The position numbers were made by a program, and so were the translations under genes. From Akkermansia muciniphila (lineage in GTDB: Bacteria > Verrucomicrobiota > Verrucomicrobiia > Verrucomicrobiales > Akkermansiaceae), in NCBI RefSeq assembly GCF_018709685.1, contig NZ_JABDHQ010000001.1, forward strand, positions 1-64,000: a stretch of 64,000 nucleotides of DNA, read 5' to 3'. Under the pieces are notes generated by a model. The model was given only the letters and a program-made list of their open reading frames with translations. It was not told the DNA's origin and did not search any database. Position 1 is the stretch's first letter; every line of letters starts with the position of its first letter. Shown piece after piece: positions 1 to 64,000 of the stretch.

Positions 1-271
1 TCCATATCCTCAACCAAGAGGAAATAGGGCACAAAGGAGAAGGGCAGAGAGTCTTTCCCTTTTATCGGGAAAGGAGGGAAGGGTTCTACTTTTTCTGAAG
101 GGAACCGGGCGCCTTCCCCCGGTTTCCGCCCTCCCCCCTGCATGGCGCGCTCTTTCCATGGAGACGGAATGCCTTCCCATCTTCCCCGAAGGAGGCCGGA
201 GCCGCCGGTTTTCGAATGGACGGAAGGATTTTTTCTGCTATATATAGGAAGTTTTCATTATTTCGCCATTT
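1..271. other. Upstream region without a recognised gene
   Basis: I see no convincing gene here. The stretch holds a GC-rich hairpin (arms 101-109 and 118-127, GGAACCGGG against CCCGGTTTCC with one bulged base), which could end transcription from a gene left of the window. An AT-rich TATATATA tract at about 240-247 lies some 25 bases before the next start codon and could be part of a promoter. Both readings are inference. Confidence 0.4.
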
Positions 272-1240
272 ATGAAAAGATCATTCTGGATTGGAATTAT
301 TTGCGCTGTCTGCTGCCTGGGAAGCATCCCTCTTTCATCCGCTGTACAAACAGCCAGTGTAGGCTCCACTTTTTCCTGCACCTTCCTGGATTCCGGCGAC
401 CAGGGATTTTTTGATTCGTCAAGCACCCATACATGGGACCAGGGCCAGATAGACGCCGCCCTACGGGCGCTGTCCACCTGGGACAGCTTAATCACTTCTA
501 CCCCCGGCAGGACGCTTACCGTGGGCCTCACCTGGTACGACGGCGCCAATTCCTCCACCCTGGCCTCCGCCTATTCCCCTTATTTTTACTACCAGTCCAA
601 CGGACCGCAGCAGGTTTCCACCCTGGCGGAGTCCGTCTGGCGCGATGGAAGCACAAGGGCCGGCACAGGTTATGATATTTACATCCAGTGCAATACCGCC
701 CATTTGAATTCCCTTTACTATGAGGCCGCCTTATCCCCGGAGCATACCGGGAAATATGATTTTCAAAGCATTCTGACCCATGAGGTGGGGCATACCGTAG
801 GGTTCCTCTCCCTGGCTACACAGAACAGTACCTTCCAGGTCCAGTCCGGGAATGCTTCCGCAGCATACAGCACCATGCTGTATACCCGGTATGATTCCCT
901 GTTAACCAACCGGGAAGGCCAGTCCATCGTGGAAAAGGCGGGGAACGGAAATACGGCGTTTACACTGGGAGAAACCCTGTCGCTAGCCGATACCGGGTTG
1001 ACCGCCTATAATCCCTCCACGTGGCAGCAAGGGTCCAGCATGGCCCATATTGACAGCGCGAGCGATCCGGACGCCCTCATGCAGTATTCCCTTTCTCCGG
1101 ATACCTACCACCGCACCCTGACAGAGGGGGAAATGGAACTGATGCGCTCCATGGGCTGGAACATGGTGCCGGAACCCTGCACCTCCGCGCTTGCCCTTTT
1201 GGGGCTGGCCGCGCTGACGTTGCGGAGACGCCGTTGCTGA
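272..1240 (+). CDS. PEP-CTERM secreted metalloprotease-like protein
   Basis: A 322-residue exported protein. Residues 1-24 form a signal peptide (MKRS start, hydrophobic core, SSA). A zinc-metalloprotease motif HEVGH lies at residues 170-174 and continues TVGF; the third metal-binding His of classical metzincins is not at its usual spacing (a Ser is there). This resembles the HEVGH-containing proteins found with PEP-CTERM tags in environmental bacteria. The C-terminus has the sorting signal: VPEP, a short hydrophobic stretch and a final RRRR. Such tags are known to be recognised by exosortase, so the protein probably ends up at the cell surface or outside. The start is an ATG at 272 preceded by AT-rich sequence. 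It converges on clpB, with a strong hairpin between them. The substrate is unknown, and proteolytic activity is inferred from the motif only. Confidence 0.8.
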   Translation: MKRSFWIGIICAVCCLGSIPLSSAVQTASVGSTFSCTFLDSGDQGFFDSSSTHTWDQGQIDAALRALSTWDSLITSTPGRTLTVGLTWYDGANSSTLASAYSPYFYYQSNGPQQVSTLAESVWRDGSTRAGTGYDIYIQCNTAHLNSLYYEAALSPEHTGKYDFQSILTHEVGHTVGFLSLATQNSTFQVQSGNASAAYSTMLYTRYDSLLTNREGQSIVEKAGNGNTAFTLGETLSLADTGLTAYNPSTWQQGSSMAHIDSASDPDALMQYSLSPDTYHRTLTEGEMELMRSMGWNMVPEPCTSALALLGLAALTLRRRRC

Positions 1241-1292
1241 CGGCATGGCGCTCCCGGGTTTTCCTTTATCCACCAGGTTCAGGCATTCATAG

Positions 1293-1330
1293 CATAAGGG
1301 CGCTCCTGACAGGGAGCGCCCTTATGGTTT
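1293..1330. terminator. Bidirectional Rho-independent terminator
   Basis: A perfect 14-bp stem (1293-1306 and 1313-1326, CATAAGGGCGCTCC against GGAGCGCCCTTATG) with a 6-base loop, followed by GTTTT. It lies between the convergent metalloprotease-like gene and clpB, so it can serve both. Confidence 0.85.
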
Positions 1331-1364
1331 TCCCGGCAATGCGCCGGAGAAGCAGGTTTTCCGG

Positions 1365-3947
1365 TTATTTCTTTTCCTTGGTAAAGTCAAGCTTGCCGCC
1401 CTTTTCCCTCACCACGATTTCCGTTCCTTCCGGGAATTCCCCTTCCAGGAGCTTGAGGCTGAGGGGATCCAGCAGGTCATGCTGGATGGCGCGCTTGAGC
1501 GGACGGGCTCCGTAGACGGGATCAAAGCCATGATCCGCCACCAGGGCCGTAGCCTCCGGAGTCATGCGCAGGAACAGGCCTTTGGCTTCCAGGCGTTTGC
1601 GGACACGCTTAAGCTGAATGTCCACAATGCCCTTGAGTTCTTCCGCCGTCAGGCGGTCAAAGATGATGATTTCATCAATGCGGTTCAGGAATTCCGGCCT
1701 GAAGTGGCCGCGCAGGGCATCCAGGGCCTTGGCTTCCCGCTGTTCCGGGTTGGATTCATTAAGGATGTACTGGCTGCCTATGTTGGAGGTCATGATGATG
1801 ACCGTGTTGCGGAAGTCGACCGTACGCCCCTGCCCGTCCGTGATGCGGCCGTCATCCAGTACCTGGAGCAGCACGTTGAAGACGTCCGGATGGGCTTTTT
1901 CAATTTCATCAAAGAGGACCACGCAGTACGGATGGCGGCGCACGGCTTCAGAGAGCTGGCCGCCTTCTTCATAACCCACGTATCCGGGAGGCGCTCCAAT
2001 GAGGCGCGCTACGGAGTGCTTTTCCATGTATTCCGACATGTCAATGCGGACGATGGCGTTTTCATTGTCAAAGAGGAATTCCGCCAACGCCTTGCTGAGC
2101 TCCGTCTTGCCCACGCCCGTGGGCCCCAGGAACAGGAAGGAGCCGATGGGCTTGTTTTCATCCTGAAGTCCCGCGCGGGCACGCCTCACGGCGTCGGACA
2201 CGGCCTTGACGGCCTGCTTCTGCCCGATCACCCGGGCGCCCAGGCGTTCTTCCATGTGCACCAGCTTGACGCGTTCCCCTTCCTGCAGGCGGTCGGCGGG
2301 AATGCCCGTCCAGGTAGCCACCACCTTGGCGATGTCCGCCTCCGTGACTTCCTCCTTCAGCAGGCCTCCGTCTTCCTTCTGCATTTTGTTAAGCTTTTCC
2401 TTGCCTTCCTTCAGGGCCTGTTCGGCTGCCGGGAGTTCACCGTACGTGATTTCGGAGGCGCGGGTCAAGTCCCCCATCCGCTTGGCCCGTTCACTTTCCA
2501 GTTTCAGGGCTTCTATTTTTTCCTGTTCCACACGCACGGCGTCCAGAGCGGCTTTTTCACTCTTCCATTTGGCAATCATGGAGCCTGATTTTTCCTTTAG
2601 GTCAGCCAGGTCCTTGGTGATTTTTTCCAGCCGGGCCTTGCTGTCCGCGTCTTTCTCCTTAGCCAGGGCCTGCCGCTCCATTTCAAGCTGCATGCCCTCG
2701 CGTTCAATCTGGTCGATCTCCGTGGGCATGGAGTCCAGCTCAATCTTGAGCCTGGCCGCCGCTTCGTCCACCAGGTCCACCGCCTTGTCAGGCAGGAAAC
2801 GGTCGGAAATGTAACGGTCGGAAAGGGTGGCCGCCGCCACAATGGCGCCGTCCGTAATGCGCACGCCATGGTGCACTTCATAACGCTCCTTCAGGCCGCG
2901 CAGGATGGCAATGGTGTCTTCCACGCTGGGTTCCGCCACCATGACGGGCTGGAACCGGCGTTCCAGGGCGGCATCCTTTTCAATGTATTTGCGGTATTCA
3001 TCCAGCGTTGTCGCGCCGATGGTACGCAGTTCACCGCGGGCCAGCGCAGGCTTGAGCAGGTTGGAGGCGTCCACGGCCCCTTCACTGGCGCCCGCTCCCA
3101 CAATGGTGTGCAGTTCGTCAATGAACAGGATGATTTCACCGTTGGAGTCCGTCACTTCCTTGAGGAAGGATTTCAGGCGCTCTTCAAATTCGCCGCGGTA
3201 TTTGGCCCCCGCGAGCATGGACCCGATGTTCAGGGAAATGATGCGCTTGTTGCGCATGCTTTCCGGCACGTCCCCGTTGACAATGCGGCGCGCGAGGCCT
3301 TCCGCAATGGCGGTCTTGCCCACGCCGGGCTCCCCGATGAGCACGGGGTTATTCTTGGTCCGGCGGGAAAGGATCTGGAGGACGCGGCGGATTTCCGTAT
3401 CACGGCCGATGACGGGGTCAATTTTTCCGGCGCGGGCGCGGGCCGTCAGGTCCGTACCGTATTTTTCCAGCGTCTGGTACTTGCCTTCCGGATTGTCGTC
3501 CGTCACGCGCTGGTTGCCGCGCACTTCCTTCATGGCGGCCAGATAGTTGTCCTTGGTCAATCCAAAGGTGTCCGTCAGCTGGTGCACCTTGTTCTGCGTA
3601 TCCAGGGCGCCCAGCATGAAGTGTTCCACGCTGAGGTAGTCGTCCTTGAGCTTTTTGCGCTCTTCTTCCGCGGCGTTCATCACCGTCTCCAGGTCACGCC
3701 CCATGCGGGGCTGCGTGGTTGCCCCGCTCTGGGAGGGTTCGCGGGCCACTTCCCTCTGCGCCGCCTGCAGCAGCAGGCCCGGATCACAGGAGGCTTTCCG
3801 GAGAATGGGGGACAGGATGCCGCCGTCCTGCTCGAGCAACGCTACCAGAACGTCCAGAGAGGAAATTTCTGGCTTCCCGAGCCGCCCCGCAGTCTGCTGC
3901 GCCTGCATCAGCGCTTCCTGAAATTTTGTTGTTAGATTGTTAAGCAT
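1365..3947 (-). CDS. clpB: ATP-dependent disaggregase ClpB
   Basis: ClpB of 860 residues, a normal length. It is a hexameric AAA+ chaperone that, with DnaK, pulls polypeptides out of aggregates in the cytoplasm. Visible in order: an N-terminal Clp repeat domain, the first AAA+ module with Walker A GEPGVGKT and Walker B LFIDELHT, a long coiled-coil middle domain rich in Glu/Lys, a second AAA+ module with Walker A GPTGVGKT and Walker [10 protein letters not shown], and a C-terminal D2-small domain. The chosen start is the ATG at 3947 (MLNNLTTKF), which begins the conserved N-domain; a longer frame to 3983 would add an unconserved, hydrophobic dozen residues. It is divergent from the GH27 gene. 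No clear heat-shock (CIRCE) operator was seen upstream. Confidence 0.97.
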
Positions 3948-4136
3948 GGTATGTTGGTAATTTAGACATAAGAATAACTCCAACCGTTGAATGGGAAAGC
4001 AGGATTTTTCCTGTTATCCGGATTTTTTTTGACCCTTCAAACTGCCTGTAATATTCTCATGTGCCCGGCGTATTTTTAAAAAACCCGCATTTTAGCTGCA
4101 ATTCCTTATTTCCTGTCTCCAGTTTCAGTTGTTCCT

Positions 4137-5741
4137 ATGATCCGCATTCCTTTTCTTTCGTTTCTCTGCTTCGCCCTGCTCGTGGCCCATACAGCCGCTT
4201 CCGGCAGGGAAATGCCTTCCCCGTATCCGGCTCCGGAACCGGGCGTGCGCCTGACCCCTCCGGAATCCCCGGCGCCCCTGATTAATGAACCGCGGCTTTT
4301 CGGAGCCACTCCCGGCGCGCCCATCCAGATGTCCATCAGCGCGAGCGGGAAGCGTCCGATGAGTTTTGCGGCCGCCAAGCTTCCTCCGGGATTGAAGCTG
4401 GACAGGGAAACCGGCGTCATTACCGGAAGAATCAGCCGCCCGGGCACTTACTCCTTTCCCGTGCAGGCGAGCAACAGCCACGGTAAAACCACCGGGACCA
4501 TGACCGTCCGCATCGGAAAGGAGATCTGCCTGACGCCTCCCATGGGCTGGAGCAGCTGGTATTCCTACAGCGGCGGCGTCAGCCAGGAAAATATCCTGAA
4601 AACCGCCCGGCTGATGGTGGAGTCCGGACTGGCCCAGTACGGTTATTCCTACGTCAACATTGACGACTGCTGGCAGGGCAGCCGGGGCGGCAAGTACCGC
4701 GCCATCCAGCCCAACAAACGTTTTCCGGACATGAAGTCCATGTGCCGTGAAATCCACCGCCTGGGGCTGAAGGCGGGGATTTATTCCACCCCCTGGATGG
4801 GCACTTACGCCGGCTACATGGGCGGCACTTCCCCCAATTCCCAGGGGGATTATTCCTCCCTGGCCCTTCCCGAGAATAAACGCCCGCAGCCCGACCAGCT
4901 GTTCGGAGGCTGTCCCGGTTCCCAGCGGCTGGGAGCCGCCAAAATCGGCCCCGTATGGATGGTTTCCCAGGACGCCAAGCAGTGGGCGGAATGGGGTTTT
5001 GACTACGTCAAGATGGACTGGTACCTGATCGACGTGCCGAGCACGGAAAGAATTTCCGCCGATTTGAAGAAGAGCGGCCGGGACATCGTCTTGAGCGTTT
5101 CCAATTCCACTCCGTTTGAGATTGCCGGCCCCATCAGCAAAACGGCCAACGTCTGGCGTACCACCGGGGATATTGAGGATCACTGGGGGAGCTTGAAGAA
5201 GATCGCCTCCTCCCAGGAAAAATGGCAGCCCTATGCCGGACCGGGGCACTGGAATGATCCGGACATGCTCCAGATCGGCCGCCTGGGCAAGGTCGGGAAG
5301 GCGAACACCACGTTCCAGCCCACCCGTCTGACGCCGGACGAGCAGTATTTTCAAATGTCCTTCTGGGCCATGATCTCCGCCCCCCTGATTATTTCATGTG
5401 ATCTGGAGCACCTGGACGATTTCACGCGGGGCATCCTGTGCAACCGGGAAGTGATTGCCGTGAACCAGACGTTTCACGGCCCCTCGGAAAAGGTTTTAGC
5501 CCAAGATGGCTGCGAAGTCTGGATCAAGCCCCTGGGGGAAGGCCGTACTGCCGTCGGGTTTTTCAATACGGGCAATGAACGCCAGACCGTGAAGGTTCCC
5601 CTTTCCCTGCTTAAACTGAAATCTCCCCAGCATGTCCGCGACGTGTGGAAGCAGGAAAACGCCGGCACGGCGCGCCAGGAAATGAATGTGCAGCTCAACC
5701 CGCACGGAGCGGCCCTGTTCCTTCTGGAGGGTAAAAAATAG
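4137..5741 (+). CDS. GH27 alpha-galactosidase-like glycoside hydrolase
   Basis: A 534-residue secreted enzyme. A signal peptide (about 1-22) is followed by an Ig-like putative-carbohydrate domain of the He_PIG type (about 50-128, with the typical LPPGLKLD...TGVITG pattern). A GH27 TIM barrel starts at TPPMGWSSW (133-141) and includes the NIDDCW motif (174-179). By family knowledge the nucleophile is Asp294 in VKMDW and the acid/base is probably Asp345 in WRTTGDI. A small C-terminal beta-sandwich follows. GH27 retains configuration and releases terminal alpha-linked galactose (or N-acetylgalactosamine in some members), so blood-group-type ends on mucin glycans are plausible substrates. The exact specificity cannot be read from the sequence. 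It is divergent from clpB and convergent with the kdp operon. Confidence 0.92.
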   Translation: MIRIPFLSFLCFALLVAHTAASGREMPSPYPAPEPGVRLTPPESPAPLINEPRLFGATPGAPIQMSISASGKRPMSFAAAKLPPGLKLDRETGVITGRISRPGTYSFPVQASNSHGKTTGTMTVRIGKEICLTPPMGWSSWYSYSGGVSQENILKTARLMVESGLAQYGYSYVNIDDCWQGSRGGKYRAIQPNKRFPDMKSMCREIHRLGLKAGIYSTPWMGTYAGYMGGTSPNSQGDYSSLALPENKRPQPDQLFGGCPGSQRLGAAKIGPVWMVSQDAKQWAEWGFDYVKMDWYLIDVPSTERISADLKKSGRDIVLSVSNSTPFEIAGPISKTANVWRTTGDIEDHWGSLKKIASSQEKWQPYAGPGHWNDPDMLQIGRLGKVGKANTTFQPTRLTPDEQYFQMSFWAMISAPLIISCDLEHLDDFTRGILCNREVIAVNQTFHGPSEKVLAQDGCEVWIKPLGEGRTAVGFFNTGNERQTVKVPLSLLKLKSPQHVRDVWKQENAGTARQEMNVQLNPHGAALFLLEGKK

Positions 5742-5785
5742 CCCGTGGGCCGGGAGGCCGCCTTCCGCCGCTTCATCAATAAAAA

Positions 5786-5875
5786 CCGCCCCGGCTGCCG
5801 GAGAAAGATGCGGAACCAAGGCGCCGGCTGACGCCGGGCGATTTTCCGCCGGGATTATTCTCCGGACCGGGGCGG
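5786..5875. repeat. Long interrupted palindrome between convergent genes
   Basis: A nested stem of about 90 bases: CCGCCCCGG (5786-5794) pairs with CCGGGGCGG (5867-5875), CCGGAGAA (5798-5805) with TTCTCCGG (5858-5865), and GCGGAA (5810-5815) with TTCCGC (5844-5849). A further GC-rich mini-hairpin sits at the tip. It occupies the gap between the GH27 gene and kdpC. It could be a shared terminator, a REP-like element or a small structured RNA. There is a short A tract just before the left arm, which would be a U tract for minus-strand transcription. Confidence 0.7.
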
Positions 5876-5892
5876 CGTGGCGTTCCCTACCG

Positions 5893-6459
5893 CTAACCAC
5901 GGGGCAATGTATCCAGCGCGGCGTTCAGGGTCATCACGTTGATCACGTTTTCCCCCAGAATGCCACCCCGGACGAAGTGTTCCGCCACCAGTTCCCGGAT
6001 TTTTTCCGGGGGCAGTCCGCGCGCGGCGGCCACACGGTTCAACTGGAATTCCGCCGCTTCCGGAGAGATGAAGGATTCCAGTCCGCTGCCGGACGCAAAG
6101 AGCATATCCGCCGGAACAGGCGTTTCCTCCGGCAGGTTGTGGGCTTTCAGCAGGGCCGCCCTGCGCTCTGCCACTGTCTTGACCAGCTCCCCGGAGGTCC
6201 AGGAGAGGTTGCTGGCTCCGGAAGGCATGGTGGCGTAGTCCCCGGCGGAGGGCCGGGGCCAGAAGTACCGGGCGGAGGTGAAGGGCTGGGCGATGAGCTC
6301 CGAGGCGATGACTTCCCCCCGTTCATTCCGGATCAGGGAACCGTGCGCCTGGTGGGGGAACAGAACCAGGCTGACAAGCGTGACAGCCAGGGGGTAAATG
6401 CCGCCGGTGATGACGGCCAGCGCCAGAAACAGGCGCAGATTGGGAAATGTCCATTTCAT
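5893..6459 (-). CDS. kdpC: Potassium-transporting ATPase subunit KdpC
   Basis: KdpC, 188 residues, the single-span periplasm-facing subunit that stabilises the KdpFABC complex and is thought to help present K+ and ATP. One N-terminal membrane segment (about 8-32) is followed by the conserved periplasmic part, with FWPRPSAGDYATMPSGASNLSWTS-type sequence around residues 70-90, and PPEKIRELV near the C-terminus. It is the last gene of kdpABC, 29 bases after kdpB. Confidence 0.96.
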   Translation of the reverse strand: MKWTFPNLRLFLALAVITGGIYPLAVTLVSLVLFPHQAHGSLIRNERGEVIASELIAQPFTSARYFWPRPSAGDYATMPSGASNLSWTSGELVKTVAERRAALLKAHNLPEETPVPADMLFASGSGLESFISPEAAEFQLNRVAAARGLPPEKIRELVAEHFVRGGILGENVINVMTLNAALDTLPRG

Positions 6460-6488
6460 AATGATTCAGCAGGTTGGGTTTGGATTGT

Positions 6489-8603
6489 TCAGACAAGGCG
6501 CAGGGCGGTGACGGCCATGTCAATGAGCTTGATGCCGATGAAAGGCGCAATCAGGCCGCCTACCCCGTAAATGAGGATGTTGCGTTTCAGCAGGGAGGAC
6601 GCTCCCGCCGGGCGGTAGGAAACCCCTTTCAGGGCCAGCGGGATCAGCGCCACGATAATGAGGGCGTTGAAGATCACGGCGCTGAGGATGGCGCTCTGGG
6701 GGGAGTGCAGGCCCATCACGTTCAGGGTGGAGAGCGGCCCCTGGGCCATGCCGCCAGCTACAAAGAGACCGGCAAACATGGCGGGGATGATGGCGAAGTA
6801 CTTGGCCACGTCATTGGCGAAGGAGAAGGTGGTCAGCGCGCCGCGGGTGATCAGCATTTGCTTGCCGATTTCCACGATTTCAATCAGCTTGGTCGGGTTG
6901 CTGTCCAGGTCCACCATGTTGCCGGCCTCCCGGGCGGCCTGCGTGCCGGTGTTCATCGCCACGCCCACGTCGGCCTGGGCCAGGGCGGGAGCGTCGTTGG
7001 TGCCGTCCCCGGTCATGGCCACCAGATGGCCTTCCGCCTGTTCTTCACGGATGCGCGCCAGCTTCATTTCCGGCGTAGCTTCCGCAATGAAGTCGTCCAC
7101 CCCGGCCTCCGCCGCAATGGATGCGGCAGTCAGGGCATTGTCCCCGGTCACCATGACGGTGCGGATGCCCATGGCCCGGAGCCGGGCGAAGCGTTCCTTG
7201 ATGCCGCCCTTGACGATGTCCTTCAGATAGATGACGCCCAGTACGTCCCTTCCCCGGGCCACCACCAGCGGCGTGCCGCCCGCCCGCGCGACGTTCTGCA
7301 CGGTCATTTCCACCTCTTGCGGGAAGGTTCCGCCCTGGTCCTTCACCCACTGCGCCACGCTTTCCGCAGCGCCCTTCCGGATGGAAACGGCCGGCTGGCC
7401 ATCGTGCTCCGCCATGTCCACGCCGCTCATGCGGGTGGAAGCGGAGAATGGAACAAAGGAGATGTGGTCCGCGTCCATGTGGCGGCCCCGGATCCCGAAC
7501 TGCTTTTTGGCCAGCACCACGATGCTGCGGCCTTCCGGCGTTTCATCAGACAGGGAGGCGAGCTGGGCGGCTTCCGCCAGCTGCCGGTCCTCCACGCCGG
7601 GCGCAGGCAGGAATTCATTCGCCATGCGGTTGCCGAAGGTGATAGTTCCGGTCTTGTCCAGCATCAGCACATCAATGTCCCCGGCCGCTTCCACGGCACG
7701 GCCGGACGTAGCCAGCACGTTCCGGCGCACCAGCCGGTCAATGCCGCTGATGCCGATGGCGCTCAGCAGGCCGCCGATCGTCGTCGGGATCAGGCACACC
7801 AGCAGGGAGACCAGGATGGGCAGGGAGATATGGCCGTCCGCCCTGAAACCGAGCGCCCGGGCGGAATCTTCAATGTATCCGGCCATGGCTGGGAGGGAAA
7901 GCACTACGGCAATGAAGACGATGGTCAGCGCCACCAGCAGGATGCCCAGCGCGATTTCATTGGGCGTCTTCTGCCGGCTGGCGCCTTCCACCATGGCGAT
8001 CATGCGGTCCAGGAAGGTATTGCCCGGTTCCGCCGTGATGCGGATGACGATGCCGTCACTGATCACGCGGGTGCCCCCCGTTACGGCGCTGCGGTCGCCC
8101 CCGCTTTCACGGATGACCGGGGCGGATTCCCCGGTAATGGCAGATTCGTCCACGCTGGCGATGCCTTCAATCACCTCGCCGTCCAGCGGGATGACGTCCC
8201 CGGCCTCGCACAGCACTTTCTGTCCCTTGCGCAGCTCGGAAACGGAGACGATTTCCTCCGTGCCCTTATCCGTCAGGAGGCGGGCGTTCACATAGACGCG
8301 CATTTTTTTCAGGGCGTCCGCCTGGGCCTTTCCACGGCCTTCTGCCAATGCTTCCGCAAAGTTGGCGAACAGGACGGTGAACCAGAGCCAGAGCGTGATT
8401 TGCAGGGTAAAGCCGAAGGGCTGCCCGGCAGCGATATCCCTGACAAGGACAATTGTGGCAATCAGGGCGCCGATGGCCGTGACGAACATCACGAAGTTTT
8501 TAGACAGGGAGCGCGGGTCAAATTTGCGCAGCGCGTCCCTGAAGGCCGTTTTCAGCATGGCCCCGGTGCACCAGGATTGATTCTTTTTTTCTTCTTTCAT
8601 CAT
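6489..8603 (-). CDS. kdpB: Potassium-transporting P-type ATPase subunit KdpB
   Basis: KdpB, 704 residues, the catalytic P-type ATPase of the high-affinity K+ uptake complex in the inner membrane. It has the phosphorylation site DKTGT (Asp316), the actuator motif TGES (157-160), the [17 protein letters not shown] hinge motif, and about seven membrane segments. The Ser in TGES is the residue known in E. coli to be phosphorylated to inhibit the pump, and it is retained here. The start is an ATG-ATG pair at 8603, 30 bases after kdpA. Confidence 0.98.
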
Positions 8604-8633
8604 CGTAACATCTGGATTGTTGGTGAATATGCC

Positions 8634-10334
8634 TTACAGCATGGTTCCCGAATACAGGAGCAAATGCTCCAGAATGGGCCCCAGGGCCAGGGCCGGGAAG
8701 AAGGTGAGGGCGCCTACAATCAGCACCACGGCCACCAGCAGGACCATGAACATCAGGTTGTCCGTCGCCATGGTGCCCTGGGCCGGCGGCGCGGTTTTCT
8801 TGGATACCATGCTGCCCGCAATGATCATCACCGGAATGATGGCTCCGAAGCGCGCCAGCAGCATCGCCAGGCCGCCCAGCAGGGAATAGAAAGGCGTATC
8901 CCCCACGGCCAGGCCCGCAAAGGCGCTGCCGTTGTTCCCGGCCTGGGAGCCGAAGCAGTACAGGATTTCCGTCAGTCCGTGAGGTCCGGCGTTGCAGATG
9001 GATTCACGCCCCACTTCCGTGGCGGCGGCCAGCCCGCTCATGACCAGGACGGCTATGCCGGGCAGCAGAACGCCCACCATGGACCAGCGCACTTCCCGCG
9101 CTTCAATTTTTTTGCCCAGGAATTCGGGGGTGCGCCCCACCATCAGGCCGCACAGGAACACAGTGATCATGGCGAACATCAGCATGCCGTACAGGCCGCA
9201 GCCCAGACCGCCAAAGATCACCTCCCCCAGCAGCATGTTGAACAGGGCGATGCCGCCGCCCAGCGGGGACATGCTGCAGTGCATGCAGTTCACGGAACCG
9301 TTGGAGGAAGCCGTGGTAGCCACGGACCAGAGGGAGCTGTTCGTAACCCCCAGGCGCACTTCCTTGCCCTCCAGCATTTCCATGCCGGGGAACAGCGGGT
9401 TGCCCGCGTGTTCCGCCCACTGGGACAGCCCGATAGTCGTCACGAGCAGAAGCATCATGGCGCCGAAGATGATCCAGCCCTGCTTCTTTTTCCCGATCAT
9501 CACGCCATAAGCGTACGGGCAGGCGCAGCCGATCAGGAGCAGGGAGAGCATTTCAACCATGTTGCTGAAGGGCGTGGGGTTTTCAAAGGGATGCGTGCTG
9601 TTGTTCCCGAAGAAGCCGCCGCCGTTCGTCCCAAGCTGCTTGATGGCCACCTGGGAGGCCGCCGGACCGTTGGGGATCACCTGTTCCACGCCATCCATGC
9701 CCGGCACGGTGACGGGCCCGTCAAAGGACTGCACCACTCCCTGGGAGACCAGCAGAAGCGCGACGACTACGGAAATCGGAATCAGGAAGTACAGGGTGCT
9801 GCGCGTCAGGTCCGCCCAGAAGTTGCCCAGGGTGGAGGCGCATTTCCTTTTCAGCCCGCGGATCAAGGCAGCCATGACGGCCAGCCCCGTGGCGGCGCTG
9901 ACGAAGTTCTGCACGCCCAGCCCGGTCATCTGCACAAAGTAGCTGATGCCCTCCGGCCCTTCGCCGGAGTAGAACTGCCAGTTCGTATTGGTCATGAAGC
10001 TGACGGCCGTATTCAGGGCAATGTCCCACCGCATGTTTTCCGTGCCGGCGGGATTCAGCGGCAGCCATTTCTGGCACAGCAGGGAAAGGAAGAGGATGAG
10101 GAATCCGGCGGCGTTGAACAGAAGAACGGCCGCCAGATACTTTTTCCAGTCCATTTCGCGGGAGGGGTCCACGCCGGCCACACGGTACGTGCAGCGCTCC
10201 ACGGGGCCCAGAACCGGGGAAAGCCAGGTCCGCTTTCCCTGTAAAACATTCGCCAGCCACTTCCCGAGCAACGGGGTGAAGGCGACCAGTATGCCTATGA
10301 ATAGGACAATGATTAACAAGTCGTGTGAGGACAT
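8634..10334 (-). CDS. kdpA: Potassium-transporting ATPase subunit KdpA
   Basis: KdpA, 566 residues, the channel-like K+-binding subunit related to the Trk/Ktr/HKT superfamily. About ten membrane segments and the filter-like loops are visible, for example NTNWQFYSGE, TNGGGFFGNNSTHPFENP and NNGSAFAGL. It is the first gene of kdpABC. No short kdpF-like reading frame was seen before it, although such a peptide (about 29 residues) is easily missed. Upstream lies a 10-bp stem-loop (10380-10424) and the outer-membrane gene. Confidence 0.97.
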   Translation of the reverse strand: MSSHDLLIIVLFIGILVAFTPLLGKWLANVLQGKRTWLSPVLGPVERCTYRVAGVDPSREMDWKKYLAAVLLFNAAGFLILFLSLLCQKWLPLNPAGTENMRWDIALNTAVSFMTNTNWQFYSGEGPEGISYFVQMTGLGVQNFVSAATGLAVMAALIRGLKRKCASTLGNFWADLTRSTLYFLIPISVVVALLLVSQGVVQSFDGPVTVPGMDGVEQVIPNGPAASQVAIKQLGTNGGGFFGNNSTHPFENPTPFSNMVEMLSLLLIGCACPYAYGVMIGKKKQGWIIFGAMMLLLVTTIGLSQWAEHAGNPLFPGMEMLEGKEVRLGVTNSSLWSVATTASSNGSVNCMHCSMSPLGGGIALFNMLLGEVIFGGLGCGLYGMLMFAMITVFLCGLMVGRTPEFLGKKIEAREVRWSMVGVLLPGIAVLVMSGLAAATEVGRESICNAGPHGLTEILYCFGSQAGNNGSAFAGLAVGDTPFYSLLGGLAMLLARFGAIIPVMIIAGSMVSKKTAPPAQGTMATDNLMFMVLLVAVVLIVGALTFFPALALGPILEHLLLYSGTML

Positions 10335-10379
10335 AACGCTACTCTATACATGTTCCGGAAATTCCGGGTAGTTAACAAA

Positions 10380-10424
10380 GGGCTTCCGGACATTAAGAAA
10401 TTGTTAATTTCCCTCCGGAAGCCC
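10380..10424. terminator. Stem-loop between the outer-membrane gene and kdpA
   Basis: GGGCTTCCGG (10380-10389) pairs perfectly with CCGGAAGCCC (10415-10424). The 25-base AT-rich loop itself contains a small inverted repeat. On the minus strand it follows the barrel gene stop and is trailed by TTTGTTAAC, so it is either a weak terminator for that gene or a leader structure for kdpA. Confidence 0.6.
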
Positions 10425-10447
10425 GCTTTCATGCCGTCCGTACGCCG

Positions 10448-11227
10448 TTAGAATTCCACGCCCAGGCGGAAGCCCACCCAGAACTCGTCCCCGGCGTCCT
10501 TGCGGCGCAGCACCGTGGCCGCCTGGGAATAGTTGACGGAGCCGGAAAGCGAATAATGTTCCGCAAACCGCCACGTCACGCCCAGGCTCCAGTCAATGCA
10601 GTTGGAGCCGTCGTCATAGTCCACGTTATAACCGCCGTTATACCCGTACCTGGCCATGGGGGCCACCGTCACGTTTTCCAGAGGGGACCATTCCAGCCGC
10701 ACAAAGGCGCTGTAATAGGCTTCAAAATCCTGATGCTCCACTTTTACCTGGGTTTCCGTCCCCACGGTCAGCCAGTCTGTCACGGCACAGGAGACGGTCA
10801 GGGCCGGATTGGCTACATTGTAATCCTGCGTGAAATAGAACTGGTGCTCATACCAGGGATTAACGGTCCACTTTCCCAGCTTCCAGGCGTAGCCCAGCAC
10901 CAGGTCCAGTTCATCGTAATTGGCGGAATCCCCTCCGGCGTACCAGGCGCTGAGTGTAAGGTCCTTCCAGGAAATGCCCGGAGCCACTTCCCAAATGCCG
11001 CTGCCCGGCAGGCAGTCCAGCCCTTCCGTCACATATTTGCTGGACCACCCCGCGGAAAGGGAAAAGGCCCAGTCCGTGTCCGTGGAGGGTATGGCGGCCT
11101 CCTGCACTCTCGCCAGGGAGGGAGCAGCCGGGAAAGACGTTTCTCCGCCCACGCAGGCGGTTCCTGTTATCATGGCGCAGCCCAGGGCTGCGGCCCCTAT
11201 GTTTCTTGCGATGTGTGTAATCTTCAT
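10448..11227 (-). CDS. Outer-membrane beta-barrel protein, TorF-like putative porin
   Basis: A 259-residue exported protein with an N-terminal signal (about 1-30) and alternating hydrophobic/polar strands throughout, for example DLTLSAWYAGG, WTVNPWYEHQFYF and YSLSGSVNYSQ. It ends in the aromatic residue typical of outer-membrane barrels (LGVEF). The pattern SLSAGWSSKYVTEG near residue 55 resembles the start of TorF-type putative porins. It sits between kdpDE and kdpABC on the same strand, so it may be co-regulated with them and let K+ through the outer membrane. That role is inference from position. A 17-bp inverted repeat lies 4-20 bases before its start codon. Confidence 0.8.
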   Translation of the reverse strand: MKITHIARNIGAAALGCAMITGTACVGGETSFPAAPSLARVQEAAIPSTDTDWAFSLSAGWSSKYVTEGLDCLPGSGIWEVAPGISWKDLTLSAWYAGGDSANYDELDLVLGYAWKLGKWTVNPWYEHQFYFTQDYNVANPALTVSCAVTDWLTVGTETQVKVEHQDFEAYYSAFVRLEWSPLENVTVAPMARYGYNGGYNVDYDDGSNCIDWSLGVTWRFAEHYSLSGSVNYSQAATVLRRKDAGDEFWVGFRLGVEF

Positions 11228-11230
11228 AAA

Positions 11231-11247
11231 GACGTATCGAATACGTC
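11231..11247. promoter_or_regulatory. Perfect inverted repeat at the translation start of the porin-like gene
   Basis: GACGTAT-CGA-ATACGTC, a 7-bp perfect inverted repeat with a 3-base centre, ends 4 bases before the ATG at 11227 (minus strand). It covers the place where a ribosome-binding site would be. It could be an operator (for example for KdpE or another regulator) or an RNA hairpin that blocks translation. Confidence 0.55.
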
Positions 11248-11381
11248 ATGAATCCTACACAGCATATTGACCTGCGTGAAGTTAAGCCATGCCCTGCAAC
11301 CGTTATGAAAAAATATATTTTTCCGGATGCTACAGATAGAATGCCGCAACTTTTCCCGGCCCGCGGGAATGGAAAAAAGAG

Positions 11382-12080
11382 TTATTCAGCCCCGTCTGCC
11401 ACAATCCTGTACCCCAGGCCGGATTCCGCGCGGATGATGCGGTTTTCCGGATCGGAATCCCCCAGCTTCTGCCGCAGGTGGGCAATGTGCACCCGGAGGT
11501 AGTGCGTATCTTCCTCATGCTGGGGGCCCCAGATTTCACGGAGCAGCTGGCGGTGGGTCATCACCTTGCCCTGGTGAAGCAGCAGCAGGCGCAGAATGCC
11601 GTATTCCTTGGAGGTCAGGTGGATTTCCTCCTTCCCCTTCTCCACGCGCCGGGAACTCAGGTCCACGATGATGGATCCCAGCCGGAACACGGAAGGCTCC
11701 CTGTCCGGACGGTTGCGCCGCAGCATCACGCGCAGGCGCGCCAGCAATTCCCGGCCGCTGAACGGCTTGGTCAGGTAATCGTCCGCCCCGGCGTCCAGGG
11801 CGTCTACCTTCTCATCCTCCCTGTCCCAGGCCGTCAGGATCAGAATGGGCACCTGAGTCCATTCCCGAAGCTGTTTCAATACTTCCAGGCCGCTGATGTC
11901 TGGAAGGCCCAGGTCCAGAATAATGGCGTCAGGCCGTTTCAGCGCGGTCTCGCTCAGGCCCAGTTGTCCGTTCTCACACTCGCGGACATGGTAGCCTGCC
12001 CCGGCCAGCGTGAGGTTCAGAAGACGGCGTATCTGCCGTTCGTCATCAATAATCAGTATATCAGCAGGAAGGTTGCTCAT
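11382..12080 (-). CDS. kdpE: Response regulator KdpE
   Basis: KdpE-type OmpR/PhoB-family regulator, 232 residues. The receiver domain (about 7-120) has acidic residues IDDE near the start and the phospho-acceptor Asp in ILDLGLPD (about residue 56), plus the conserved Lys in LTKPF. A winged-helix DNA-binding domain follows (about 135-228; LTSKEYGILRLLLLHQGKVMTH pattern). It is known to activate kdpABC when K+ is low or turgor falls. It begins 14 bases after kdpD, so the two form one transcript. Confidence 0.95.
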   Translation of the reverse strand: MSNLPADILIIDDERQIRRLLNLTLAGAGYHVRECENGQLGLSETALKRPDAIILDLGLPDISGLEVLKQLREWTQVPILILTAWDREDEKVDALDAGADDYLTKPFSGRELLARLRVMLRRNRPDREPSVFRLGSIIVDLSSRRVEKGKEEIHLTSKEYGILRLLLLHQGKVMTHRQLLREIWGPQHEEDTHYLRVHIAHLRQKLGDSDPENRIIRAESGLGYRIVADGAE

Positions 12081-12094
12081 CAGGCAGGGGGTAC

Positions 12095-14770
12095 TTATTC
12101 TTCAGGAACATGATCATGCTCCACCAGGGGAAAGACAAGGCGGAAACAGGTTCCGGCGGGAACGGGCAACAGGGAGACGGTCCCATGCTGGGCCTCCATG
12201 AAACCGCGCACGATGGGAAGCCCCAGGCCCAGGCCGCCGGGCCGCGTCGTCCGGAAGCGCTCAAAAATGGTTTCCGCCCGTTCGGGGGGAATGCCCGGCC
12301 CCAGGTCATGGACATCCAGCCAGACCTGGCCGCGCGCGGGGTCTGCTCCGCCCTTCAGCGTAATGGGGGTTCCCGCAGGAGTATGCACGCAGGCATTCAG
12401 CAGCAGATTGACCAGCACCTGCTCCATCAGGGAAAAATCCGCCTTCACCAGCGGATAATCCGGCGGCAGGGCGACGGACACGGGATGGTTCCGGCGCGCC
12501 TCCCTGGTGGCGGCCAGCGCCCCTTCAATCACGTCCCCCAGGTCGCACCAGTCCAGCCGGGGTTTCAGGGCGCCGGATTCCAGGCGGCTCACGTCCAGAA
12601 GATTCTTCACCAGACGGCGCAGGCGGCGCGCGGCCAGCAGGATTTCCCCGTACTCCTCCCGTTCCTCAGGCGCGGACGCGGCGCGCCCGGCCAGCTTTTC
12701 ACAGCCGCCCTCAATCACGGCCAAAGGCGTCTTGAACTCATGGGAAACGCTGTCCAGCAGGGAGCGATGCAGTTTTTCGGATTCCTCCATGAGCCGCGTA
12801 CGCGCCCGTCCCGCCCGCAATTCTTCGCGTTCCAGCGCCATGGCCAGCTGCGCGCCCATGCTTTCCAGCAAATCCTTCTGTCCGGCCGTAAGACGCTCCC
12901 CTTCCTCCGGCCTCACGCCAAGCACGCCCATGCAGCGTTCCCCGGACATCATGGGGAGGTAAAATCCTTCCGCCACCGGGAGCGTATCCGTAAACCTGCC
13001 TGCGGGGCGGCGGTGCTCCATGCACCAGGCCGCCACGCTCCATTCCTTCTCACCCATGGGAAAAGCCCCGCCGGACTCCCAAAGCTTCAGCCTGCCGCTG
13101 CCTTCCGGCGTCATGGCCGCCAGGCGCACCCCCATGATCTGGCTCATCTGGCCCACGGCCACGGAAACCAGGGACGGAACATCCGCCGCGGAGGCAAGCG
13201 CGCGCGAGTACAGGAACAGGGCGTTCGTCTTTTTTTCACGCTCCCGCTCCTCCTGCTCCCGCACCCTCAACCGTGACGTAAGGCGCCCCGTGGACAAGGC
13301 CACCAAGAAGAAAAACACGCACATCAGAGCGTCCTCCAGCCGCTCTATCTTGAAGGTCAGGACCGGGGGAATGAACAGCAGGTTCCACAGCAGGGCGCTC
13401 AGCGCGGCGGCCATCAGCATGGCCCACCGGGAACGGATGAAAAATCCCAGCCCCACCACTCCGGCCAGGTAAAGAAAACCCGGCGCAAAATATCCCGTAA
13501 ACGCCGCCATCAGCAGCCCCAGCGCCGTAACCGCCGCCGTCACGCCTGCGGCCAGCCAGTAGTCCCGGCCATATTTTCCCGTTTCACGGTGCCAGCTCTT
13601 CCACCGGTTCCGGGCCGGGCCGGGAGCGGCGGGGACTACGTAAATGTCAATCTGGTCGCTCCCCTTCACCAGCTTGTCCACCAGCGAGATGGGGCGCACC
13701 AGCCCCCACAGGTAGGATTCCTGCGGTTTTCCCACTACAATCTGGCTGACGTTTCTTAAAAAGGCCATGCGGAGCAGCGTTTCCGCCAGGTCGGAGCCGG
13801 GCATCACGACCACCTCCGCCCCCAGCCGCCGCGCCAGTTCCAGATTGGCGTCCAGCCGCTGCTGCTGTCCGGGGGACAGCGGCACGCCCGTATCCACGGA
13901 AAGGGCAATCCACGGAGCATTCAGGGCGTAGGCCATGCGGCGCGTCCAGCGCACCAGCCGGGCGGAAAACGGGCTGGGCCCCACCGCCACCATCAGCCGT
14001 TCCCCGCTGCGCCAGATGGAGCGGTCCCCGGAAATGGTGCGCACCTCCGTCAGCTCATGGTCCACCTTCTCCGCCATGATGCGGAGGGCCAGCTCCCGTA
14101 GGGCCGTCAGGTTGGACTCCTTGAAAAAATGGTCCAGCGCGGCGGATGCCTGGGGAGCGCCGTATACCTTTCCCTCCCTCAGACGGGCGCGGAGCTGGTC
14201 CGGGGAAATATCCACCATCTGGATGCAGTCCGCCTCCGCCAGCACGGAATCCGGCACGGTTTCCTGCACGGGAGCGGCGGTAATGTCATGCACGGTATCG
14301 GAACGGCTTTCCAGATGCTGCACGTTCAGCGTGGTGTAAACGTCTATGCCTGCGGCCAGCAAATCCTCCACGTCCTGGTAGCGCTTCCTGTGGCGCATTC
14401 CGGGGACGTTGGTATGCGCCAGCTCGTCCACCAGAATGAGCTGGGGCTTCACGCGCAGCGCCTCCTCCAGATCAAACTCTTCCATCTCCACACCCCGGTA
14501 AACCACCTTTTTCATGGGAAGGCGCGGCAGCCTGCCGATAAGGCGCATCGTATCCTCACGGCCATGCGATTCCGCCACGCCTGTCATGACCTGCACGCCC
14601 TTGTCCGCCGCCTGAATGGCCGCCTCCAGCATGGCGTATGTCTTGCCCACCCCCGGCGCCATGCCGAAGAAGATTTTCAACAGGCCGCGGCCGGGGCAGG
14701 ATTCCTCCCTCCGGATGGAGGCCAGAATTCTGTCTGCCCGCTGGCTGTCCAAATGCGCTTCTGAAAACAT
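12095..14770 (-). CDS. kdpD: Osmosensitive K+ channel sensor histidine kinase KdpD
   Basis: KdpD of 891 residues. The N-terminal KdpD domain has Walker A GMAPGVGKT (36-44) and DELAHTN. Next come a universal-stress-like domain (about 250-370), four close membrane segments (about 400-495), a GAF-like domain (about 520-650), and a HisKA domain with the phospho-accepting His677 in SVSHEFKTPL. The HATPase end contains NLLLNACVHTP, DLGPGIPPE and GGLGLGLPI. It senses K+ limitation and phosphorylates KdpE. The chosen start is ATG 14770 (MFSEAHLDSQRAD), because the conserved domain begins there; the in-frame extension upstream is Arg-rich and unlike the family. It is divergent from the sialidase gene. 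Confidence 0.95.
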   Translation of the reverse strand: MFSEAHLDSQRADRILASIRREESCPGRGLLKIFFGMAPGVGKTYAMLEAAIQAADKGVQVMTGVAESHGREDTMRLIGRLPRLPMKKVVYRGVEMEEFDLEEALRVKPQLILVDELAHTNVPGMRHRKRYQDVEDLLAAGIDVYTTLNVQHLESRSDTVHDITAAPVQETVPDSVLAEADCIQMVDISPDQLRARLREGKVYGAPQASAALDHFFKESNLTALRELALRIMAEKVDHELTEVRTISGDRSIWRSGERLMVAVGPSPFSARLVRWTRRMAYALNAPWIALSVDTGVPLSPGQQQRLDANLELARRLGAEVVVMPGSDLAETLLRMAFLRNVSQIVVGKPQESYLWGLVRPISLVDKLVKGSDQIDIYVVPAAPGPARNRWKSWHRETGKYGRDYWLAAGVTAAVTALGLLMAAFTGYFAPGFLYLAGVVGLGFFIRSRWAMLMAAALSALLWNLLFIPPVLTFKIERLEDALMCVFFFLVALSTGRLTSRLRVREQEEREREKKTNALFLYSRALASAADVPSLVSVAVGQMSQIMGVRLAAMTPEGSGRLKLWESGGAFPMGEKEWSVAAWCMEHRRPAGRFTDTLPVAEGFYLPMMSGERCMGVLGVRPEEGERLTAGQKDLLESMGAQLAMALEREELRAGRARTRLMEESEKLHRSLLDSVSHEFKTPLAVIEGGCEKLAGRAASAPEEREEYGEILLAARRLRRLVKNLLDVSRLESGALKPRLDWCDLGDVIEGALAATREARRNHPVSVALPPDYPLVKADFSLMEQVLVNLLLNACVHTPAGTPITLKGGADPARGQVWLDVHDLGPGIPPERAETIFERFRTTRPGGLGLGLPIVRGFMEAQHGTVSLLPVPAGTCFRLVFPLVEHDHVPEE

Positions 14771-14963
14771 GAAAAAGGGGGGTCCTGATAATCTCCGTCT
14801 TTTAAACGGATTCACTTTAATGGAACCACGTTCGCGGCGCAAATAAAACAGACCAGAAAAAACGTTAAAATTTTATTAATTTCCCCGGCTCTTCCCCATT
14901 TCTGTTTTCTTCCTCCCCTCTTTCCGCTATCACGTATTTTTGGAATCTTTTTCTCTCTTCACC

Positions 14964-17900
14964 ATGAACGCCTTCCACACTCTCCGCCGCGCTTTTGCTT
15001 CCGCCGCCGTCCTGTTTCTCCTGTACCTGGGCGCCGGCATGGCGCTGCGGGCGGACGAGACCGTTTCTGAAAACTTTGATTCCTTCCAGACAGGGGGGCT
15101 CACCTCCCTCACGACCGCGCTGGGAACCATGACGGCGGAAAGCGGCCATGCCGCCATTGCCAATAACCGCTGGTCTTCCCAGCCCAACTGCCTGCGGCTC
15201 ATAGGCCTGGGTGCGGGGACAAAAAGCACGGCCACGCTGACGCTGCCCGCTCCCCTGGCCGTTAAAAAAATGCTTTCCCTGACGGGGGAACGCTGGACGT
15301 CCGCCAATCCTTTCTCCTTCACCATCCATGCCGTGGACCGGGAAGGGGAGGAAACCCTGGTTGCGGACGGCTCCTCCCTGAAAACGGGCGGCAACCCCAT
15401 GACCCAGCAAGTGACGGGAATCATCCCTTCCGGCACTGCCGGTCTTATCTTCCGCTGCGAGGCCCCCGCCGGCACGGGCGTCCTCCTGGACGATCTGGCC
15501 TTTTCCGAATTCAAGCCTTTCTCCAGCGCCGCGGAAGCGTGGCCGGCCATGATCCGCATGGAGGCCAACGGCATTCTCCGTTTTTCCCTGACGGAAACCC
15601 CCTCCACTTATGCCGGCATGGCCGTCACCGTGGACATGAGCCCGTCCGATGACCTGGGAGACATTGAAAGCGTCTCCCTATACACCGGGGACGCCAACAG
15701 CATTTACTCCACACCCGCCTACGGCAGCGGCGGCCACGGCGCCATGAGTTCCCCCGGCATCCTGGCCAGCCCCGCCCAGCCGCCGGCCCCCGTCATGACC
15801 TTCCCCGTCACTCCGGGGGCGCTCACGGACGGCCAGCAATACTACTTCTGGGTCAGCGTCAAGCTCAAGGATTCCGCCAGCATGGACCACAAGGTGGGCG
15901 CCAGAATCGCCTCCGTTACCGTGGACGGGGAAACGACGGATGTTACCGGCAGAGTGACGGCCCGGCAGCGGATAGGCTATGCCATCGCCAAGGCGAACGA
16001 CCCCGTTTACGGAGGGCCCACGGAAGGAAAGACCTCCAGGAAATTCCGTATTCCGGGCATTGTGCGCGCCAGGAACGGAGACCTGGTCTCCGTCTTTGAC
16101 ATCCGCTACGACGGCCGGAACGACATGCAGGCCAACATTGACACGGGGTGCAGCCGCTCCACGGACAACGGACGTACCTGGACGCCCGTCAACGTGGCCG
16201 TCAACTTCAACCCCACGGGCAATTCCGCCAATGATTACAACTCCGGCTACGGCGTCAGCGACCCCTGCATCCTGCTGGATGAAGTCAACGGCACCCTGTG
16301 GGTGGCAGGCATCGCCAGGCACGGGCTGGCCTCCTCCAAGGCCAACGTGGATGTGGAAAGCCTGGAAACCGTCCAGTACGTAGTGGCATACAGCACGGAT
16401 AACGGCCAGACATGGGGGTCCGCAGACCCGGATACCGGGGAGTTCGTGAAAACGAAGCCCCGGAGCATTAACGGGGACATCAAGAACAGGGCCTGGAAAT
16501 CCTTCTTCCAGGGCCCGGGCCACGGCATTACGATGAAAAAAACGGTCAATGGCGTGCGCCCCATCGTCTTCCCCTCCCAGATATGGACGGGTACCAGCGG
16601 CGCGGGCACCCCCCAGTCCTGCATCATTTATTCCCTGGACCGCGGCCAGACCTGGATCAGCGAGGATACCGGAAAATCCGGCACGCTCGGCATCGGGGCC
16701 AGCGCCAGCGAATGCGTGGTCACGGAGCTGAGCGACGGGCGCCTGATGCTCAACGCCCGCAATGAAAACAAGAGCGGCTACAGAAAAGTCTTCACGACGG
16801 ACGACATGGGGAAAACGTGGACGGCCCACTCCACCAACCTGAAAGCGCTGCCGGAGCCCGCCGCCTGCCAGGCCAGCCAGCTTGCCGTGGAAAACTCCGG
16901 GAACATCGGCAGGGCCCTTCTCTTCTCCAACCCAGCCAAAACCGCCGCCCCCCGCGCCCTGATGACCCTTAAGGCCTCCTTTGACGAAGGCGCCACGTGG
17001 CCCGCGAACCGCCAGGTTCTCTATGATTCCCGCCCCTGCTGCGGCTATTCCGACATCTGCGAGACGGGAGACGGCCACATCGGCGTGCTTTATGAAGGGC
17101 TCAACGGGGATGAGAACATCTTCTTCCTCCGCATTCCGCATGGTGAATTCCTCCCCTCCCTGGACGTTCCCGCCGCCGCCCAAACCATCCGCGTGGAGGC
17201 GGAAGGAGTGACGGCCGCCACGTTCACCGTCTCCAGCGATGACTCCTGGGAGGCCTCCTCCTCCGCGGGCTGGATCACCGTTTCCCCGGCTTCCGGCTCC
17301 GGAAACGGCACAGTTACCTATAGCGTGGACCGCTGGGAGGGCGCGGGAGAACGCACTGGAACTATCACCGTCACCGTTCCCGGCGTCCAGCCGGCCGTGG
17401 TCACCATCATCCAGTCCGGCAGGACTCCCGCCCTGGCCGTGTCTCCCGGCGCCCACGTTCTTCCCAAAAACGGGGGAACGGCCATTTTCTCCGTCACCTG
17501 TGATGCCGCGTGGACCGTTTCCAAAACGGCGGACTGGGTGAACATCACCGGAACGCAGGGAGCGGAAACGGGTAATGGAACCGTATCCATTGCCGTAGCG
17601 GCCAATCCCGGGGAAAGCTCCCGCACGGCCGGATTCTCCTTTTCCTCCTTTGGAACCGTCCGCTCCGCTACCGTGGTTCAGCGGGGGCAAAAACGCACCT
17701 GGGATGAATGGAAAGAGGATGAAATCACCTCCCGTGACCCGGACGCAGGCCAGACGGGGCCCAATGACTCCCCTGCGGGGGACGGCATTCCCAACCTGCT
17801 GAAATACGCCACGGGCCTGGACCCTCTCAAACCCTGCGGGAGCGTGGTGCAGGTTTCCACGGAGGAAGCGGGCGGCGGCGCTTTTCTGGCACTGGACTGG

Positions 17901-18101
17901 CCCGTCAATCCGGAAGCCACGGGAATCAGGCATCTGGTGGAAGCCTCTGAAGACCTCCGCACCTGGACGGAAATAACGGAAGTGGAGACGGAGGGCAAAA
18001 GCTCCGCCTCCTTCCGGGATACCGTTCCCATGAACGCGGAAGGCCCCCGGAGGCGCTTCCTGCGCCTGAAAATCTCCCGGGAAAGGGAAAACACGCCTTA
18101 A
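14964..18101 (+). CDS. Secreted GH33 exo-alpha-sialidase with BACON-like repeats
   Basis: A sialidase of 1045 residues, much longer than a minimal GH33 enzyme. From the ATG at 14964: signal peptide (about 1-30), an N-terminal jelly-roll-like region (about 40-190) and a second beta region (about 195-340). The six-bladed propeller starts with the FRIPGIV motif (about 361-367). Asp-box repeats S-x-D-x-G-x-T-W lie near 399, 477, 557, 611 and 672. The Glu in ASECVV (about 583) and Tyr in CGYSD fit the catalytic pair. Two BACON-like modules follow (about 740-910; DDSWEASSSAGWITVSP and CDAAWTVSKTADWVNIT), then a DPDAGQTGPNDSPAGDGIPN segment resembling a calcium-binding repeat, and a final domain. 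It is expected to release terminal sialic acid from mucin glycans. An in-frame TTG 24 bases upstream is a less likely start. Confidence 0.95.
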   Translation: MNAFHTLRRAFASAAVLFLLYLGAGMALRADETVSENFDSFQTGGLTSLTTALGTMTAESGHAAIANNRWSSQPNCLRLIGLGAGTKSTATLTLPAPLAVKKMLSLTGERWTSANPFSFTIHAVDREGEETLVADGSSLKTGGNPMTQQVTGIIPSGTAGLIFRCEAPAGTGVLLDDLAFSEFKPFSSAAEAWPAMIRMEANGILRFSLTETPSTYAGMAVTVDMSPSDDLGDIESVSLYTGDANSIYSTPAYGSGGHGAMSSPGILASPAQPPAPVMTFPVTPGALTDGQQYYFWVSVKLKDSASMDHKVGARIASVTVDGETTDVTGRVTARQRIGYAIAKANDPVYGGPTEGKTSRKFRIPGIVRARNGDLVSVFDIRYDGRNDMQANIDTGCSRSTDNGRTWTPVNVAVNFNPTGNSANDYNSGYGVSDPCILLDEVNGTLWVAGIARHGLASSKANVDVESLETVQYVVAYSTDNGQTWGSADPDTGEFVKTKPRSINGDIKNRAWKSFFQGPGHGITMKKTVNGVRPIVFPSQIWTGTSGAGTPQSCIIYSLDRGQTWISEDTGKSGTLGIGASASECVVTELSDGRLMLNARNENKSGYRKVFTTDDMGKTWTAHSTNLKALPEPAACQASQLAVENSGNIGRALLFSNPAKTAAPRALMTLKASFDEGATWPANRQVLYDSRPCCGYSDICETGDGHIGVLYEGLNGDENIFFLRIPHGEFLPSLDVPAAAQTIRVEAEGVTAATFTVSSDDSWEASSSAGWITVSPASGSGNGTVTYSVDRWEGAGERTGTITVTVPGVQPAVVTIIQSGRTPALAVSPGAHVLPKNGGTAIFSVTCDAAWTVSKTADWVNITGTQGAETGNGTVSIAVAANPGESSRTAGFSFSSFGTVRSATVVQRGQKRTWDEWKEDEITSRDPDAGQTGPNDSPAGDGIPNLLKYATGLDPLKPCGSVVQVSTEEAGGGAFLALDWPVNPEATGIRHLVEASEDLRTWTEITEVETEGKSSASFRDTVPMNAEGPRRRFLRLKISRERENTP

Positions 18102-18364
18102 GGGCAGAACTACGCGCGGCACAGGAAACCTCCCGGTGAAGGGAGAAAAACTCTCCGGACAGCCTTTCATTCCGGACAGCGGCGGAAAATGCCGCGGGCA
18201 CGTCTGAAATCACCGATTCCAGCGTTTTCCGTGTTCCCGGCTGCCGGCAGAAGCCGCCATGCCTTCTCCCTCCGGAACACACTCTCTAACAAATAAAATT
18301 AAAAAATCGGAATGTTTTTTCCTTTCTTAATTGACAAATCATTCCCTTTCCTCTTAATGATTTA

Positions 18365-19396
18365 ATGTTCATGAATCCGGTACATTGCCTGCCAGCCTCT
18401 TTCTGCGCCTGCGCCCTGTTGTCGGGAACAGCCGCTTCCGTCCATGCGGAAACGGCTTACAGCACACCCTGCGGCTACATCCAGACGGACCTGCACGCCA
18501 AGACCACCGGGTACCTGGGGCTGGGGGTGCATCCGGAAGCCCTGATGCGGCACACGCTTGAGGAAGGCAACATTACCGTTTCCGGTAATAAAATTACCAT
18601 CACGGACCCGGACGTTAATTTCAATGACCTGATGGATGCGGATTCCGCCTATGTTCTGGAACTCATTTTCGGAGACGAGGCGATGGCCCTCCCCCTCAAC
18701 AGGGATGCCTGGAAAAAGCCCGCTCCCTCCTGGACGGGGAATAAAGTGACCGTGGACGATAAAATCACGGCGGACCTGGTTAAAAACACCAAGCCCGTTT
18801 CCTACGTCCTGCGCAAGGCGCGCACCCTGAACGACGTTCTGGGCGCGGACAATACGTTCAGCCTGAAAAGCGGCACTTCCGGCACGGCGGATTCCGTTTA
18901 TATTTCCACGTCGCCCACCATCCAGATTGCAGTTTACCACTCAGCGGCGGACAACAAATGGATGCGCCGCGGCTCCCGGGACGACATGGGCCTTCTCCCC
19001 GTGTTCAACCATGAACCTCTCAAAGTCGTCCGGAAAGCGGGCAATGACGTGCAGGCCTTCGTCATCGGGGAGGTGGTGCAGAATCACCAGAAGCTCCAGC
19101 TCTCCCAGGAAGGCACGCTGCTCCATACGGGGCTGGCCGTCCCCCAGACGCTTCACAGCATGTCCCTCCACACCACCCTGCCCGACCCCTCCGGCGACGT
19201 GGTTTACGTGCCCCTCACTGCGGGAGGCCCCCTGGAGCCGTGTTATTACGATTCCTCCTCCAGCCAGTGGAAAAACAAAAACACGGGTGAAAACGTATCC
19301 TCCACGGTGGTGGAAGGCATTCTGAACGTCCTTTCCGGCACCAGGCTTCCCGCCTGTACAACTGTCCAGGCAACTACCTTGTCCAATCCCCAGTAA
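18365..19396 (+). CDS. Secreted protein of unknown function, TIGR02597-like
   Basis: A 343-residue exported protein with a signal peptide (about 1-29, ending SVHA). The mature start, TAYSTPCGYIQTDL, recalls the TIGR02597 family of paralogous secreted verrucomicrobial proteins, but I hold that match only tentatively. The rest is beta-rich with no catalytic motif that I recognise, and there is no C-terminal PEP-CTERM tag. The next gene, which has such a tag, starts only 15 bases after its stop, so the two are probably one transcript. A second ATG six bases downstream (18371) is an equally possible start. About 260 bases of AT-rich sequence precede it. Confidence 0.75.
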   Translation: MFMNPVHCLPASFCACALLSGTAASVHAETAYSTPCGYIQTDLHAKTTGYLGLGVHPEALMRHTLEEGNITVSGNKITITDPDVNFNDLMDADSAYVLELIFGDEAMALPLNRDAWKKPAPSWTGNKVTVDDKITADLVKNTKPVSYVLRKARTLNDVLGADNTFSLKSGTSGTADSVYISTSPTIQIAVYHSAADNKWMRRGSRDDMGLLPVFNHEPLKVVRKAGNDVQAFVIGEVVQNHQKLQLSQEGTLLHTGLAVPQTLHSMSLHTTLPDPSGDVVYVPLTAGGPLEPCYYDSSSSQWKNKNTGENVSSTVVEGILNVLSGTRLPACTTVQATTLSNPQ

Positions 19397-19411
19397 CTAT
19401 TGATTACCATC

Positions 19412-20080
19412 ATGAAACATTCCTTCCTGCTGTGCGCCGCCGCCGGCCTGGTCCTGACCGGAGCCGCCTCCGCCACGACTCTCTCCGTTTATAATGAAAA
19501 CGACTACGGAGACGCCCCCGTTACGCCCATTTTTGACGCTTCCGGACATTCTCTGGAAAACGGGTCCGCCATGCTCGGCCATTTGACCAGCAGTACATGG
19601 TCCTTTGACCTGGTTAACGGAAACATCCAATGGTCCAGGGACAACACGCCCATGGACCAGCTGAGCTACAGCCAGATGGTGGAAATCAGGCAGAGTTTCG
19701 CCAGCAGCCTCTCCGACGTCTCTCCGGAATATCCCGGCACCATCACCAATAACGGCCAGTTCTCCCTTTCCGGCACCGTAGCCTCAGGACTGGAAGGAAA
19801 GCCTATTGTGCTGCTGATCACCAATGGTGATTCCTCTGCCGAATTTTCCCTGTTTGCGTTCCGGAACGTGACGACAGGCGAACTGGCCCTGTACCCGGGA
19901 GTGGTGGGAGACGACATGCAGCTCTTCTTCGGCTCACAGGAGGAAGCCGCTGCCGAAGGCTATGACTGGTACATCACTCCCCTCCTGGGCGACGATTTCA
20001 ACCTGGTGGTTCCCGAACCCGCCACCGCTACGCTGAGCCTGCTTGGCCTGGCCGCCCTGATGATGCGCAGACGGCGGTAA
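19412..20080 (+). CDS. PEP-CTERM sorting-domain protein
   Basis: A 222-residue secreted protein: signal peptide (about 1-22, GAASA), an acidic beta-rich body with no recognised domain, and a typical C-terminal tag VPEPATATLSLLGLAAL followed by MMRRRR. Exosortase-type processing is inferred from the tag. The start is ATG 19412 (MKHSFLL); an in-frame TTG at 19400 is rejected. The tag-coding DNA shares an identical 33-base block with the PEP-CTERM-type gene at 31751-32482, although the bodies of the two proteins differ. Confidence 0.85.
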   Translation: MKHSFLLCAAAGLVLTGAASATTLSVYNENDYGDAPVTPIFDASGHSLENGSAMLGHLTSSTWSFDLVNGNIQWSRDNTPMDQLSYSQMVEIRQSFASSLSDVSPEYPGTITNNGQFSLSGTVASGLEGKPIVLLITNGDSSAEFSLFAFRNVTTGELALYPGVVGDDMQLFFGSQEEAAAEGYDWYITPLLGDDFNLVVPEPATATLSLLGLAALMMRRRR

Positions 20081-20102
20081 AGCGCTTTTCCTCTCCCTCT
20101 GG

Positions 20103-20140
20103 GCCTCCGCACGGGAATGTTTCCGTCCGGAGGCTTTTTA
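20103..20140 (+). terminator. Rho-independent terminator after the PEP-CTERM gene
   Basis: GCCTCCG (20103-20109) pairs with CGGAGGC (20128-20134), with ACGG/CCGT continuing the stem inside, followed by a T5 tract. It lies 23 bases after the stop codon. Confidence 0.85.
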
Positions 20141-20300
20141 GTGGGCTCCCGCTGCTTCAATTACGCCGTCCGGAACGCTGCACGCCTTGCTCAGCAATCT
20201 ACCCTGCGGATGCAATCCGTACTGATTTTAAAAGATGCGTTCAGCGGCGCCCGGCCCGGCATCAGCCGCCGCAAACTTTACGACCTCATCATGGGAGGAC

Positions 20301-20338
20301 AAAAACGCCCCGCGCGCTCCTGAAGAGCGGCGGGGCGC
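20301..20338 (-). terminator. Rho-independent terminator of the GH2 gene
   Basis: On the minus strand CGCCCCGC/GCGGGGCG arms (20306-20313 and 20330-20337) with CTC/GAG inside are followed by TTTTT (20301-20305 as A's on the plus strand). It lies just past the stop of the minus-strand beta-galactosidase gene. Confidence 0.85.
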
Positions 20339-20366
20339 CTGTTCAAACGGGTTGAACCCGCAGGAG

Positions 20367-23300
20367 TTATTTCTTGACGGGAATGATATCCAGTTCCGCT
20401 ACGGCGGCGTAATCCCGTCCCTTCGTTTCACTGAGGGCGGAGAAACGGAAGTAGCGCGCCTTGACGGGCGCCTGGAACTTCACTTCCTGAAGGTCCGGGC
20501 TATCCGGGAAGGCTCCCTTGGCGGCAGGCTGCCATTTTTCACCGTCCGTGCTCACTTCCACGGAATAATCCTTCACGCGGCCATTGCCGCTGCCGTCCTG
20601 GCGGGGCAGGTAGGTAATGCCGGAGAACTCCCGCTCCTTGCCCAGGTCCACGGCCAGCACGTGCGGGTGCTTGGTCACGGTCTTGTTGTACTCGGAGTGC
20701 CAGAAGGTGCCGGGATCCCCGTCAATGGCGAACTCGGCGTCCGCCTCTCCCTGCTCCTGGCTGGAAACGCTCTTGACGGTGTACTTGTCCGTACGGGTCA
20801 GCATGGTCATGTCCAGCTGGGCCGCGGGCACGCGGATTTCACCCTTGTAGGACTTGGAGGTGACGGGACGCATGAAGAAGGACAGCGGGTAGGGCTTGTT
20901 GGCCTTGATGATGTCCCTGCTCATGGGGCCGGGGCCGCAGGAGGCGCCCCCCAGGCCGCGCGTGGCGGAGGAGAGGATCAGCACGGTCTTGTCCGTCGTC
21001 TTGGGCAGCTCCACGGGGTGGTTGGCCAGAATCAGGTCCGTCGTGGTGTAGGGAATGGCTGAGAAGGCAAACGGGGCGCCCACGGAACCGAAGAGCAGGC
21101 CCTGCCCCTTGTCATCCGTGACGGCCACCCAGCGGGTGTCTTCATGGTTGCCGCAATCCTGCGGCCTGCCGTACGGGAAGAAGGAATCCCGGGCCGTCGT
21201 CTTGTACACGCCCAGGGGCATGCCGCTCTTGCGGTCCGCATAGTTTTCCTCCGGTCCGCGGCCGTAGTAGGTTACGTTGCCCATGTTCGCCGGAAGCTGG
21301 AGTTCATACCCCAGGCGCAGCAGCTCCAGGGGATTGCCGCGCGGCAGCAGCACGGACTGGCAGACGACGGTTCCATCCGGGTAGATAGTCCATTCCAGAT
21401 TGTTGATGAAATGGGTGTTCGTGTCGTTCAGAGGCTGCTTTCTGGGCGTGATGGCGGTCTTGGTATCACCGTAGCCGCTGATGTTTTCAGCCTGCTTGCC
21501 GCTTACCTTGACGGACTGCTTGACGGTGACGCTGGTGCCGTTGTCCACGGCTTCATAACTGAGCAGTTCATGCTTCAGCTCACGGAGGCCGTTGGCCATG
21601 CTCTTGGCCATGACGCCCGGCTCATTGCTGGAAGCGGCGCGCAGGGCGTTCACCGCCATGGGCGTCTTGAACAGGGGCTTGCCGTTCACGGTGAACTGGG
21701 CCAGTTCCCCGGTGGCCGCGTCAAACTGCACGGAGAAATCCTTGCCGGACACGGTGTACTTGTCCGCGCTGAGGGTTACCTTGCCGGAAGGAGCCTTGAA
21801 CATGGGCAGGTCTCCCTGCACGGGAAGCTGGAGCTGGTCAAAGGCCAGTTCATAGCCCTTCTTGGCCCAGTCCTTGTCCTTCTTCAGCTTGTAGCCGATG
21901 CGCAGGGCGTATTCCGCTCCCGGCTTCCGGTTCTTCAGCTGTGGGATGTCCGGCACGGGCACCACGATCTTCTCCCTGGGTCCGGCCGGAGGCGTATCCA
22001 GCTTGCCTTCCGCCACCACATTCCCGTTCTCCGTCAGGGTCCAGGTAATGTCGTACGGAGACAGGTCAGTGAAGAAGTTCTTGTTGAAGATGGCGATCTT
22101 GCCGTCGTCCGTCAGGGACGTGGAGATGTTCTGATAAACGTGCTTCACTTCAAAGTAGCCCGGTTCCGGCGTGCGGTCCGCCAGGATGGTGCCGTTGAAC
22201 ACGAACTGCCCGCTGTTGGGATGGTCGTTGAAGTCCCCGCCGTAGGCCAGCATCTTTTCCCCGTTCGGCAGCGTCTTGTACAGGCCCTGGTCCACCCAGT
22301 CCCAGATGGCGCCGCCCATGATGCGGTCGGAGGACTCAATGGCCTCCCAGTAATCCGCCAGGTTGCCCATGGCGTTCATCATGTTGTGCGCGTACTCGGA
22401 AATGTAGTAGGGCTTCGGGAAGTTCTTGTTGGCCGCCATGGAGCGCGTCCAGTCCACGGAGGGGTACTGGTTGGAGCCCAGGTCCACGATGTCGTTGTTG
22501 CGTTCATAGTGGGTGGGGCGGGACATGTCCCTGGCCTTCACGATCTTTTCCGCGCTGCGGAAGTTCTGGCCGGGACCGGCTTCATTCCCCAGGGACCACA
22601 TGATCACGCTGGGGTGGTTCTTGTTGCGCTCCACCATCGCCATGATGCGGTCCACGTGGGCCGGCATCCATTCGATGGGGTGGGAAAGGGACTCCTTGCC
22701 GTAGTAGTAGCCGTGGGACTCGATGTTGGCCTCATCCTGCACATAAATGCCGTACTTGTCGCAAAGGTAGTAGAAATAGGGGTCTGCGGGATAATGGGAG
22801 CAGCGCACGTGGTTGATGTTGGCGCGCTTCATCATCTGCACTTCCTCCTCCATCTGCTCCGGGGTCACGTAGTGCCCGGTTTCCGGATGGCTTTCATGGC
22901 GGTTCACGCCCTTCACCTTGACCGGCTGGCCGTTCACCAGGAACACGCTGTCCTTAATCACCACGTTGCGGAAGCCCACGCGGGAGGAAACCATCTCCTC
23001 CGTCTTGCCGTCACGCTTCAGCGTCAGCACCAGCGTGTACAGGTTGGGGTCCTCCGCGGACCACAGTTTTGGCTTGGCGTAAATGCCCAGCAGGGAAGTC
23101 TTGAAATCCTTCATGCCGGTGATGCGCAGGGGCTTTTCCAGCACGCCGTCATACGGGGCGTCCTTGGGCTTGACGGGCTCCACCAGCTTGCCGGAAGCGT
23201 CATACAGGGCCATGGATACGGTGCACCCTTCCAGCTTCTCGGTCGCCGGGAACAGGTTGCGCACGTCCACGTCCACCTGGAGGCGCCAGTCCCCGTTCAT

Positions 23301-24161
23301 GGTGCCGGGCTTGGCGGGGTCAATGTTCAGGGCCCAGTCCCTCTGGTCCACCGGATTGGTCTGCGCGAAAAAGTCGCGGATGTGGACCTTCGGCACCGCA
23401 AAAATGGAGACGTTGCGGAAAATGCCTGACAGGCGGAACATATCCTGGCATTCCAGGTACGCGCCGTCGGAATGGCGGTACACCTCCGCGGCCACCACGT
23501 TTTCCCCCTTCTTGAGGTAGGGGCTGATGTCAAAGCGGGCCGGATTGCGGGAGTCCTTGGAAAAGCCCACGTACTGCCCGTTGATCCAGAGGTAGAAGAA
23601 GGAATCCACGCCGTCAAACTGCATGTACACCTCCCTGCCGTCCCAGTCCGCGGGCACTTCAAAGGTGCGGCGGTAGGAGCCTACGGGGTTCCGTTCCTTG
23701 TAGGACGTGTAATTCTTGTTGGAGGGCTCCTTCATCACATAGGGCCAGGAGCGTTCAAAGGGGTACGGCTGGTTGGAATAAATGGGGGTGCCGTAGCCCT
23801 GCGTCTGCCAGGAGGCGGGCACCTTGATTTCCTTCCAGTCCTTCACGTCGTAATCCGGCTTGTAAAAATCGGCCGGGCGGCTCTGGGGGTCCTTTGCCCA
23901 GTGGAACTTCCACTGGCCGTTCAGGGACTTGCGCCATTTGCTGTTTTCAGGCAGCACCTTCAGGGCGGACTGCAAATCGCTGAAAGACGCAAAAAAGGCC
24001 GTGGGGGCCTCCTTGTTCAAATGCAGGTTCTGTTCCTGCTCCCATTCCAGCCCGGTGGGGGCGGGGGCGGGGGCGGAATCGCCCGGGGCTCCGAGGCCGC
24101 ACATGGCGGAGCCTACCGCCAGCGCGGTACAGGATAAAAGCCAGGATCTGGTCGTTCTCAT
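20367..24161 (-). CDS. Secreted GH2 beta-galactosidase with C-terminal F5/8-type domain
   Basis: A GH2 enzyme of 1264 residues of the large LacZ-like type. Order: signal peptide (about 1-22), sugar-binding jelly roll (about 70-260, LNGQWKFHW), immunoglobulin-like domain (about 270-400), TIM barrel (about 405-700) with acid/base Glu527 in WSLGNEAGPG and nucleophile Glu589 in YISEYAHNM, beta-galactosidase small-chain domain (about 770-1020), and a C-terminal F5/8 type C (discoidin) carbohydrate-binding domain (about 1120-1264). It should release terminal beta-galactose from mucin or other glycans outside the cytoplasm. The ATG at 24161 (MRTTRSW) gives a normal signal peptide; the upstream TTG does not look right. 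Confidence 0.95.
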   Translation of the reverse strand: MRTTRSWLLSCTALAVGSAMCGLGAPGDSAPAPAPTGLEWEQEQNLHLNKEAPTAFFASFSDLQSALKVLPENSKWRKSLNGQWKFHWAKDPQSRPADFYKPDYDVKDWKEIKVPASWQTQGYGTPIYSNQPYPFERSWPYVMKEPSNKNYTSYKERNPVGSYRRTFEVPADWDGREVYMQFDGVDSFFYLWINGQYVGFSKDSRNPARFDISPYLKKGENVVAAEVYRHSDGAYLECQDMFRLSGIFRNVSIFAVPKVHIRDFFAQTNPVDQRDWALNIDPAKPGTMNGDWRLQVDVDVRNLFPATEKLEGCTVSMALYDASGKLVEPVKPKDAPYDGVLEKPLRITGMKDFKTSLLGIYAKPKLWSAEDPNLYTLVLTLKRDGKTEEMVSSRVGFRNVVIKDSVFLVNGQPVKVKGVNRHESHPETGHYVTPEQMEEEVQMMKRANINHVRCSHYPADPYFYYLCDKYGIYVQDEANIESHGYYYGKESLSHPIEWMPAHVDRIMAMVERNKNHPSVIMWSLGNEAGPGQNFRSAEKIVKARDMSRPTHYERNNDIVDLGSNQYPSVDWTRSMAANKNFPKPYYISEYAHNMMNAMGNLADYWEAIESSDRIMGGAIWDWVDQGLYKTLPNGEKMLAYGGDFNDHPNSGQFVFNGTILADRTPEPGYFEVKHVYQNISTSLTDDGKIAIFNKNFFTDLSPYDITWTLTENGNVVAEGKLDTPPAGPREKIVVPVPDIPQLKNRKPGAEYALRIGYKLKKDKDWAKKGYELAFDQLQLPVQGDLPMFKAPSGKVTLSADKYTVSGKDFSVQFDAATGELAQFTVNGKPLFKTPMAVNALRAASSNEPGVMAKSMANGLRELKHELLSYEAVDNGTSVTVKQSVKVSGKQAENISGYGDTKTAITPRKQPLNDTNTHFINNLEWTIYPDGTVVCQSVLLPRGNPLELLRLGYELQLPANMGNVTYYGRGPEENYADRKSGMPLGVYKTTARDSFFPYGRPQDCGNHEDTRWVAVTDDKGQGLLFGSVGAPFAFSAIPYTTTDLILANHPVELPKTTDKTVLILSSATRGLGGASCGPGPMSRDIIKANKPYPLSFFMRPVTSKSYKGEIRVPAAQLDMTMLTRTDKYTVKSVSSQEQGEADAEFAIDGDPGTFWHSEYNKTVTKHPHVLAVDLGKEREFSGITYLPRQDGSGNGRVKDYSVEVSTDGEKWQPAAKGAFPDSPDLQEVKFQAPVKARYFRFSALSETKGRDYAAVAELDIIPVKK

Positions 24162-24300
24162 GAAGTAAGTATGTGTCAACGTTGGTATGCAAAAACGGAT
24201 TGTCCTGTTACATACGAATCCGCAATTCTAATTCTAACAGCAAACTTCACCTTTGCAAGCTGCCGTTGCGTTTATGGACCGCCTGCGGAAAACGCAGCCG

Positions 24301-25362
24301 TTAAAAAGTATGCCTTAACTGAAGGACGCCCACGCACTGCATGGATTCCTGCTGCGTGTACTCCTTGGTGATGTAATGGAGGCCGAACAGCAGTTCCGTG
24401 CGCTTGTACCGGAGGCCGAAGCCATAACCCCATTCCCCCACCACGGGATACTTGTTCACGTACTCCGGAGAGGAGCGAAACACCGTGCCGTCCAGGTACA
24501 GGTCATGGGCCACGGCGCGCACGGCGGCGTGCAGGTAGCCGTAATACCCCCAGTTGGCGACGTTCGTCCTGTTGTAAACGAAGGGCGGCGCGGCGCTGGT
24601 GGCCCCGCGGATGCTGTTTTCAGGGGAAGTATTGCCCAGATTGTAGCCAAAGCGGAAGGACATGCCGCCGCCCGCCTGCACCTTCACCGTGCCCGCGTCC
24701 GCGTGCCAGTAAGCCAGGGCGTCCGTTTCAAAGCCGGAGCTGTAGCGCTTCTCCAGCCCGCGCAGGCGGTAGTAACGCTTGAAAAACAGATTGGCCGTCA
24801 TTTCTCCGGGAAGCTGGTTGGACCAGCCGGGCCATTGTTCCATGCCCCACAGCTTATGAATGAAATGCTGGGAGCCTTTCGCCAGGGAATTCGTTCCCGT
24901 GGTGCCCAGTTGCAGTTCCAGGGAATTGGCCCTGTCTTCATTCTTGACCAGGGAGGTCAGGCCCAGCGTCAGGTTGCCCACATAGGGATGCTGGTTATAA
25001 ATGGGATAGGTAGCTTTCTGCTCCGGAGTGTACATGAGCTGGGTCAGGTCCAGCCCCCACTGCTGGCGCAGGTTGGGGGAACCGTTCATGCCCATGAAAC
25101 GCCGCCAGGAAGCCGAAGCGTTCGTACCCCCCAGCACCGTTCCCAGCATGCCGGAAAAGGTGTGGCTCCGGGACGTGGTGCCGGACATCCAGGCAAAGCG
25201 GACGCCGTTGGTATAGTTATCGTCATCTCCCACGAACATGTCGTTTTCCAGATGGAAACTGATGACGGGGCCCTCCTGCGGCGCTTCTATCTGCTGGGTT
25301 CCTGCCTGAAGGGAAGCCACCGACAACAGGCCGGCGCACATGCACAAAGCCGTACAATTCAT
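24301..25362 (-). CDS. LpxR-like (DUF2219) outer-membrane protein
   Basis: A 353-residue exported barrel protein. After a signal peptide (about 1-21) it has VISFHLENDMFVGDDDNYTNGVRFAW, the signature of the LpxR/DUF2219 family, whose studied members remove the 3'-acyloxyacyl chain of lipid A in the outer membrane. Family active-site residues (Asn in LENDMF, Asp/Thr-Asn-Gly region) are present. The C-terminus ends in Phe, as expected for a barrel. Lipid A remodelling is inferred; many family members are uncharacterised. The start ATG at 25362 (MNCTALCMCAG) is preferred over an upstream in-frame extension that lacks signal features. Confidence 0.85.
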   Translation of the reverse strand: MNCTALCMCAGLLSVASLQAGTQQIEAPQEGPVISFHLENDMFVGDDDNYTNGVRFAWMSGTTSRSHTFSGMLGTVLGGTNASASWRRFMGMNGSPNLRQQWGLDLTQLMYTPEQKATYPIYNQHPYVGNLTLGLTSLVKNEDRANSLELQLGTTGTNSLAKGSQHFIHKLWGMEQWPGWSNQLPGEMTANLFFKRYYRLRGLEKRYSSGFETDALAYWHADAGTVKVQAGGGMSFRFGYNLGNTSPENSIRGATSAAPPFVYNRTNVANWGYYGYLHAAVRAVAHDLYLDGTVFRSSPEYVNKYPVVGEWGYGFGLRYKRTELLFGLHYITKEYTQQESMQCVGVLQLRHTF

Positions 25363-25486
25363 GCGCGGCAGTTTGTGCGTTTCATTTGCGCGTGGCAAGG
25401 AAAAATCAGGCATGCCCTGCGTTTGCACTTTTCAAAACCGGGAAATATCCACAAACTTTCCCCGCCCTGCCAGGGTTTCTTACGCC

Positions 25487-26302
25487 ATGATTATTGACAC
25501 GCACTGCCATCTGGCTTCCGCGCAATTCGACCAGTCCCGCCGGGAAGCCTATGTGGAGCATGCCCTCCGGGAAGGCATTGACCGCATGATTACGCTGGGA
25601 GCCCGCCCGGATGACTGGGAGGCGAACGCAGCGTGGGCGCGCCAGTTCCCGGGCGTGGTCTTTTGCGCGCTGGGCATCCATCCGGACGACGCCCATGACG
25701 CGCCGGAAGGCTGGGCGGACGAGCTCATCCGGAAGGCGCAGGGCGCCCCCCCGGCCGCCATCGGGGAGACAGGGCTGGACTACTTCCACGGAGCGCCGGA
25801 GGGGTGGGATACGGAACAATTCCACCGCCTTCAACAGGACCTGCTGGAACAGCACTTTGACCTCGCGGCGCGCCTGGGCCTCAACATCGTGCTGCACACG
25901 CGGGACCGGAAAGGCTCCGGAAGCTTTGAAGACGCCCTGGCGATTGCCCGGAACCACGCGGGCCGCGTGCGCCCCGTGTTCCACTGCTTCATAGGAAACA
26001 CGGCCCAGGCCGCGCGAATCTTTGACGAACTGGACGGCATGGTCTCCTTCACCGGGGTGGCCACCTTTAAAAACGCCCCCGTGGTGGCGGAGACCGCGCG
26101 CTGGTGCCCGGAAGACCGTATCATGCTGGAAACGGACTCCCCCTACCTCAGTCCGGAACCCCTCCGGGGCCGCATGAATGAACCCGCCCATCTCATCCAT
26201 ACGGCCCGTTTCATCGCCGCTTCCAGAGGCATGGAACTGGAGGAACTGGCGCGCGTAACGACGCGAAATGCGGAAACCTTTTATAATCTGGACAAGGGCT
26301 GA
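25487..26302 (+). CDS. tatD: TatD-family metal-dependent hydrolase / DNase
   Basis: TatD-like hydrolase of 271 residues, an amidohydrolase-fold two-metal enzyme. It shows the metal-binding DTHCHL (residues 3-8), AIGETGLDY with the bridging Glu, a central His in NIVLHTRD, VFHCFIG and the LETDSPYL motif near residue 220. Members act as 3'-5' exonucleases in DNA repair and turnover; the true substrate here is not visible. The start at ATG 25487 puts the MIIDTHCH motif at the N-terminus, as usual; the frame is open further upstream but overlaps the divergent barrel gene. Confidence 0.93.
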   Translation: MIIDTHCHLASAQFDQSRREAYVEHALREGIDRMITLGARPDDWEANAAWARQFPGVVFCALGIHPDDAHDAPEGWADELIRKAQGAPPAAIGETGLDYFHGAPEGWDTEQFHRLQQDLLEQHFDLAARLGLNIVLHTRDRKGSGSFEDALAIARNHAGRVRPVFHCFIGNTAQAARIFDELDGMVSFTGVATFKNAPVVAETARWCPEDRIMLETDSPYLSPEPLRGRMNEPAHLIHTARFIAASRGMELEELARVTTRNAETFYNLDKG

Positions 26303-26356
26303 AAAAAAATCCCGGCAATCCGCGCTAGCGCCTTGAATCCGAAATCATAAATTAGT

Positions 26357-26860
26357 ATGAACAGGGCACACATGAAAGCGCCATTCATTTTTACCTGCGC
26401 CTGCGCTGCCGCGCTGGTGCTGCCCTTCTCTTCCTGCTCCACCCAGAATTCCTCCACGGCCGGCTATGACACTGCGGAACCGGCCAGCGGTGAAATCCCG
26501 CCGTGGATTGCGGAAAGCTCTGATCCCGCTTATGAATCCGGCCATTACAGCCCGGTGAAGAGCTCCTCCAGCTCTTCCAGCTACGCTTACAATCCGCCCG
26601 CCAAGCCTTCCGTCAGCAAGAAATCCTCCACGCGGAAAACTACGGCCAGCAGCAAGTCCTCCCGCAATGCGTCTGCCAAGAAGAGCACCTCACGCAAGCC
26701 CGCTCCCAAGGCGCGCACCTACACCGTGAAGAAGGGGGACACGCTGGGAGCCATCGCCCGCAGGAACGGCACCTCCGTCAAAGCCCTCAAGAGGGCCAAC
26801 GGCCTCAAGTCCGACATGATTCACATCAACCAGAAACTGACGATTCCGCGTTCCAAGTAA
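26357..26860 (+). CDS. LysM-domain lipoprotein
   Basis: A 167-residue lipoprotein: signal peptide with lipobox-like FSSC (Cys27), a low-complexity Ser/Lys/Pro linker (about 70-118, basic) and one C-terminal LysM domain (about 119-164, YTVKKGDTLGAIARRNGTSVKAL...IHINQKL). It should anchor in the membrane and bind peptidoglycan. An ATG at 26372 (MKAPFIF) has a better ribosome-binding sequence (AGGG) and is an equally good start. The gene is 30 bases before an L,D-transpeptidase, so both probably act on the cell wall. Confidence 0.85.
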   Translation: MNRAHMKAPFIFTCACAAALVLPFSSCSTQNSSTAGYDTAEPASGEIPPWIAESSDPAYESGHYSPVKSSSSSSSYAYNPPAKPSVSKKSSTRKTTASSKSSRNASAKKSTSRKPAPKARTYTVKKGDTLGAIARRNGTSVKALKRANGLKSDMIHINQKLTIPRSK

Positions 26861-26890
26861 CTCGGGGTATCCGCTCCGGTTTCACCGCTT

Positions 26891-27598
26891 ATGAAGCATC
26901 TCTTTCTTCTGGCCGTCCTCCCCGTGGTCCTCATGGGGTGGACGTCCTGCTCCCACTCCGGCAAGGGCCATCCGGCCCTGCCGGACCCGCGTGCCGTGGA
27001 CAAATCCGTCCCGGAGTATAAAAACCCGTTCCATCCCTCCACGTATGCCCACTTTGTAGCCCGCAAGGACTACCGGAAAACGTATGACGTGTACAAGGAT
27101 GACGCCCTGCTGAACCGCAAGCCGAAGAAATCCCGCAAAATCTTCGTCTGCCTGGACGAGCAGCGGGGCCAGTACCTGGTGGACGGCCTGGTCGCCATGG
27201 ACTTTCCCCTCTCCTCCGGCGTCAAGGCTTACCCGACCAAGACAGGGGACTACACGGTCATCTCCAAAAAGGAAGACCACGCCTCCAACCTTTACGGCAA
27301 GATGTATGATGCCGAAGGCAAATGCATCAACTACAACGCCGAATCCACGGACCCCGTTCCGGAGGGCGGCCGCTTTGACGGTTCCCCCATGCCCTACTGG
27401 CAGCGGCTCACCAACGCGGGCCTGGGCCTGCACGTAGGGAAAGTGCGGCGCCATCCCATCTCCCACGGCTGCGTCCGCCTGCCGCGGAACGTCGCGGAAA
27501 TTCTCTACAAGCAAACCAGCGTGGGAACGCCCGTGACCATCCAGCGGACTCCCCTGCCCGTGCCGGAAGTGCAGAAAGCCCCTCCGGTGCAATCCTAG
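26891..27598 (+). CDS. L,D-transpeptidase (YkuD family) lipoprotein
   Basis: A 235-residue protein with a lipoprotein-like signal (MKHLFLLAVLPVVLMGWTSC). Its YkuD catalytic domain (about 75-222) carries the motif HPISHGCVRLP (about residues 192-202), with the nucleophilic Cys and paired His. L,D-transpeptidases make 3-3 cross-links in peptidoglycan or attach proteins to it, in the periplasm. Its partner upstream is a LysM lipoprotein. A strong hairpin follows the stop. Confidence 0.93.
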   Translation: MKHLFLLAVLPVVLMGWTSCSHSGKGHPALPDPRAVDKSVPEYKNPFHPSTYAHFVARKDYRKTYDVYKDDALLNRKPKKSRKIFVCLDEQRGQYLVDGLVAMDFPLSSGVKAYPTKTGDYTVISKKEDHASNLYGKMYDAEGKCINYNAESTDPVPEGGRFDGSPMPYWQRLTNAGLGLHVGKVRRHPISHGCVRLPRNVAEILYKQTSVGTPVTIQRTPLPVPEVQKAPPVQS

Positions 27599-27626
27599 GC
27601 CATGCGCCGCAATACTCCATTCAATA

Positions 27627-27659
27627 AAATCCTGCATCCTGACGGATGCGGGATTTTTT
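27627..27659 (+). terminator. Rho-independent terminator after the transpeptidase
   Basis: AAATCCTGCATCC (27627-27639) pairs with GGATGCGGGATTT (27644-27656), with one mismatch-type position and a 4-base loop, followed by more T's. Confidence 0.9.
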
Positions 27660-27745
27660 ATAGCCTGATCTCCGTGAGACGGCTTTTTCTCAAAAAATTA
27701 CCTGCTGGCTGATGTATCAGCCAGGACGCAACATTCCATGTAAAT

Positions 27746-27973
27746 TTAACGGAGCATCCATGAAATGACCACTCCGCAAATAGGAAATAAATACAGAAGA
27801 GTGAATAAAAATTTTGACTTTTTATATATAGTAAAAACATTGAAGAATGATGCCATCCATATCAATATTCCGAGCGATATTGCCAGCAGCGTTTCTTTAT
27901 TGCCCCCTATCTCCTTGGGAAGAATGTAATATGCCATCGGCACAATCAGCATGATGAAAATCATATAGCTCAC
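27746..27973 (-). CDS. Small two- or three-span membrane protein, unknown
   Basis: A 75-residue, very hydrophobic protein (MSYMIFIMLIVPMAYYIL, LAISLGILIWMASFF, LFTLLYLFPICGVVISW). It has a GTG start at 27973 preceded by a strong purine-rich site (GGAGAGAGGAG, 9 bases upstream); an ATG at 27964 is an alternative. The DNA is more AT-rich than its neighbours. No family is recognised. The good ribosome site and membrane pattern argue that it is real, but it could be a remnant. Confidence 0.5.
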   Translation of the reverse strand: MSYMIFIMLIVPMAYYILPKEIGGNKETLLAISLGILIWMASFFNVFTIYKKSKFLFTLLYLFPICGVVISWMLR

Positions 27974-28285
27974 GATGGACAGCTCCTCTCTCCTTTGTTC
28001 CCTTGGGAAAAAAGATCAACCGTCACTATTCTTTTCCACCTTTCCGGTGTGCCTTTTTCTGTTGATGGTCCATTTCCTCCATACCTTGCCATTTGTTTAA
28101 TCAGGACACTCTGCAACACTGCTGGCTGTTCGACACGTCAAGGGCCGTGACCCGCAGCAGGCGCAATAAGAAATAACGCTGAATCAAATTACCATCATGC
28201 CCCTGTTTTGCAAGCTGCATGGATACTTTCTCTCCATGGGCAGAGAAAGATTGTCCCCTTCCGGCGGAGACCCTACAATACCGCC
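27974..28285. other. 312-base gap without a recognised gene
   Basis: It contains the ribosome-binding site of the small minus-strand membrane gene at its left edge and mixed-composition sequence with no convincing frame on either strand. It probably carries the promoters of the divergent genes on both sides. Confidence 0.35.
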
Positions 28286-29344
28286 ATGCCTGTGGACCCG
28301 GCTCGCATTCTGGAAGATTTGTCCCCCTTCTATCGGCGGAAGGAATTTCCCGTGCTCCTGAACCAGTATGAAACGTGGTCGGAAAGCCGCCCGTTGGAGG
28401 GATGCCGCATCATTGACGCCTCCCCCGTGTTCCGGAATACCTGCGCCAAATACGCCGCCCTGCTGGCGGCGGGAGCGGACTTGACGGCAGCCGTCTCTCC
28501 CGTGATGCCCCATGATCCGGAAACGGTCGCGCTGCTGGGCCGGTACGGAATACCCGTGGCGGAGGCGGAACGGACGGAAGGCCCCTATGACGTGGTCATG
28601 GACTGCGCCGGGGCGCTCAGCCATGTCCTCAGCCGCTACGGGTATGTGGAGCTGACCCGGTCAGGAGCACAGCGCTATGCGGGCTGCCCGCAGCCCGTGT
28701 GGATGGTGGATGCCGGAAGGATCAAGCAGATAGAAACCTGCCTGGGAACCGGGGAAAGCTTTTTCCGCGCCCTGGAGGCGCTGGGGGCGGAAAGCGGCCC
28801 GGGACGCACGCTCGTCGTCATCGGCTGCGGAAAAGTGGGCCGGGGAATCGTTCTGCACGCCCTCAGCCGGGGCTTGAACGTCACCGTGGCGGATGTGGAG
28901 GAAAAGCCTCTTCCCGCTCCTTCCGCCTCCTTCATCCATGCAGCGGATGGAAAAGCGCTCAGCAACGCAGTTAAACAGGCATTCTGCGCCGTCACGGCCA
29001 CAGGCAGGCGCCATGCCCTGTCAGGGGTGATTGACCCGGCCGTGACCCGCTCCTCCGGCGTTCTGCTGGCCAATATGGGCGTGGAGGACGAATGGGGCCC
29101 GGAGATTCCGAAGGAGCGCCTGCTGAACGGAGGGCGCCCCCTCAACTTCATTCTGCCGGACCCCACGCGAATGTGTTACATAGACCCTCCCCTGGCTCTC
29201 CACAACCGGGGAGCCGTGGAACTTGCGGCAGGCCGCGCCAGGCCGGGCATCTTTCCGCCGCCGCCGGAAATAGAGGAAGCCTTCCTCTCCCTGATCCGCT
29301 CCCGGGGCTCCGTGCCGCGTGAAATGCTGGACTGGATTTCCTGA
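28286..29344 (+). CDS. Adenosylhomocysteinase-like NAD-binding protein, unassigned
   Basis: A 352-residue cytoplasmic protein. The N-terminal half contains PVFRNTCAKYAALLAAGADLTAA, similar to the substrate half of the adenosylhomocysteinase/NAD-dependent hydrolase fold. A Rossmann segment TLVVIGCGKVGRGIVLHALSRG lies at about 178-200, followed by an ATGRRHAL and GVLLANMGVEDE stretch like the NAD-contact part of that family. It is shorter than true AhcY (about 430-470) and lacks its C-terminal Lys-Tyr tail, so a different substrate is likely. The ATG at 28286 is chosen; an in-frame TTG 78 bases upstream looks non-conserved. Function is not assigned. Confidence 0.75.
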   Translation: MPVDPARILEDLSPFYRRKEFPVLLNQYETWSESRPLEGCRIIDASPVFRNTCAKYAALLAAGADLTAAVSPVMPHDPETVALLGRYGIPVAEAERTEGPYDVVMDCAGALSHVLSRYGYVELTRSGAQRYAGCPQPVWMVDAGRIKQIETCLGTGESFFRALEALGAESGPGRTLVVIGCGKVGRGIVLHALSRGLNVTVADVEEKPLPAPSASFIHAADGKALSNAVKQAFCAVTATGRRHALSGVIDPAVTRSSGVLLANMGVEDEWGPEIPKERLLNGGRPLNFILPDPTRMCYIDPPLALHNRGAVELAAGRARPGIFPPPPEIEEAFLSLIRSRGSVPREMLDWIS

Positions 29345-29446
29345 CTTATCCTCTTGTCTTCGCAGGAATCAGAGAGTACCGTATAGAATACGGCTGGGGG
29401 TTTTCATCCCCCGTCCGCGTCTGACGCTTCATTGGCTTCGCAACTC

Positions 29447-29887
29447 ATGAACACTTACTATTCCTACCGCAGTTACCGGCTGGGAGGAAGACTCCTCGGC
29501 ACCCTGGGGTGCGGCCTGGCCTGGGCCTTCTTCGGATCCGGCTGGTGGAGCTTTCTCCTCGGCGCTCTCCTGTTGTTCCTGTGGCTTCCCGTTCTCCTGG
29601 GCAGGCCCTACTTCCTGACCGTTACTTCCGCCTCCCTGGCGTGGGGCAACAGCATTTCACGCAGGGAAATTCCGTGGGAACTTATTGAACGCATAGGATG
29701 TACGCCGGATCATGAAGCGGAACCGGGACTGATGATTGAACTGAAAGACAGCCGCATCCTGAATGTGGAATCCGCCTGCTTCAGTTCCCTGCCTCCCGTC
29801 CGGGAAGCCATTCTCCACGCCTCCGGTTCCTATCCTTTCCACGTGGCTCCGGATTTATTTTCCGCTCCCGGACTGTTGAGCGAATAA
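29447..29887 (+). CDS. Small membrane protein with a cytoplasmic PH-like end, unknown
   Basis: A 146-residue protein with two N-terminal membrane segments (about 15-30 and 32-52) followed by a soluble region with the pattern YFLTVTSASLAWGNSISRREIPWELIERI, reminiscent of bacterial PH/YdbT-like domains. No catalytic residues are seen. The ATG at 29447 (MNTYYSYRSYRLGG) is chosen over a TTG 15 bases upstream. Confidence 0.6.
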   Translation: MNTYYSYRSYRLGGRLLGTLGCGLAWAFFGSGWWSFLLGALLLFLWLPVLLGRPYFLTVTSASLAWGNSISRREIPWELIERIGCTPDHEAEPGLMIELKDSRILNVESACFSSLPPVREAILHASGSYPFHVAPDLFSAPGLLSE

Positions 29888-30071
29888 CAGGCATGCGGAG
29901 AGCCGGGCTATCCGGCTTTCCGCCCTGCCCTTCCGGATTCCCACCCATGCCTTCCGGCGCCGGAAGGATTCTCACACCGTTTCTTCCCTGCCCCCCCCCG
30001 GGCCCGTGCATGGTATTTTAAACAGGGAAATTCTTCTTTCCGCCCGCGTCCGGACGGTGGAAAATGAAAAA

Positions 30072-30087
30072 TGTTCCACGTAGAACA
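30072..30087. promoter_or_regulatory. parS: parS-like centromere site
   Basis: TGTTCCACGTAGAACA differs at one base from the perfect palindrome TGTTCCACGTGGAACA and closely matches the known ParB target consensus TGTTNCACGTGAAACA. It is intergenic, about 3.5 kb from the DnaA-box cluster. ParB loading here would help segregate the replicated origin. Confidence 0.8.
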
Positions 30088-30128
30088 TTAATGTGAATAA
30101 CCTTGCCTGTTCCTTCACGGTCAACCCA

Positions 30129-30165
30129 TAAAAAACAGGCGCCATGCTTCCACGGCGCCTGTTCC
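30129..30165 (-). terminator. Rho-independent terminator of dnaN
   Basis: On the minus strand AACAGGCGCC (30154-30163 read in reverse) pairs with GGCGCCTGTT (30134-30143) and is followed by a U tract (A5 at 30131-30135 on the plus strand). It is about 30 bases past the dnaN stop. Confidence 0.85.
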
Positions 30166-30194
30166 TTGTATGAACGATTTTGTACCAGTCAAAA

Positions 30195-31295
30195 TCAGTT
30201 GGGAGATCTCATCGGCATGAGCACGTACAGGAACTCATCGCCAATCTTCAGCACGCCCGGGCTCATTTCATCAATGAGATTCAGCGTAATGATCGTATCC
30301 CCGGCCATTGTCTTCAGGGGAGCCATGAAGAAATCCGGGTTGAAGGAAATGGAGAGCGGCCTTCCCGCATAAGTGATCGTCATGGATTCATGGGCTTCAC
30401 CCACGCCTTCCGCGCTGGAGGCCACTTCCAGCTCGTTTTCACGGAAGTTCAGCTTGATGTTCGTGCTCTTGTCCACGGAGAGGAGGGAAACGCGGCGCAC
30501 GGTTTCCAGCAGTTCACCGCAGGGAAGTTCTATGCTTTCCTTGCAATCCGTCGGGATGACCTGGCGGTAGTTCGGATAATTGCCGTCAATCAGCTTGCTG
30601 ATTAAAAGCGTATCATTGATTTCAAAAGCGGCCTGGTTGCGGGTGAACCGGATGGTGACGGTTCCCACTTCATCCAGAAGGCGGCGGAGTTCACCGACAG
30701 CCTTGGTGGGCAGGATGGCGTCCAGCTGCTGTTCTTCCGGGAATTCCAGGGCGGTTTCCGCCAGGGCCAGACGGCGGCCGTCCGTAGCCACCAGGGTCAT
30801 CTTGCCGTTGCGGAAGGAAAGGGAGATGCCGTTCAGCACGTAACGGGTGGTGTCCGTGGAGATGGCGTATTCCGTGCGGCGGATGCAGTCGCGCAGCAAA
30901 TTCTGGTCCACCTGGTAAACGGTCGCCTGTTCAAAGGAAGGCAATTCGGGGAATTCATCCGCCGGAAGGCCGTTCAGCTTGAATTGGGAGCGGCCGCATT
31001 CTACCGTTGCCTGGTTGCGCTGGTTGACGTCCACCTGGACTTCGGCTTCAGGAAGTTCGCTGATGATGCTCACCAGTTTTTTGGCGGGAAGAGTCACGGT
31101 GCCCTCGCGCAGCACGTTCGCGGGAACTACGCCGGTAATGCATACGTCAAGATCCGTAGCCGTAAAACGTACCTGGCCGTTTTCAGCTTCAATCTTGACG
31201 TTGGAAAGAATGGGCAGCGTCGTCTTGGAAGACACCACGCTGGCAACCTGTCTCAGACCGTCGAGAAATACTTGCTTGGAAATGGTAAACTTCAT
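30195..31295 (-). CDS. dnaN: DNA polymerase III sliding clamp (beta subunit)
   Basis: DnaN, 366 residues, full length. The ring-shaped dimer holds polymerase III on DNA. Three clamp domains are visible; the N-terminus KFTISKQVFLDGLRQVASVVSSKTTLPILSNV and C-terminal YVLMPMR are diagnostic. It has its own terminator. dnaA is not adjacent in this window. A group of DnaA-box-like sites lies 2.3-3.4 kb upstream of its start, consistent with the origin proposed there. Confidence 0.98.
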   Translation of the reverse strand: MKFTISKQVFLDGLRQVASVVSSKTTLPILSNVKIEAENGQVRFTATDLDVCITGVVPANVLREGTVTLPAKKLVSIISELPEAEVQVDVNQRNQATVECGRSQFKLNGLPADEFPELPSFEQATVYQVDQNLLRDCIRRTEYAISTDTTRYVLNGISLSFRNGKMTLVATDGRRLALAETALEFPEEQQLDAILPTKAVGELRRLLDEVGTVTIRFTRNQAAFEINDTLLISKLIDGNYPNYRQVIPTDCKESIELPCGELLETVRRVSLLSVDKSTNIKLNFRENELEVASSAEGVGEAHESMTITYAGRPLSISFNPDFFMAPLKTMAGDTIITLNLIDEMSPGVLKIGDEFLYVLMPMRSPN

Positions 31296-31750
31296 GTGTC
31301 TGTGCTTTTATCTGCCTCGCATCCTCTCATAAGTGCCTCCTGTGATTCAAGCCATTTCTCCGTCAAACCCTAATATTTGGCAGTATTTTTTTAAAAGCAT
31401 ACCATATGTAGTAATATGCTATTTCTCCGGGCATATCTTGCATGAAACGGTTTTTCAAATTATTTAAGTATTCTTAAAAGTCCGTTCTCCGGCGAACAAC
31501 TTCCGGTTGACGGCCCACGCGGATTTCGAATCCGGGGTCAAATTATTTTTTTAAGAACAAGCCGGTTAACAAAAAGAAAGATCACGGAAAAATAAAAGCA
31601 TGAAAGGAAACATAAACGGCATTTCTTCCGGATAGTGTATATTGTTCAATGAATTTGCCGCTTTCCAGAGGAAAAAGAACAGCATCCGGATTCGAAATCC
31701 GCTACTTTTCCACCAAGCTCCTGTAATTTCAAACAACAAAGAGAATTTCT
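31296..31750. other. 455-base AT-rich region upstream of dnaN
   Basis: No gene is seen. The region is AT-rich and presumably holds the dnaN promoter (leftward) and the promoter of the PEP-CTERM-type gene (rightward). It also contains two copies of one 17-mer in inverted orientation (31519-31535 and 31686-31702). Confidence 0.5.
31519..31702. repeat. Inverted pair of 17-base repeats, 150 bases apart
   Basis: GCGGATTTCGAATCCGG at 31519-31535 and its exact reverse complement CCGGATTCGAAATCCGC at 31686-31702. Each copy is itself a small inverted repeat (CGGATT-TCG-AATCCG). The flanks differ, so the repeat is exactly 17 bases. Not explained by any gene; a paired operator is the simplest idea. Confidence 0.8.
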
Positions 31751-32482
31751 GTGAAACGTTCATTCATTATTTTGGCTTTACTGGCTGCGGCAGGCATCGC
31801 CCACGCGGCTTCTCCCGTTTATTCCTGGGAGTGGACCACGGAAGGAACGCAAATAACTGCTCCCGGCTGGAACGGTTCATTCACTTATACAACCGGCAAC
31901 GATTATGCCACTTTCGGCAGCGGCTCCGGCGGAGGCACGCCCTACAATTCCGGCATAGCGGGAATTTCAGGCAGTTTCACCGTCAGCTTCGACCTGAAGA
32001 ACCTGAGTTCCACCGGCAATGCGTGGAAAGACGTTTTCAGCCTGTATTCCAATGGAACGGTTTCCGGAGAATCCAACAGCATGGTCCTGGAATTCAATGA
32101 AGCCGGAGAGCTTTATTTTTATAACAAGGGGTTCGGAGGCCAAACCGGCGGCAACATTAACACGGGCGTGACCTGGACGGACCTTCAGCAGGATACGTGG
32201 AACAACTTCAGCATCGTCTCCGATCTTTCCTCCCAGACGCTTTCCGTTTACGTCAACGGTGCTCTGGCGGGCACCATTACGGGCTGGAATCCGTCCTCTC
32301 CGGCTCTTACAGGCTCCCAGTTCGGCTCCTCCTTTGGAGAGGTGCGCCCCATGAACGGAACCATGGACATCAACAACATCAAGTTTTATGACGGCGTGGT
32401 GCTTCCCGTGCCGGAAGCGGCTACGGCTTCCCTTAGCCTGCTTGGCCTGGCCGCCCTGATGATGCGCCGCCGGAGGCGTTAA
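31751..32482 (+). CDS. PEP-CTERM-type LamG-like secreted protein
   Basis: A 243-residue exported protein with signal peptide (about 1-20, AHAA). The body has the beta-sandwich pattern of LamG/concanavalin-like domains (FTVSFDLKNLSSTGNAWKDVFSLYSNG, WNNFSIVSDLSSQTLSVYVNGALAGTITGW). The C-terminal tag reads VPEAATASLSLLGLAAL then MMRRRRR, with PEA in place of PEP. It starts with GTG at 31751. A role in carbohydrate binding is possible but unproven. It shares an identical 33-base DNA block in the tag with the gene ending at 20080. Confidence 0.85.
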   Translation: MKRSFIILALLAAAGIAHAASPVYSWEWTTEGTQITAPGWNGSFTYTTGNDYATFGSGSGGGTPYNSGIAGISGSFTVSFDLKNLSSTGNAWKDVFSLYSNGTVSGESNSMVLEFNEAGELYFYNKGFGGQTGGNINTGVTWTDLQQDTWNNFSIVSDLSSQTLSVYVNGALAGTITGWNPSSPALTGSQFGSSFGEVRPMNGTMDINNIKFYDGVVLPVPEAATASLSLLGLAALMMRRRRR

Positions 32483-32503
32483 AACCATTTCCCCCTTTTG
32501 CTC

Positions 32504-32547
32504 AAAAGGCCGCATGTACGGAGGGATTCCTCCGCATGCGGCCTTTT
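32504..32547. terminator. Bidirectional terminator hairpin
   Basis: AAAAGGCCGCATG (32504-32516) pairs with CATGCGGCCTTTT (32535-32547), and CGGAGG/CCTCCG (32519-32524, 32529-32534) extends it inside. A's on the left and T's on the right fit termination in both directions between convergent genes. Confidence 0.92.
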
Positions 32548-32561
32548 CGCGTTCCGGGAAT

Positions 32562-33479
32562 TCAGTCCTGGTTCATGCCTCCCGCGAACACCTCTCCCGG
32601 CATGGTCCAGGTTCCGGGAGGAACTACCCTGCCGGGCAGAACGACGGTATTGGCTCCCAGGCGCACATGATCCCCGATGACGGCGCCCAGCTTGTCCCTT
32701 CCCGTATCCTCCAGCCTTCCACCCGCCATCATCCTGTGCTTTCTTCCGTCATGCCGGAAATTGGAGCACACCGTTCCGGCTCCGAAGTTGACATCCGCGC
32801 CGATGATGGAATCTCCCGCATAGCTCAGATGCGGAATAAAGGTGTTATCCCCGATGATGCAATTTTTCAGTTCCACCCCCTGCCCCGCCACGCAGCCGTT
32901 CCCGATGGAAACACAGCCGCGCAAATGGCAATTGGGCCCTATCCTGCATCCGTCCCCCACCCAGACGGCCCCCTCCACCACCACGCCCGGCATCACCACG
33001 GTGCCCTTCCCCACCCGGAGCGCCCCCGTAACGTGAATGCCATCCTGCGCGGAAAAACTCCCTCCTTCCATCCCCTCCATCACTCTTTCCTGCCACGCCA
33101 GCAGGTCCCAGGGATAAACCAGGCGCTCCACCGGAGCCTCCTGCCGCGTGAAAACGCGTTTCAGCCCGCTTCCCTGCCCCTTCCGCGCCAGCAGGCGCCC
33201 TTCTCCACTCCACGCTTCCCCTGCCCCGCAGGCGGCAAGCCACGCGGCAGCCTGCGGGGAGAAATGATGCATGGACACTTCCACTACTTCCCCGATTCCT
33301 TCCGGAACATCTTCTCCAGGATTCAAAACCGTCTCAAAGCCCTCTTCCCGGAGCCGGGAAGCACAATACGCGGCTATGCTCACCCCCGCCACGGAAAAGC
33401 CGCAGAAAGGCCTTTCAGGGCCCGTTGCGGGAAAGGTAAGGTCCATCGCCGGGGTGTAAATCAGTCTGGCAGCCCTCAT
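32562..33479 (-). CDS. Left-handed beta-helix acyltransferase-like protein (GlmU/sugar nucleotidyltransferase relative)
   Basis: A 305-residue protein. The C-terminal half (about 140-285) is hexapeptide-repeat beta-helix sequence (VTGALRVGKGTVVMPGVVVEGAVWVGDGCRIGPNC, IIGDNTFIPHLSYAGDSIIGADVNFGAG) with the FRHDG motif resembling the GlmU acetyltransferase end. The N-terminal region (about 1-130) is not a full nucleotidyltransferase; no GXGTRM-type loop is seen. It may be a GlmU-like acetyltransferase or part of a two-domain sugar nucleotide enzyme. The start is ATG 33479 (MRAARLIYTP); an upstream frame to 33542 is Arg/Lys-rich and less likely. It points leftward from the origin-like region. 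Confidence 0.75.
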   Translation of the reverse strand: MRAARLIYTPAMDLTFPATGPERPFCGFSVAGVSIAAYCASRLREEGFETVLNPGEDVPEGIGEVVEVSMHHFSPQAAAWLAACGAGEAWSGEGRLLARKGQGSGLKRVFTRQEAPVERLVYPWDLLAWQERVMEGMEGGSFSAQDGIHVTGALRVGKGTVVMPGVVVEGAVWVGDGCRIGPNCHLRGCVSIGNGCVAGQGVELKNCIIGDNTFIPHLSYAGDSIIGADVNFGAGTVCSNFRHDGRKHRMMAGGRLEDTGRDKLGAVIGDHVRLGANTVVLPGRVVPPGTWTMPGEVFAGGMNQD

Positions 33480-33549
33480 GCATGCATGGTATGATTTCTT
33501 CCGGCGCCTCTGCAAGACGGAATGCACTGTCCCGTTCCGCATGCCAATA

Positions 33550-33765
33550 ACCGTGTGAACGGATGCGTTAATTAAGTGTGGGTACTGTGTGAATAAGTTA
33601 TTCAGATGTTATGCGCATTTCTATGGGCTGAATTTATTCACATTTGCGGAGTCTTGCAATTCCTTCATGGCTAAGGGATAAAAACGTTGTTCACATGAGG
33701 CACATGGTAGAAGAAGAAGAAATTTAATATTGTTAAATCTAATATTCTTCAATCACACAACGTGA
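33550..33765. promoter_or_regulatory. oriC: Probable replication origin: DnaA-box cluster with AT-rich element
   Basis: In the gap between divergent genes there are TTATTCACA at 33634-33642 and its reverse complement TGTGAATAA at 33588-33596. Near matches to TTATNCACA are TTATTCAGA (33598-33606), TTATGCGCA (33609-33617), TTGTTCACA (33687-33695) and CCGTTCACA on the minus strand (33554-33562). An AT-rich tract (about 33710-33757) follows and could be the unwinding element. Neighbours dnaN and mnmG, and parS-like sites on both sides, agree. dnaA itself is not in the window; the call is inference from these signals. Confidence 0.75.
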
Positions 33766-33801
33766 TTGTCCTCCCTCCGGGATTCGTGTTACAAGGTCCG
33801 C

Positions 33802-34857
33802 ATGAACACAGAGGACCAGGACGCCCGCTGGATGAACATGGCCGTTGAACTGGCCGCAAACGGAATCGGGCTGACAGCGCCGAACCCCTGTGTAGGAGCG
33901 GTCATTGTCCATGGGAACCGGGTAATCGGTTCCGGGTTTCATGAAAAAGCCGGCCTTCCCCATGCGGAAAGGAATGCCATAGCTGATGGAACAGCCAGAG
34001 GAAACGCCGGACTGTTTGCAGATTCCACCCTGTACGTCACTCTGGAGCCATGCAGCACCACCGGAAAAACGCCGCCCTGTACGGAAGCCATTCTGGAACA
34101 TCATTTCAAACGGGTGGTTTACGGTTCGGAGGATCCCAATCCCAGGCACCGCGGCGCTGCCGCTGAAATTCTTCAACGTGCGGGAATCCAGGTCACGCAG
34201 GGAATTCTGGAAAAGGAGTGCGACCGCCTGATCCGGGGGTTCCGGCTGAACATGCTGGAAGGGCGTCCGTGGGTGGTCGCAAAAAGTGCCATGTCCCTGG
34301 ATGGCCGCATTTCACGCAGTCCGGAACGTTCCCAGTGGCTGACGAATGAAGAATCCAGGGCTTTTGTGCATACCCTCCGTGCGGAGTGCGATGCCATTCT
34401 CACGGGAGGAAATACCATGCGCATGGATAATCCTTCCCTGACGATCAGGACTCCGGACCGCCCCATTTCTCCCCTGAAAGAGCAGCCCTGGCGCATTGTC
34501 CTGACTCATGACGCGGCGTCCATACCTGCGGATTCCATTTGCCTGACGGATGAATTCCGTGACCGTACCCTGATTGTGGAGAATGTTTCCAACTATTTGG
34601 AACTGCTACAAAATCTTTATAGTGACAGGAAAATCGGAATCATCCTGCTGGAAGCCGGAGGATGCCTGGTCAAGGAATTCCTGAAAGCAGGCCTGGTTGA
34701 CGAATGGGTGGGATTTTACGCTCCCATGATCACGGGAGGCGGCGCCGGCGGAGTGGAGGGCGGCGCATTCCTGGAACGCGAAGCCTATCTCAATCAGCCT
34801 GTTGTGAGAACCTTCGGGAATGACGTGTGCATCCGCGGTGACGTGCGCTACCGGTAA
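33802..34857 (+). CDS. ribD: Bifunctional riboflavin-biosynthesis deaminase/reductase RibD
   Basis: RibD, 351 residues. The N-terminal zinc deaminase domain has the metal-site motif HAERNAI and the PCSTTGKTPPCTEAI segment; the C-terminal reductase domain begins about residue 150 (RPWVVAKSAMSLDGRI). It converts the GTP-derived diaminopyrimidine through deamination and then NADPH reduction of the ribosyl side chain, steps 2 and 3 of riboflavin synthesis. The start is ATG 33802 (MNTEDQDARWMNMAVELA); a TTG at 33766 would add an unlikely leader. It stands alone, away from other rib genes, and directly to the right of the origin-like region. Confidence 0.95.
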   Translation: MNTEDQDARWMNMAVELAANGIGLTAPNPCVGAVIVHGNRVIGSGFHEKAGLPHAERNAIADGTARGNAGLFADSTLYVTLEPCSTTGKTPPCTEAILEHHFKRVVYGSEDPNPRHRGAAAEILQRAGIQVTQGILEKECDRLIRGFRLNMLEGRPWVVAKSAMSLDGRISRSPERSQWLTNEESRAFVHTLRAECDAILTGGNTMRMDNPSLTIRTPDRPISPLKEQPWRIVLTHDAASIPADSICLTDEFRDRTLIVENVSNYLELLQNLYSDRKIGIILLEAGGCLVKEFLKAGLVDEWVGFYAPMITGGGAGGVEGGAFLEREAYLNQPVVRTFGNDVCIRGDVRYR

Positions 34858-35509
34858 TGACCATGGCTATTTTTACCCGCTGTCAGAAATGTCCAGCGGG
34901 GGTGCGGGACTGATTCCTGAAGCGGCTGCGTAGATGGTTTCCTCCATTTTTCCTTCCTCCCGTGGTTCGTTTTTCTTATGACGGTCAGACCATGCGGAAA
35001 TGCGTGAGGTCTCTCCGCCGCAGATGAGACTGTTTAAGGAAAAGGCAGATGAATCCTGCCGGATATTTTTATTTGCCGTTCCGGAGCTGCTGGAAGAATA
35101 ATCGTTGTGTTCCGCTCCTCCCTTCTTCCGGGTTTGAAGCCGGGAACACGGCTTCAATTCCTGACGTTCCTGCCAAAGAGCCGTCTTTTCCCCGGTGTAT
35201 GCGCCTCTTTTTTGTTCCTGTCTCTTTTTGACGGAAAATCCTATGCCGTGGAGGAAATATTGGCAGCCGGGAAAATGTTGATCAAACTGATGGTAGAAAA
35301 GGCCATCCTGCAAGCGTGAATTCATGTGACGGTGAACCGGTATGCAAGGCAAACAGGCCGCGATGCTGAAGGAAAAATGACCGGGAATGAACGGAAGCCG
35401 GGGTTGCATCAGGCGGCAGTAAAACGGCTGATATTGTGCATGATGTTTTCCATCATCTGCGGAGCCGTTTTTAAAAGTTCCGGGAAAACAGCGCCGGATA
35501 TCCGGGATG
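34858..35509. other. 652-base gap, no confident gene
   Basis: Several short open frames exist on both strands, but none has a recognised domain, and their compositions do not look like genes. A GC-rich hairpin (CCCGCTG at about 34878 with CAGCGGG) lies just after ribD. The stretch may be decayed sequence near the origin, or spacer. Confidence 0.4.
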
Positions 35510-37387
35510 CTATCTTCCGCGCTTTTGCAGATGTACGAGCAGCAGGGCTATATCTGCTGGAGTAATGCCCGGAATGCGTGATGCCTGACCGATGGTGCCG
35601 GGGCGTATCTTTCCCAGCTTGACGACGGCCTCCTTTTTTAAGGCATGAACTTGTTCGTAATCAATGTCGGCAGGGATGGCTCTGCTTTCCATCCTTGTGA
35701 TTTTCTCCGCCTGTTTTTTCTGCCTTTCAATGTGCCCTTCATACTGGATATCCGTGGCAATGGCATCCAAATGTTCCACGTGGAACATTTTTTTCAGTTC
35801 TTCAGGCAACATGGTCCAGTCATTGCCGGGCCTCTTAAGCCAGGTGGACAGGGGGACGCCTTCATGTTTAACAAGGGAGGCTTGTGCCGTTCCCTCTTCA
35901 ATGGCGTTTTGCCGCGCTTCCGTTTTCAGGAATTCCTTACGAGTAATAAGACCGGTTTCAAAAGCAAGGGGGGCCAGGCGCAGGTCCGCATTGTCCTGGC
36001 GCAGCAGAAGCCTGAATTCCGCGCGGCTGGTGAACATGCGGTAGGGTTCGTCCGTGCCTTTGGTGACCAGGTCGTCTATCATGACGCCAATGTAGGATTG
36101 GTCCCGGCGCAGCACCAGGGAGGGTTTGTCCAGCACCTTCAGCGCTGCGTTTGTTCCCGCCATCAAACCTTGCGCGGCGGCTTCTTCATAACCGGAGGTG
36201 CCGTTGATCTGTCCCGCAAAGTACAGGTTTTCCACCAGCTTGGTTTCCAGCGTGGGATGCAGCTGGGTGGGCGGGCAGAAGTCATATTCCACCGCATATC
36301 CGGGCCGGATGAGCTGGGCGTTTTCCAGGCCGGGAATGGTGTGGATGAAATCGCATTGGGCGGAGTAGGGCAGGGAGGTGGAAACGCCGTTGAGATAGAA
36401 TTCCTCCGTGCCGCGCCCTTCCGGTTCCAGGAATACCTGGTGGCTCGTTTTTTCCGCGAAGCGCACGATTTTATCTTCAATGGAGGGGCAGTAACGGGGC
36501 CCTATGCCTTCTATGATGCCGCTGTAAAGAGGGCTGAATTTTAAATTCTCCCGGATGATGTCATGCGTAGCCTGGTTGGTGTAGGTAATCCAGCATGGCA
36601 TCTGCTCCATCCGGAAATCTTCGTCTCCCCAGGTGTTCAGGGTGCAGAAGGGCTCGGAAGAACGTTTCAAGACATCGCGGGAACGGTAGCTGAACAGGGC
36701 TTCCGGGGTGTCTCCCGGCTGCACTTCACAGACGGAAAAGTTTATGGACCTGCCATTGACGCGCGGAGAAGTTCCTGTTTTAAGCCGCTCTACCTGAAAG
36801 CCCAGAGCGGCCAGGTTCTTGGAGAGGCTGGAAGGGGCGCAGCCCATGCGTCCGCCCGTCACGTGCTGAAGCCCCACATGCAGCAGACCCTGCATGAAAG
36901 TCCCGGAGCAGATGACTACGCTGCGCGCGCAGATGGTGTAATCAAGGGAGGTGACGGCCCCCGTCACCTGTTGTTCTCCGTTCACGAGCAGACGGACCAC
37001 ATCCCCCTGGAACAAACGCACGCCGGGAGCAGTTTCCAGAACCATTTTCATTCGTGCGCGGTAGGCTGTTTTATCGCACTGGGCGCGGGGGGCGCGCACG
37101 CTGGGGCCCTTGGAGGCGTTCAGCATGCGGAACTGGATGGCGGTGGCGTCCGTGTTCAGTCCCATGGCTCCTCCCATGGCGTCTATTTCCCGGACAATGT
37201 GGCCCTTGGCAAGCCCTCCGATAGCCGGGTTGCAGGACATTTGTCCAATCGTATCCAGATTGTGGGTCAGGACGGCGACGGAACATCCCAGGCGGGAGGC
37301 CGCCAACGCCGCCTCAATGCCTGCGTGCCCGGCGCCGACGACAAGAACGTCAAACAGGGGGGAGGCTTGGGAAGAAGATGAATTCAT
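35510..37387 (-). CDS. mnmG: tRNA uridine-5-carboxymethylaminomethyl modification enzyme MnmG (GidA)
   Basis: MnmG, 625 residues. FAD-binding motif VVGAGHAGIEAALAASRLG at the N-terminus and the family's CNPAIGGLAKGHIVREIDAMGG are clear. With MnmE it modifies the wobble uridine of tRNAs. It starts with ATG 37387, overlapping the last base of the holA stop (TGATG), so translation is coupled. A perfect parS-like palindrome lies inside the coding region and reads MFHVEHL there, an unusual segment probably kept for its DNA function. mnmG (gidA) is commonly found at chromosome origins. Confidence 0.97.
   Translation of the reverse strand: MNSSSSQASPLFDVLVVGAGHAGIEAALAASRLGCSVAVLTHNLDTIGQMSCNPAIGGLAKGHIVREIDAMGGAMGLNTDATAIQFRMLNASKGPSVRAPRAQCDKTAYRARMKMVLETAPGVRLFQGDVVRLLVNGEQQVTGAVTSLDYTICARSVVICSGTFMQGLLHVGLQHVTGGRMGCAPSSLSKNLAALGFQVERLKTGTSPRVNGRSINFSVCEVQPGDTPEALFSYRSRDVLKRSSEPFCTLNTWGDEDFRMEQMPCWITYTNQATHDIIRENLKFSPLYSGIIEGIGPRYCPSIEDKIVRFAEKTSHQVFLEPEGRGTEEFYLNGVSTSLPYSAQCDFIHTIPGLENAQLIRPGYAVEYDFCPPTQLHPTLETKLVENLYFAGQINGTSGYEEAAAQGLMAGTNAALKVLDKPSLVLRRDQSYIGVMIDDLVTKGTDEPYRMFTSRAEFRLLLRQDNADLRLAPLAFETGLITRKEFLKTEARQNAIEEGTAQASLVKHEGVPLSTWLKRPGNDWTMLPEELKKMFHVEHLDAIATDIQYEGHIERQKKQAEKITRMESRAIPADIDYEQVHALKKEAVVKLGKIRPGTIGQASRIPGITPADIALLLVHLQKRGR
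35772..35787. promoter_or_regulatory. parS: parS site inside mnmG
   Basis: TGTTCCACGTGGAACA, a perfect 16-bp palindrome matching the ParB target consensus. It lies in the C-terminal part of mnmG and encodes FHVEH on the minus strand. Confidence 0.9.
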
Positions 37388-38493
37388 CAGGATGCGGAAC
37401 AGATGGCAAGACGGTGCAGAATCAGGCGCGGATCAAGCGAGGAAGACACCAGGGCCTTGTCTGCCTTCATGCATTCCTTCAGGGTTTGCTTCAACCGTTC
37501 GGTTTTGAATTTGGAGGCGTTCTGCGCCGCCAGGAAAAGCGGGTACGCATTGGGAGAGCCGTCTTTTTTCAGAGGAATCAGAGCGGCTGCATAGGAGGGC
37601 AGGGAAGAGATGCGGGCCGTAAATTCCTTGAAGTTGGTAGGCTTCAGGTTGAACGCGTCACATAAAAGCCTGGCGGCCAGCAGATTTCTCAGCGTTGGGA
37701 TGAACGCGGCGCGCATGATCGTGATAGCGTTTTCACCGCGTTCCAGTTGGAAGTCAATGAGGGAGATGGCCGCATCACTCTTTTTATTTTCCAGGGCGCG
37801 TGAAATTTCAAAAATAACGCCCGTGCGCGTCAGCGGAACCATGCGCTCCACATCCTCCGGCATCACGGTGCGCCTGTCCGCGCCCAGGTAGAGGTCCAGT
37901 TTTTCAATTTCGGAGATGATCTGGCGGGAAGATTCGCTGACGCGGTGAATGAACAACTCCAGGGCGGCGGAGTCAAAGCTCAGACCCCGTGCTCCAGCCT
38001 CCTTGTTGATCAGGGGCATCAGGCTGCCTTCCCAGCCGGCCTTGGTGATGTCCGGCTTGTTCAGTTCCTCCGCGGCGGCGGATTGGAGCAGGAATTTGTT
38101 AAAGGAACGGCGCTTGTCAAATTCAGAGGCGGAAATAAGCAGCAGGACGTCCGGTCCCAGGCCGCCTTCCAGCAAATGCCTGAGGGAATCAAGAGCGGCC
38201 TCCGTGGTGGAGGAGCGCCCCGTGACGGAATCCCCCAGAAAATTGCAGTTCTTCATCCAGACCACCTTGCGGCCCGGGAAGAAGGGAAGCGTGCGCAGGG
38301 CTTCCATGACCTGGCGCGTCACCTGGTCCGCTTCGTCGGAATCGCCGCAGGCCGCTTCCAGTATTTCATGGGAAAATTCATTCGTTCCTTCCGTCAGGGC
38401 GGTAAAGATGCCGGAAGCCTTTTCACGCACCATTCCTTCATCCGTTCCAAAAACGAGGTAAATGGCTGGTTGTTGTAAAGTGCTGGTGCCCAT
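37387..38493 (-). CDS. holA: DNA polymerase III delta subunit (clamp loader)
   Basis: HolA, 368 residues. The N-terminal AAA+-like region (AIYLVFGTDEGMVREKASGI) lacks the ATP-binding Walker A of the motor subunits, as normal for delta. The C-terminal collar domain contains NAITIMRAAFIPTLRNLLAARLL. It opens the DnaN clamp for loading. The start is ATG 38493; a GTG at 38523 is in-frame but less likely. It is coupled by a one-base overlap to mnmG, and it divides its strand from the divergent HtrA gene. Confidence 0.9.
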   Translation of the reverse strand: MGTSTLQQPAIYLVFGTDEGMVREKASGIFTALTEGTNEFSHEILEAACGDSDEADQVTRQVMEALRTLPFFPGRKVVWMKNCNFLGDSVTGRSSTTEAALDSLRHLLEGGLGPDVLLLISASEFDKRRSFNKFLLQSAAAEELNKPDITKAGWEGSLMPLINKEAGARGLSFDSAALELFIHRVSESSRQIISEIEKLDLYLGADRRTVMPEDVERMVPLTRTGVIFEISRALENKKSDAAISLIDFQLERGENAITIMRAAFIPTLRNLLAARLLCDAFNLKPTNFKEFTARISSLPSYAAALIPLKKDGSPNAYPLFLAAQNASKFKTERLKQTLKECMKADKALVSSSLDPRLILHRLAICSAS

Positions 38494-38702
38494 AAAACCG
38501 TACCCGTAGGTATCATAAAACACGCCTTGTTAAAAGACGTATTTGTCATTTGAAACTTTTTTCGTTTGAAGAAATTATGCTTAAATAGTATCAATAGGAG
38601 CGGAATGTCAAAAGATGGATGGAGTCTTCCACGCCCGTTTTCAGGCATTTCCCCGGTATTAAGGCGCAAACAGTTTGACCGTTGCTACGGCAAGGCATTT
38701 CC

Positions 38703-40205
38703 ATGAGATCAACCATATGGACACGGGCGTTACTTGTCATCATGATGACGGTTATGATGACCGTGGTCGCCGTTGCCTATTGGAGATGGAACAGCCGCGT
38801 AACGGAAAAGAACGTTTCCTTCCGGTCTGAGGTTTTTACCATGGCGCGGGAGTCCGAACTCAAGGAGGAGGACGTTCCCATCCTGCACCAGCTCAATGAA
38901 GAATATTCCCGTGTAGCCCGGCTGGTGGAGCGCGTGCTGGTCAGCATAGACACTACTGGGGTGGCCACCGTTCCACAGCCTTCCGAGGACGGGGATTCCA
39001 CGGTGGAGAAAAGGCTGGCGGTTCACGGCCTGGGTTCCGGCGTCATTGTCACTGAAGAAGGGCACATCATCACGGCCTACCATGTCATTCAGAACAAGCA
39101 TGCTCTGCGCGTCACGCTGAGCAACGGGAAAAGCGTTTCCGTGCGGCTGGTGGGGGTGGACCCGGAGCTGGACATCGCCGTGCTGCAGGTGGAAAACCCA
39201 ATGACCTTTACCCCTCTTCCGTTCGGCAACAGTGACGAGATTGCTCCCGGCATGATCGTTCTGGCCTGCGGCAACCCCTATGGTCTTGGAACGACGGTTT
39301 CCCGCGGCATCATCAGCGCCAGGGAGCGCAAGCTGGTGGATTCCGGCCTGGACCTGATCCAGACGGATGCCAGCATCTTCCCCGGCAATTCCGGCGGACC
39401 CCTCATCAACATCCGCGGTGAAGTCATCGGCATCAACAAATCGGTGCTTCCCAACGTGGAAAAGAACTACGCGGGCATCGGCTTCGCCATTCCCTCCAAT
39501 CTTGTGGTGCACACTTTTGAGCAGATTTGCAGGCATGGACGCCCCATGAGGGGATATCTGGGGCTGGACATTGTACGCAATACGCCGCCCCTCCGCAGTT
39601 TTCTGGACTATCATGAAGCCGGAGGCGCCGTGGTCAACATCGTGAAGCCCGGTTCTCCGGCGGAGCAGGCAGGTCTTCAAACGGGAGACGTGATGCTGAG
39701 CTTTAATGAAGTGCCCATCCAGACGGACAAGGATGTAAAGGACCGCATAGAAAATCTTTCCATAGGCGACAAATTCCGGCTGAAAATCTGGCGCAAGGGA
39801 CAAAAAATGAATGTCACCCTGAAGGTGGGGGACAGCATCCTGAAGAACGTCCCCTCTCCCTGGGAGGATTTCATGGAGGGAGTGGGCATGCACCTGCGTG
39901 AACTTACGGCGGAGGAGCAATCCATCGGCGCGCGGGGCCTGCTGGTCATCCAGGTGAATCCCAAGAAATCCGTGGGGCAGATTTTGCAGGCGGGAGACAT
40001 GGTCTTTGCCGTGAACCACGAGAGCGTCAGCACCATGGATGCGCTGGTCAGGGCCCTGAGGGAAGGGCCGGCCCTGCTCACCGTTTCCCGTGACGGACAG
40101 CAGTTCAACGTGAAGGTGGATGCCCGTCCGGTTTCCGAAAAGACGTTGCTGCCCCGCATCCCCACGGCAACAAGGAGCAGCGCCATCGTTCCGCGGGAAC
40201 TCTGA
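38703..40205 (+). CDS. HtrA/DegP-family serine protease with PDZ domains
   Basis: A 500-residue periplasmic or membrane-anchored protease. One N-terminal hydrophobic segment (about 7-26), a trypsin-like domain with triad His127 (AYHVIQ), Asp157 (ELDIAVL) and Ser230 (FPGNSGGPL), then two PDZ domains (about 280-370 and 390-475; GSPAEQAGLQTGDVML and KKSVGQILQAGDMVFAVN). It degrades or refolds misfolded envelope proteins. It is divergent from holA, with an AT-rich gap between. The start is ATG 38703 (MRSTIWTRALLVIM); an upstream TTG is rejected. Confidence 0.95.
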   Translation: MRSTIWTRALLVIMMTVMMTVVAVAYWRWNSRVTEKNVSFRSEVFTMARESELKEEDVPILHQLNEEYSRVARLVERVLVSIDTTGVATVPQPSEDGDSTVEKRLAVHGLGSGVIVTEEGHIITAYHVIQNKHALRVTLSNGKSVSVRLVGVDPELDIAVLQVENPMTFTPLPFGNSDEIAPGMIVLACGNPYGLGTTVSRGIISARERKLVDSGLDLIQTDASIFPGNSGGPLINIRGEVIGINKSVLPNVEKNYAGIGFAIPSNLVVHTFEQICRHGRPMRGYLGLDIVRNTPPLRSFLDYHEAGGAVVNIVKPGSPAEQAGLQTGDVMLSFNEVPIQTDKDVKDRIENLSIGDKFRLKIWRKGQKMNVTLKVGDSILKNVPSPWEDFMEGVGMHLRELTAEEQSIGARGLLVIQVNPKKSVGQILQAGDMVFAVNHESVSTMDALVRALREGPALLTVSRDGQQFNVKVDARPVSEKTLLPRIPTATRSSAIVPREL

Positions 40206-40275
40206 ATCCCGCCGGTCCCGCGTCTTCCGGAGCCTCCCGCGGGAAAGCGTTTTCCGGCATCATTCTTCCGCGGGC

Positions 40276-40303
40276 TTGACTGGCAGCCGGAAGCGCCTAT
40301 AAT
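40276..40303 (+). promoter_or_regulatory. Sigma-70-type promoter of ilvN
   Basis: -35 TTGACT (40276-40281) and -10 TATAAT (40298-40303) with a 16-base spacer, 26 bases before the ilvN start codon. It is the clearest promoter in the window. The leader is short and A-rich with no attenuator visible. Confidence 0.8.
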
Positions 40304-40328
40304 GCATCACCTTTAAGAAATTAAAATT

Positions 40329-40811
40329 ATGACTCGTCATACTATCTCCGTACTTGTTGAAAACAAATTTGGCGTGCTTGCCCGCATTGCCGGTTTGTTC
40401 AGTGGACGGGGCTACAATATTCATTCGTTGAACGTTGCCCCTAGCCAGGACCCGCGCTTTTCACGGATGACCATCGTCGTACGTGAAAAGGAAGACGTGC
40501 TTGACCAGATCATCAAACATCTGGAAAAACTCGTCAACACGGTGGAAGTTGTAGATTTCCGCAATACGGACAACGTGTACCGGGAGACGGTGCTGACCCG
40601 CATTGGCGTAGATTCCGCCACGCGGCATGAAGTCATTGAATTCTGCCAGATTCTGGGCGCGAACATTGTGGATGTCACGCGGGACGCCCTGACCATTGAA
40701 GTGACGGGCGGCGAACACAAGATTGACCGTTTCCTGTCCCTCATTGAGGATTACGATGTGCAGATGCTGACGCGCAGCGGACGCATCGCCCTTCCCAAAC
40801 CCCGGCAGTAA
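40329..40811 (+). CDS. ilvN: Acetolactate synthase small (regulatory) subunit
   Basis: IlvN/IlvH-type subunit of 160 residues. An N-terminal ACT domain (HTISVLVENKFGVLARIAGLFSGRGYNIHSLNV) binds branched-chain amino acids for feedback control of the large subunit IlvB. A C-terminal ALS-ss domain follows (EVIEFCQILGANIVDVTRDALTIEVTG). No ilvB is next to it, which is uncommon; the partner must lie elsewhere in the genome. It is followed by a strong terminator. Confidence 0.95.
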   Translation: MTRHTISVLVENKFGVLARIAGLFSGRGYNIHSLNVAPSQDPRFSRMTIVVREKEDVLDQIIKHLEKLVNTVEVVDFRNTDNVYRETVLTRIGVDSATRHEVIEFCQILGANIVDVTRDALTIEVTGGEHKIDRFLSLIEDYDVQMLTRSGRIALPKPRQ

Positions 40812-40836
40812 AGAAACCCTTTCCGGCTTTTCCATC

Positions 40837-40869
40837 AAACCCTGCAGGACGTTCTTGCAGGGTTTTTTT
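40837..40869 (+). terminator. Rho-independent terminator after ilvN
   Basis: AAACCCTGCA (40837-40846) pairs with TGCAGGGTTT (40856-40865) and is followed by a long T tract (to 40869). The next gene starts 13 bases later. Confidence 0.9.
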
Positions 40870-40881
40870 CTCCCCTCCATC

Positions 40882-43800
40882 ATGAACATTACTTATCCGG
40901 ACCTTCCCATTTCCCGCCGCCGGGATGACATTCTGGCGGCCATGCGGGAGCATCAGGTCATTGTGGTGGTGGGTGAGACCGGGTCCGGCAAGACCACCCA
41001 GCTTCCCAAGATGGCCATGGAGCTTGCCGGGGAGGCGCGGGGCAGGGTGGGGTGCACCCAGCCCCGGAGGCTGGCTGCGGCATCCGTTTCCCGCCGCGTG
41101 GCGGAAGAACTGGACTGCGAGCTGGGCGGCCTGGTGGGCTACCAGGTGCGCTTTGAGGAAAAAGCCGGGCCGGATACGCGCCTGAAGTTCATGACGGACG
41201 GCATTCTGCTGGCGGAAACGCAGCATGATCCGGACCTGCGCCAGTACCATACCCTGATTCTGGATGAAGCCCATGAACGAAGCCTCAACATTGATTTTCT
41301 GCTGGGCTACCTAAGGCTTCTGCTGGACAGGCGCAAGGACCTGCGGCTGGTCATCAGCTCCGCTACGCTGGATGCGGGGGGCTTTTCCGAATTCTTCGGC
41401 GGCGCGCCCATTATCCAGGTGGAGGGCCGTACTTACCCGGTGGACCTTCATTACCTGCCGCCTCTGCGTGACGATGAAGAACTTCCCGCCCATGTGGCGC
41501 GCGCCGTGGACTGGCTGGATACCCTGGACGACCGCGGGGACGTGCTCGTTTTCCTCCCCGGAGAGCGTGAAATACGTGAAGTGGCGGAAAAGCTGGAAGG
41601 CCGGAATTTAAGGAATACGCGTATCCTGCCGCTCTTTACCAGGCTGGGACTGGCGGACCAGCAGAGGATTTTTCATCCGGAACAGGGCTGCCGCCGCATC
41701 GTGCTGGCGACCAACGTGGCGGAAACATCCCTGACCATTCCCGGGATCATTTACGTCATTGATTCCGGGGTGGCGCGCGTCAGCCGGTACAGCCCGGCGC
41801 GCCAGGTGCAGCGGCTCCAGATAGAACCCGTCTCCAAAGCCAGCGCCCGCCAGCGCGCGGGCCGCTGCGGGCGCGTGTGCGAGGGCGTATGCATCCGCCT
41901 GTACAGTGAGGAGGACTGGGAGGACAGGCCGGACTTTACGGACCCGGAAATCAGGCGCAGCGCCCTGGCCGGGGCTCTTCTCAGGATGAAAGACCTCGGT
42001 CTTCCGGAAATGCCGGAATTTCCCCTTCCGGACCCTCCTTCCTCCAAACTGGTGACGGAAGGCTACCGCACCCTGCGGGAAATCGGCGCCCTGGACAAGG
42101 CCCGGCAGCTCACGCCCATGGGGCGGAAGCTGGCGCGCCTGCCCATTGACCCGCGCCTGGGCCGCATGCTGCTGGAAGCGCAGCATGAACAGGCCCTCCC
42201 TGAAATGCTGGTGATTGTGGCCGGGCTGGGGATTATGGACCCGCGGGAACGCCCGGCGGACGCCGCGCAGAAGGCGGACCAGGCCCACGCCCAGTGGAAG
42301 GATGAAGACAGCGATTTCCTGTCCCTGCTCAAGCTCTGGAAGGCCGCATGGGAATTCAGGGAAGGGCGCCGCTGGCGCAAAAACCAGCTCCGGAAATGGT
42401 GCGGGAAAAACTTCCTTAACTTCAACCGCATGATGGAATGGTTCAACCTGTGGGAAGACCTTTCCCGCCTGGTCCGGGAAACCCTGAAATGCAAGATTCC
42501 TCCCCTGGAGGCGGAAACGGAGCGCCAGGCGTCCTTTGCCATGATTCACCGGAGCATCCTGGCTGGCGTCCCCAGACAGTTCGGGCTCTGGGATGCGGAC
42601 AACCGTGAATACCGCGGCGCCGGGGGGCGTTCCTTCGGCATCTTTCCCGGTTCCGGCCTGTTCCGCCGCAAAAAGCGCAGTGAATGGGTGATGGGCGTGG
42701 AGCTGGTGGACACCACGCGCCTGTGGATGCGCCGCGCCGCCCGGCTGGAGCCGGAATGGGTGGAGCAGGTGGCTCCCCACTTGTGTGAATCCCATTATTC
42801 CGGAGCCAGGTGGGACAAGGAGCAGGGAGCGGTTTACGCCGTGGAGCGCGTGGTGTGCGGCGGCCTGCGCATCATTGACAACAGGCGCGTGCACTATGGA
42901 CGCATCAATCCGGCCCATGCGCGGGAAATCATGATCCGGGAAGGGCTGCTGGGCGGCGGCTTCCGCACCAGGCCCGGCTGCATCACCCATCTGGAAACGC
43001 TCCGGGAGGAGGTGCGGCAGATAGAACTGAAGCTGCGCCGCCCGGACCAGGTCTGGTGCGAGGAAGGCGTTTATGAATTCTTTGACAGGCTCATTCCGCA
43101 GGACTGCTGCACGGCCAAGGCCTTTCTGCGCTGGGCCGGCAGTGTGGAGAAAAAAGATCCGGACGCCCTGCATGTTCCGCCGCAGGAGGCCATGTATGAC
43201 TTCTGGGGCAGGGACCTGCTGGACGGCTTCCCGGATGAAATGATGTGTGCCGGGGCAGAGTATGCCGTGTATTACCAGAATGATCCCGGAGCGGAAGATG
43301 ACGGCGTGACGCTGGGCGTTCACATTGACCAGTTGCCGGACGTGCCTGAATGGCTGCCGGAATGGGGCGTGCCGGGCCATCTGGCCCAGCGGGCGGAGTG
43401 CCTGCTGCGCACCCTTCCCAAGGACTTGCGCGTCTTCCTCCAGCCCATCAGCCAGAAGGCCGCCTATTTTGCAGAACTCCGTCATGGCCTGGAGCCGGAC
43501 GGTCCGCTGGCGCAGAAGCTGGCGGAATTCGTGGAAGCGGAAACCGGGCGATTCTGCGCTCCCTCCTTCTTTGACATGAACCGCATCCCTGCGGAGCTGG
43601 TGACGAAAATCTGGGTGTGCGATGACGAAGGCGAAGAGCTTGCCATGGGTACGGACGTTGCGGAGCTGAACGGGCGGCTGGGCAAAAAGCTTTCCCGCCG
43701 GTTCCGGGAAACGGCGGCGGACATCGTCTCCGTTACGGGCATGAAGGAATGGACCTGCGGAGATTTGGAAAGCACGGTAGATGTGGCGGGCAGGCCGGGC

Positions 43801-44571
43801 TACGTGGCCCTGGTGGATGAAGGCGCGTCCGTAGGCGTCCGCGTTTTTGAGGATGAATTGCGCGCGGCGGAATCCCACCGGGGAGGGTGCCTGCGCTTCA
43901 TGCGCCTGCGCCAGGCGGACCAGCTCAACCACCTCCGCAAAAAATTCCCGCTGAAGCTGGAAGGGAAACTCTCCCTGCACATGCTGGGCCGGGACCCGTC
44001 CACCAATCCGGACGACCTGGTAGACGTCTCCGCGGAGCTTGCCATGGGCCGCCCCCTTCCGCGCACGGCGGCCCAATTCGCCGCTGCGGAAATGAGCCTG
44101 CGCCAGAACCTTTTTGACGCCGCGCACAGCGTAGCGGACGTATGGGAATTGGTAGCGGCCACGGAACATGCCGCCAGGGACTTTATGGCCGCGCAGCAGG
44201 GCGTGCGCCATACGGAACGCATCACGGCTGACCTCCGTCGCCAGCTTGACTGGCTGCTCCGCTCCCGCTTCCTGTGGGCGCATGGAGCGGAACATCTGCC
44301 GGACCTGAAACGGTACATGCAGGGCATCGCGGAACGCATCAGGCGCATCGGCCAGCAGCCTCTGGCCAAAGAGCTGGAACGCCTGGACCTCTTTGAACGC
44401 GTGTACCTTCCCTGGCATCAGAACCTGCCGGAACATAACGGCGACCCGCGCTGGACGCAGTACGGCTATTCGCTGGAAGAATACCGTCTGGCCGTCTTCG
44501 CCCCCGCCATCTCCGTCAAGGGGCGCATCTCTGAAAAGCGCCTGATGAGCGCTTTTGAAGAGCTGTCCTGA
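40882..44571 (+). CDS. hrpA: ATP-dependent RNA helicase, HrpA type (DEAH box)
   Basis: A 1229-residue DEAH-box helicase. N-terminal RecA domain: Walker A GETGSGKTTQ and DEAH (DEAHERS), SSATLD. Second RecA domain: TNVAETSLTIPGI and QRAGRCGR. The C-terminal winged-helix, ratchet, OB-fold and extended regions (DUF3418-type) match HrpA, a factor involved in mRNA and ribosome processing. The start is ATG 40882 (MNITYPDLPISRRRDDIL), just past a terminator; no promoter was singled out between. It converges on trkA with a 33-base gap. Confidence 0.95.
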   Translation: MNITYPDLPISRRRDDILAAMREHQVIVVVGETGSGKTTQLPKMAMELAGEARGRVGCTQPRRLAAASVSRRVAEELDCELGGLVGYQVRFEEKAGPDTRLKFMTDGILLAETQHDPDLRQYHTLILDEAHERSLNIDFLLGYLRLLLDRRKDLRLVISSATLDAGGFSEFFGGAPIIQVEGRTYPVDLHYLPPLRDDEELPAHVARAVDWLDTLDDRGDVLVFLPGEREIREVAEKLEGRNLRNTRILPLFTRLGLADQQRIFHPEQGCRRIVLATNVAETSLTIPGIIYVIDSGVARVSRYSPARQVQRLQIEPVSKASARQRAGRCGRVCEGVCIRLYSEEDWEDRPDFTDPEIRRSALAGALLRMKDLGLPEMPEFPLPDPPSSKLVTEGYRTLREIGALDKARQLTPMGRKLARLPIDPRLGRMLLEAQHEQALPEMLVIVAGLGIMDPRERPADAAQKADQAHAQWKDEDSDFLSLLKLWKAAWEFREGRRWRKNQLRKWCGKNFLNFNRMMEWFNLWEDLSRLVRETLKCKIPPLEAETERQASFAMIHRSILAGVPRQFGLWDADNREYRGAGGRSFGIFPGSGLFRRKKRSEWVMGVELVDTTRLWMRRAARLEPEWVEQVAPHLCESHYSGARWDKEQGAVYAVERVVCGGLRIIDNRRVHYGRINPAHAREIMIREGLLGGGFRTRPGCITHLETLREEVRQIELKLRRPDQVWCEEGVYEFFDRLIPQDCCTAKAFLRWAGSVEKKDPDALHVPPQEAMYDFWGRDLLDGFPDEMMCAGAEYAVYYQNDPGAEDDGVTLGVHIDQLPDVPEWLPEWGVPGHLAQRAECLLRTLPKDLRVFLQPISQKAAYFAELRHGLEPDGPLAQKLAEFVEAETGRFCAPSFFDMNRIPAELVTKIWVCDDEGEELAMGTDVAELNGRLGKKLSRRFRETAADIVSVTGMKEWTCGDLESTVDVAGRPGYVALVDEGASVGVRVFEDELRAAESHRGGCLRFMRLRQADQLNHLRKKFPLKLEGKLSLHMLGRDPSTNPDDLVDVSAELAMGRPLPRTAAQFAAAEMSLRQNLFDAAHSVADVWELVAATEHAARDFMAAQQGVRHTERITADLRRQLDWLLRSRFLWAHGAEHLPDLKRYMQGIAERIRRIGQQPLAKELERLDLFERVYLPWHQNLPEHNGDPRWTQYGYSLEEYRLAVFAPAISVKGRISEKRLMSAFEELS

Positions 44572-44604
44572 AAACCGGGGTCCCGGAATAGTACTGGTCC
44601 GGGT

Positions 44605-45309
44605 TTACAGCCCCTTGGAGAGCTGGGCGAATTCAATCAGGTTTGTTTCCTTGCCGAACAGGATCAGGATGTCGTGGTCTTCAAAGACGAGGTCCGGAGA
44701 AGGGGTGCCGATGACGGGAATGCGCGGGATGGAAAGAATTTCCCGGCGCCCCTGCGGGGTCTGGGCTTCTCCGCGGCGGATGGTGAGCAGGTTGAGGTGG
44801 TGCTCCGTGCGCAGGCCCACATCCCGGAGCCGCTTGCCCACCCAGATGCGCGGCACGGCTATTTCCACAATGCTGTGGTTTTCATCCATGGGGGAGACCC
44901 GCAGGAATTCCGGGGATTCCAGCTGGCTGGCGAGCTGCTTGGAAGCCACGCGGGACAGGTTGATGAGCGCGTACACGTTCATCTGGCTGAGGATGTGCTC
45001 GTGCACCGGGCTCATCACGCGGGCGTAGATATAGCGCACGCCCATTTTCTGGAGGTGCGTGACGACGAGAAGGTTTTCTTCAAAGCTGTCCCCGATGGCG
45101 ACGATGACGGCGGACTGGTCGTCCAGCTCCAGTTCCCGCAGGGCAGCCGGATTGGTGTAATCCGTCACCACGGCATAAGTCACCAGGTCCTTGATCTGCT
45201 CCAGTTCTTCATCCGTGGAAGCCACGGCCACTACTTCAATATTGCGGGCGGAGAGCTCCGTGCAGAGCTCCTGCCCAAACTGGCCCAGGCCGATAACGGT
45301 ATATCTCAT
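44605..45309 (-). CDS. TrkA/KtrA-type potassium uptake regulatory subunit
   Basis: A 234-residue RCK protein. The N-terminal Rossmann domain has YTVIGLGQFGQELCTEL (nucleotide-binding GxGxxG) and an RCK_C domain (about 140-220). It binds NAD(H)/ATP and gates the membrane subunit encoded just upstream (the gene order is trkH then trkA, 10 bases apart). It acts in the cytoplasm on the membrane. Confidence 0.94.
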   Translation of the reverse strand: MRYTVIGLGQFGQELCTELSARNIEVVAVASTDEELEQIKDLVTYAVVTDYTNPAALRELELDDQSAVIVAIGDSFEENLLVVTHLQKMGVRYIYARVMSPVHEHILSQMNVYALINLSRVASKQLASQLESPEFLRVSPMDENHSIVEIAVPRIWVGKRLRDVGLRTEHHLNLLTIRRGEAQTPQGRREILSIPRIPVIGTPSPDLVFEDHDILILFGKETNLIEFAQLSKGL

Positions 45310-45319
45310 AACGGTATGT

Positions 45320-47068
45320 TCAGGTTAACGGGATTTTGACGGATGGATAGCGGTAATGCCGCGGGGTGGGGGTGCCGGCCAGGGCGATGAGGAAGGCGAA
45401 AAGCCCCACGCGGCCGGCGAGCATGTTGATGATGAGAAGATATTTGGAAGGGTCGCTCAGATTGGGCGTGATTCCCCGTGACACGCCTACCGTAGCAAAA
45501 GCGCTGCAGTTTTCAAAGAAGATATCCAGTGAGCTCATGGCGGGCTCCAGGCTGCAAATAAGAATGGTGAAGCAGCCGATCCAGGCGCAGGAGACCACCA
45601 CCGTGATCACGCACCGCGCCACGGTACGCTGCTCAATGCGGCGGTGGAAGAATTCCACATGGTCCCGGCCGCGGAGGATGCGCAGGATTTCCGCGCCTGC
45701 AATGGCGCAGGTGGTGGTTCTCATGCCGCCTGCCGTGCCGCCGGGGCTGCCGCCTACCACCATCAGGCCGCACATGATGAGGCTGGCCGCGGGCAGGTAG
45801 CGGCTGTAATCACTGATATTGAATCCCGCCGTACGGGCCGTGACGCTGTCAAAAAGGCAGCTCCAGAGATGCTGGCCCAGCGGTTCCGAAGTGTGGGGAG
45901 CGGACACCGCGAAGATGGACAGGGCGCCCCCCGCCAGCAGAATGCCCGTGGCGATCATCACCAGTTTGAAATACGGGGTCCACTGCATGCGCAGGCGGCG
46001 GTGCTTGGCCAGAAAGCGGTTGACCAGGCGGGAGTTGATTTCCTTGTAAATGCCGAATCCCAGGCCGCCGCATACGATCAGCGCCATGATGACGGCCTGA
46101 CCGCTGTAGCACAGGCGGATGCCCGGCTCCATCAGATTCATCGGGAACGTGGAAAAGCCCGCGTTGCAGAAGGCGGAAACGGAATGGAAGAGGGAATGCC
46201 ACCACAGGGGCTCTCCCATCAGGTTGATGTCCTTCCCTTCCCAGGAAAAGTACAGGAGGACGGCGCCGCACAGTTCAATGAACAGCGTGCTGACTACAAT
46301 GGTGGTGATGAAGGAGACCACGGACCCCAGGTTGCCTTCGTCCAGCAGGTCCGTCAGCAGCACGCGGTCACGCAGGGAAAAACCCTGGCCCGCCACCATG
46401 GCCACGAAGTAGGCGAACGTCATGATGCCGAAGCCGCCGATCTGGATCAGGGCAAGCGTGAACATTTCCCCCAGCGGGGTGAAGGTACTGGCGAAGTCCA
46501 CGGCGTTCAGCCCGGTGACGCACACGGCGCTGGTGCTGGTGAACAGGGCGTCCGTAAAGCTCAGCGTGATGCCCGGATATGTGGAATTGGGGAGCAGGAG
46601 AAGTCCGGTGCCAGCCAGGATGACCACTCCCAGGGAGGTCACGAACTGCATGGCGGGAGCCATCAGCGGGCGTCCTTTTTTCTGCTTGCCCAGCAGCCAT
46701 TCAAAAATCCTGGTCAGGGACATCAGCGTGGGGATGGCGATCAGCCCGGCCGTAATCACCAGGCGGGAAAGCTCCGTAAACCTCATGTAACTGTCCTCCT
46801 GCTGCTCCCTGGCGATCAGAAGGAAGATCAGCAGGCAGCAGATAATCTGGAAAATAAGAAGCCTCAGGGAAGGGCGGTTGATCTCCTTCCGGAAATAGGA
46901 GCCCAGCACGCCCGCCAGGTGGCCCAGCGTGGCCACGGCCGCAATCAGGCGCGACCACTCATGCTCCGCATGCGTCAGGGGCCACCCCAGCTCCCAGATG
47001 ACCGCCCCCAGAAGGATGGCAATGCAGATAGCTGCAAGTTTGGTAAATCCCGAGCGTGTGGTTGTCAT
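45320..47068 (-). CDS. TrkH/KtrB-family potassium transporter
   Basis: A 582-residue membrane protein with about ten to twelve spans and the four pore loops of the TrkH family, for example STSAVCVTGLNAVD, HSVSAFCNAGFSTFP, DSVTARTAGFN and FFENCSAFATVGVSRGI. It moves K+ (or Na+ with K+) into the cell. It has an N-terminal extension of three extra hydrophobic segments (about 15-90) compared with KtrB. It shares an operon with the RCK gene. Together with the Kdp locus it gives the cell both low- and high-affinity uptake. Confidence 0.95.
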   Translation of the reverse strand: MTTTRSGFTKLAAICIAILLGAVIWELGWPLTHAEHEWSRLIAAVATLGHLAGVLGSYFRKEINRPSLRLLIFQIICCLLIFLLIAREQQEDSYMRFTELSRLVITAGLIAIPTLMSLTRIFEWLLGKQKKGRPLMAPAMQFVTSLGVVILAGTGLLLLPNSTYPGITLSFTDALFTSTSAVCVTGLNAVDFASTFTPLGEMFTLALIQIGGFGIMTFAYFVAMVAGQGFSLRDRVLLTDLLDEGNLGSVVSFITTIVVSTLFIELCGAVLLYFSWEGKDINLMGEPLWWHSLFHSVSAFCNAGFSTFPMNLMEPGIRLCYSGQAVIMALIVCGGLGFGIYKEINSRLVNRFLAKHRRLRMQWTPYFKLVMIATGILLAGGALSIFAVSAPHTSEPLGQHLWSCLFDSVTARTAGFNISDYSRYLPAASLIMCGLMVVGGSPGGTAGGMRTTTCAIAGAEILRILRGRDHVEFFHRRIEQRTVARCVITVVVSCAWIGCFTILICSLEPAMSSLDIFFENCSAFATVGVSRGITPNLSDPSKYLLIINMLAGRVGLFAFLIALAGTPTPRHYRYPSVKIPLT

Positions 47069-47471
47069 GGGTGGAGATGCCTTGCGCGGAGTCTACCACC
47101 TGGATATGGAAAGAAAAGCTATTAAGCCGTTTGCTCTCTTCGCCCGGTTTCCTCCGGTTATTCCGGGGCTCGTACTGATGGTCCGGTTCCCCGTAAGCTG
47201 GCGGCAGTGGCATGGACGTAGATGAAAGCCAGGGGGAAGATACATCCAGGCTTGTTTTTCATGCCATTGGCGGAATTGAGCGTTCATGCCCACGATTATG
47301 CATACCATTATTTGTTGAATTTCAGGGATGCGTTTAAAAATCAAAGGCAATGTCAATAAGAGTCAATCCCGGAGCGCGGAGCGGGAAGACGGAAACTTTT
47401 AATGAATGCTTTCCGGAGAAAAGGCATATTTTAAGCTTTTTCTTTTCCGGACGGGATGGCTTTATAGGGGC
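47069..47471. other. 403-base gap between trkH and hisF
   Basis: No convincing gene. It holds the promoters of both divergent genes. Sequence near 47330-47420 is AT-rich. No riboswitch or operator could be assigned. Confidence 0.4.
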
Positions 47472-48239
47472 GTGCTGGCAAAAAGAATTATTCCGTGTCT
47501 GGACGTGACGGACGGCAGAGTCGTCAAGGGAACCAACTTCGTCAATTTGAGGGACGCCGGGGACCCGGTGGAATGCGCCAGGGCGTATGATGCCCAGCAG
47601 GCGGACGAACTTGTTTTTCTGGACATTACCGCTTCTTCCGACGGCCGCGCCACCATGGTGGACGTGGTGCGTCGCACGGCGGCCTGCTGCTTCATGCCGC
47701 TGACCGTGGGCGGAGGCATCCGCTCCGTGAAGGACATGCGGGAAATGCTTCTGGCCGGGGCGGACAAGGTCTCTCTCAATACGGCGGCCATCAACCGCCC
47801 GGACCTGATTAATGAGGGGGCCGCGGCTTTCGGCAGCCAGTGCATCGTCGTGGCCATTGACGCCAAGAGGCAGGCTCCCGGAAAATGGGGCGTTTCCACC
47901 CATGGCGGCCGTAAATTCGTGGGGCTGGATGCCGTGGAATGGGCCGTGGAGGCGGAACGCCGCGGAGCGGGGGAAATCCTGCTGACCAGCATGGATGCGG
48001 ACGGGGCCAAGACAGGTTACGATATTGAACTGACCCGTGCCGTCAGTGAGGCCGTGCGCATTCCCGTGATTGCCAGCGGCGGAGCGGGCAACCTGGACCA
48101 CATGGTGGAAGTGCTGGTGGAAGGAAAGGCGGACGCCGTCCTGGCGGCTTCCATCTTCCACTTCGGCGAATATACGGTGCCGGAAGCCAAAACCTACTTT
48201 GCCTCCAGGGGCATTCCGGTACGGCCTCTGGCGGAATAG
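47472..48239 (+). CDS. hisF: Imidazole glycerol phosphate synthase cyclase subunit HisF
   Basis: HisF of 255 residues, a half-barrel repeat TIM barrel. Catalytic Asp residues are visible in IIPCLDV (near residue 10) and VVAIDAKR. It makes imidazole glycerol phosphate plus AICAR together with HisH. It begins with GTG 47472 ([12 protein letters not shown]), the position required by the conserved first strand; frames upstream extend further without conservation. No hisH or other his gene is in the window. Confidence 0.95.
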
Positions 48240-48290
48240 CGGAAATATTCTTTTTTGAGAGAAAATGGAATTCCGGCACGTAGTGTGTAC

Positions 48291-50423
48291 ATGCGCCGTC
48301 TTCTTTTTCCTCTGTGTTCCGTTATTGCCTTAACGTCTTTTGTTCACGCCCAGTCGCCGGACAGGCACCCCTTGTATGAACCCGCCCTGGTTTCCGCCGG
48401 AGCGGCAGGTGATGCGGGCAACCTGTTCTCCGGGGCCAAAGTAACCGCTTCCGGGCATTACGGCAATGACCGTCCGGAACTGGCCGTGGACGGCCAGGCG
48501 AACAACGCGGGCAAATACTGGGGCTGTGAGGGCATTCCCGTCTGGCTCCAGATAGACATGGGGAAGCCCCGCACGCTTTCCGCCCTGCATGTCTGGCCGT
48601 ATTGGGAGGGGGGCCGCATTTACAAATATAAAATAGAAGGTTCCGAAGACGGCAGGAATTGGAAAATGCTGGCGGACCAGTCTTCCAACAGCATTGCCGC
48701 CACTTCGGAAGGCGTTCCCTTCAAATTCAATCCCCAGACGGTCCGGTACGTCAAAATCACTTTCCTGGGCAACAGCGCCGGCAATGACAAAGGGGGGCAT
48801 CTGGTGGAAATCAAGGGTTACGGCCCTGATGCCGCGCTGAACCTGCAAGCCGCAGCGGTGAAGGACTATGACCGCATCCCTTACAGCGGCGCGCCCGGGC
48901 AGGAAATGCTTCAGGATGCCGTGCGCCTGTCCGGCTGGAGGGGTGAACGCGCCGGCGGGCAGATTGCCGTCTGGTCTTCCCAGGCGCAGCCCCAGTTGTC
49001 CGCTGCCTGCGCCGGGGTAAAAAACGCTGCCGGGCAGGTGATTCCCGTCCGGACCTCCATGATACGCTACACCAAGGGGGGCAACAGGCTCATTTCAGAT
49101 ATCATAGGCAGTGAAAACACCAGCGACCTCCAGGCGGGAGGCGTGCGCCCCGTCTGGGTGGAAGTCAACATTCCCCCGTCCGCCAAACCCGGCGTGTACA
49201 AGGGAAAAATAGTGGTTTCCGCTGAAAGCGGCTCTCCCGTGAGCGTTCCCGTAGTTCTGGAAGTGGCTCCGGAATCTCTGCCTGCGCCCGCCAACTGGCA
49301 GGTTCACCTGGACCTGTGGCAGCATCCGCAGGCCGTGGCCCGCTGGCATGATGTGGAGCCGTGGTCTCCGGAACATTTCGCGCTGATGAAGCCGGTGATG
49401 AAAAGGCTGGCGGACGCCGGGCAGAAAGCCATTACCTGCTCCCTGATTGATGAAGCCTGGAACGCCCAGACTTACGACTGGTTCCCGCCCATGATCGAAT
49501 GGGTCAAGGACAAAAACGGGACCATGCGCTGGAACTACGCCAACTTTGACAAATGGGTTTCCTTCATGATGAACGAGGTGGGCATCAAGGGCCAGATATC
49601 CTGCTACACCATGATTCCGTGGAACATGAAAGTCCGTTATCTGGATGAAGCTACCGGAAAGTACAAGTTCCTGGATCTCAAGCCGGACGATCCTTCCTAC
49701 GAAGCCATCTGGGGGCCTTTCCTGGCGGATTTCCGCAAGCACGTCAAGAGCAAGGGATGGCTGGAAAAAACCTGCATCGGGCTGGATGAACGGCCGGACG
49801 CCATGGTGAAGGCGGCCAAGAACGTGCTGGACAAGTATGCTCCGGAATTCAAGATCGTCTCCGCCGTCAACCGCCCTACCGCCATGACCCGGGACGTGTA
49901 TGACGTCTCTCCCGTGATCGACCATGCGGGCACAGTCACGGGCGATCTGCTGGCGCAGCGCAAGAAGGAAGGGAAAAAGACGACCTTCTACGTTTGCGTC
50001 CATCCCAAAAAGCCCAATACCTTCACCGTTTCCCCGCTGGCGGAGGCGGAATGGCTGCCTCTCTTTGCCGCCGCCAACCATCTGGACGGTTTTCTGAGGT
50101 GGGCCTACAATTCCTGGAATCGCAATCCGTTTGAAAAAACGGACTTCGGCAACTGGCCCGCGGGAGACTGCTATCTGGTTTATCCCGGCAACCTCAGTTC
50201 CCTGCGGTTTGAAAAACTCCGCGACGGGCTGGAAGAATTTGAAAAGGTCAATATTCTGCGTGCCCGCGCCGCGAAGAACCCGAAGGCGAAAGCCGCCGTG
50301 GCCCGCATGGATGAGGAGCTTTCCAAACTTTTCACCGTGGAAAAAAGCCGCGGCGATTCCCACGAGGACGACGTGCGCAAGGCCCGTGAAATCATCCGTA
50401 AAACAACGAAAGCCACTAGATGA
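48291..50423 (+). CDS. GH123-like/DUF4091 glycoside hydrolase with F5/8-type domain
   Basis: A 710-residue secreted enzyme: signal peptide (about 1-20), an F5/8 type C domain (about 42-185, YGNDRPELAVDGQANNAGKYWGCEGIPVWLQIDMG), a beta-sandwich (about 200-330) and a TIM-barrel with DUF4091 features at the end (RWAYNSWNRNPFEKTDFGNWPAGDCYLVYPG). Asp499-Glu500 in the GLDE motif corresponds to the adjacent Asp-Glu pair that acts in GH123 N-acetylgalactosaminidases. A terminal beta-GalNAc substrate is thus plausible. The start is ATG 48291; further upstream in-frame codons are not signal-like. Confidence 0.85.
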   Translation: MRRLLFPLCSVIALTSFVHAQSPDRHPLYEPALVSAGAAGDAGNLFSGAKVTASGHYGNDRPELAVDGQANNAGKYWGCEGIPVWLQIDMGKPRTLSALHVWPYWEGGRIYKYKIEGSEDGRNWKMLADQSSNSIAATSEGVPFKFNPQTVRYVKITFLGNSAGNDKGGHLVEIKGYGPDAALNLQAAAVKDYDRIPYSGAPGQEMLQDAVRLSGWRGERAGGQIAVWSSQAQPQLSAACAGVKNAAGQVIPVRTSMIRYTKGGNRLISDIIGSENTSDLQAGGVRPVWVEVNIPPSAKPGVYKGKIVVSAESGSPVSVPVVLEVAPESLPAPANWQVHLDLWQHPQAVARWHDVEPWSPEHFALMKPVMKRLADAGQKAITCSLIDEAWNAQTYDWFPPMIEWVKDKNGTMRWNYANFDKWVSFMMNEVGIKGQISCYTMIPWNMKVRYLDEATGKYKFLDLKPDDPSYEAIWGPFLADFRKHVKSKGWLEKTCIGLDERPDAMVKAAKNVLDKYAPEFKIVSAVNRPTAMTRDVYDVSPVIDHAGTVTGDLLAQRKKEGKKTTFYVCVHPKKPNTFTVSPLAEAEWLPLFAAANHLDGFLRWAYNSWNRNPFEKTDFGNWPAGDCYLVYPGNLSSLRFEKLRDGLEEFEKVNILRARAAKNPKAKAAVARMDEELSKLFTVEKSRGDSHEDDVRKAREIIRKTTKATR

Positions 50424-50462
50424 TTTAATAACTTCCGCGTTTTCGATTCTTTATTTTTATAA

Positions 50463-50510
50463 AAAGCTTGTCTTTGCCTTCAGGTTGCTGGAGGACAACG
50501 GGCAAGCTTT
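50463..50510. terminator. Possible terminator after the GH123-like gene
   Basis: AAAGCTTG (50463-50470) pairs with CAAGCTTT (50503-50510), with a 32-base loop and T-rich sequence after. Loop length makes it weak. Confidence 0.4.
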
Positions 50511-50713
50511 ATTCATTGTTCTTCCGTTTCTGGGAGCGAGCAGTTTGGGCAGTCCTTTGGACTTTCCGCCCGTAGTGGCAGTATTTATGGAATTTGCTTA
50601 TTTTCAACAGGATGGAGTAGAGGCACGTATCCTCCGTGTTTAATTCATAAAGTAATGGTTGAATCTCAAAAAACCAATATTTACGATGGCATTCCATAAA
50701 AATACTAAATGCA

Positions 50714-52669
50714 ATGAATAACGCAATTTCAGTAAATAACGGTGATTCCCGACATGAAATAAAGATTGAAAACGGGAAGATGGGCTCAACAGGAGCATTA
50801 AATCAGAAACATGATCAGGGATATGCGGAAGGCGTCGAATTTAAATATGGATTCATTTCTTCCACGGAAGGAACTTCCGACCGTGCTTCCAGAATCCGGA
50901 AATGGTATGCCCTCCGCGGAACAAAAATAGAATACTGGTCTGTAGAAAGTGATCATGTTACATGTGCAGAGCTGGATTCTGACAAAACTTCCGGAGGCAT
51001 CAAACAAAGAATCATGTTCTTTGAAGACAGGGATTCGTTTAACACTCCGGATTATGCCGCGGGATTTTATGTAATTTCGTGGAAGGACCGGGGCAGGCGC
51101 GGTGATGATGGCAACAAGGTTAACAATAGTTACCATGTTAAAGTAACGCTGGGAGACCCGTCGCAGAATACCGGAGAAGTAATCGCCTCGTTGAATGTGA
51201 AGGAGGGTGAAATTATCCCGGGGGAATGGAGAGACAGATGTTTGCTGATGCGCCTCAAGCGTTCCCAGGAATTCAATACGGGAAGGGAAGACATATGGCT
51301 CTCCATGGAATGTGAGGAAGGCGGAACTTTTGGAACTCTGATTACGGAAGTGGATATTCATCCCGTCACCTTGAAGGCTTTTCCGGCTCCGCTGTTTGGA
51401 GTATCGGAAAGATTGGTCGTACCGCAGGAAGATGATCATTCCGATATGCTGGGATATGTGGACGGCAGGAATACTGACACGATTGCATGGATTGATTATG
51501 CAGAGACAGGTTCCGGCCAGGAAAGCAGTCCTAGAATGCCTTGTTTGCATTTTGAAATAAAAGGGTTGGATGCCGGGCGTTTTTCCTGGAAAACCAGGCT
51601 GACGGTAAGCTACAGCCGCCCGGCGATCCAATATGCAGATGCTCCTGCCGGAACCCGGGATCGCAACCAGGCCGTTTTGGATAAAGATACAGTACATATC
51701 CCTTCCATTCCGGAAAATTGGAAAGAACAGCCAGTATCCTTATGGAATATTGCGGAGGATACGGATTGGCTTGAAGAGGTGAATGAAGGCTTTTTTGGAG
51801 GAAATGCCAGTCTGGAATTTGAAATTAAATCCAAAAACGGCAACTCCTCCTACACAGGCGCGGATATCTATCGTTTCCGCATCGGAGGGCAGAATCCGGA
51901 CGATCAAATGTGCACCCGGTATATTCAGTCCTACGTGCTGCAAATGTATCCGGATACTTTAGCCTCCATGGAATGGTGTCTTCCCGCCGTAGGCAAAAGC
52001 GAATCATTTGGATATGGCGGCGAGGCGGTTTATTACCCCTTCTCCTGGAGTAATGCCCCGTCATCCTTGTACAATCAATTTTTAGCCGGAGGAAGCAATT
52101 ACCGGATGGAACCCGGGGCGGAAGGAATTCCGCTTCATAGCCAAGATACCGCCGGCGCCGGCGGTTACGGCATTTTTCAAGTGACGGGAACGGCAGGGGG
52201 AGACGGCATATATACCGCCATCCCAAGGGAGCAAATATGGAACTGGCAGAAAAACATTCAGGCAGCCCTTCAAATCATCCTTGTCAAATACAATGAGGCG
52301 CACAGGTGGATGCTCCGTCAACTCCAGCAGCAGGAGGCGGAAGCGCCTGAAAATACTCTTCCGGTTTATCGTGCGGCCGATACCAATCCAGGCCAGGGGG
52401 TTCCGTACGATTATTCATTTGCGGAAGGAACGGACTGTACTATCGCCCAGCTTTGCACGCTTAAGGCATATAATGGAGCTTCCAAATGTTCCCGGCAGAT
52501 TAACGAACCCGGCACCAAGGTGCGCTCCCCCGGTTTTCTTTATGATCCCGGAAAAAGCGGCCACTACTGCGCCTGGATGAATACTTCTAGACAATGGTGC
52601 ATTTCCAGATATAATAGCAATAATTTTGATTATGTGGACAGGGTTCTGTCCCGGGTAAATCAAATTTAG
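50714..52669 (+). CDS. Unrecognised protein with a lysozyme/transglycosylase-like C-terminal region
   Basis: A 651-residue protein without a signal peptide or membrane segment, and coded by DNA more AT-rich than the surrounding genes. The N-terminal 380 residues are beta-rich and unassigned. At about 388-395 it reads FRIGGQNP, and further on GYGIFQVTG (484-492) and IWNWQKNIQAALQIILVKYNEA (508-529). This order is reminiscent of lytic-transglycosylase/lysozyme-like domains in which a G-x-G-x-x-Q segment is followed by a helix with N-W-x-x-N. A candidate catalytic Glu (about 430 in GKSESFG) precedes it. This link is my reading and needs a fold search. The next gene begins one base after its stop, so the two are probably translated together. 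The ATG at 50714 lacks a good ribosome-binding site; the true start could differ slightly. Confidence 0.7.
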   Translation: MNNAISVNNGDSRHEIKIENGKMGSTGALNQKHDQGYAEGVEFKYGFISSTEGTSDRASRIRKWYALRGTKIEYWSVESDHVTCAELDSDKTSGGIKQRIMFFEDRDSFNTPDYAAGFYVISWKDRGRRGDDGNKVNNSYHVKVTLGDPSQNTGEVIASLNVKEGEIIPGEWRDRCLLMRLKRSQEFNTGREDIWLSMECEEGGTFGTLITEVDIHPVTLKAFPAPLFGVSERLVVPQEDDHSDMLGYVDGRNTDTIAWIDYAETGSGQESSPRMPCLHFEIKGLDAGRFSWKTRLTVSYSRPAIQYADAPAGTRDRNQAVLDKDTVHIPSIPENWKEQPVSLWNIAEDTDWLEEVNEGFFGGNASLEFEIKSKNGNSSYTGADIYRFRIGGQNPDDQMCTRYIQSYVLQMYPDTLASMEWCLPAVGKSESFGYGGEAVYYPFSWSNAPSSLYNQFLAGGSNYRMEPGAEGIPLHSQDTAGAGGYGIFQVTGTAGGDGIYTAIPREQIWNWQKNIQAALQIILVKYNEAHRWMLRQLQQQEAEAPENTLPVYRAADTNPGQGVPYDYSFAEGTDCTIAQLCTLKAYNGASKCSRQINEPGTKVRSPGFLYDPGKSGHYCAWMNTSRQWCISRYNSNNFDYVDRVLSRVNQI

Positions 52670-52670
52670 A

Positions 52671-53738
52671 ATGAATGCTTTAATCACAGGATTATGCTTT
52701 TTATGCTGCTCTGCCGCCTTGTTAAAGGCGGCAGAGCAGCCGCCTGTTTTTTCCCTTCATTTTTCCCAGCTTCCTTCTTTTCTCCAGTGGAATATTCGCA
52801 AACAGGTTTCCAGACAGGGCGATCTTATTGAATCATGGACGGGCTGGAATCCTGCATTAAAGAATTCAGACGGCCCCAACGGCGGCCTTGTTTTTATGCA
52901 GGAAATTGATCTTGTGGGAGACAATGGAAAAGAAAGAATTTTCCTGTACCGGAACCCTGAAATAGCTGGAACTCCTCCCCCGCAGGATGAACATGTAAGG
53001 TTTATCTGCAATGCGGATAACTCTTATCTTTATACGGTTCCTTCCTTCTGCCTGCACGGGAAGAAAATCGGCAGTGTTTTTCGTGGTGAAGAAGCTTATT
53101 ATTTTTGTCCTGACAGGTATGTTAACAGGTATCGCTTTACCTATGGATGGAAGCAATGGGAACTGACGGGACAGTATGGCAGGGTATTGGAATGGAGCGG
53201 CTGTGAAGAGGACAATCCCAAAGATGGAACCCGCTGGAAAAGCGGCATGGAGCAGACGGAAAGCGTTTATGTAAATACGGGCGTCATTAAGGAAATATGC
53301 TCCCTTTCCCCAGGCAGCCGCCGGGTGCCTCTTTCCCAGGAAACCGAGGGTGAAGATCCGTTTGAAACAATAGTAAAAGAAAAGGCCAAATCGCCTGCAT
53401 CACCTGAACAGGAAAAATTGGCAGAGGACATGCCCTCTGAAACGGTTTGGGTTGTGTCCCTCTTTGAACTTCTTACACAGGATGCTCCCCAGTGGAAATG
53501 TTTTAATGCGGTTTCTTTAAAAGAGGCGGAAAAAGAATGGAGAAAAATTTCCGGTCCTGCCCTTGAGCAATCCCGGAAATGGAATCAGAAAGAAGCCGTG
53601 CAGGCTATGGATGCGTTTCTTAACGTGGAGAATCCCCAAGGGATAAAAAATTGTCCCTTATTCCAATCTCCAGCTGAAACCGTATTGAAAGTTGATAAAA
53701 CGCCGCCAGGCAGTCCCATGGGCGGGGGAGAACCGTAA
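52671..53738 (+). CDS. Secreted protein of unknown function, partner of the preceding gene
   Basis: A 355-residue protein with a signal peptide (MNALITGLCFLCCSAALLKAA, about 1-21). The mature part is rich in aromatic and charged residues, has several Cys, and shows no domain that I know. The C-terminal third is acidic and helical (SLKEAEKEWRKISGPALEQSRKWNQKEAV). It starts one base after the upstream stop (TAG-A-ATG). The signal-peptide codons contain a perfect 16-bp hairpin. By position it could be an inhibitor or accessory factor of the upstream lysozyme-like protein; that is inference only. Confidence 0.65.
   Translation: MNALITGLCFLCCSAALLKAAEQPPVFSLHFSQLPSFLQWNIRKQVSRQGDLIESWTGWNPALKNSDGPNGGLVFMQEIDLVGDNGKERIFLYRNPEIAGTPPPQDEHVRFICNADNSYLYTVPSFCLHGKKIGSVFRGEEAYYFCPDRYVNRYRFTYGWKQWELTGQYGRVLEWSGCEEDNPKDGTRWKSGMEQTESVYVNTGVIKEICSLSPGSRRVPLSQETEGEDPFETIVKEKAKSPASPEQEKLAEDMPSETVWVVSLFELLTQDAPQWKCFNAVSLKEAEKEWRKISGPALEQSRKWNQKEAVQAMDAFLNVENPQGIKNCPLFQSPAETVLKVDKTPPGSPMGGGEP
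52705..52740. repeat. Perfect 16-bp hairpin within a coding region
   Basis: Arms GCTGCTCTGCCGCCTT (52705-52720) and AAGGCGGCAGAGCAGC (52725-52740) with loop GTTA. It lies 35-70 bases into the secreted partner gene, over the signal-peptide codons. It looks like a terminator or attenuator but has no T tract after it. Confidence 0.9.
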
Positions 53739-53889
53739 AATGGGAATATCCTTGATTGCGGGCTTGGCGTGTTCATTTGCTGATAGGCTTTCCCCAGCGG
53801 GGACATGAGGCCAGAATGGGTACATTCCGCGCACAGAGTTAAGAGGCACTTCCGCATACACTTTCCACGTAAGCAGGCCATTCCCTTCC

Positions 53890-54296
53890 ATGAAGCACAA
53901 ATGCGCGCCCGGGTTCGTGGCAGTGCAACCGGTGCAGTTTGCCTGCGGCCACCGTTATCATGAAGTAAATGAAGAGGTATTTTACATCATCAGAGGCCAT
54001 GCCGCCGTGCGTACTCGGGAGGGTGAAAAGAATCTGAAAGAAGGGGATGCGATAGTTCGGAGAGAGCGCACGTTATCCGCAACGGGGCCGTTATGGATAA
54101 GCTGGTTTCTCTGGATGTCGGTACCCGCTTCATGCCCGATGTGATGCACTTCCCGGATAAGGTATCCAGAATGGTATGTTCTTCCTCGGGTGTGTACCGT
54201 TTCCGGGAATTCTGGGCAGCATCCCTGTTCTGGGGGGTGCTCCCGGCTTTTTCCTGTTGCGGCCTGCGTGCCGTGCCAGCGGAAGGGGATGTCTGA
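53890..54296 (+). pseudogene. Frameshifted cupin-domain gene
   Basis: The first frame (from ATG 53890) reads a cupin beta-barrel: HRYHEVNEEVFYIIRGHAAVRTREG...NLKEGDAIV, with His residues in typical metal-site spacing. At about 54055 the reading continues in another frame as ERAHVIRNGAVMDKLVSLDVGTRFMPDVMHFPDK, the normal continuation of such proteins. A one-base deletion (or two-base insertion) explains both. After about 54175 the sequence no longer resembles a cupin, so the end is probably also lost. Confidence 0.8.
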
Positions 54297-54393
54297 GACC
54301 GTTTTTCTTCCCGGCGGATAGCATGAGGGGGTTAGTTTATTCTTTGTCGGGAAGAAAATCCGTACCTATACCTGATATATTCAGACAAATTTC

Positions 54394-54773
54394 ATGTACG
54401 GAAATATTGTTTTGCTTGCGTTGTTTTTGTTGTCGTCCATCGTTCCCGGGATGGAGCCGGACACGGCTCATTGCTTTTCTGCAAAGGGGTATTTGATCAT
54501 AGATTCCCTGCTGTTTGCGGGGTGCTTCTGTTTCCAGCTGGTGATGATTTTCCTCCAGTGCGGGAATCCGTGGAAAGCAGCAGATGCGAAAAACCTTCCC
54601 TGAAAAGGTTTCTGCTGTTCCGCGGGTCATGGAGCTTCGGGTACTTTTGGGTATGGGTTCTCGCGGCTGTTACCGTGGGGCAGGCGGTGCATCTGCTGCT
54701 GTTCCGGGAGTGGAAGGACGGGTGGCTGTGGATGGATGCGCTGGGGTGCTTGGCGGCCTTCCATCCCTGTTGA
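54394..54773 (+). pseudogene. Probable frameshifted small membrane protein
   Basis: The first frame (54394-54603) encodes two hydrophobic spans (NIVLLALFLLSSIVPG and GYLIIDSLLFAGCFCFQLVMIFLQ) ending GNPWKAADAKN. The second frame (to 54773) continues as KRFLLFRGSWSFGYFWVWVLAAVTVGQAVHLLLFREW with another span. Joined, they form a four-span protein of about 125 residues. The reading is plausible but not confirmed by a known family. Confidence 0.5.
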
Positions 54774-54775
54774 AT

Positions 54776-54816
54776 GAATAAAAACGCCCCTGCCGGACGA
54801 ACCGTGCAGGGGCGTT
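54776..54816 (-). terminator. Rho-independent terminator of nifJ
   Basis: AACGCCCCTGC (54783-54793) pairs with GCAGGGGCGTT (54806-54816); on the minus strand it is followed by TTTTTATTC. Confidence 0.9.
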
Positions 54817-54837
54817 GAAGTTCAGTGGCCGTACGGT

Positions 54838-57800
54838 TTATTCCGCGGGCTTGTCGGCGCCCATGTTGGCAATGCTCTGGTACAGGTTCCAGCGGTGCCA
54901 GACGTCCTTCTGGGCTTCTTCAAGGAGCTTTTCAAAGCCTTCCTTGTTGGTCTTGGCCAGAAGCTTGAAGCGGTTTTCGCTGAGGAGCACGTCGCGCAGG
55001 TCGCCCTTCGGTCCCTTGCCTTCCACAATCAGCGGGCTCTTGCCCTGGAGGGCCAGGTCCGGATTGTAGCGGTAGAGCAGGATGCGGCCTGTGTCCACCC
55101 ATGCCTTCTGCTGCTGCAGGCCCTTGGCCATGTTGATGCCGTGGGAGATGCAGTGGGAGTAGGCGATGATGATGGCGGGGCCGTCATAGGCTTCCGCTTC
55201 CACGAAGGCCTTCAGCGTGTGCTCGTCCTTCGCGCCGAGGGCGACGGAGGCCACGTACACGTTGCCGTAGGTCATGGCCATCAGGCCCAGGTCTTTCTTC
55301 ACCCCGGGCTTGCCGGTTGTGGCGAACTTGGCCACGGCAGCGCGCGGGGTGGACTTGGAGCACTGGCCGCCGGTGTTGGAGTATACTTCCGTATCCATGA
55401 CCAGCACCTTCACGTTCTTGCCGCTGGCAAGGATGTGGTCCAGGCCGCCGTAGCCGATGTCATAGGCCCAGCCGTCGCCGCCGAGGATCCAGACGCTCTT
55501 GCGGACAAGCTTGTCCGCCATGGTCAGGAGGCGTGCGCATTCCGGCTTGCCGGTGATTCTCTTCTTGAGTTCGGCGACGTTTTCACGCTGCTGTTCGATG
55601 TCCGCCTCATCCTTCTGCGGGTTGGTCAGGATCTGGTCAACCAGTTCCTGGCCCACGATCCCGGCGGCGTCACGAAGGAGCTCGATGGCGTGTTCCATCT
55701 GCTTGTCCAAGGAGACGCGGAAGCCAAGGCCGAATTCGGCGTTGTCTTCAAAGAGGGAGTTGGACCAGGCCGGTCCGCGTCCTTCCGCATCATGGGACCA
55801 CGGGGTGGTGGGCAGGTTGCCGCCGTAGATGGAGGAGCAGCCCGTGGCATTGGCGACCACCAGGCGGTTGCCGAAGAGCTGGGAGAGCATCTTCACGTAC
55901 GGGGTTTCACCGCAGCCGGCGCAGGCGCCGGAGAATTCGAACAGTGGGCGGAGCACCTGCATGGAGCGGATGTTGTCCGTCCTTACCTTGGTGCGGTCCA
56001 CGTCCGGAAGGCTCATGAAGAAGTCCCAGTTGGCTTCTTCCCTGTCGTGAATCTTCTCGGCGGGAACCATGGTCAGGGCCTTGTGGGTCGGGTCCGTCTT
56101 GCTCTTGGCCGGGCAGACGTCGGAGCAGAGCGTGCAGCCCGTGCAGTCGTTCGGGGAGACCTGGATGACGAATTTTTCACCCTTCCAGTCCGGATGCTTG
56201 GCATCCAGGGACTCAAAGCTCGCGGGCGCGCTGGAGAGGGCGTCCGGGGCAAAGAACTTGCTGCGGATGGCGGCGTGCGGGCAAACGGCCGTGCACTTGC
56301 CGCACTGGATGCAGATGGCGGGGTCCCATTCCGGCAGGTCCAGCGCCAGGTTGCGCTTTTCATACTGGGAAGTGCCGTTCGGGAACGTGCCGTCCACGGG
56401 CATCTGGCTGACGGGGATGCTGTCCCCTTCACCGCACATCATTTTGCCGAGGACGTTCTGGACGTAATCCGGAGCGTCTGCGGACATGACGGGGGGAATG
56501 GCATGGCCGGTGATGGTCTTGCCGGTGGTGTCCACACGGTGCAGGTTTTCCAGGGTGGCGTCCACGGCGGCGATGTTCTTGTCAACCACTTCCTGGCCCT
56601 TCTTGGCGTAGGTCTTGGCAATGGCCTTCTTGATGTAGCCGATGGCTTCGTCAGCGGGAATCACGCCGGCCAGCTTGAAGAAGCAGGTCTGCATGATCAT
56701 GTTGATGCGGCCGCCCATGCCCGTCTTGCGGGCCACGGAAAAGGCGTCAATCGTGTAAAGCTTGAGGTTCTTGTCCAGAATCTGCTGCTGCATGCGTGCG
56801 GGCAGCGTGTCCCACAGCTTGTCCGCGGGGTGCGGGCTGTTCATCAGGAAGGTGGCGCCGTTGGCGGCGTTCTTCAGGAAGTCAAACAGGTTCAGCAGCG
56901 TGGGCTGGTGCAGCGCCAGGAAGTTGGCCTTGGTGATCAGGTACGTGGACTTGATCGGGCGCGGACCGAAGCGCAGGTGGGAGATGGTGGAGGAACCGGC
57001 CTTCTTGGAGTCGTACACGAAGTAGCCCTGCACATACAGGTTCGTGTGCTGGCCGATGATCTTGATGGCGTCCTTGTTGGCGCCCACGGTGCCGTCGGAA
57101 CCGAGGCCGAAGAACATGGCGCGCGTCACGTCGTCCGCTTCCGTGGAGTAATCTTCATCGTACGGAATGCTGGTACCCAGCACGTCGTCGTTAATGCCGA
57201 TGGTGAAGTGGTTCTTGGGGGCGTCCTGTTCCAGGCTGTCATAGATGCCCTTGACCATGGCGGGAGTGAATTCCTTGGAGGAAAGGCCGTAGCGGCCGCC
57301 TACCACCTTGGGCATGCCGTTGGTGAAGGAGAGCGTGCCGGAGCCCTGGGCGTCAAAGAGGGCCTGGATGACGTCCTGATGGAGCGGTTCACCCTGGGAA
57401 CCGGGTTCCTTGGTGCGGTCCAGCACGGCGATCTTTTTGACCGTGGAGGGAAGGGCCTTGATCAGTTCCGCGGCGGGGAAGGGGCGGAACAGGCGCACCT
57501 TCAGCACGCCCACCTTGGCGTTTTCACGGGCAATCATGGCTTCCACCGTTTCTTCCACGGCTTCAGCGCCGGAGCCCATCAGGATGATGACGCGTTCAGC
57601 GTCCGGGGCGCCGGTGTAGTCCACCAGATGGTAGGAACGGCCCGTGAGGCCTGCAAACCTATCCATGGCCTTCTGCACGATGGCGGGGGTGGCTTCATAG
57701 AACTGGTTGACCGTTTCACGGCCCTGGAAGTAAACGTCCGGGTTCTGGGCGGTGCCGCGCAGCACGGGAGCGTCAGGCGTCAGGGCGCGCTCGCGGAAGG

Positions 57801-58416
57801 AGTCCACCCATTCCTGCTTGATCATGCCGTTCAGCGTGTCGTCCGTGATGTCTGCAATCTTGCCGATTTCATGGGACGTGCGGAAGCCGTCAAAGAAGTT
57901 CATGAACGGAACGCGGGATTCCAGCGTGGCGGCGTGGGAAATGGCGGCAAAGTCCGCAGCTTCCTGCGTGGAGGAGCCGCACAGCATGGCCCAGCCGCAG
58001 GAGCGGGCGCTCATCACGTCGCTGTGGTCGCCGAAGATGGAGAGGCCCTGGTAGGCCAGGGAACGGGCGGCCACATGGAACACGGCCGGAGTCAGTTCCC
58101 CTGCGATCTTGAACATGTTCGGGATCATCAGCAGAAGGCCCTGGGATGCGGTGAAGGTGGTTGCCATGGCTCCGGTCTGGAGAGCGCCGTGGACTGCGCC
58201 GGCGGCGCCGCCTTCACTCTGCATTTCCACAACGGAAGGAACGGTGCCCCACAGGTTCTTCCGGTTCACAGCGGACCAGCTTTCAGCTGATTCACCCATG
58301 GGAGAGGACGGTGTAATGGGGTAAATGGCAATGACTTCAGAAAAACGATAGGCTACGGAGGCTACGGCTTCGTTAGCGTCAATCGTGCTGTAAGTTACGG
58401 TTGTCTGATCACTCAT
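54838..58416 (-). CDS. nifJ: Pyruvate:ferredoxin (flavodoxin) oxidoreductase
   Basis: A single-chain PFOR of 1192 residues that converts pyruvate and CoA to acetyl-CoA, CO2 and reduced ferredoxin, a central step in anaerobic metabolism. In order: N-terminal domain (EVIAIYPITPSSPMGE), CoA-binding region, gamma-type domain (FGLGSDGTVGANKDAIKIIG), a domain with two 4Fe-4S clusters (CIQCGKCTAVCPHAAI and CTGCTLCSDVCPAKS), a third cluster Cys set (GACAGCGETPY), and a thiamine-diphosphate domain with GGDGWAYDIGYGGLDH and VYSNTGGQ. It is on the minus strand, divergent from lysS. Confidence 0.98.
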   Translation of the reverse strand: MSDQTTVTYSTIDANEAVASVAYRFSEVIAIYPITPSSPMGESAESWSAVNRKNLWGTVPSVVEMQSEGGAAGAVHGALQTGAMATTFTASQGLLLMIPNMFKIAGELTPAVFHVAARSLAYQGLSIFGDHSDVMSARSCGWAMLCGSSTQEAADFAAISHAATLESRVPFMNFFDGFRTSHEIGKIADITDDTLNGMIKQEWVDSFRERALTPDAPVLRGTAQNPDVYFQGRETVNQFYEATPAIVQKAMDRFAGLTGRSYHLVDYTGAPDAERVIILMGSGAEAVEETVEAMIARENAKVGVLKVRLFRPFPAAELIKALPSTVKKIAVLDRTKEPGSQGEPLHQDVIQALFDAQGSGTLSFTNGMPKVVGGRYGLSSKEFTPAMVKGIYDSLEQDAPKNHFTIGINDDVLGTSIPYDEDYSTEADDVTRAMFFGLGSDGTVGANKDAIKIIGQHTNLYVQGYFVYDSKKAGSSTISHLRFGPRPIKSTYLITKANFLALHQPTLLNLFDFLKNAANGATFLMNSPHPADKLWDTLPARMQQQILDKNLKLYTIDAFSVARKTGMGGRINMIMQTCFFKLAGVIPADEAIGYIKKAIAKTYAKKGQEVVDKNIAAVDATLENLHRVDTTGKTITGHAIPPVMSADAPDYVQNVLGKMMCGEGDSIPVSQMPVDGTFPNGTSQYEKRNLALDLPEWDPAICIQCGKCTAVCPHAAIRSKFFAPDALSSAPASFESLDAKHPDWKGEKFVIQVSPNDCTGCTLCSDVCPAKSKTDPTHKALTMVPAEKIHDREEANWDFFMSLPDVDRTKVRTDNIRSMQVLRPLFEFSGACAGCGETPYVKMLSQLFGNRLVVANATGCSSIYGGNLPTTPWSHDAEGRGPAWSNSLFEDNAEFGLGFRVSLDKQMEHAIELLRDAAGIVGQELVDQILTNPQKDEADIEQQRENVAELKKRITGKPECARLLTMADKLVRKSVWILGGDGWAYDIGYGGLDHILASGKNVKVLVMDTEVYSNTGGQCSKSTPRAAVAKFATTGKPGVKKDLGLMAMTYGNVYVASVALGAKDEHTLKAFVEAEAYDGPAIIIAYSHCISHGINMAKGLQQQKAWVDTGRILLYRYNPDLALQGKSPLIVEGKGPKGDLRDVLLSENRFKLLAKTNKEGFEKLLEEAQKDVWHRWNLYQSIANMGADKPAE

Positions 58417-58761
58417 AAGTCTGCACGGATAGTATATAATTGATAAATAAGGTGCGCCTTAACGGAGACAGTTATAACATGTCTGACGCCAAAGGTAAAA
58501 GCAATTATGCGTAAACGGGGTTTTGTTGGCTGTTTTTTAATAATAAGACCAGTTTCCCTTCAAATCCTTTGAATATTGGCTCTTGCGTGGTTCTCCGGGG
58601 CCGTCCGGAAGCGCCGCTGGCGGTCCTCCGCTCCTGCGGAAGCGTGGCGCCCCGGAAAGGAGGGGTGAACGCATCCCTCTTCAAGGCTCCCGCCCAAAAA
58701 TGTTCCCCTGCCTGACAATGCACTAGCCAAAACGGAGGCAAGCCTTTAAAATCCCCGCACT
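58417..58761. other. 345-base gap between nifJ and lysS with a structured element
   Basis: No gene is recognised; a minus-strand frame of 78 codons looks spurious. At the left is an AT-rich TATATAC segment that could be the nifJ promoter. In the middle lies a GC-rich folded element (58594-58656). Confidence 0.5.
58594..58656. other. Three-way-junction-like GC-rich fold
   Basis: TCCGGGGC (58594-58601) pairs with GCCCCGGA (58649-58656), enclosing two small hairpins (CGCC-GCT-GGCG at 58612-58622 and TCCGC-TCCT-GCGGA at 58627-58640). An alternative GCGCC/GGCGC pairing also exists. It may be a structured leader RNA, a repeat element or a terminator. Confidence 0.5.
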
Positions 58762-60243
58762 ATGTCCGAACAACAGCAGGCACATCCGAATACGACGGAA
58801 TCCGAACTCATTGCCGTGCGCCGCGACAAGCTCGCCAAGATCCGCGAGCTGGGAATAGACCCCTACGGCGCAAGATTTGACGTGACCAACACCCCCGCCG
58901 GATTGAAAGCCGATTTCAAGGAAGACAAACAGGAGGCTGTGGCCGGCCGCCTGCTGGCCATTCGCGACATGGGGAAATCCCAGTTTTTCGTCATCGGGGA
59001 CGTGCGCGGCAAAATCCAGGGGTTCCTGCACAAGAATGAAGTGGATGAAACTACCTGGAAGCTGTGGAAGCTCCTGGACCGCGGGGACTGGATCGGCATC
59101 AAGGGCACCACGTTCCTGACCCGCACCGGGGAACCCACCGTGAAGGTTTCCGGCCTGACCATTCTTTCCAAGAGCCTGCGCCCGCTGCCGGACAAGTGGC
59201 ATGGCCTGGCTGACAAGGAAGTCACGTACCGCAAGCGCCATCTGGACCTCATTGCCAATGAGGAAAGTGCGGCCCTGTTCGTCACGCGCTCCCTCATGAT
59301 TGCGGAGATGCGCCGCTTTCTCCAGGACCGCGGCTATTTGGAAGTGGAAACCCCCATGCTTCAGGACGTGGCTGGGGGCGCCGCCGCCAAGCCGTTTGAA
59401 ACCTACCATAACGCGCTGGACATGCCGCTGACGCTCCGCATTGCTCCGGAACTCTTCCTCAAGCGCCTGATGGTGGGCGGCTTCACCAAGATTTTTGAAC
59501 TCAACCGCAGCTTCCGCAATGAAGGCATCGACCGCCGCCACAACCCGGAATTCACCATGCTGGAAGCCTACTGCGCCTGCGGGGATTTTGAAACCATGGC
59601 CAACATGGTGGAAGAGCTCATCTGCCACCTGGCGGAAAAATTCTGCGGAGGCCTCCAGATTGACCACAAGGATGCGGAAGGCAACGTGCTTTACACGATT
59701 GACCTCTCCCGCCCCTGGAAGCGTGCCGACTATCAGGACCTGATCCGTGGTGTGGCCGGACAGGACTGGTTTGACATTTCTCCGGAGGAACGCCGGGCCC
59801 GCTGTGAAAAGCTGGACGTGGAAATCAGCCCGGATATGAAGGATGTGGACGTCTCCCAGCAGGTATATGAAAAGCTGGTGGAGGAAAAAACCATGAACCC
59901 CTGCTTTGTCACCCATGTGGCGAAGGACCTGGTACCCCTGGCCAAGCTGAACCGGGAAAACCCGGACGTGGTGGACGTGTATGAACTGGTAATCAACGGG
60001 CAGGAAATTTCCCCCGGTTACTCGGAACTGAACGATCCGGACGTGCAGAAGGAGCGCCTGGAACACCAGGCCGCCGGAGAAACCCAGCGCGTGGATTACG
60101 ACTTCATTGAAACGCTGGAATACGGCATGCCTTCCGCAGGCGGCATCGGCATCGGCATTGACCGCGTCGTCATGATGCTGACGGGCGCTTCCTCCATCCG
60201 TGACGTCCTGCTGTTCCCGCAGCTGAAGCGCAAAGACAGTTAA
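58762..60243 (+). CDS. lysS: Lysyl-tRNA synthetase, class II
   Basis: LysS of 493 residues with N-terminal OB-fold anticodon-binding domain (about 55-155) and the class II core: motif 2 around FELNRSFRNEGIDRRHNPEFTMLEAY and motif 3 GGIGIGIDRVVMMLTG. It charges tRNA-Lys. It is followed 16 bases later by a PP2C phosphatase gene. Confidence 0.98.
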   Translation: MSEQQQAHPNTTESELIAVRRDKLAKIRELGIDPYGARFDVTNTPAGLKADFKEDKQEAVAGRLLAIRDMGKSQFFVIGDVRGKIQGFLHKNEVDETTWKLWKLLDRGDWIGIKGTTFLTRTGEPTVKVSGLTILSKSLRPLPDKWHGLADKEVTYRKRHLDLIANEESAALFVTRSLMIAEMRRFLQDRGYLEVETPMLQDVAGGAAAKPFETYHNALDMPLTLRIAPELFLKRLMVGGFTKIFELNRSFRNEGIDRRHNPEFTMLEAYCACGDFETMANMVEELICHLAEKFCGGLQIDHKDAEGNVLYTIDLSRPWKRADYQDLIRGVAGQDWFDISPEERRARCEKLDVEISPDMKDVDVSQQVYEKLVEEKTMNPCFVTHVAKDLVPLAKLNRENPDVVDVYELVINGQEISPGYSELNDPDVQKERLEHQAAGETQRVDYDFIETLEYGMPSAGGIGIGIDRVVMMLTGASSIRDVLLFPQLKRKDS

Positions 60244-60259
60244 TTTACCCCCTGGCCGC

Positions 60260-61045
60260 ATGGCTCCCCGCACCCCGGATACCCTGGACTGCGCTTCCGC
60301 CCAATGGATCGGCAAACGCCGTGAGCAGGAAGACGTGGTTAAAAGCCTTCCCGCCGCCGGCGGGATGCTGGGGATTGTGTGCGACGGCATGGGGGGCCAT
60401 CTCCGCGGGGACTGCGCCTCCTGCGTGGTGGCGGAGGAATTTGCCGGAGCTTTTGCAGAAAGCGCGGTGGAGGATATTCCGGAACGGCTGACGGAAGCCC
60501 TGCATGCCGCCAACCGTGCGCTGGCCTCCATCCAGAAGGAACCGGAGGAATCCGGAACCACGCTGCTGGCCGTCTTCATCCGTGACCGCTCCCTGTGGTG
60601 GATCAGCGTGGGGGATTCCCCCCTCTACCTGTGGAGCGGAGCGGACAGCTTCCGCATGGACCGCCTAAATGAAGACCACTCCATGAGGCCGATTGCGGAT
60701 TGTCTTTACCGGAAGGGGGAAATGTCCCTCCAGGGCGCCCTGCGCCAGCGCTGCGTGCTCCGTTCCGCCGTCATGGGCGGCCCCATGGAGCTGGTGGACA
60801 TCAGCGCCGTTCCCCTGCTCCTGTACCCCGGGGATGCGGTGCTGGCCTGTTCGGACGGCCTGCAGGTCTGGTGCGAGCTGCTTAGGGAGCCTTCCTTCCT
60901 GGCCCTTCAGAAAGCCCGTGACTGTTCCAGCCGGAAGCTGGCGGAAACCATCATGGAGCAGGTCAAGGACATGCTGGAACCCCAGCAGGATAATGCCTCC
61001 GTCTGGGCCGCCGTGATGCGGAAGCCGGGGACTGAAGGCAAATAA
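60260..61045 (+). CDS. PP2C-type serine/threonine protein phosphatase
   Basis: A 261-residue metal-dependent phosphatase: KRREQEDVV, GIVCDGMGGH (about residues 35-44), SGTTLLAVFIRDRSLWWISVGDSPLYLW and a C-terminal QDNASVWAAV, the metal-site motifs of the PP2C family. The protein is cytoplasmic. No partner Ser/Thr kinase is adjacent. It probably shares a transcript with lysS. Confidence 0.92.
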   Translation: MAPRTPDTLDCASAQWIGKRREQEDVVKSLPAAGGMLGIVCDGMGGHLRGDCASCVVAEEFAGAFAESAVEDIPERLTEALHAANRALASIQKEPEESGTTLLAVFIRDRSLWWISVGDSPLYLWSGADSFRMDRLNEDHSMRPIADCLYRKGEMSLQGALRQRCVLRSAVMGGPMELVDISAVPLLLYPGDAVLACSDGLQVWCELLREPSFLALQKARDCSSRKLAETIMEQVKDMLEPQQDNASVWAAVMRKPGTEGK

Positions 61046-61199
61046 AACGGTACCGCCGGAGCGTGCCGGGACCGGAAATTGGCGGGGGCCCTGAATATTC
61101 CGCGTTTCCGCTGGAACGGGGCGCCGGAAAGAACTGGAGGGGAGATGATTTCCCCATTGTCATTTGACTGGCGGGGGGGTAGAATACCCTCCGCACGAC

Positions 61200-61856
61200 A
61201 TGATTGCCTGGATAGTTCTCTATATTGCAGCCTCCTACCTGGTTGGAGCGATTCCGTTCGGCTACCTTGCCGGCAGGGTCAGGGGCCTTGACCTGAGGCA
61301 GCAGGGGTCCCGCAACATAGGGGCTACCAATGCATGGCGCGTGCTGGGCTGGAAGTGGGGCCTCTCCGTTTTCATCCTGGACTTTTTAAAGGGATTCGTG
61401 CCCGTGTTCGGCGCCTTGAACTGGCTGCCGTTTTTGACGGGGGATGCGGGCGGCTGGGATTTCAACGCTGTGGTGGTTCTCGTCTGTTTTGCCGTGGTGC
61501 TCGGCCATACCTATACCTGTTTCCTTGGGTTCAGGGGCGGAAAAGGCGTGGCGACAACCGCGGGCGTCTTATTTGCCCTCAATCCGGTGGTGGCCTGTGT
61601 GGCCCTGGGCGTGTGGCTGGTGCTCATGGTAATCTCCGGCATCGTGTCGCTGGCCAGCCTGGTCGCTGCCGCGGCGATGATCGCCGCGGGGTGGTGGTCC
61701 TACCCGCTTTGCCGGGATGGGGCCGTTTCTCCCCAGATACTTTACGTTGCCTTTTTCACCGTGGTGGGGGCGCTGGTCATTCTCAAGCACCGTTCCAATA
61801 TCGTGAGGCTTCTCAACGGAACGGAGCACTCCTTCTATTCCAAAAAGTCCAAGTAA
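61200..61856 (+). CDS. plsY: Glycerol-3-phosphate acyltransferase PlsY
   Basis: PlsY of 218 residues, five or so membrane spans. It has the family motifs SYLVGAIPFGYLAGRVRGLDLRQQGSRNIGATNAWR, GHTYTCFLGFRGGKGVATT, and a C-terminal LKHRSNIVRLLNGTE. It transfers acyl groups from acyl-phosphate to glycerol-3-phosphate, the first phospholipid step. The ATG at 61200 is chosen. It precedes gpsA by one base. Confidence 0.96.
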   Translation: MIAWIVLYIAASYLVGAIPFGYLAGRVRGLDLRQQGSRNIGATNAWRVLGWKWGLSVFILDFLKGFVPVFGALNWLPFLTGDAGGWDFNAVVVLVCFAVVLGHTYTCFLGFRGGKGVATTAGVLFALNPVVACVALGVWLVLMVISGIVSLASLVAAAAMIAAGWWSYPLCRDGAVSPQILYVAFFTVVGALVILKHRSNIVRLLNGTEHSFYSKKSK

Positions 61857-61857
61857 G

Positions 61858-62868
61858 ATGATGAATCGGTTACATAAAATAGCAGTCATCGGCGCCGGTT
61901 CCTGGGGTACGGCCCTGTCCATGGTTCTGGCCACCCGCGAATGTGAAGTCGTCCTGTGGACGCCGGAAGAAGCGCAGGCCCGCCAGCTTGCGGAAACGAG
62001 GCGCAGCCCGGTCCTGTCCGAGACGGCCGCTCCCCTGGCTCCCAACATCCACCCCACATGTGACCTGGAGCAGGTGAGGGATGCGGAACTCATCGTAGTA
62101 GTGGTGCCTTCCGTAGCCATGCGTTCCGTGGCGCAGCGGCTGCGCGGCCTCCCGGTACGGCCGGACGCTGTAATCGTCTCCTGCACCAAGGGCATTGAAC
62201 AGGGCACCCATAAAAGAATGACGGAGATCCTTCAGGAATATCTGCCCTCCAATCCCATAGGCGTGCTTTCCGGCCCCAACCATGCGGAAGACATCTGCCT
62301 GGGCCTTCCGTCCGCCTCCCTGATCGGTTTTGAAAACCCCAAGTATGCGGACTGGGTGCAGCAAATCTTCGTTTCCAAAACTTTCCGCGTTTACTCCGCC
62401 ACGGACATCATCGGGATGCAGCTGGGAGGAACCATTAAGAACGTCTTCGCCATCGGCGCCGGACTGTGCGAGGGGCTGAAGCTGGGGGATAACGCCCAGG
62501 CCGCCCTGCTGACCCGCGGCCTGGCGGAAATGACGCGCATCGGCGTAGCCAGCGGAGGCCGCAGGGAAACCTTCATGGGCCTTTCCGGCGTGGGTGATCT
62601 CATTGTCACCTGCTATTCCCGCCACTCCCGCAACCAGACGGTGGGCCGGAGGCTGGCGGAAGGGAAAAGCCTCCAGGAAATCCTGGACACCCTGGGCATG
62701 GTGGCGGAAGGGGTGCCCAACACGCTCTCCGTCTATGAAATTGCGCGGAAGCTGGGAGTCAGGACGCCCCTGATTGACGCCGTGTATTCCGTTCTTTATG
62801 AATCCAAGCCGCCGATGGAAGCGCTTGTGGAGCTCATGACGCGTGACCCGCGGCCGGAATTAGATTGA
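61858..62868 (+). CDS. gpsA: Glycerol-3-phosphate dehydrogenase (NAD(P)+) GpsA
   Basis: GpsA of 336 residues. N-terminal Rossmann motif KIAVIGAGSWGTALSMVLA; LGGTIKNVFAIGAGLCEGL with the catalytic Lys; GLSGVGDLIVTCYS and GRRLAEGKS. It makes the glycerol-3-phosphate used by PlsY next door, an obvious functional pairing. It starts one base after the plsY stop. Confidence 0.98.
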   Translation: MMNRLHKIAVIGAGSWGTALSMVLATRECEVVLWTPEEAQARQLAETRRSPVLSETAAPLAPNIHPTCDLEQVRDAELIVVVVPSVAMRSVAQRLRGLPVRPDAVIVSCTKGIEQGTHKRMTEILQEYLPSNPIGVLSGPNHAEDICLGLPSASLIGFENPKYADWVQQIFVSKTFRVYSATDIIGMQLGGTIKNVFAIGAGLCEGLKLGDNAQAALLTRGLAEMTRIGVASGGRRETFMGLSGVGDLIVTCYSRHSRNQTVGRRLAEGKSLQEILDTLGMVAEGVPNTLSVYEIARKLGVRTPLIDAVYSVLYESKPPMEALVELMTRDPRPELD

Positions 62869-62925
62869 TTTTTTGTTTTTTTGAGTTGCTTTTCCTCGAC
62901 AAATTGTACTATATAAACAATCAGT

Positions 62926-63360
62926 ATGAAACGTGCCATCATCTCAGCTCTTTTTGCCGCCGGCGCCATCGGTGTCGCCAGTGCGGACATTCAGGCTCCT
63001 CCCGCTTCCGAATACACCCCCACCCGCAAGCTGGGCCGCGCCATTGCCAACCTCATTTATTCCGTTGAGGAAATTCCGCTTGGAGTGATCAACTGGACCA
63101 GCCGTGAAGGCGACTATGCCGGTTTTTCCGTGGGCATCGTTGATGGCACCGCTACCATGCTTGAACGCATGGGCTACGGCATCTATGAGCTGGTCACGTT
63201 CTGGGCCCCCACTTACAAGTGCACGTACAAGCCCCCCTATCAGGGACGTTGCGGCATGAGCGGCCTTAAGGAATACAACCCCAACGGCGGCTTGAGCGAA
63301 TTCCCGGCGGAACTCAGCTTCCAGAGCTACTACAAGTACTCCCGCCAGCAGCGCGACTAA
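62926..63360 (+). CDS. Exosortase-associated secreted protein, TIGR04073-like
   Basis: A 144-residue exported protein: signal peptide (about 1-21, GVASA) and a conserved core with TRKLGRAIANLIYSVEEIPLGVINWTSREGDYAGFSVGIVDGTATMLERMGYGIYELVTF, the pattern of the putative exosortase-associated family TIGR04073. Function unknown; by association it belongs to the PEP-CTERM/exosortase export system. A TATATA segment at 62910-62915 could be its -10 box. Confidence 0.85.
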   Translation: MKRAIISALFAAGAIGVASADIQAPPASEYTPTRKLGRAIANLIYSVEEIPLGVINWTSREGDYAGFSVGIVDGTATMLERMGYGIYELVTFWAPTYKCTYKPPYQGRCGMSGLKEYNPNGGLSEFPAELSFQSYYKYSRQQRD

Positions 63361-63510
63361 GGTCCGGCTGTCAAGAATTTCAAAAGGGCTGTCTGCAAGC
63401 AAGCGGACGGCCCTTTTTTATATGGTGGATTTGCGTGGCCTTGACAATAGCCGCCATTGACGGAAAAAGGGGGAAAACGTATTCTTCCGTACCGGAAAGG
63501 CTTCCATATC

Positions 63511-64000
63511 ATGAATAAAACAGTTGTTTTCATCAGCCTGGGCGCTGCCGTCTGCATGACAGCCCCCGCATTTGCCCAGGACACCCATCTTTCCCTGACC
63601 AAACAGAGCGTTGCCAGCATGCATGAAATTACGGCGGCGCTGGACAAGGTGACGGATGAGCCCGGAGCGGCGGACGCCGTGAAAACGGTTAAAAAGGTGC
63701 GTGAAAAGCTGGTGGACCTGGGGAAAAGGCAGTTGGAGCTTCCCGGCGCCACGCCGCAGGAACAGGCGCAGATTGCCGCCCAGATGACGGAAGTGCAGAA
63801 GATTTCCGGTGAGTTGGTGAAATCCCTGGCCCGCTTGAAAAAAGAAGGCCTGCTCACGCCTGACTTGCAGAAGGCTTTGATGGATTTGCAGTCCGTCCAG
63901 ACGGAACTGGCGCAGGCCTCCCAGGACAAAGCCGCGCAGGCGGAGCCGTTCCCGAAGGATGCGGAGGGCAACACGCATGAAACCCTGCTGGCTAAAACCG
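63511..64000 (+). CDS. Secreted helical protein, cut by the window end
   Basis: A reading frame from ATG 63511 stays open to the last base (163 codons visible). It begins with a signal peptide (MNKTVVFISLGAAVCMTAPAFA) followed by a helical, charged, coiled-coil-like region (LTKQSVASMHEITAALDKV, QQAQIAAQMTEVQKISGELVKSL-like pattern). No domain is recognised in the part that can be seen. Confidence 0.75.
   Translation, partial: MNKTVVFISLGAAVCMTAPAFAQDTHLSLTKQSVASMHEITAALDKVTDEPGAADAVKTVKKVREKLVDLGKRQLELPGATPQEQAQIAAQMTEVQKISGELVKSLARLKKEGLLTPDLQKALMDLQSVQTELAQASQDKAAQAEPFPKDAEGNTHETLLAKT

Follow-up and report, generated by a model that had tools for sequence, protein, structure and literature searches.

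The chromosomal replication origin of Akkermansia very probably lies beside ribD, with an apparent change of DnaA-box specificity in one clade

Introduction

In Escherichia coli, dnaA lies tens of kilobases from oriC, which consists of a cluster of DnaA boxes and an AT-rich element without dnaA next to it. The BUS of the Bacillus subtilis type is arranged as tandem boxes, a short spacer, a repeat of three-base period and an AT-rich tract, and requires a DnaA box 0-16 bases from at least three trinucleotide repeats (PMC8287927). These repeats, the DnaA-trios, read 3'-GAT-5' in the 5'-tail adjoining the boxes (PMC8287927), and the trio strand has been described as T16-A17-G18 followed by G19-G20 toward the boxes (PMC10721633). 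In H. pylori the trios are on the lower strand (PMC8235120), and in C. difficile they appear as CTACTACTATTACTACTA on the complementary strand (PMC7561715). The boxes themselves are read by the base-contacting DnaA residues R399, P423, D433, H434, T435 and H439 (PMC7561715), among which D433 is described as highly conserved across all bacterial classes (PMC8235120). Box preferences departing from that of E. coli are found in epsilonproteobacteria and Thermotoga (PMC5043019, PMC10316083). These and the other published statements used here come from excerpts of the cited articles.

For the Verrucomicrobiota, the origin of Methylacidiphilum infernorum was located by GC skew and placed 250 nt upstream of dnaA (PMC2474590). 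A Hi-C study of 12 gut strains, including A. muciniphila YL44, assigned origins from skew and parS sites, taking the skew switch closest to the parS cluster, found coverage in agreement, and warned that origins need not systematically coincide with dnaA (PMC10197239). Its authors therefore probably already knew that the origin of A. muciniphila lies away from dnaA, and the statement in an earlier sequence-based note on this DNA (hereafter the original prediction) that the origin is little described in this phylum needs to be qualified by these two published cases. The excerpts of the Hi-C article describe the YL44 origin without a box array, an unwinding element or a position at base level, and contain neither its base-level anatomy, nor conservation across the genus, nor a switch of boxes.

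Here we examine a candidate origin in a window of 64,000 nucleotides, the opening 64 kb of contig C1 in a draft A. muciniphila genome (2.86 Mb, 48 contigs). The locus is ordinary in kind, almost certainly a bacterial oriC, with two unusual features. We lean toward the view that within one genus the initiator and the origin changed their code together in steps, and that a genus-wide unwinding module carries its trinucleotide repeats on the strand opposite to that published for DnaA-trios. Base-level coordinates of this origin bear on coverage-based growth-rate estimates, plasmid building and chromosome biology in a much-studied gut genus.

Results and Discussion

The original prediction had counted at least six DnaA-box-like 9-mers in about 140 bases. 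The cluster itself stands, while the count varies with how loosely a box is defined: five sites that differ from TTATNCACA at no more than one base fall within 108 bases (33588-33695), and nine sites with at most two mismatches lie between 33542 and 33757. The two exact TTATTCACA boxes in opposite orientation that had been reported are present at 33588-33596 (minus strand), a place where G017, G037 and G004 carry the same box, and at 33634-33642 (plus strand, by pattern match). Three plus-strand boxes have one mismatch each: TTATTCAGA at 33598-33606 (pattern match), TTATGCGCA at 33609-33617, where the three relatives have TTATCCACA or TTATTCACA, and TTGTTCACA at 33687-33695, identical in the three and closest to the AT-rich tract. 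Directly behind it, a weak second tandem box with two mismatches, TGAGGCACA (33696-33704, plus strand), aligns with the tandem boxes of other genus members. Across the whole window, 25 boxes fall within one mismatch, an ordinary tally given that shuffles yield 21.4 +/- 4.6. Five of them, however, start within 120 bases, whereas 200 dinucleotide shuffles gave at most three, and that once. It is the clustering of the boxes, rather than their number in the window, that is the non-chance feature.

As predicted, an AT-rich tract lies beside the boxes. It spans 33711-33753, is 84% A+T and contains two 15-base direct repeats (33720-33734 and 33735-33749); by its composition it is a probable unwinding element. 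Among 63,960 windows of 40 bases, 13 are as AT-rich as the best of this tract or more so, its own included. An imperfect inverted repeat (33705-33755) surrounds the AT-rich core, with arms at 33705-33727 and 33733-33755 that are 74% complementary.

The flanking genes are divergent, in line with the prediction. To the left, on the minus strand, is a gene for a GlmU-like acyltransferase (32562-33542; profile match below the curated cut-offs), which is the left neighbour in this clade; to the right, on the plus strand, is ribD (33766-34857; TIGR00326, 283 bits against a cut-off of 156), the conserved right neighbour, with the ATG at 33802 as its likelier start. Farther out, all on the minus strand, dnaN (30195-31295; TIGR00663, 328 bits, cut-off 138) was correctly placed to the left, at 2.3 kb rather than the 3 kb given earlier, and mnmG (gidA; 35510-37387; TIGR00136) and holA (37387-38523; TIGR01128) were correctly placed to the right. 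In the complete genomes G044, G004 and G015, mnmG, holA, the GlmU-like gene and ribD are kept together, and in G044 and G004 dnaN also belongs to the group; it was not found in the 20 kb examined around the G015 array.

Two parS-like sites had been predicted to flank the cluster, and pattern matching returned both: an exact TGTTCCACGTGGAACA inside mnmG (35772-35787) and TGTTCCACGTAGAACA, with one mismatch, at 30072-30087. One further place within two mismatches of parS exists in the window's genome, on contig C47; since a backward-read control also has two places at two mismatches, we counted only exact and one-mismatch sites. With this threshold, the sole parS sites in the 60 sampled stretches of G004 are two, one on each side and at most 3 kb from the array, and the sole site in the 60 sampled stretches of G015 is again at most 3 kb from it. 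In G044, where 60 kb were searched, one parS lies on each side of the array. As a separate observation, the excerpted Hi-C article reports no homologue of a known condensin in A. muciniphila despite its parS sites (PMC10197239).

Plotted cumulatively along the window, G-C reaches its lowest value at 33,400. Because a minimum within 64 kb proves little, we sampled the skew along complete members of the genus, the window's own genome being covered within the window. In G044, which belongs to the same species as the window (3,055,113 bases, 20 stretches), eight of the nine stretches up to 1,100,000 are negative and the remaining one is +0.004. Over 1,080,001-1,140,000 the skew runs from -0.035 through -0.001, in the stretch holding the array, to +0.037, and it is positive in four stretches from 1,120,001 to 1,442,000. 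The second arm has near-zero stretches between 1.68 and 2.23 Mb, a positive one at 2.49 Mb and negative ones at 2.70 and 2.90 Mb. Within the 60 kb around the array the minimum falls at 1,111,500, next to ribD (1,110,075-1,111,163, minus strand).

In G004 (3,175,525 bases, 60 stretches), skew is negative in each of the 24 stretches that precede 1,228,001, the array stretch is 0.000, the next (1,272,001) is -0.018, and beyond it the skew is mostly positive to 2.77 Mb. A two-break fit places the best switch at 1,325,001, with 1,228,001 nearly tied, and the local minimum is at 1,238,400, the array homologue occupying 1,237,851-1,238,137. G015 (3,497,179 bases, 60 stretches) is a more distant case, its RibD being 57% identical. 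Here the best two-break fit gives 416,001 and 2,320,001, and the stretch 416,001-436,000 contains ribD (425,301). At finer scale the curve is lowest at 417,500, which is 7.7 kb to the left of the array, and dips almost as far at 425,100. The genome-wide skew check that the original prediction had proposed, carried out by sampling these three complete relatives since the window's own genome is a draft in 48 contigs, thus places the homologous array at or near the negative-to-positive turn in each of them.

The dnaA gene is 1.24 Mb from the array in G004, 1.12 Mb in G015 and 1.11 Mb in G044, which corresponds to 78%, 64% and 73% of half the chromosome, respectively. The locus resembles E. coli oriC in combining a box cluster and an AT-rich element without dnaA adjacent, and differs from it in that, in the three complete genomes, the distance from origin to dnaA amounts to 64-78% of that to the opposite chromosomal point. 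Likewise, the origin shares with that of Methylacidiphilum infernorum the phylum and the evidence of GC skew, but lies beside ribD. No skew switch occurs at dnaA in G004, G015 or G044, where the gene lies inside one skew arm. In the window's own genome dnaA is on another contig, C45, as expected from the claim that it does not adjoin the cluster, and no box with at most one mismatch was found in 2,701 bases around it. An origin at dnaA was accordingly rejected. The numbering of complete records, G044 and G004 among them, starts at dnaA, and an annotation that sets the origin at this gene would, as had been foreseen, miss a site 1.11-1.24 Mb away.

We considered whether the array could instead titrate DnaA, or be a promoter cluster through which DnaA regulates ribD or the gene diverging from it, with the origin elsewhere, for example at dnaA. 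Such a role would fit the position of the array upstream of ribD and the TTGACA/TACAAT promoter-like motifs seen by eye between array and ribD in many aligned genus members. It would leave unexplained why the skew switches at or near the array, and not at dnaA, in three complete genomes, why boxes are missing around dnaA of the window's genome, and why parS adjoins the array. We regard this explanation as very improbable.

We then surveyed 76 genomes of the genus. RibD was found at E 1e-30 in 73 of them (none in G005, G046 and G058), and from 71 genomes the 430 bases upstream of ribD were taken, G012, whose locus is cut off at a contig end, and G068 also being left out. The window's RibD is 80-87% identical to those of four close relatives (two A. 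muciniphila, one Akkermansia sp. and one Akkermansiaceae). Core sites of the form TT[AG][TC]N[C/G]AC number 353 in the 71 sequences, against 76 when the same sequences are read backwards. At least two are present in 66 of the 71, and a single one in G013, G014, G025, G049 and G075. An alignment of the loci upstream of ribD from 29 of the first 30 genus members (one is incomplete) has a common layout: boxes in both orientations come first, then a tandem pair that a short spacer separates from a trinucleotide repeat, and last the AT-rich tract. Since the left flank, judged by eye, varies between clades, the array together with ribD forms the stable unit.

Outside the genus the picture changes. 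No box with at most one mismatch occurs in the 500 bases before ribD in any of 12 loci, drawn from 12 of 47 genomes of the order and including one from the same family; we therefore dropped the idea of a ribD-side origin in other families. A pattern search across the phylum matched two of 387 genomes, both in the genus, but carries no information, since the same pattern missed the window's own genome. As far as sampled, the ribD-side origin appears to be particular to the genus.

The prediction of a chromosomal origin is upheld by the agreement of the array, the AT-rich tract, the skew switch, the parS sites, the conservation across the genus and, as described below, the co-variation of boxes and DnaA recognition helix in a sister clade. 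We hold it to be almost certain that the stretch from about 33,585 to 33,755 is oriC of this Akkermansia chromosome. From these features we infer the course of initiation: how DnaA binds and how strong each box is, and likewise the melting of the DNA, the loading of the helicase and the binding of ParB. DnaA would bind the array, most strongly at the opposed exact pair and at the TTGTTCACA box beside the AT-rich tract, and would melt the AT-rich core at 33711-33753, letting the helicase in. Two forks would then depart, one leftward and one rightward, and ParB on the flanking parS sites would segregate the origins.

The first unusual feature concerns the putative unwinding module. At the position expected for DnaA-trios, 12 bases after TTGTTCACA, begins the trinucleotide repeat TAGAAGAAGAAGAAA (33708-33722, plus strand), represented by GATGATGATGAA in many other genus members. 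Like the BUS of B. subtilis type, the locus has tandem boxes, a short spacer, a repeat of three-base period and an AT-rich tract in the same order. The spacing and repeat number required of a BUS are present in the window and in 47 of 71 genus members (a box, 1-17 bases, then GA[A/T] three times), against a shuffle mean of 0.0; under other versions of the test, matches rose or fell to 46 of 71 (shuffles averaging 0.8 and reaching at most 5) and 58 of 71 (averaging 3.5 and reaching at most 10).

The polarity, in sharp contrast, is reversed. Moving away from the box on the box strand one reads GAT or GAA here, where the published polarity predicts CTA, which puts the adenines of the repeat on the strand of the box, opposite to that of the published 3'-GAT-5' trios. 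A search with the published polarity (a box, then [C/T]T[A/T] three times) matched none of the 71 sequences on the ribD strand and one on the other (shuffle mean 0.3). On this ground we dropped the identification of the repeat as a DnaA-trio.

In an alignment to 8btg read by hand, with the residue list of PMC10721633, the DnaA of the window's genome agrees with B. subtilis at seven of the nine compared positions that contact or flank the trio strand (E183, N187, I190, R202, K222, E223 and E228) and differs at I193, which is Ser, and N196, which is Gln. The repeat may still do the job of DnaA-trios despite its opposite strand. Its reverse complement, TC[A/T]TC, is enriched beyond the core, occurring there within 60 bases in 29 of 46 sequences, against a shuffle mean of 11.3 and maximum of 22, counts that are inflated by relatedness. 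A reversed repeat of this kind tests how general the DnaA-trio model is.

The second unusual feature is a change in the boxes themselves. Five genomes, G001, G003, G031, G061 and G064, have GAC-type rather than CAC-type boxes, with TTGCTGACA, TTACTGACA, TTATTGACA and similar sequences aligned in place of TTATTCACA. We compared this with the DnaA recognition helix, numbering residues by alignment with domain IV of E. coli DnaA (1J1V). The signature could be read in 72 of 76 genomes (all except G008, G012, G020 and G035), and array and signature together are available in 68. The helix reads GGRSHATVLNA in G001, G003, G031 and G061, and GGRSHGTVIAA in G064. Ser at position D433 and loss of His439 are confined to these five of the 72 DnaAs. 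Residue 439 is Asn in the first four and Ala in G064, and the four also carry Ala at T435. The remaining 67 DnaAs all have Asp433 and His439, residue 435 being Gly in 63, Ser in three and Thr in one.

Boxes and protein co-vary. The 63 genomes with Asp433 contain 269 CAC and 38 GAC core sites, with a CAC majority in 60, two ties (G069 and G072) and one reverse case (G075, Asp433 with no CAC and one GAC site). The five with Ser433 contain two CAC and 27 GAC core sites, with a GAC majority in all five, although the GAC sites are unevenly distributed (ten in G064, eight in G003, four in G031, three in G001 and two in G061). In a tree of 32 RibD sequences the five form one clade (support 100/100) with G064 outside the other four, which means that there was a single switch with a single intermediate rather than five separate occurrences.

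In the ancestor of the five, a first step could have replaced Asp433, now Ser, and removed His439 while box position 6 went from C to G, a state to which G064 may be compared (Ser433, Ala439, boxes mostly TTATTGACA). In a second step, on the branch to G001, G003, G031 and G061, Ala435 and Asn439 would have been added and box positions 3-4 changed as well, giving TTGCTGACA and its relatives. We read the array as the working target of DnaA and the change as a stepwise shift of specificity, a reading in which binding and the direction of cause are inferred. The CAC-to-GAC change together with the DnaA change is an apparent natural change of DnaA-box specificity. In the open-access literature, as far as excerpts were available, we found no published case of such a joint box and recognition-helix switch. 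The epsilonproteobacterial and Thermotoga variants resemble it in that box preference departs from that of E. coli, but TTGCTGACA or TTATTGACA boxes combined with Ser433 were not found in the excerpts of those articles (PMC5043019, PMC10316083). In this clade nature provides an ordered series of protein and DNA changes, with which one can ask how an essential initiator shifts its specificity in concert with many binding sites.

Could the CAC-to-GAC change be drift or an altered mutation bias, independent of DnaA? The single clade with 100/100 support leaves one or two events rather than five, 38 GAC sites occur in Asp433 genomes too, and G001 and G061 have few strict-pattern sites (three and two), all of which leave room for such an account. 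Yet several boxes of one array are altered, in both orientations, while the adjacent trinucleotide module is spared; the change coincides with Ser at the highly conserved D433 position (PMC8235120); and G064 combines a distinct, less altered recognition helix with less altered boxes. We consider drift unlikely and prefer a joint change of boxes and protein.

The same co-variation bears on whether an ancestral origin is what the skew switch and the parS sites record, with initiation now at another site. Skew reflects past replication and changes slowly, and origin position varies among Verrucomicrobiota (PMC2474590), as such a relic would have it. The array, however, is conserved and co-varies with DnaA in the sister clade, which suggests continuing selection, and coverage matched the skew/parS origin in A. 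muciniphila (PMC10197239). We give an abandoned origin next to no credence, and take the array to be the present oriC.

Several minor observations were made along the way. The array of G075 (C29, upstream of 17097) has looser boxes, TAATTCACA, TTATCAACA and TTATTGACA, though its DnaA keeps Asp433, and is a second departure from the usual pattern. Genome-wide, TTRYTGACA occurs 22-42 times in the five genomes using such boxes, against 109 times in G002. In G003, four of 28 such sites fall inside the array, within 142 bases, and in G031 three of 22. The scarcity perhaps reflects selection against stray DnaA sites, in a comparison where base composition is uncontrolled and where G002 also has the higher count in the backward-read control. 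In G041, the ribD match is in two pieces (C1:971941-972992), the larger with two internal stop codons, and this split ribD adjoins an array with three canonical boxes.

Two further exact TTATTCACA pairs exist in the window's genome, C11:1961/1983 and C47:141259/141327. We set them aside as rival arrays, each having, by eye, two exact boxes and no array or comparable AT tract. The C11 boxes (1961-1991) are 22 bases apart, in the same orientation and in GC-rich surroundings. Those on C47 (141259-141335), 68 bases apart, stand beside the apparent start of a reverse-strand gene and are possibly a DnaA-regulated promoter.
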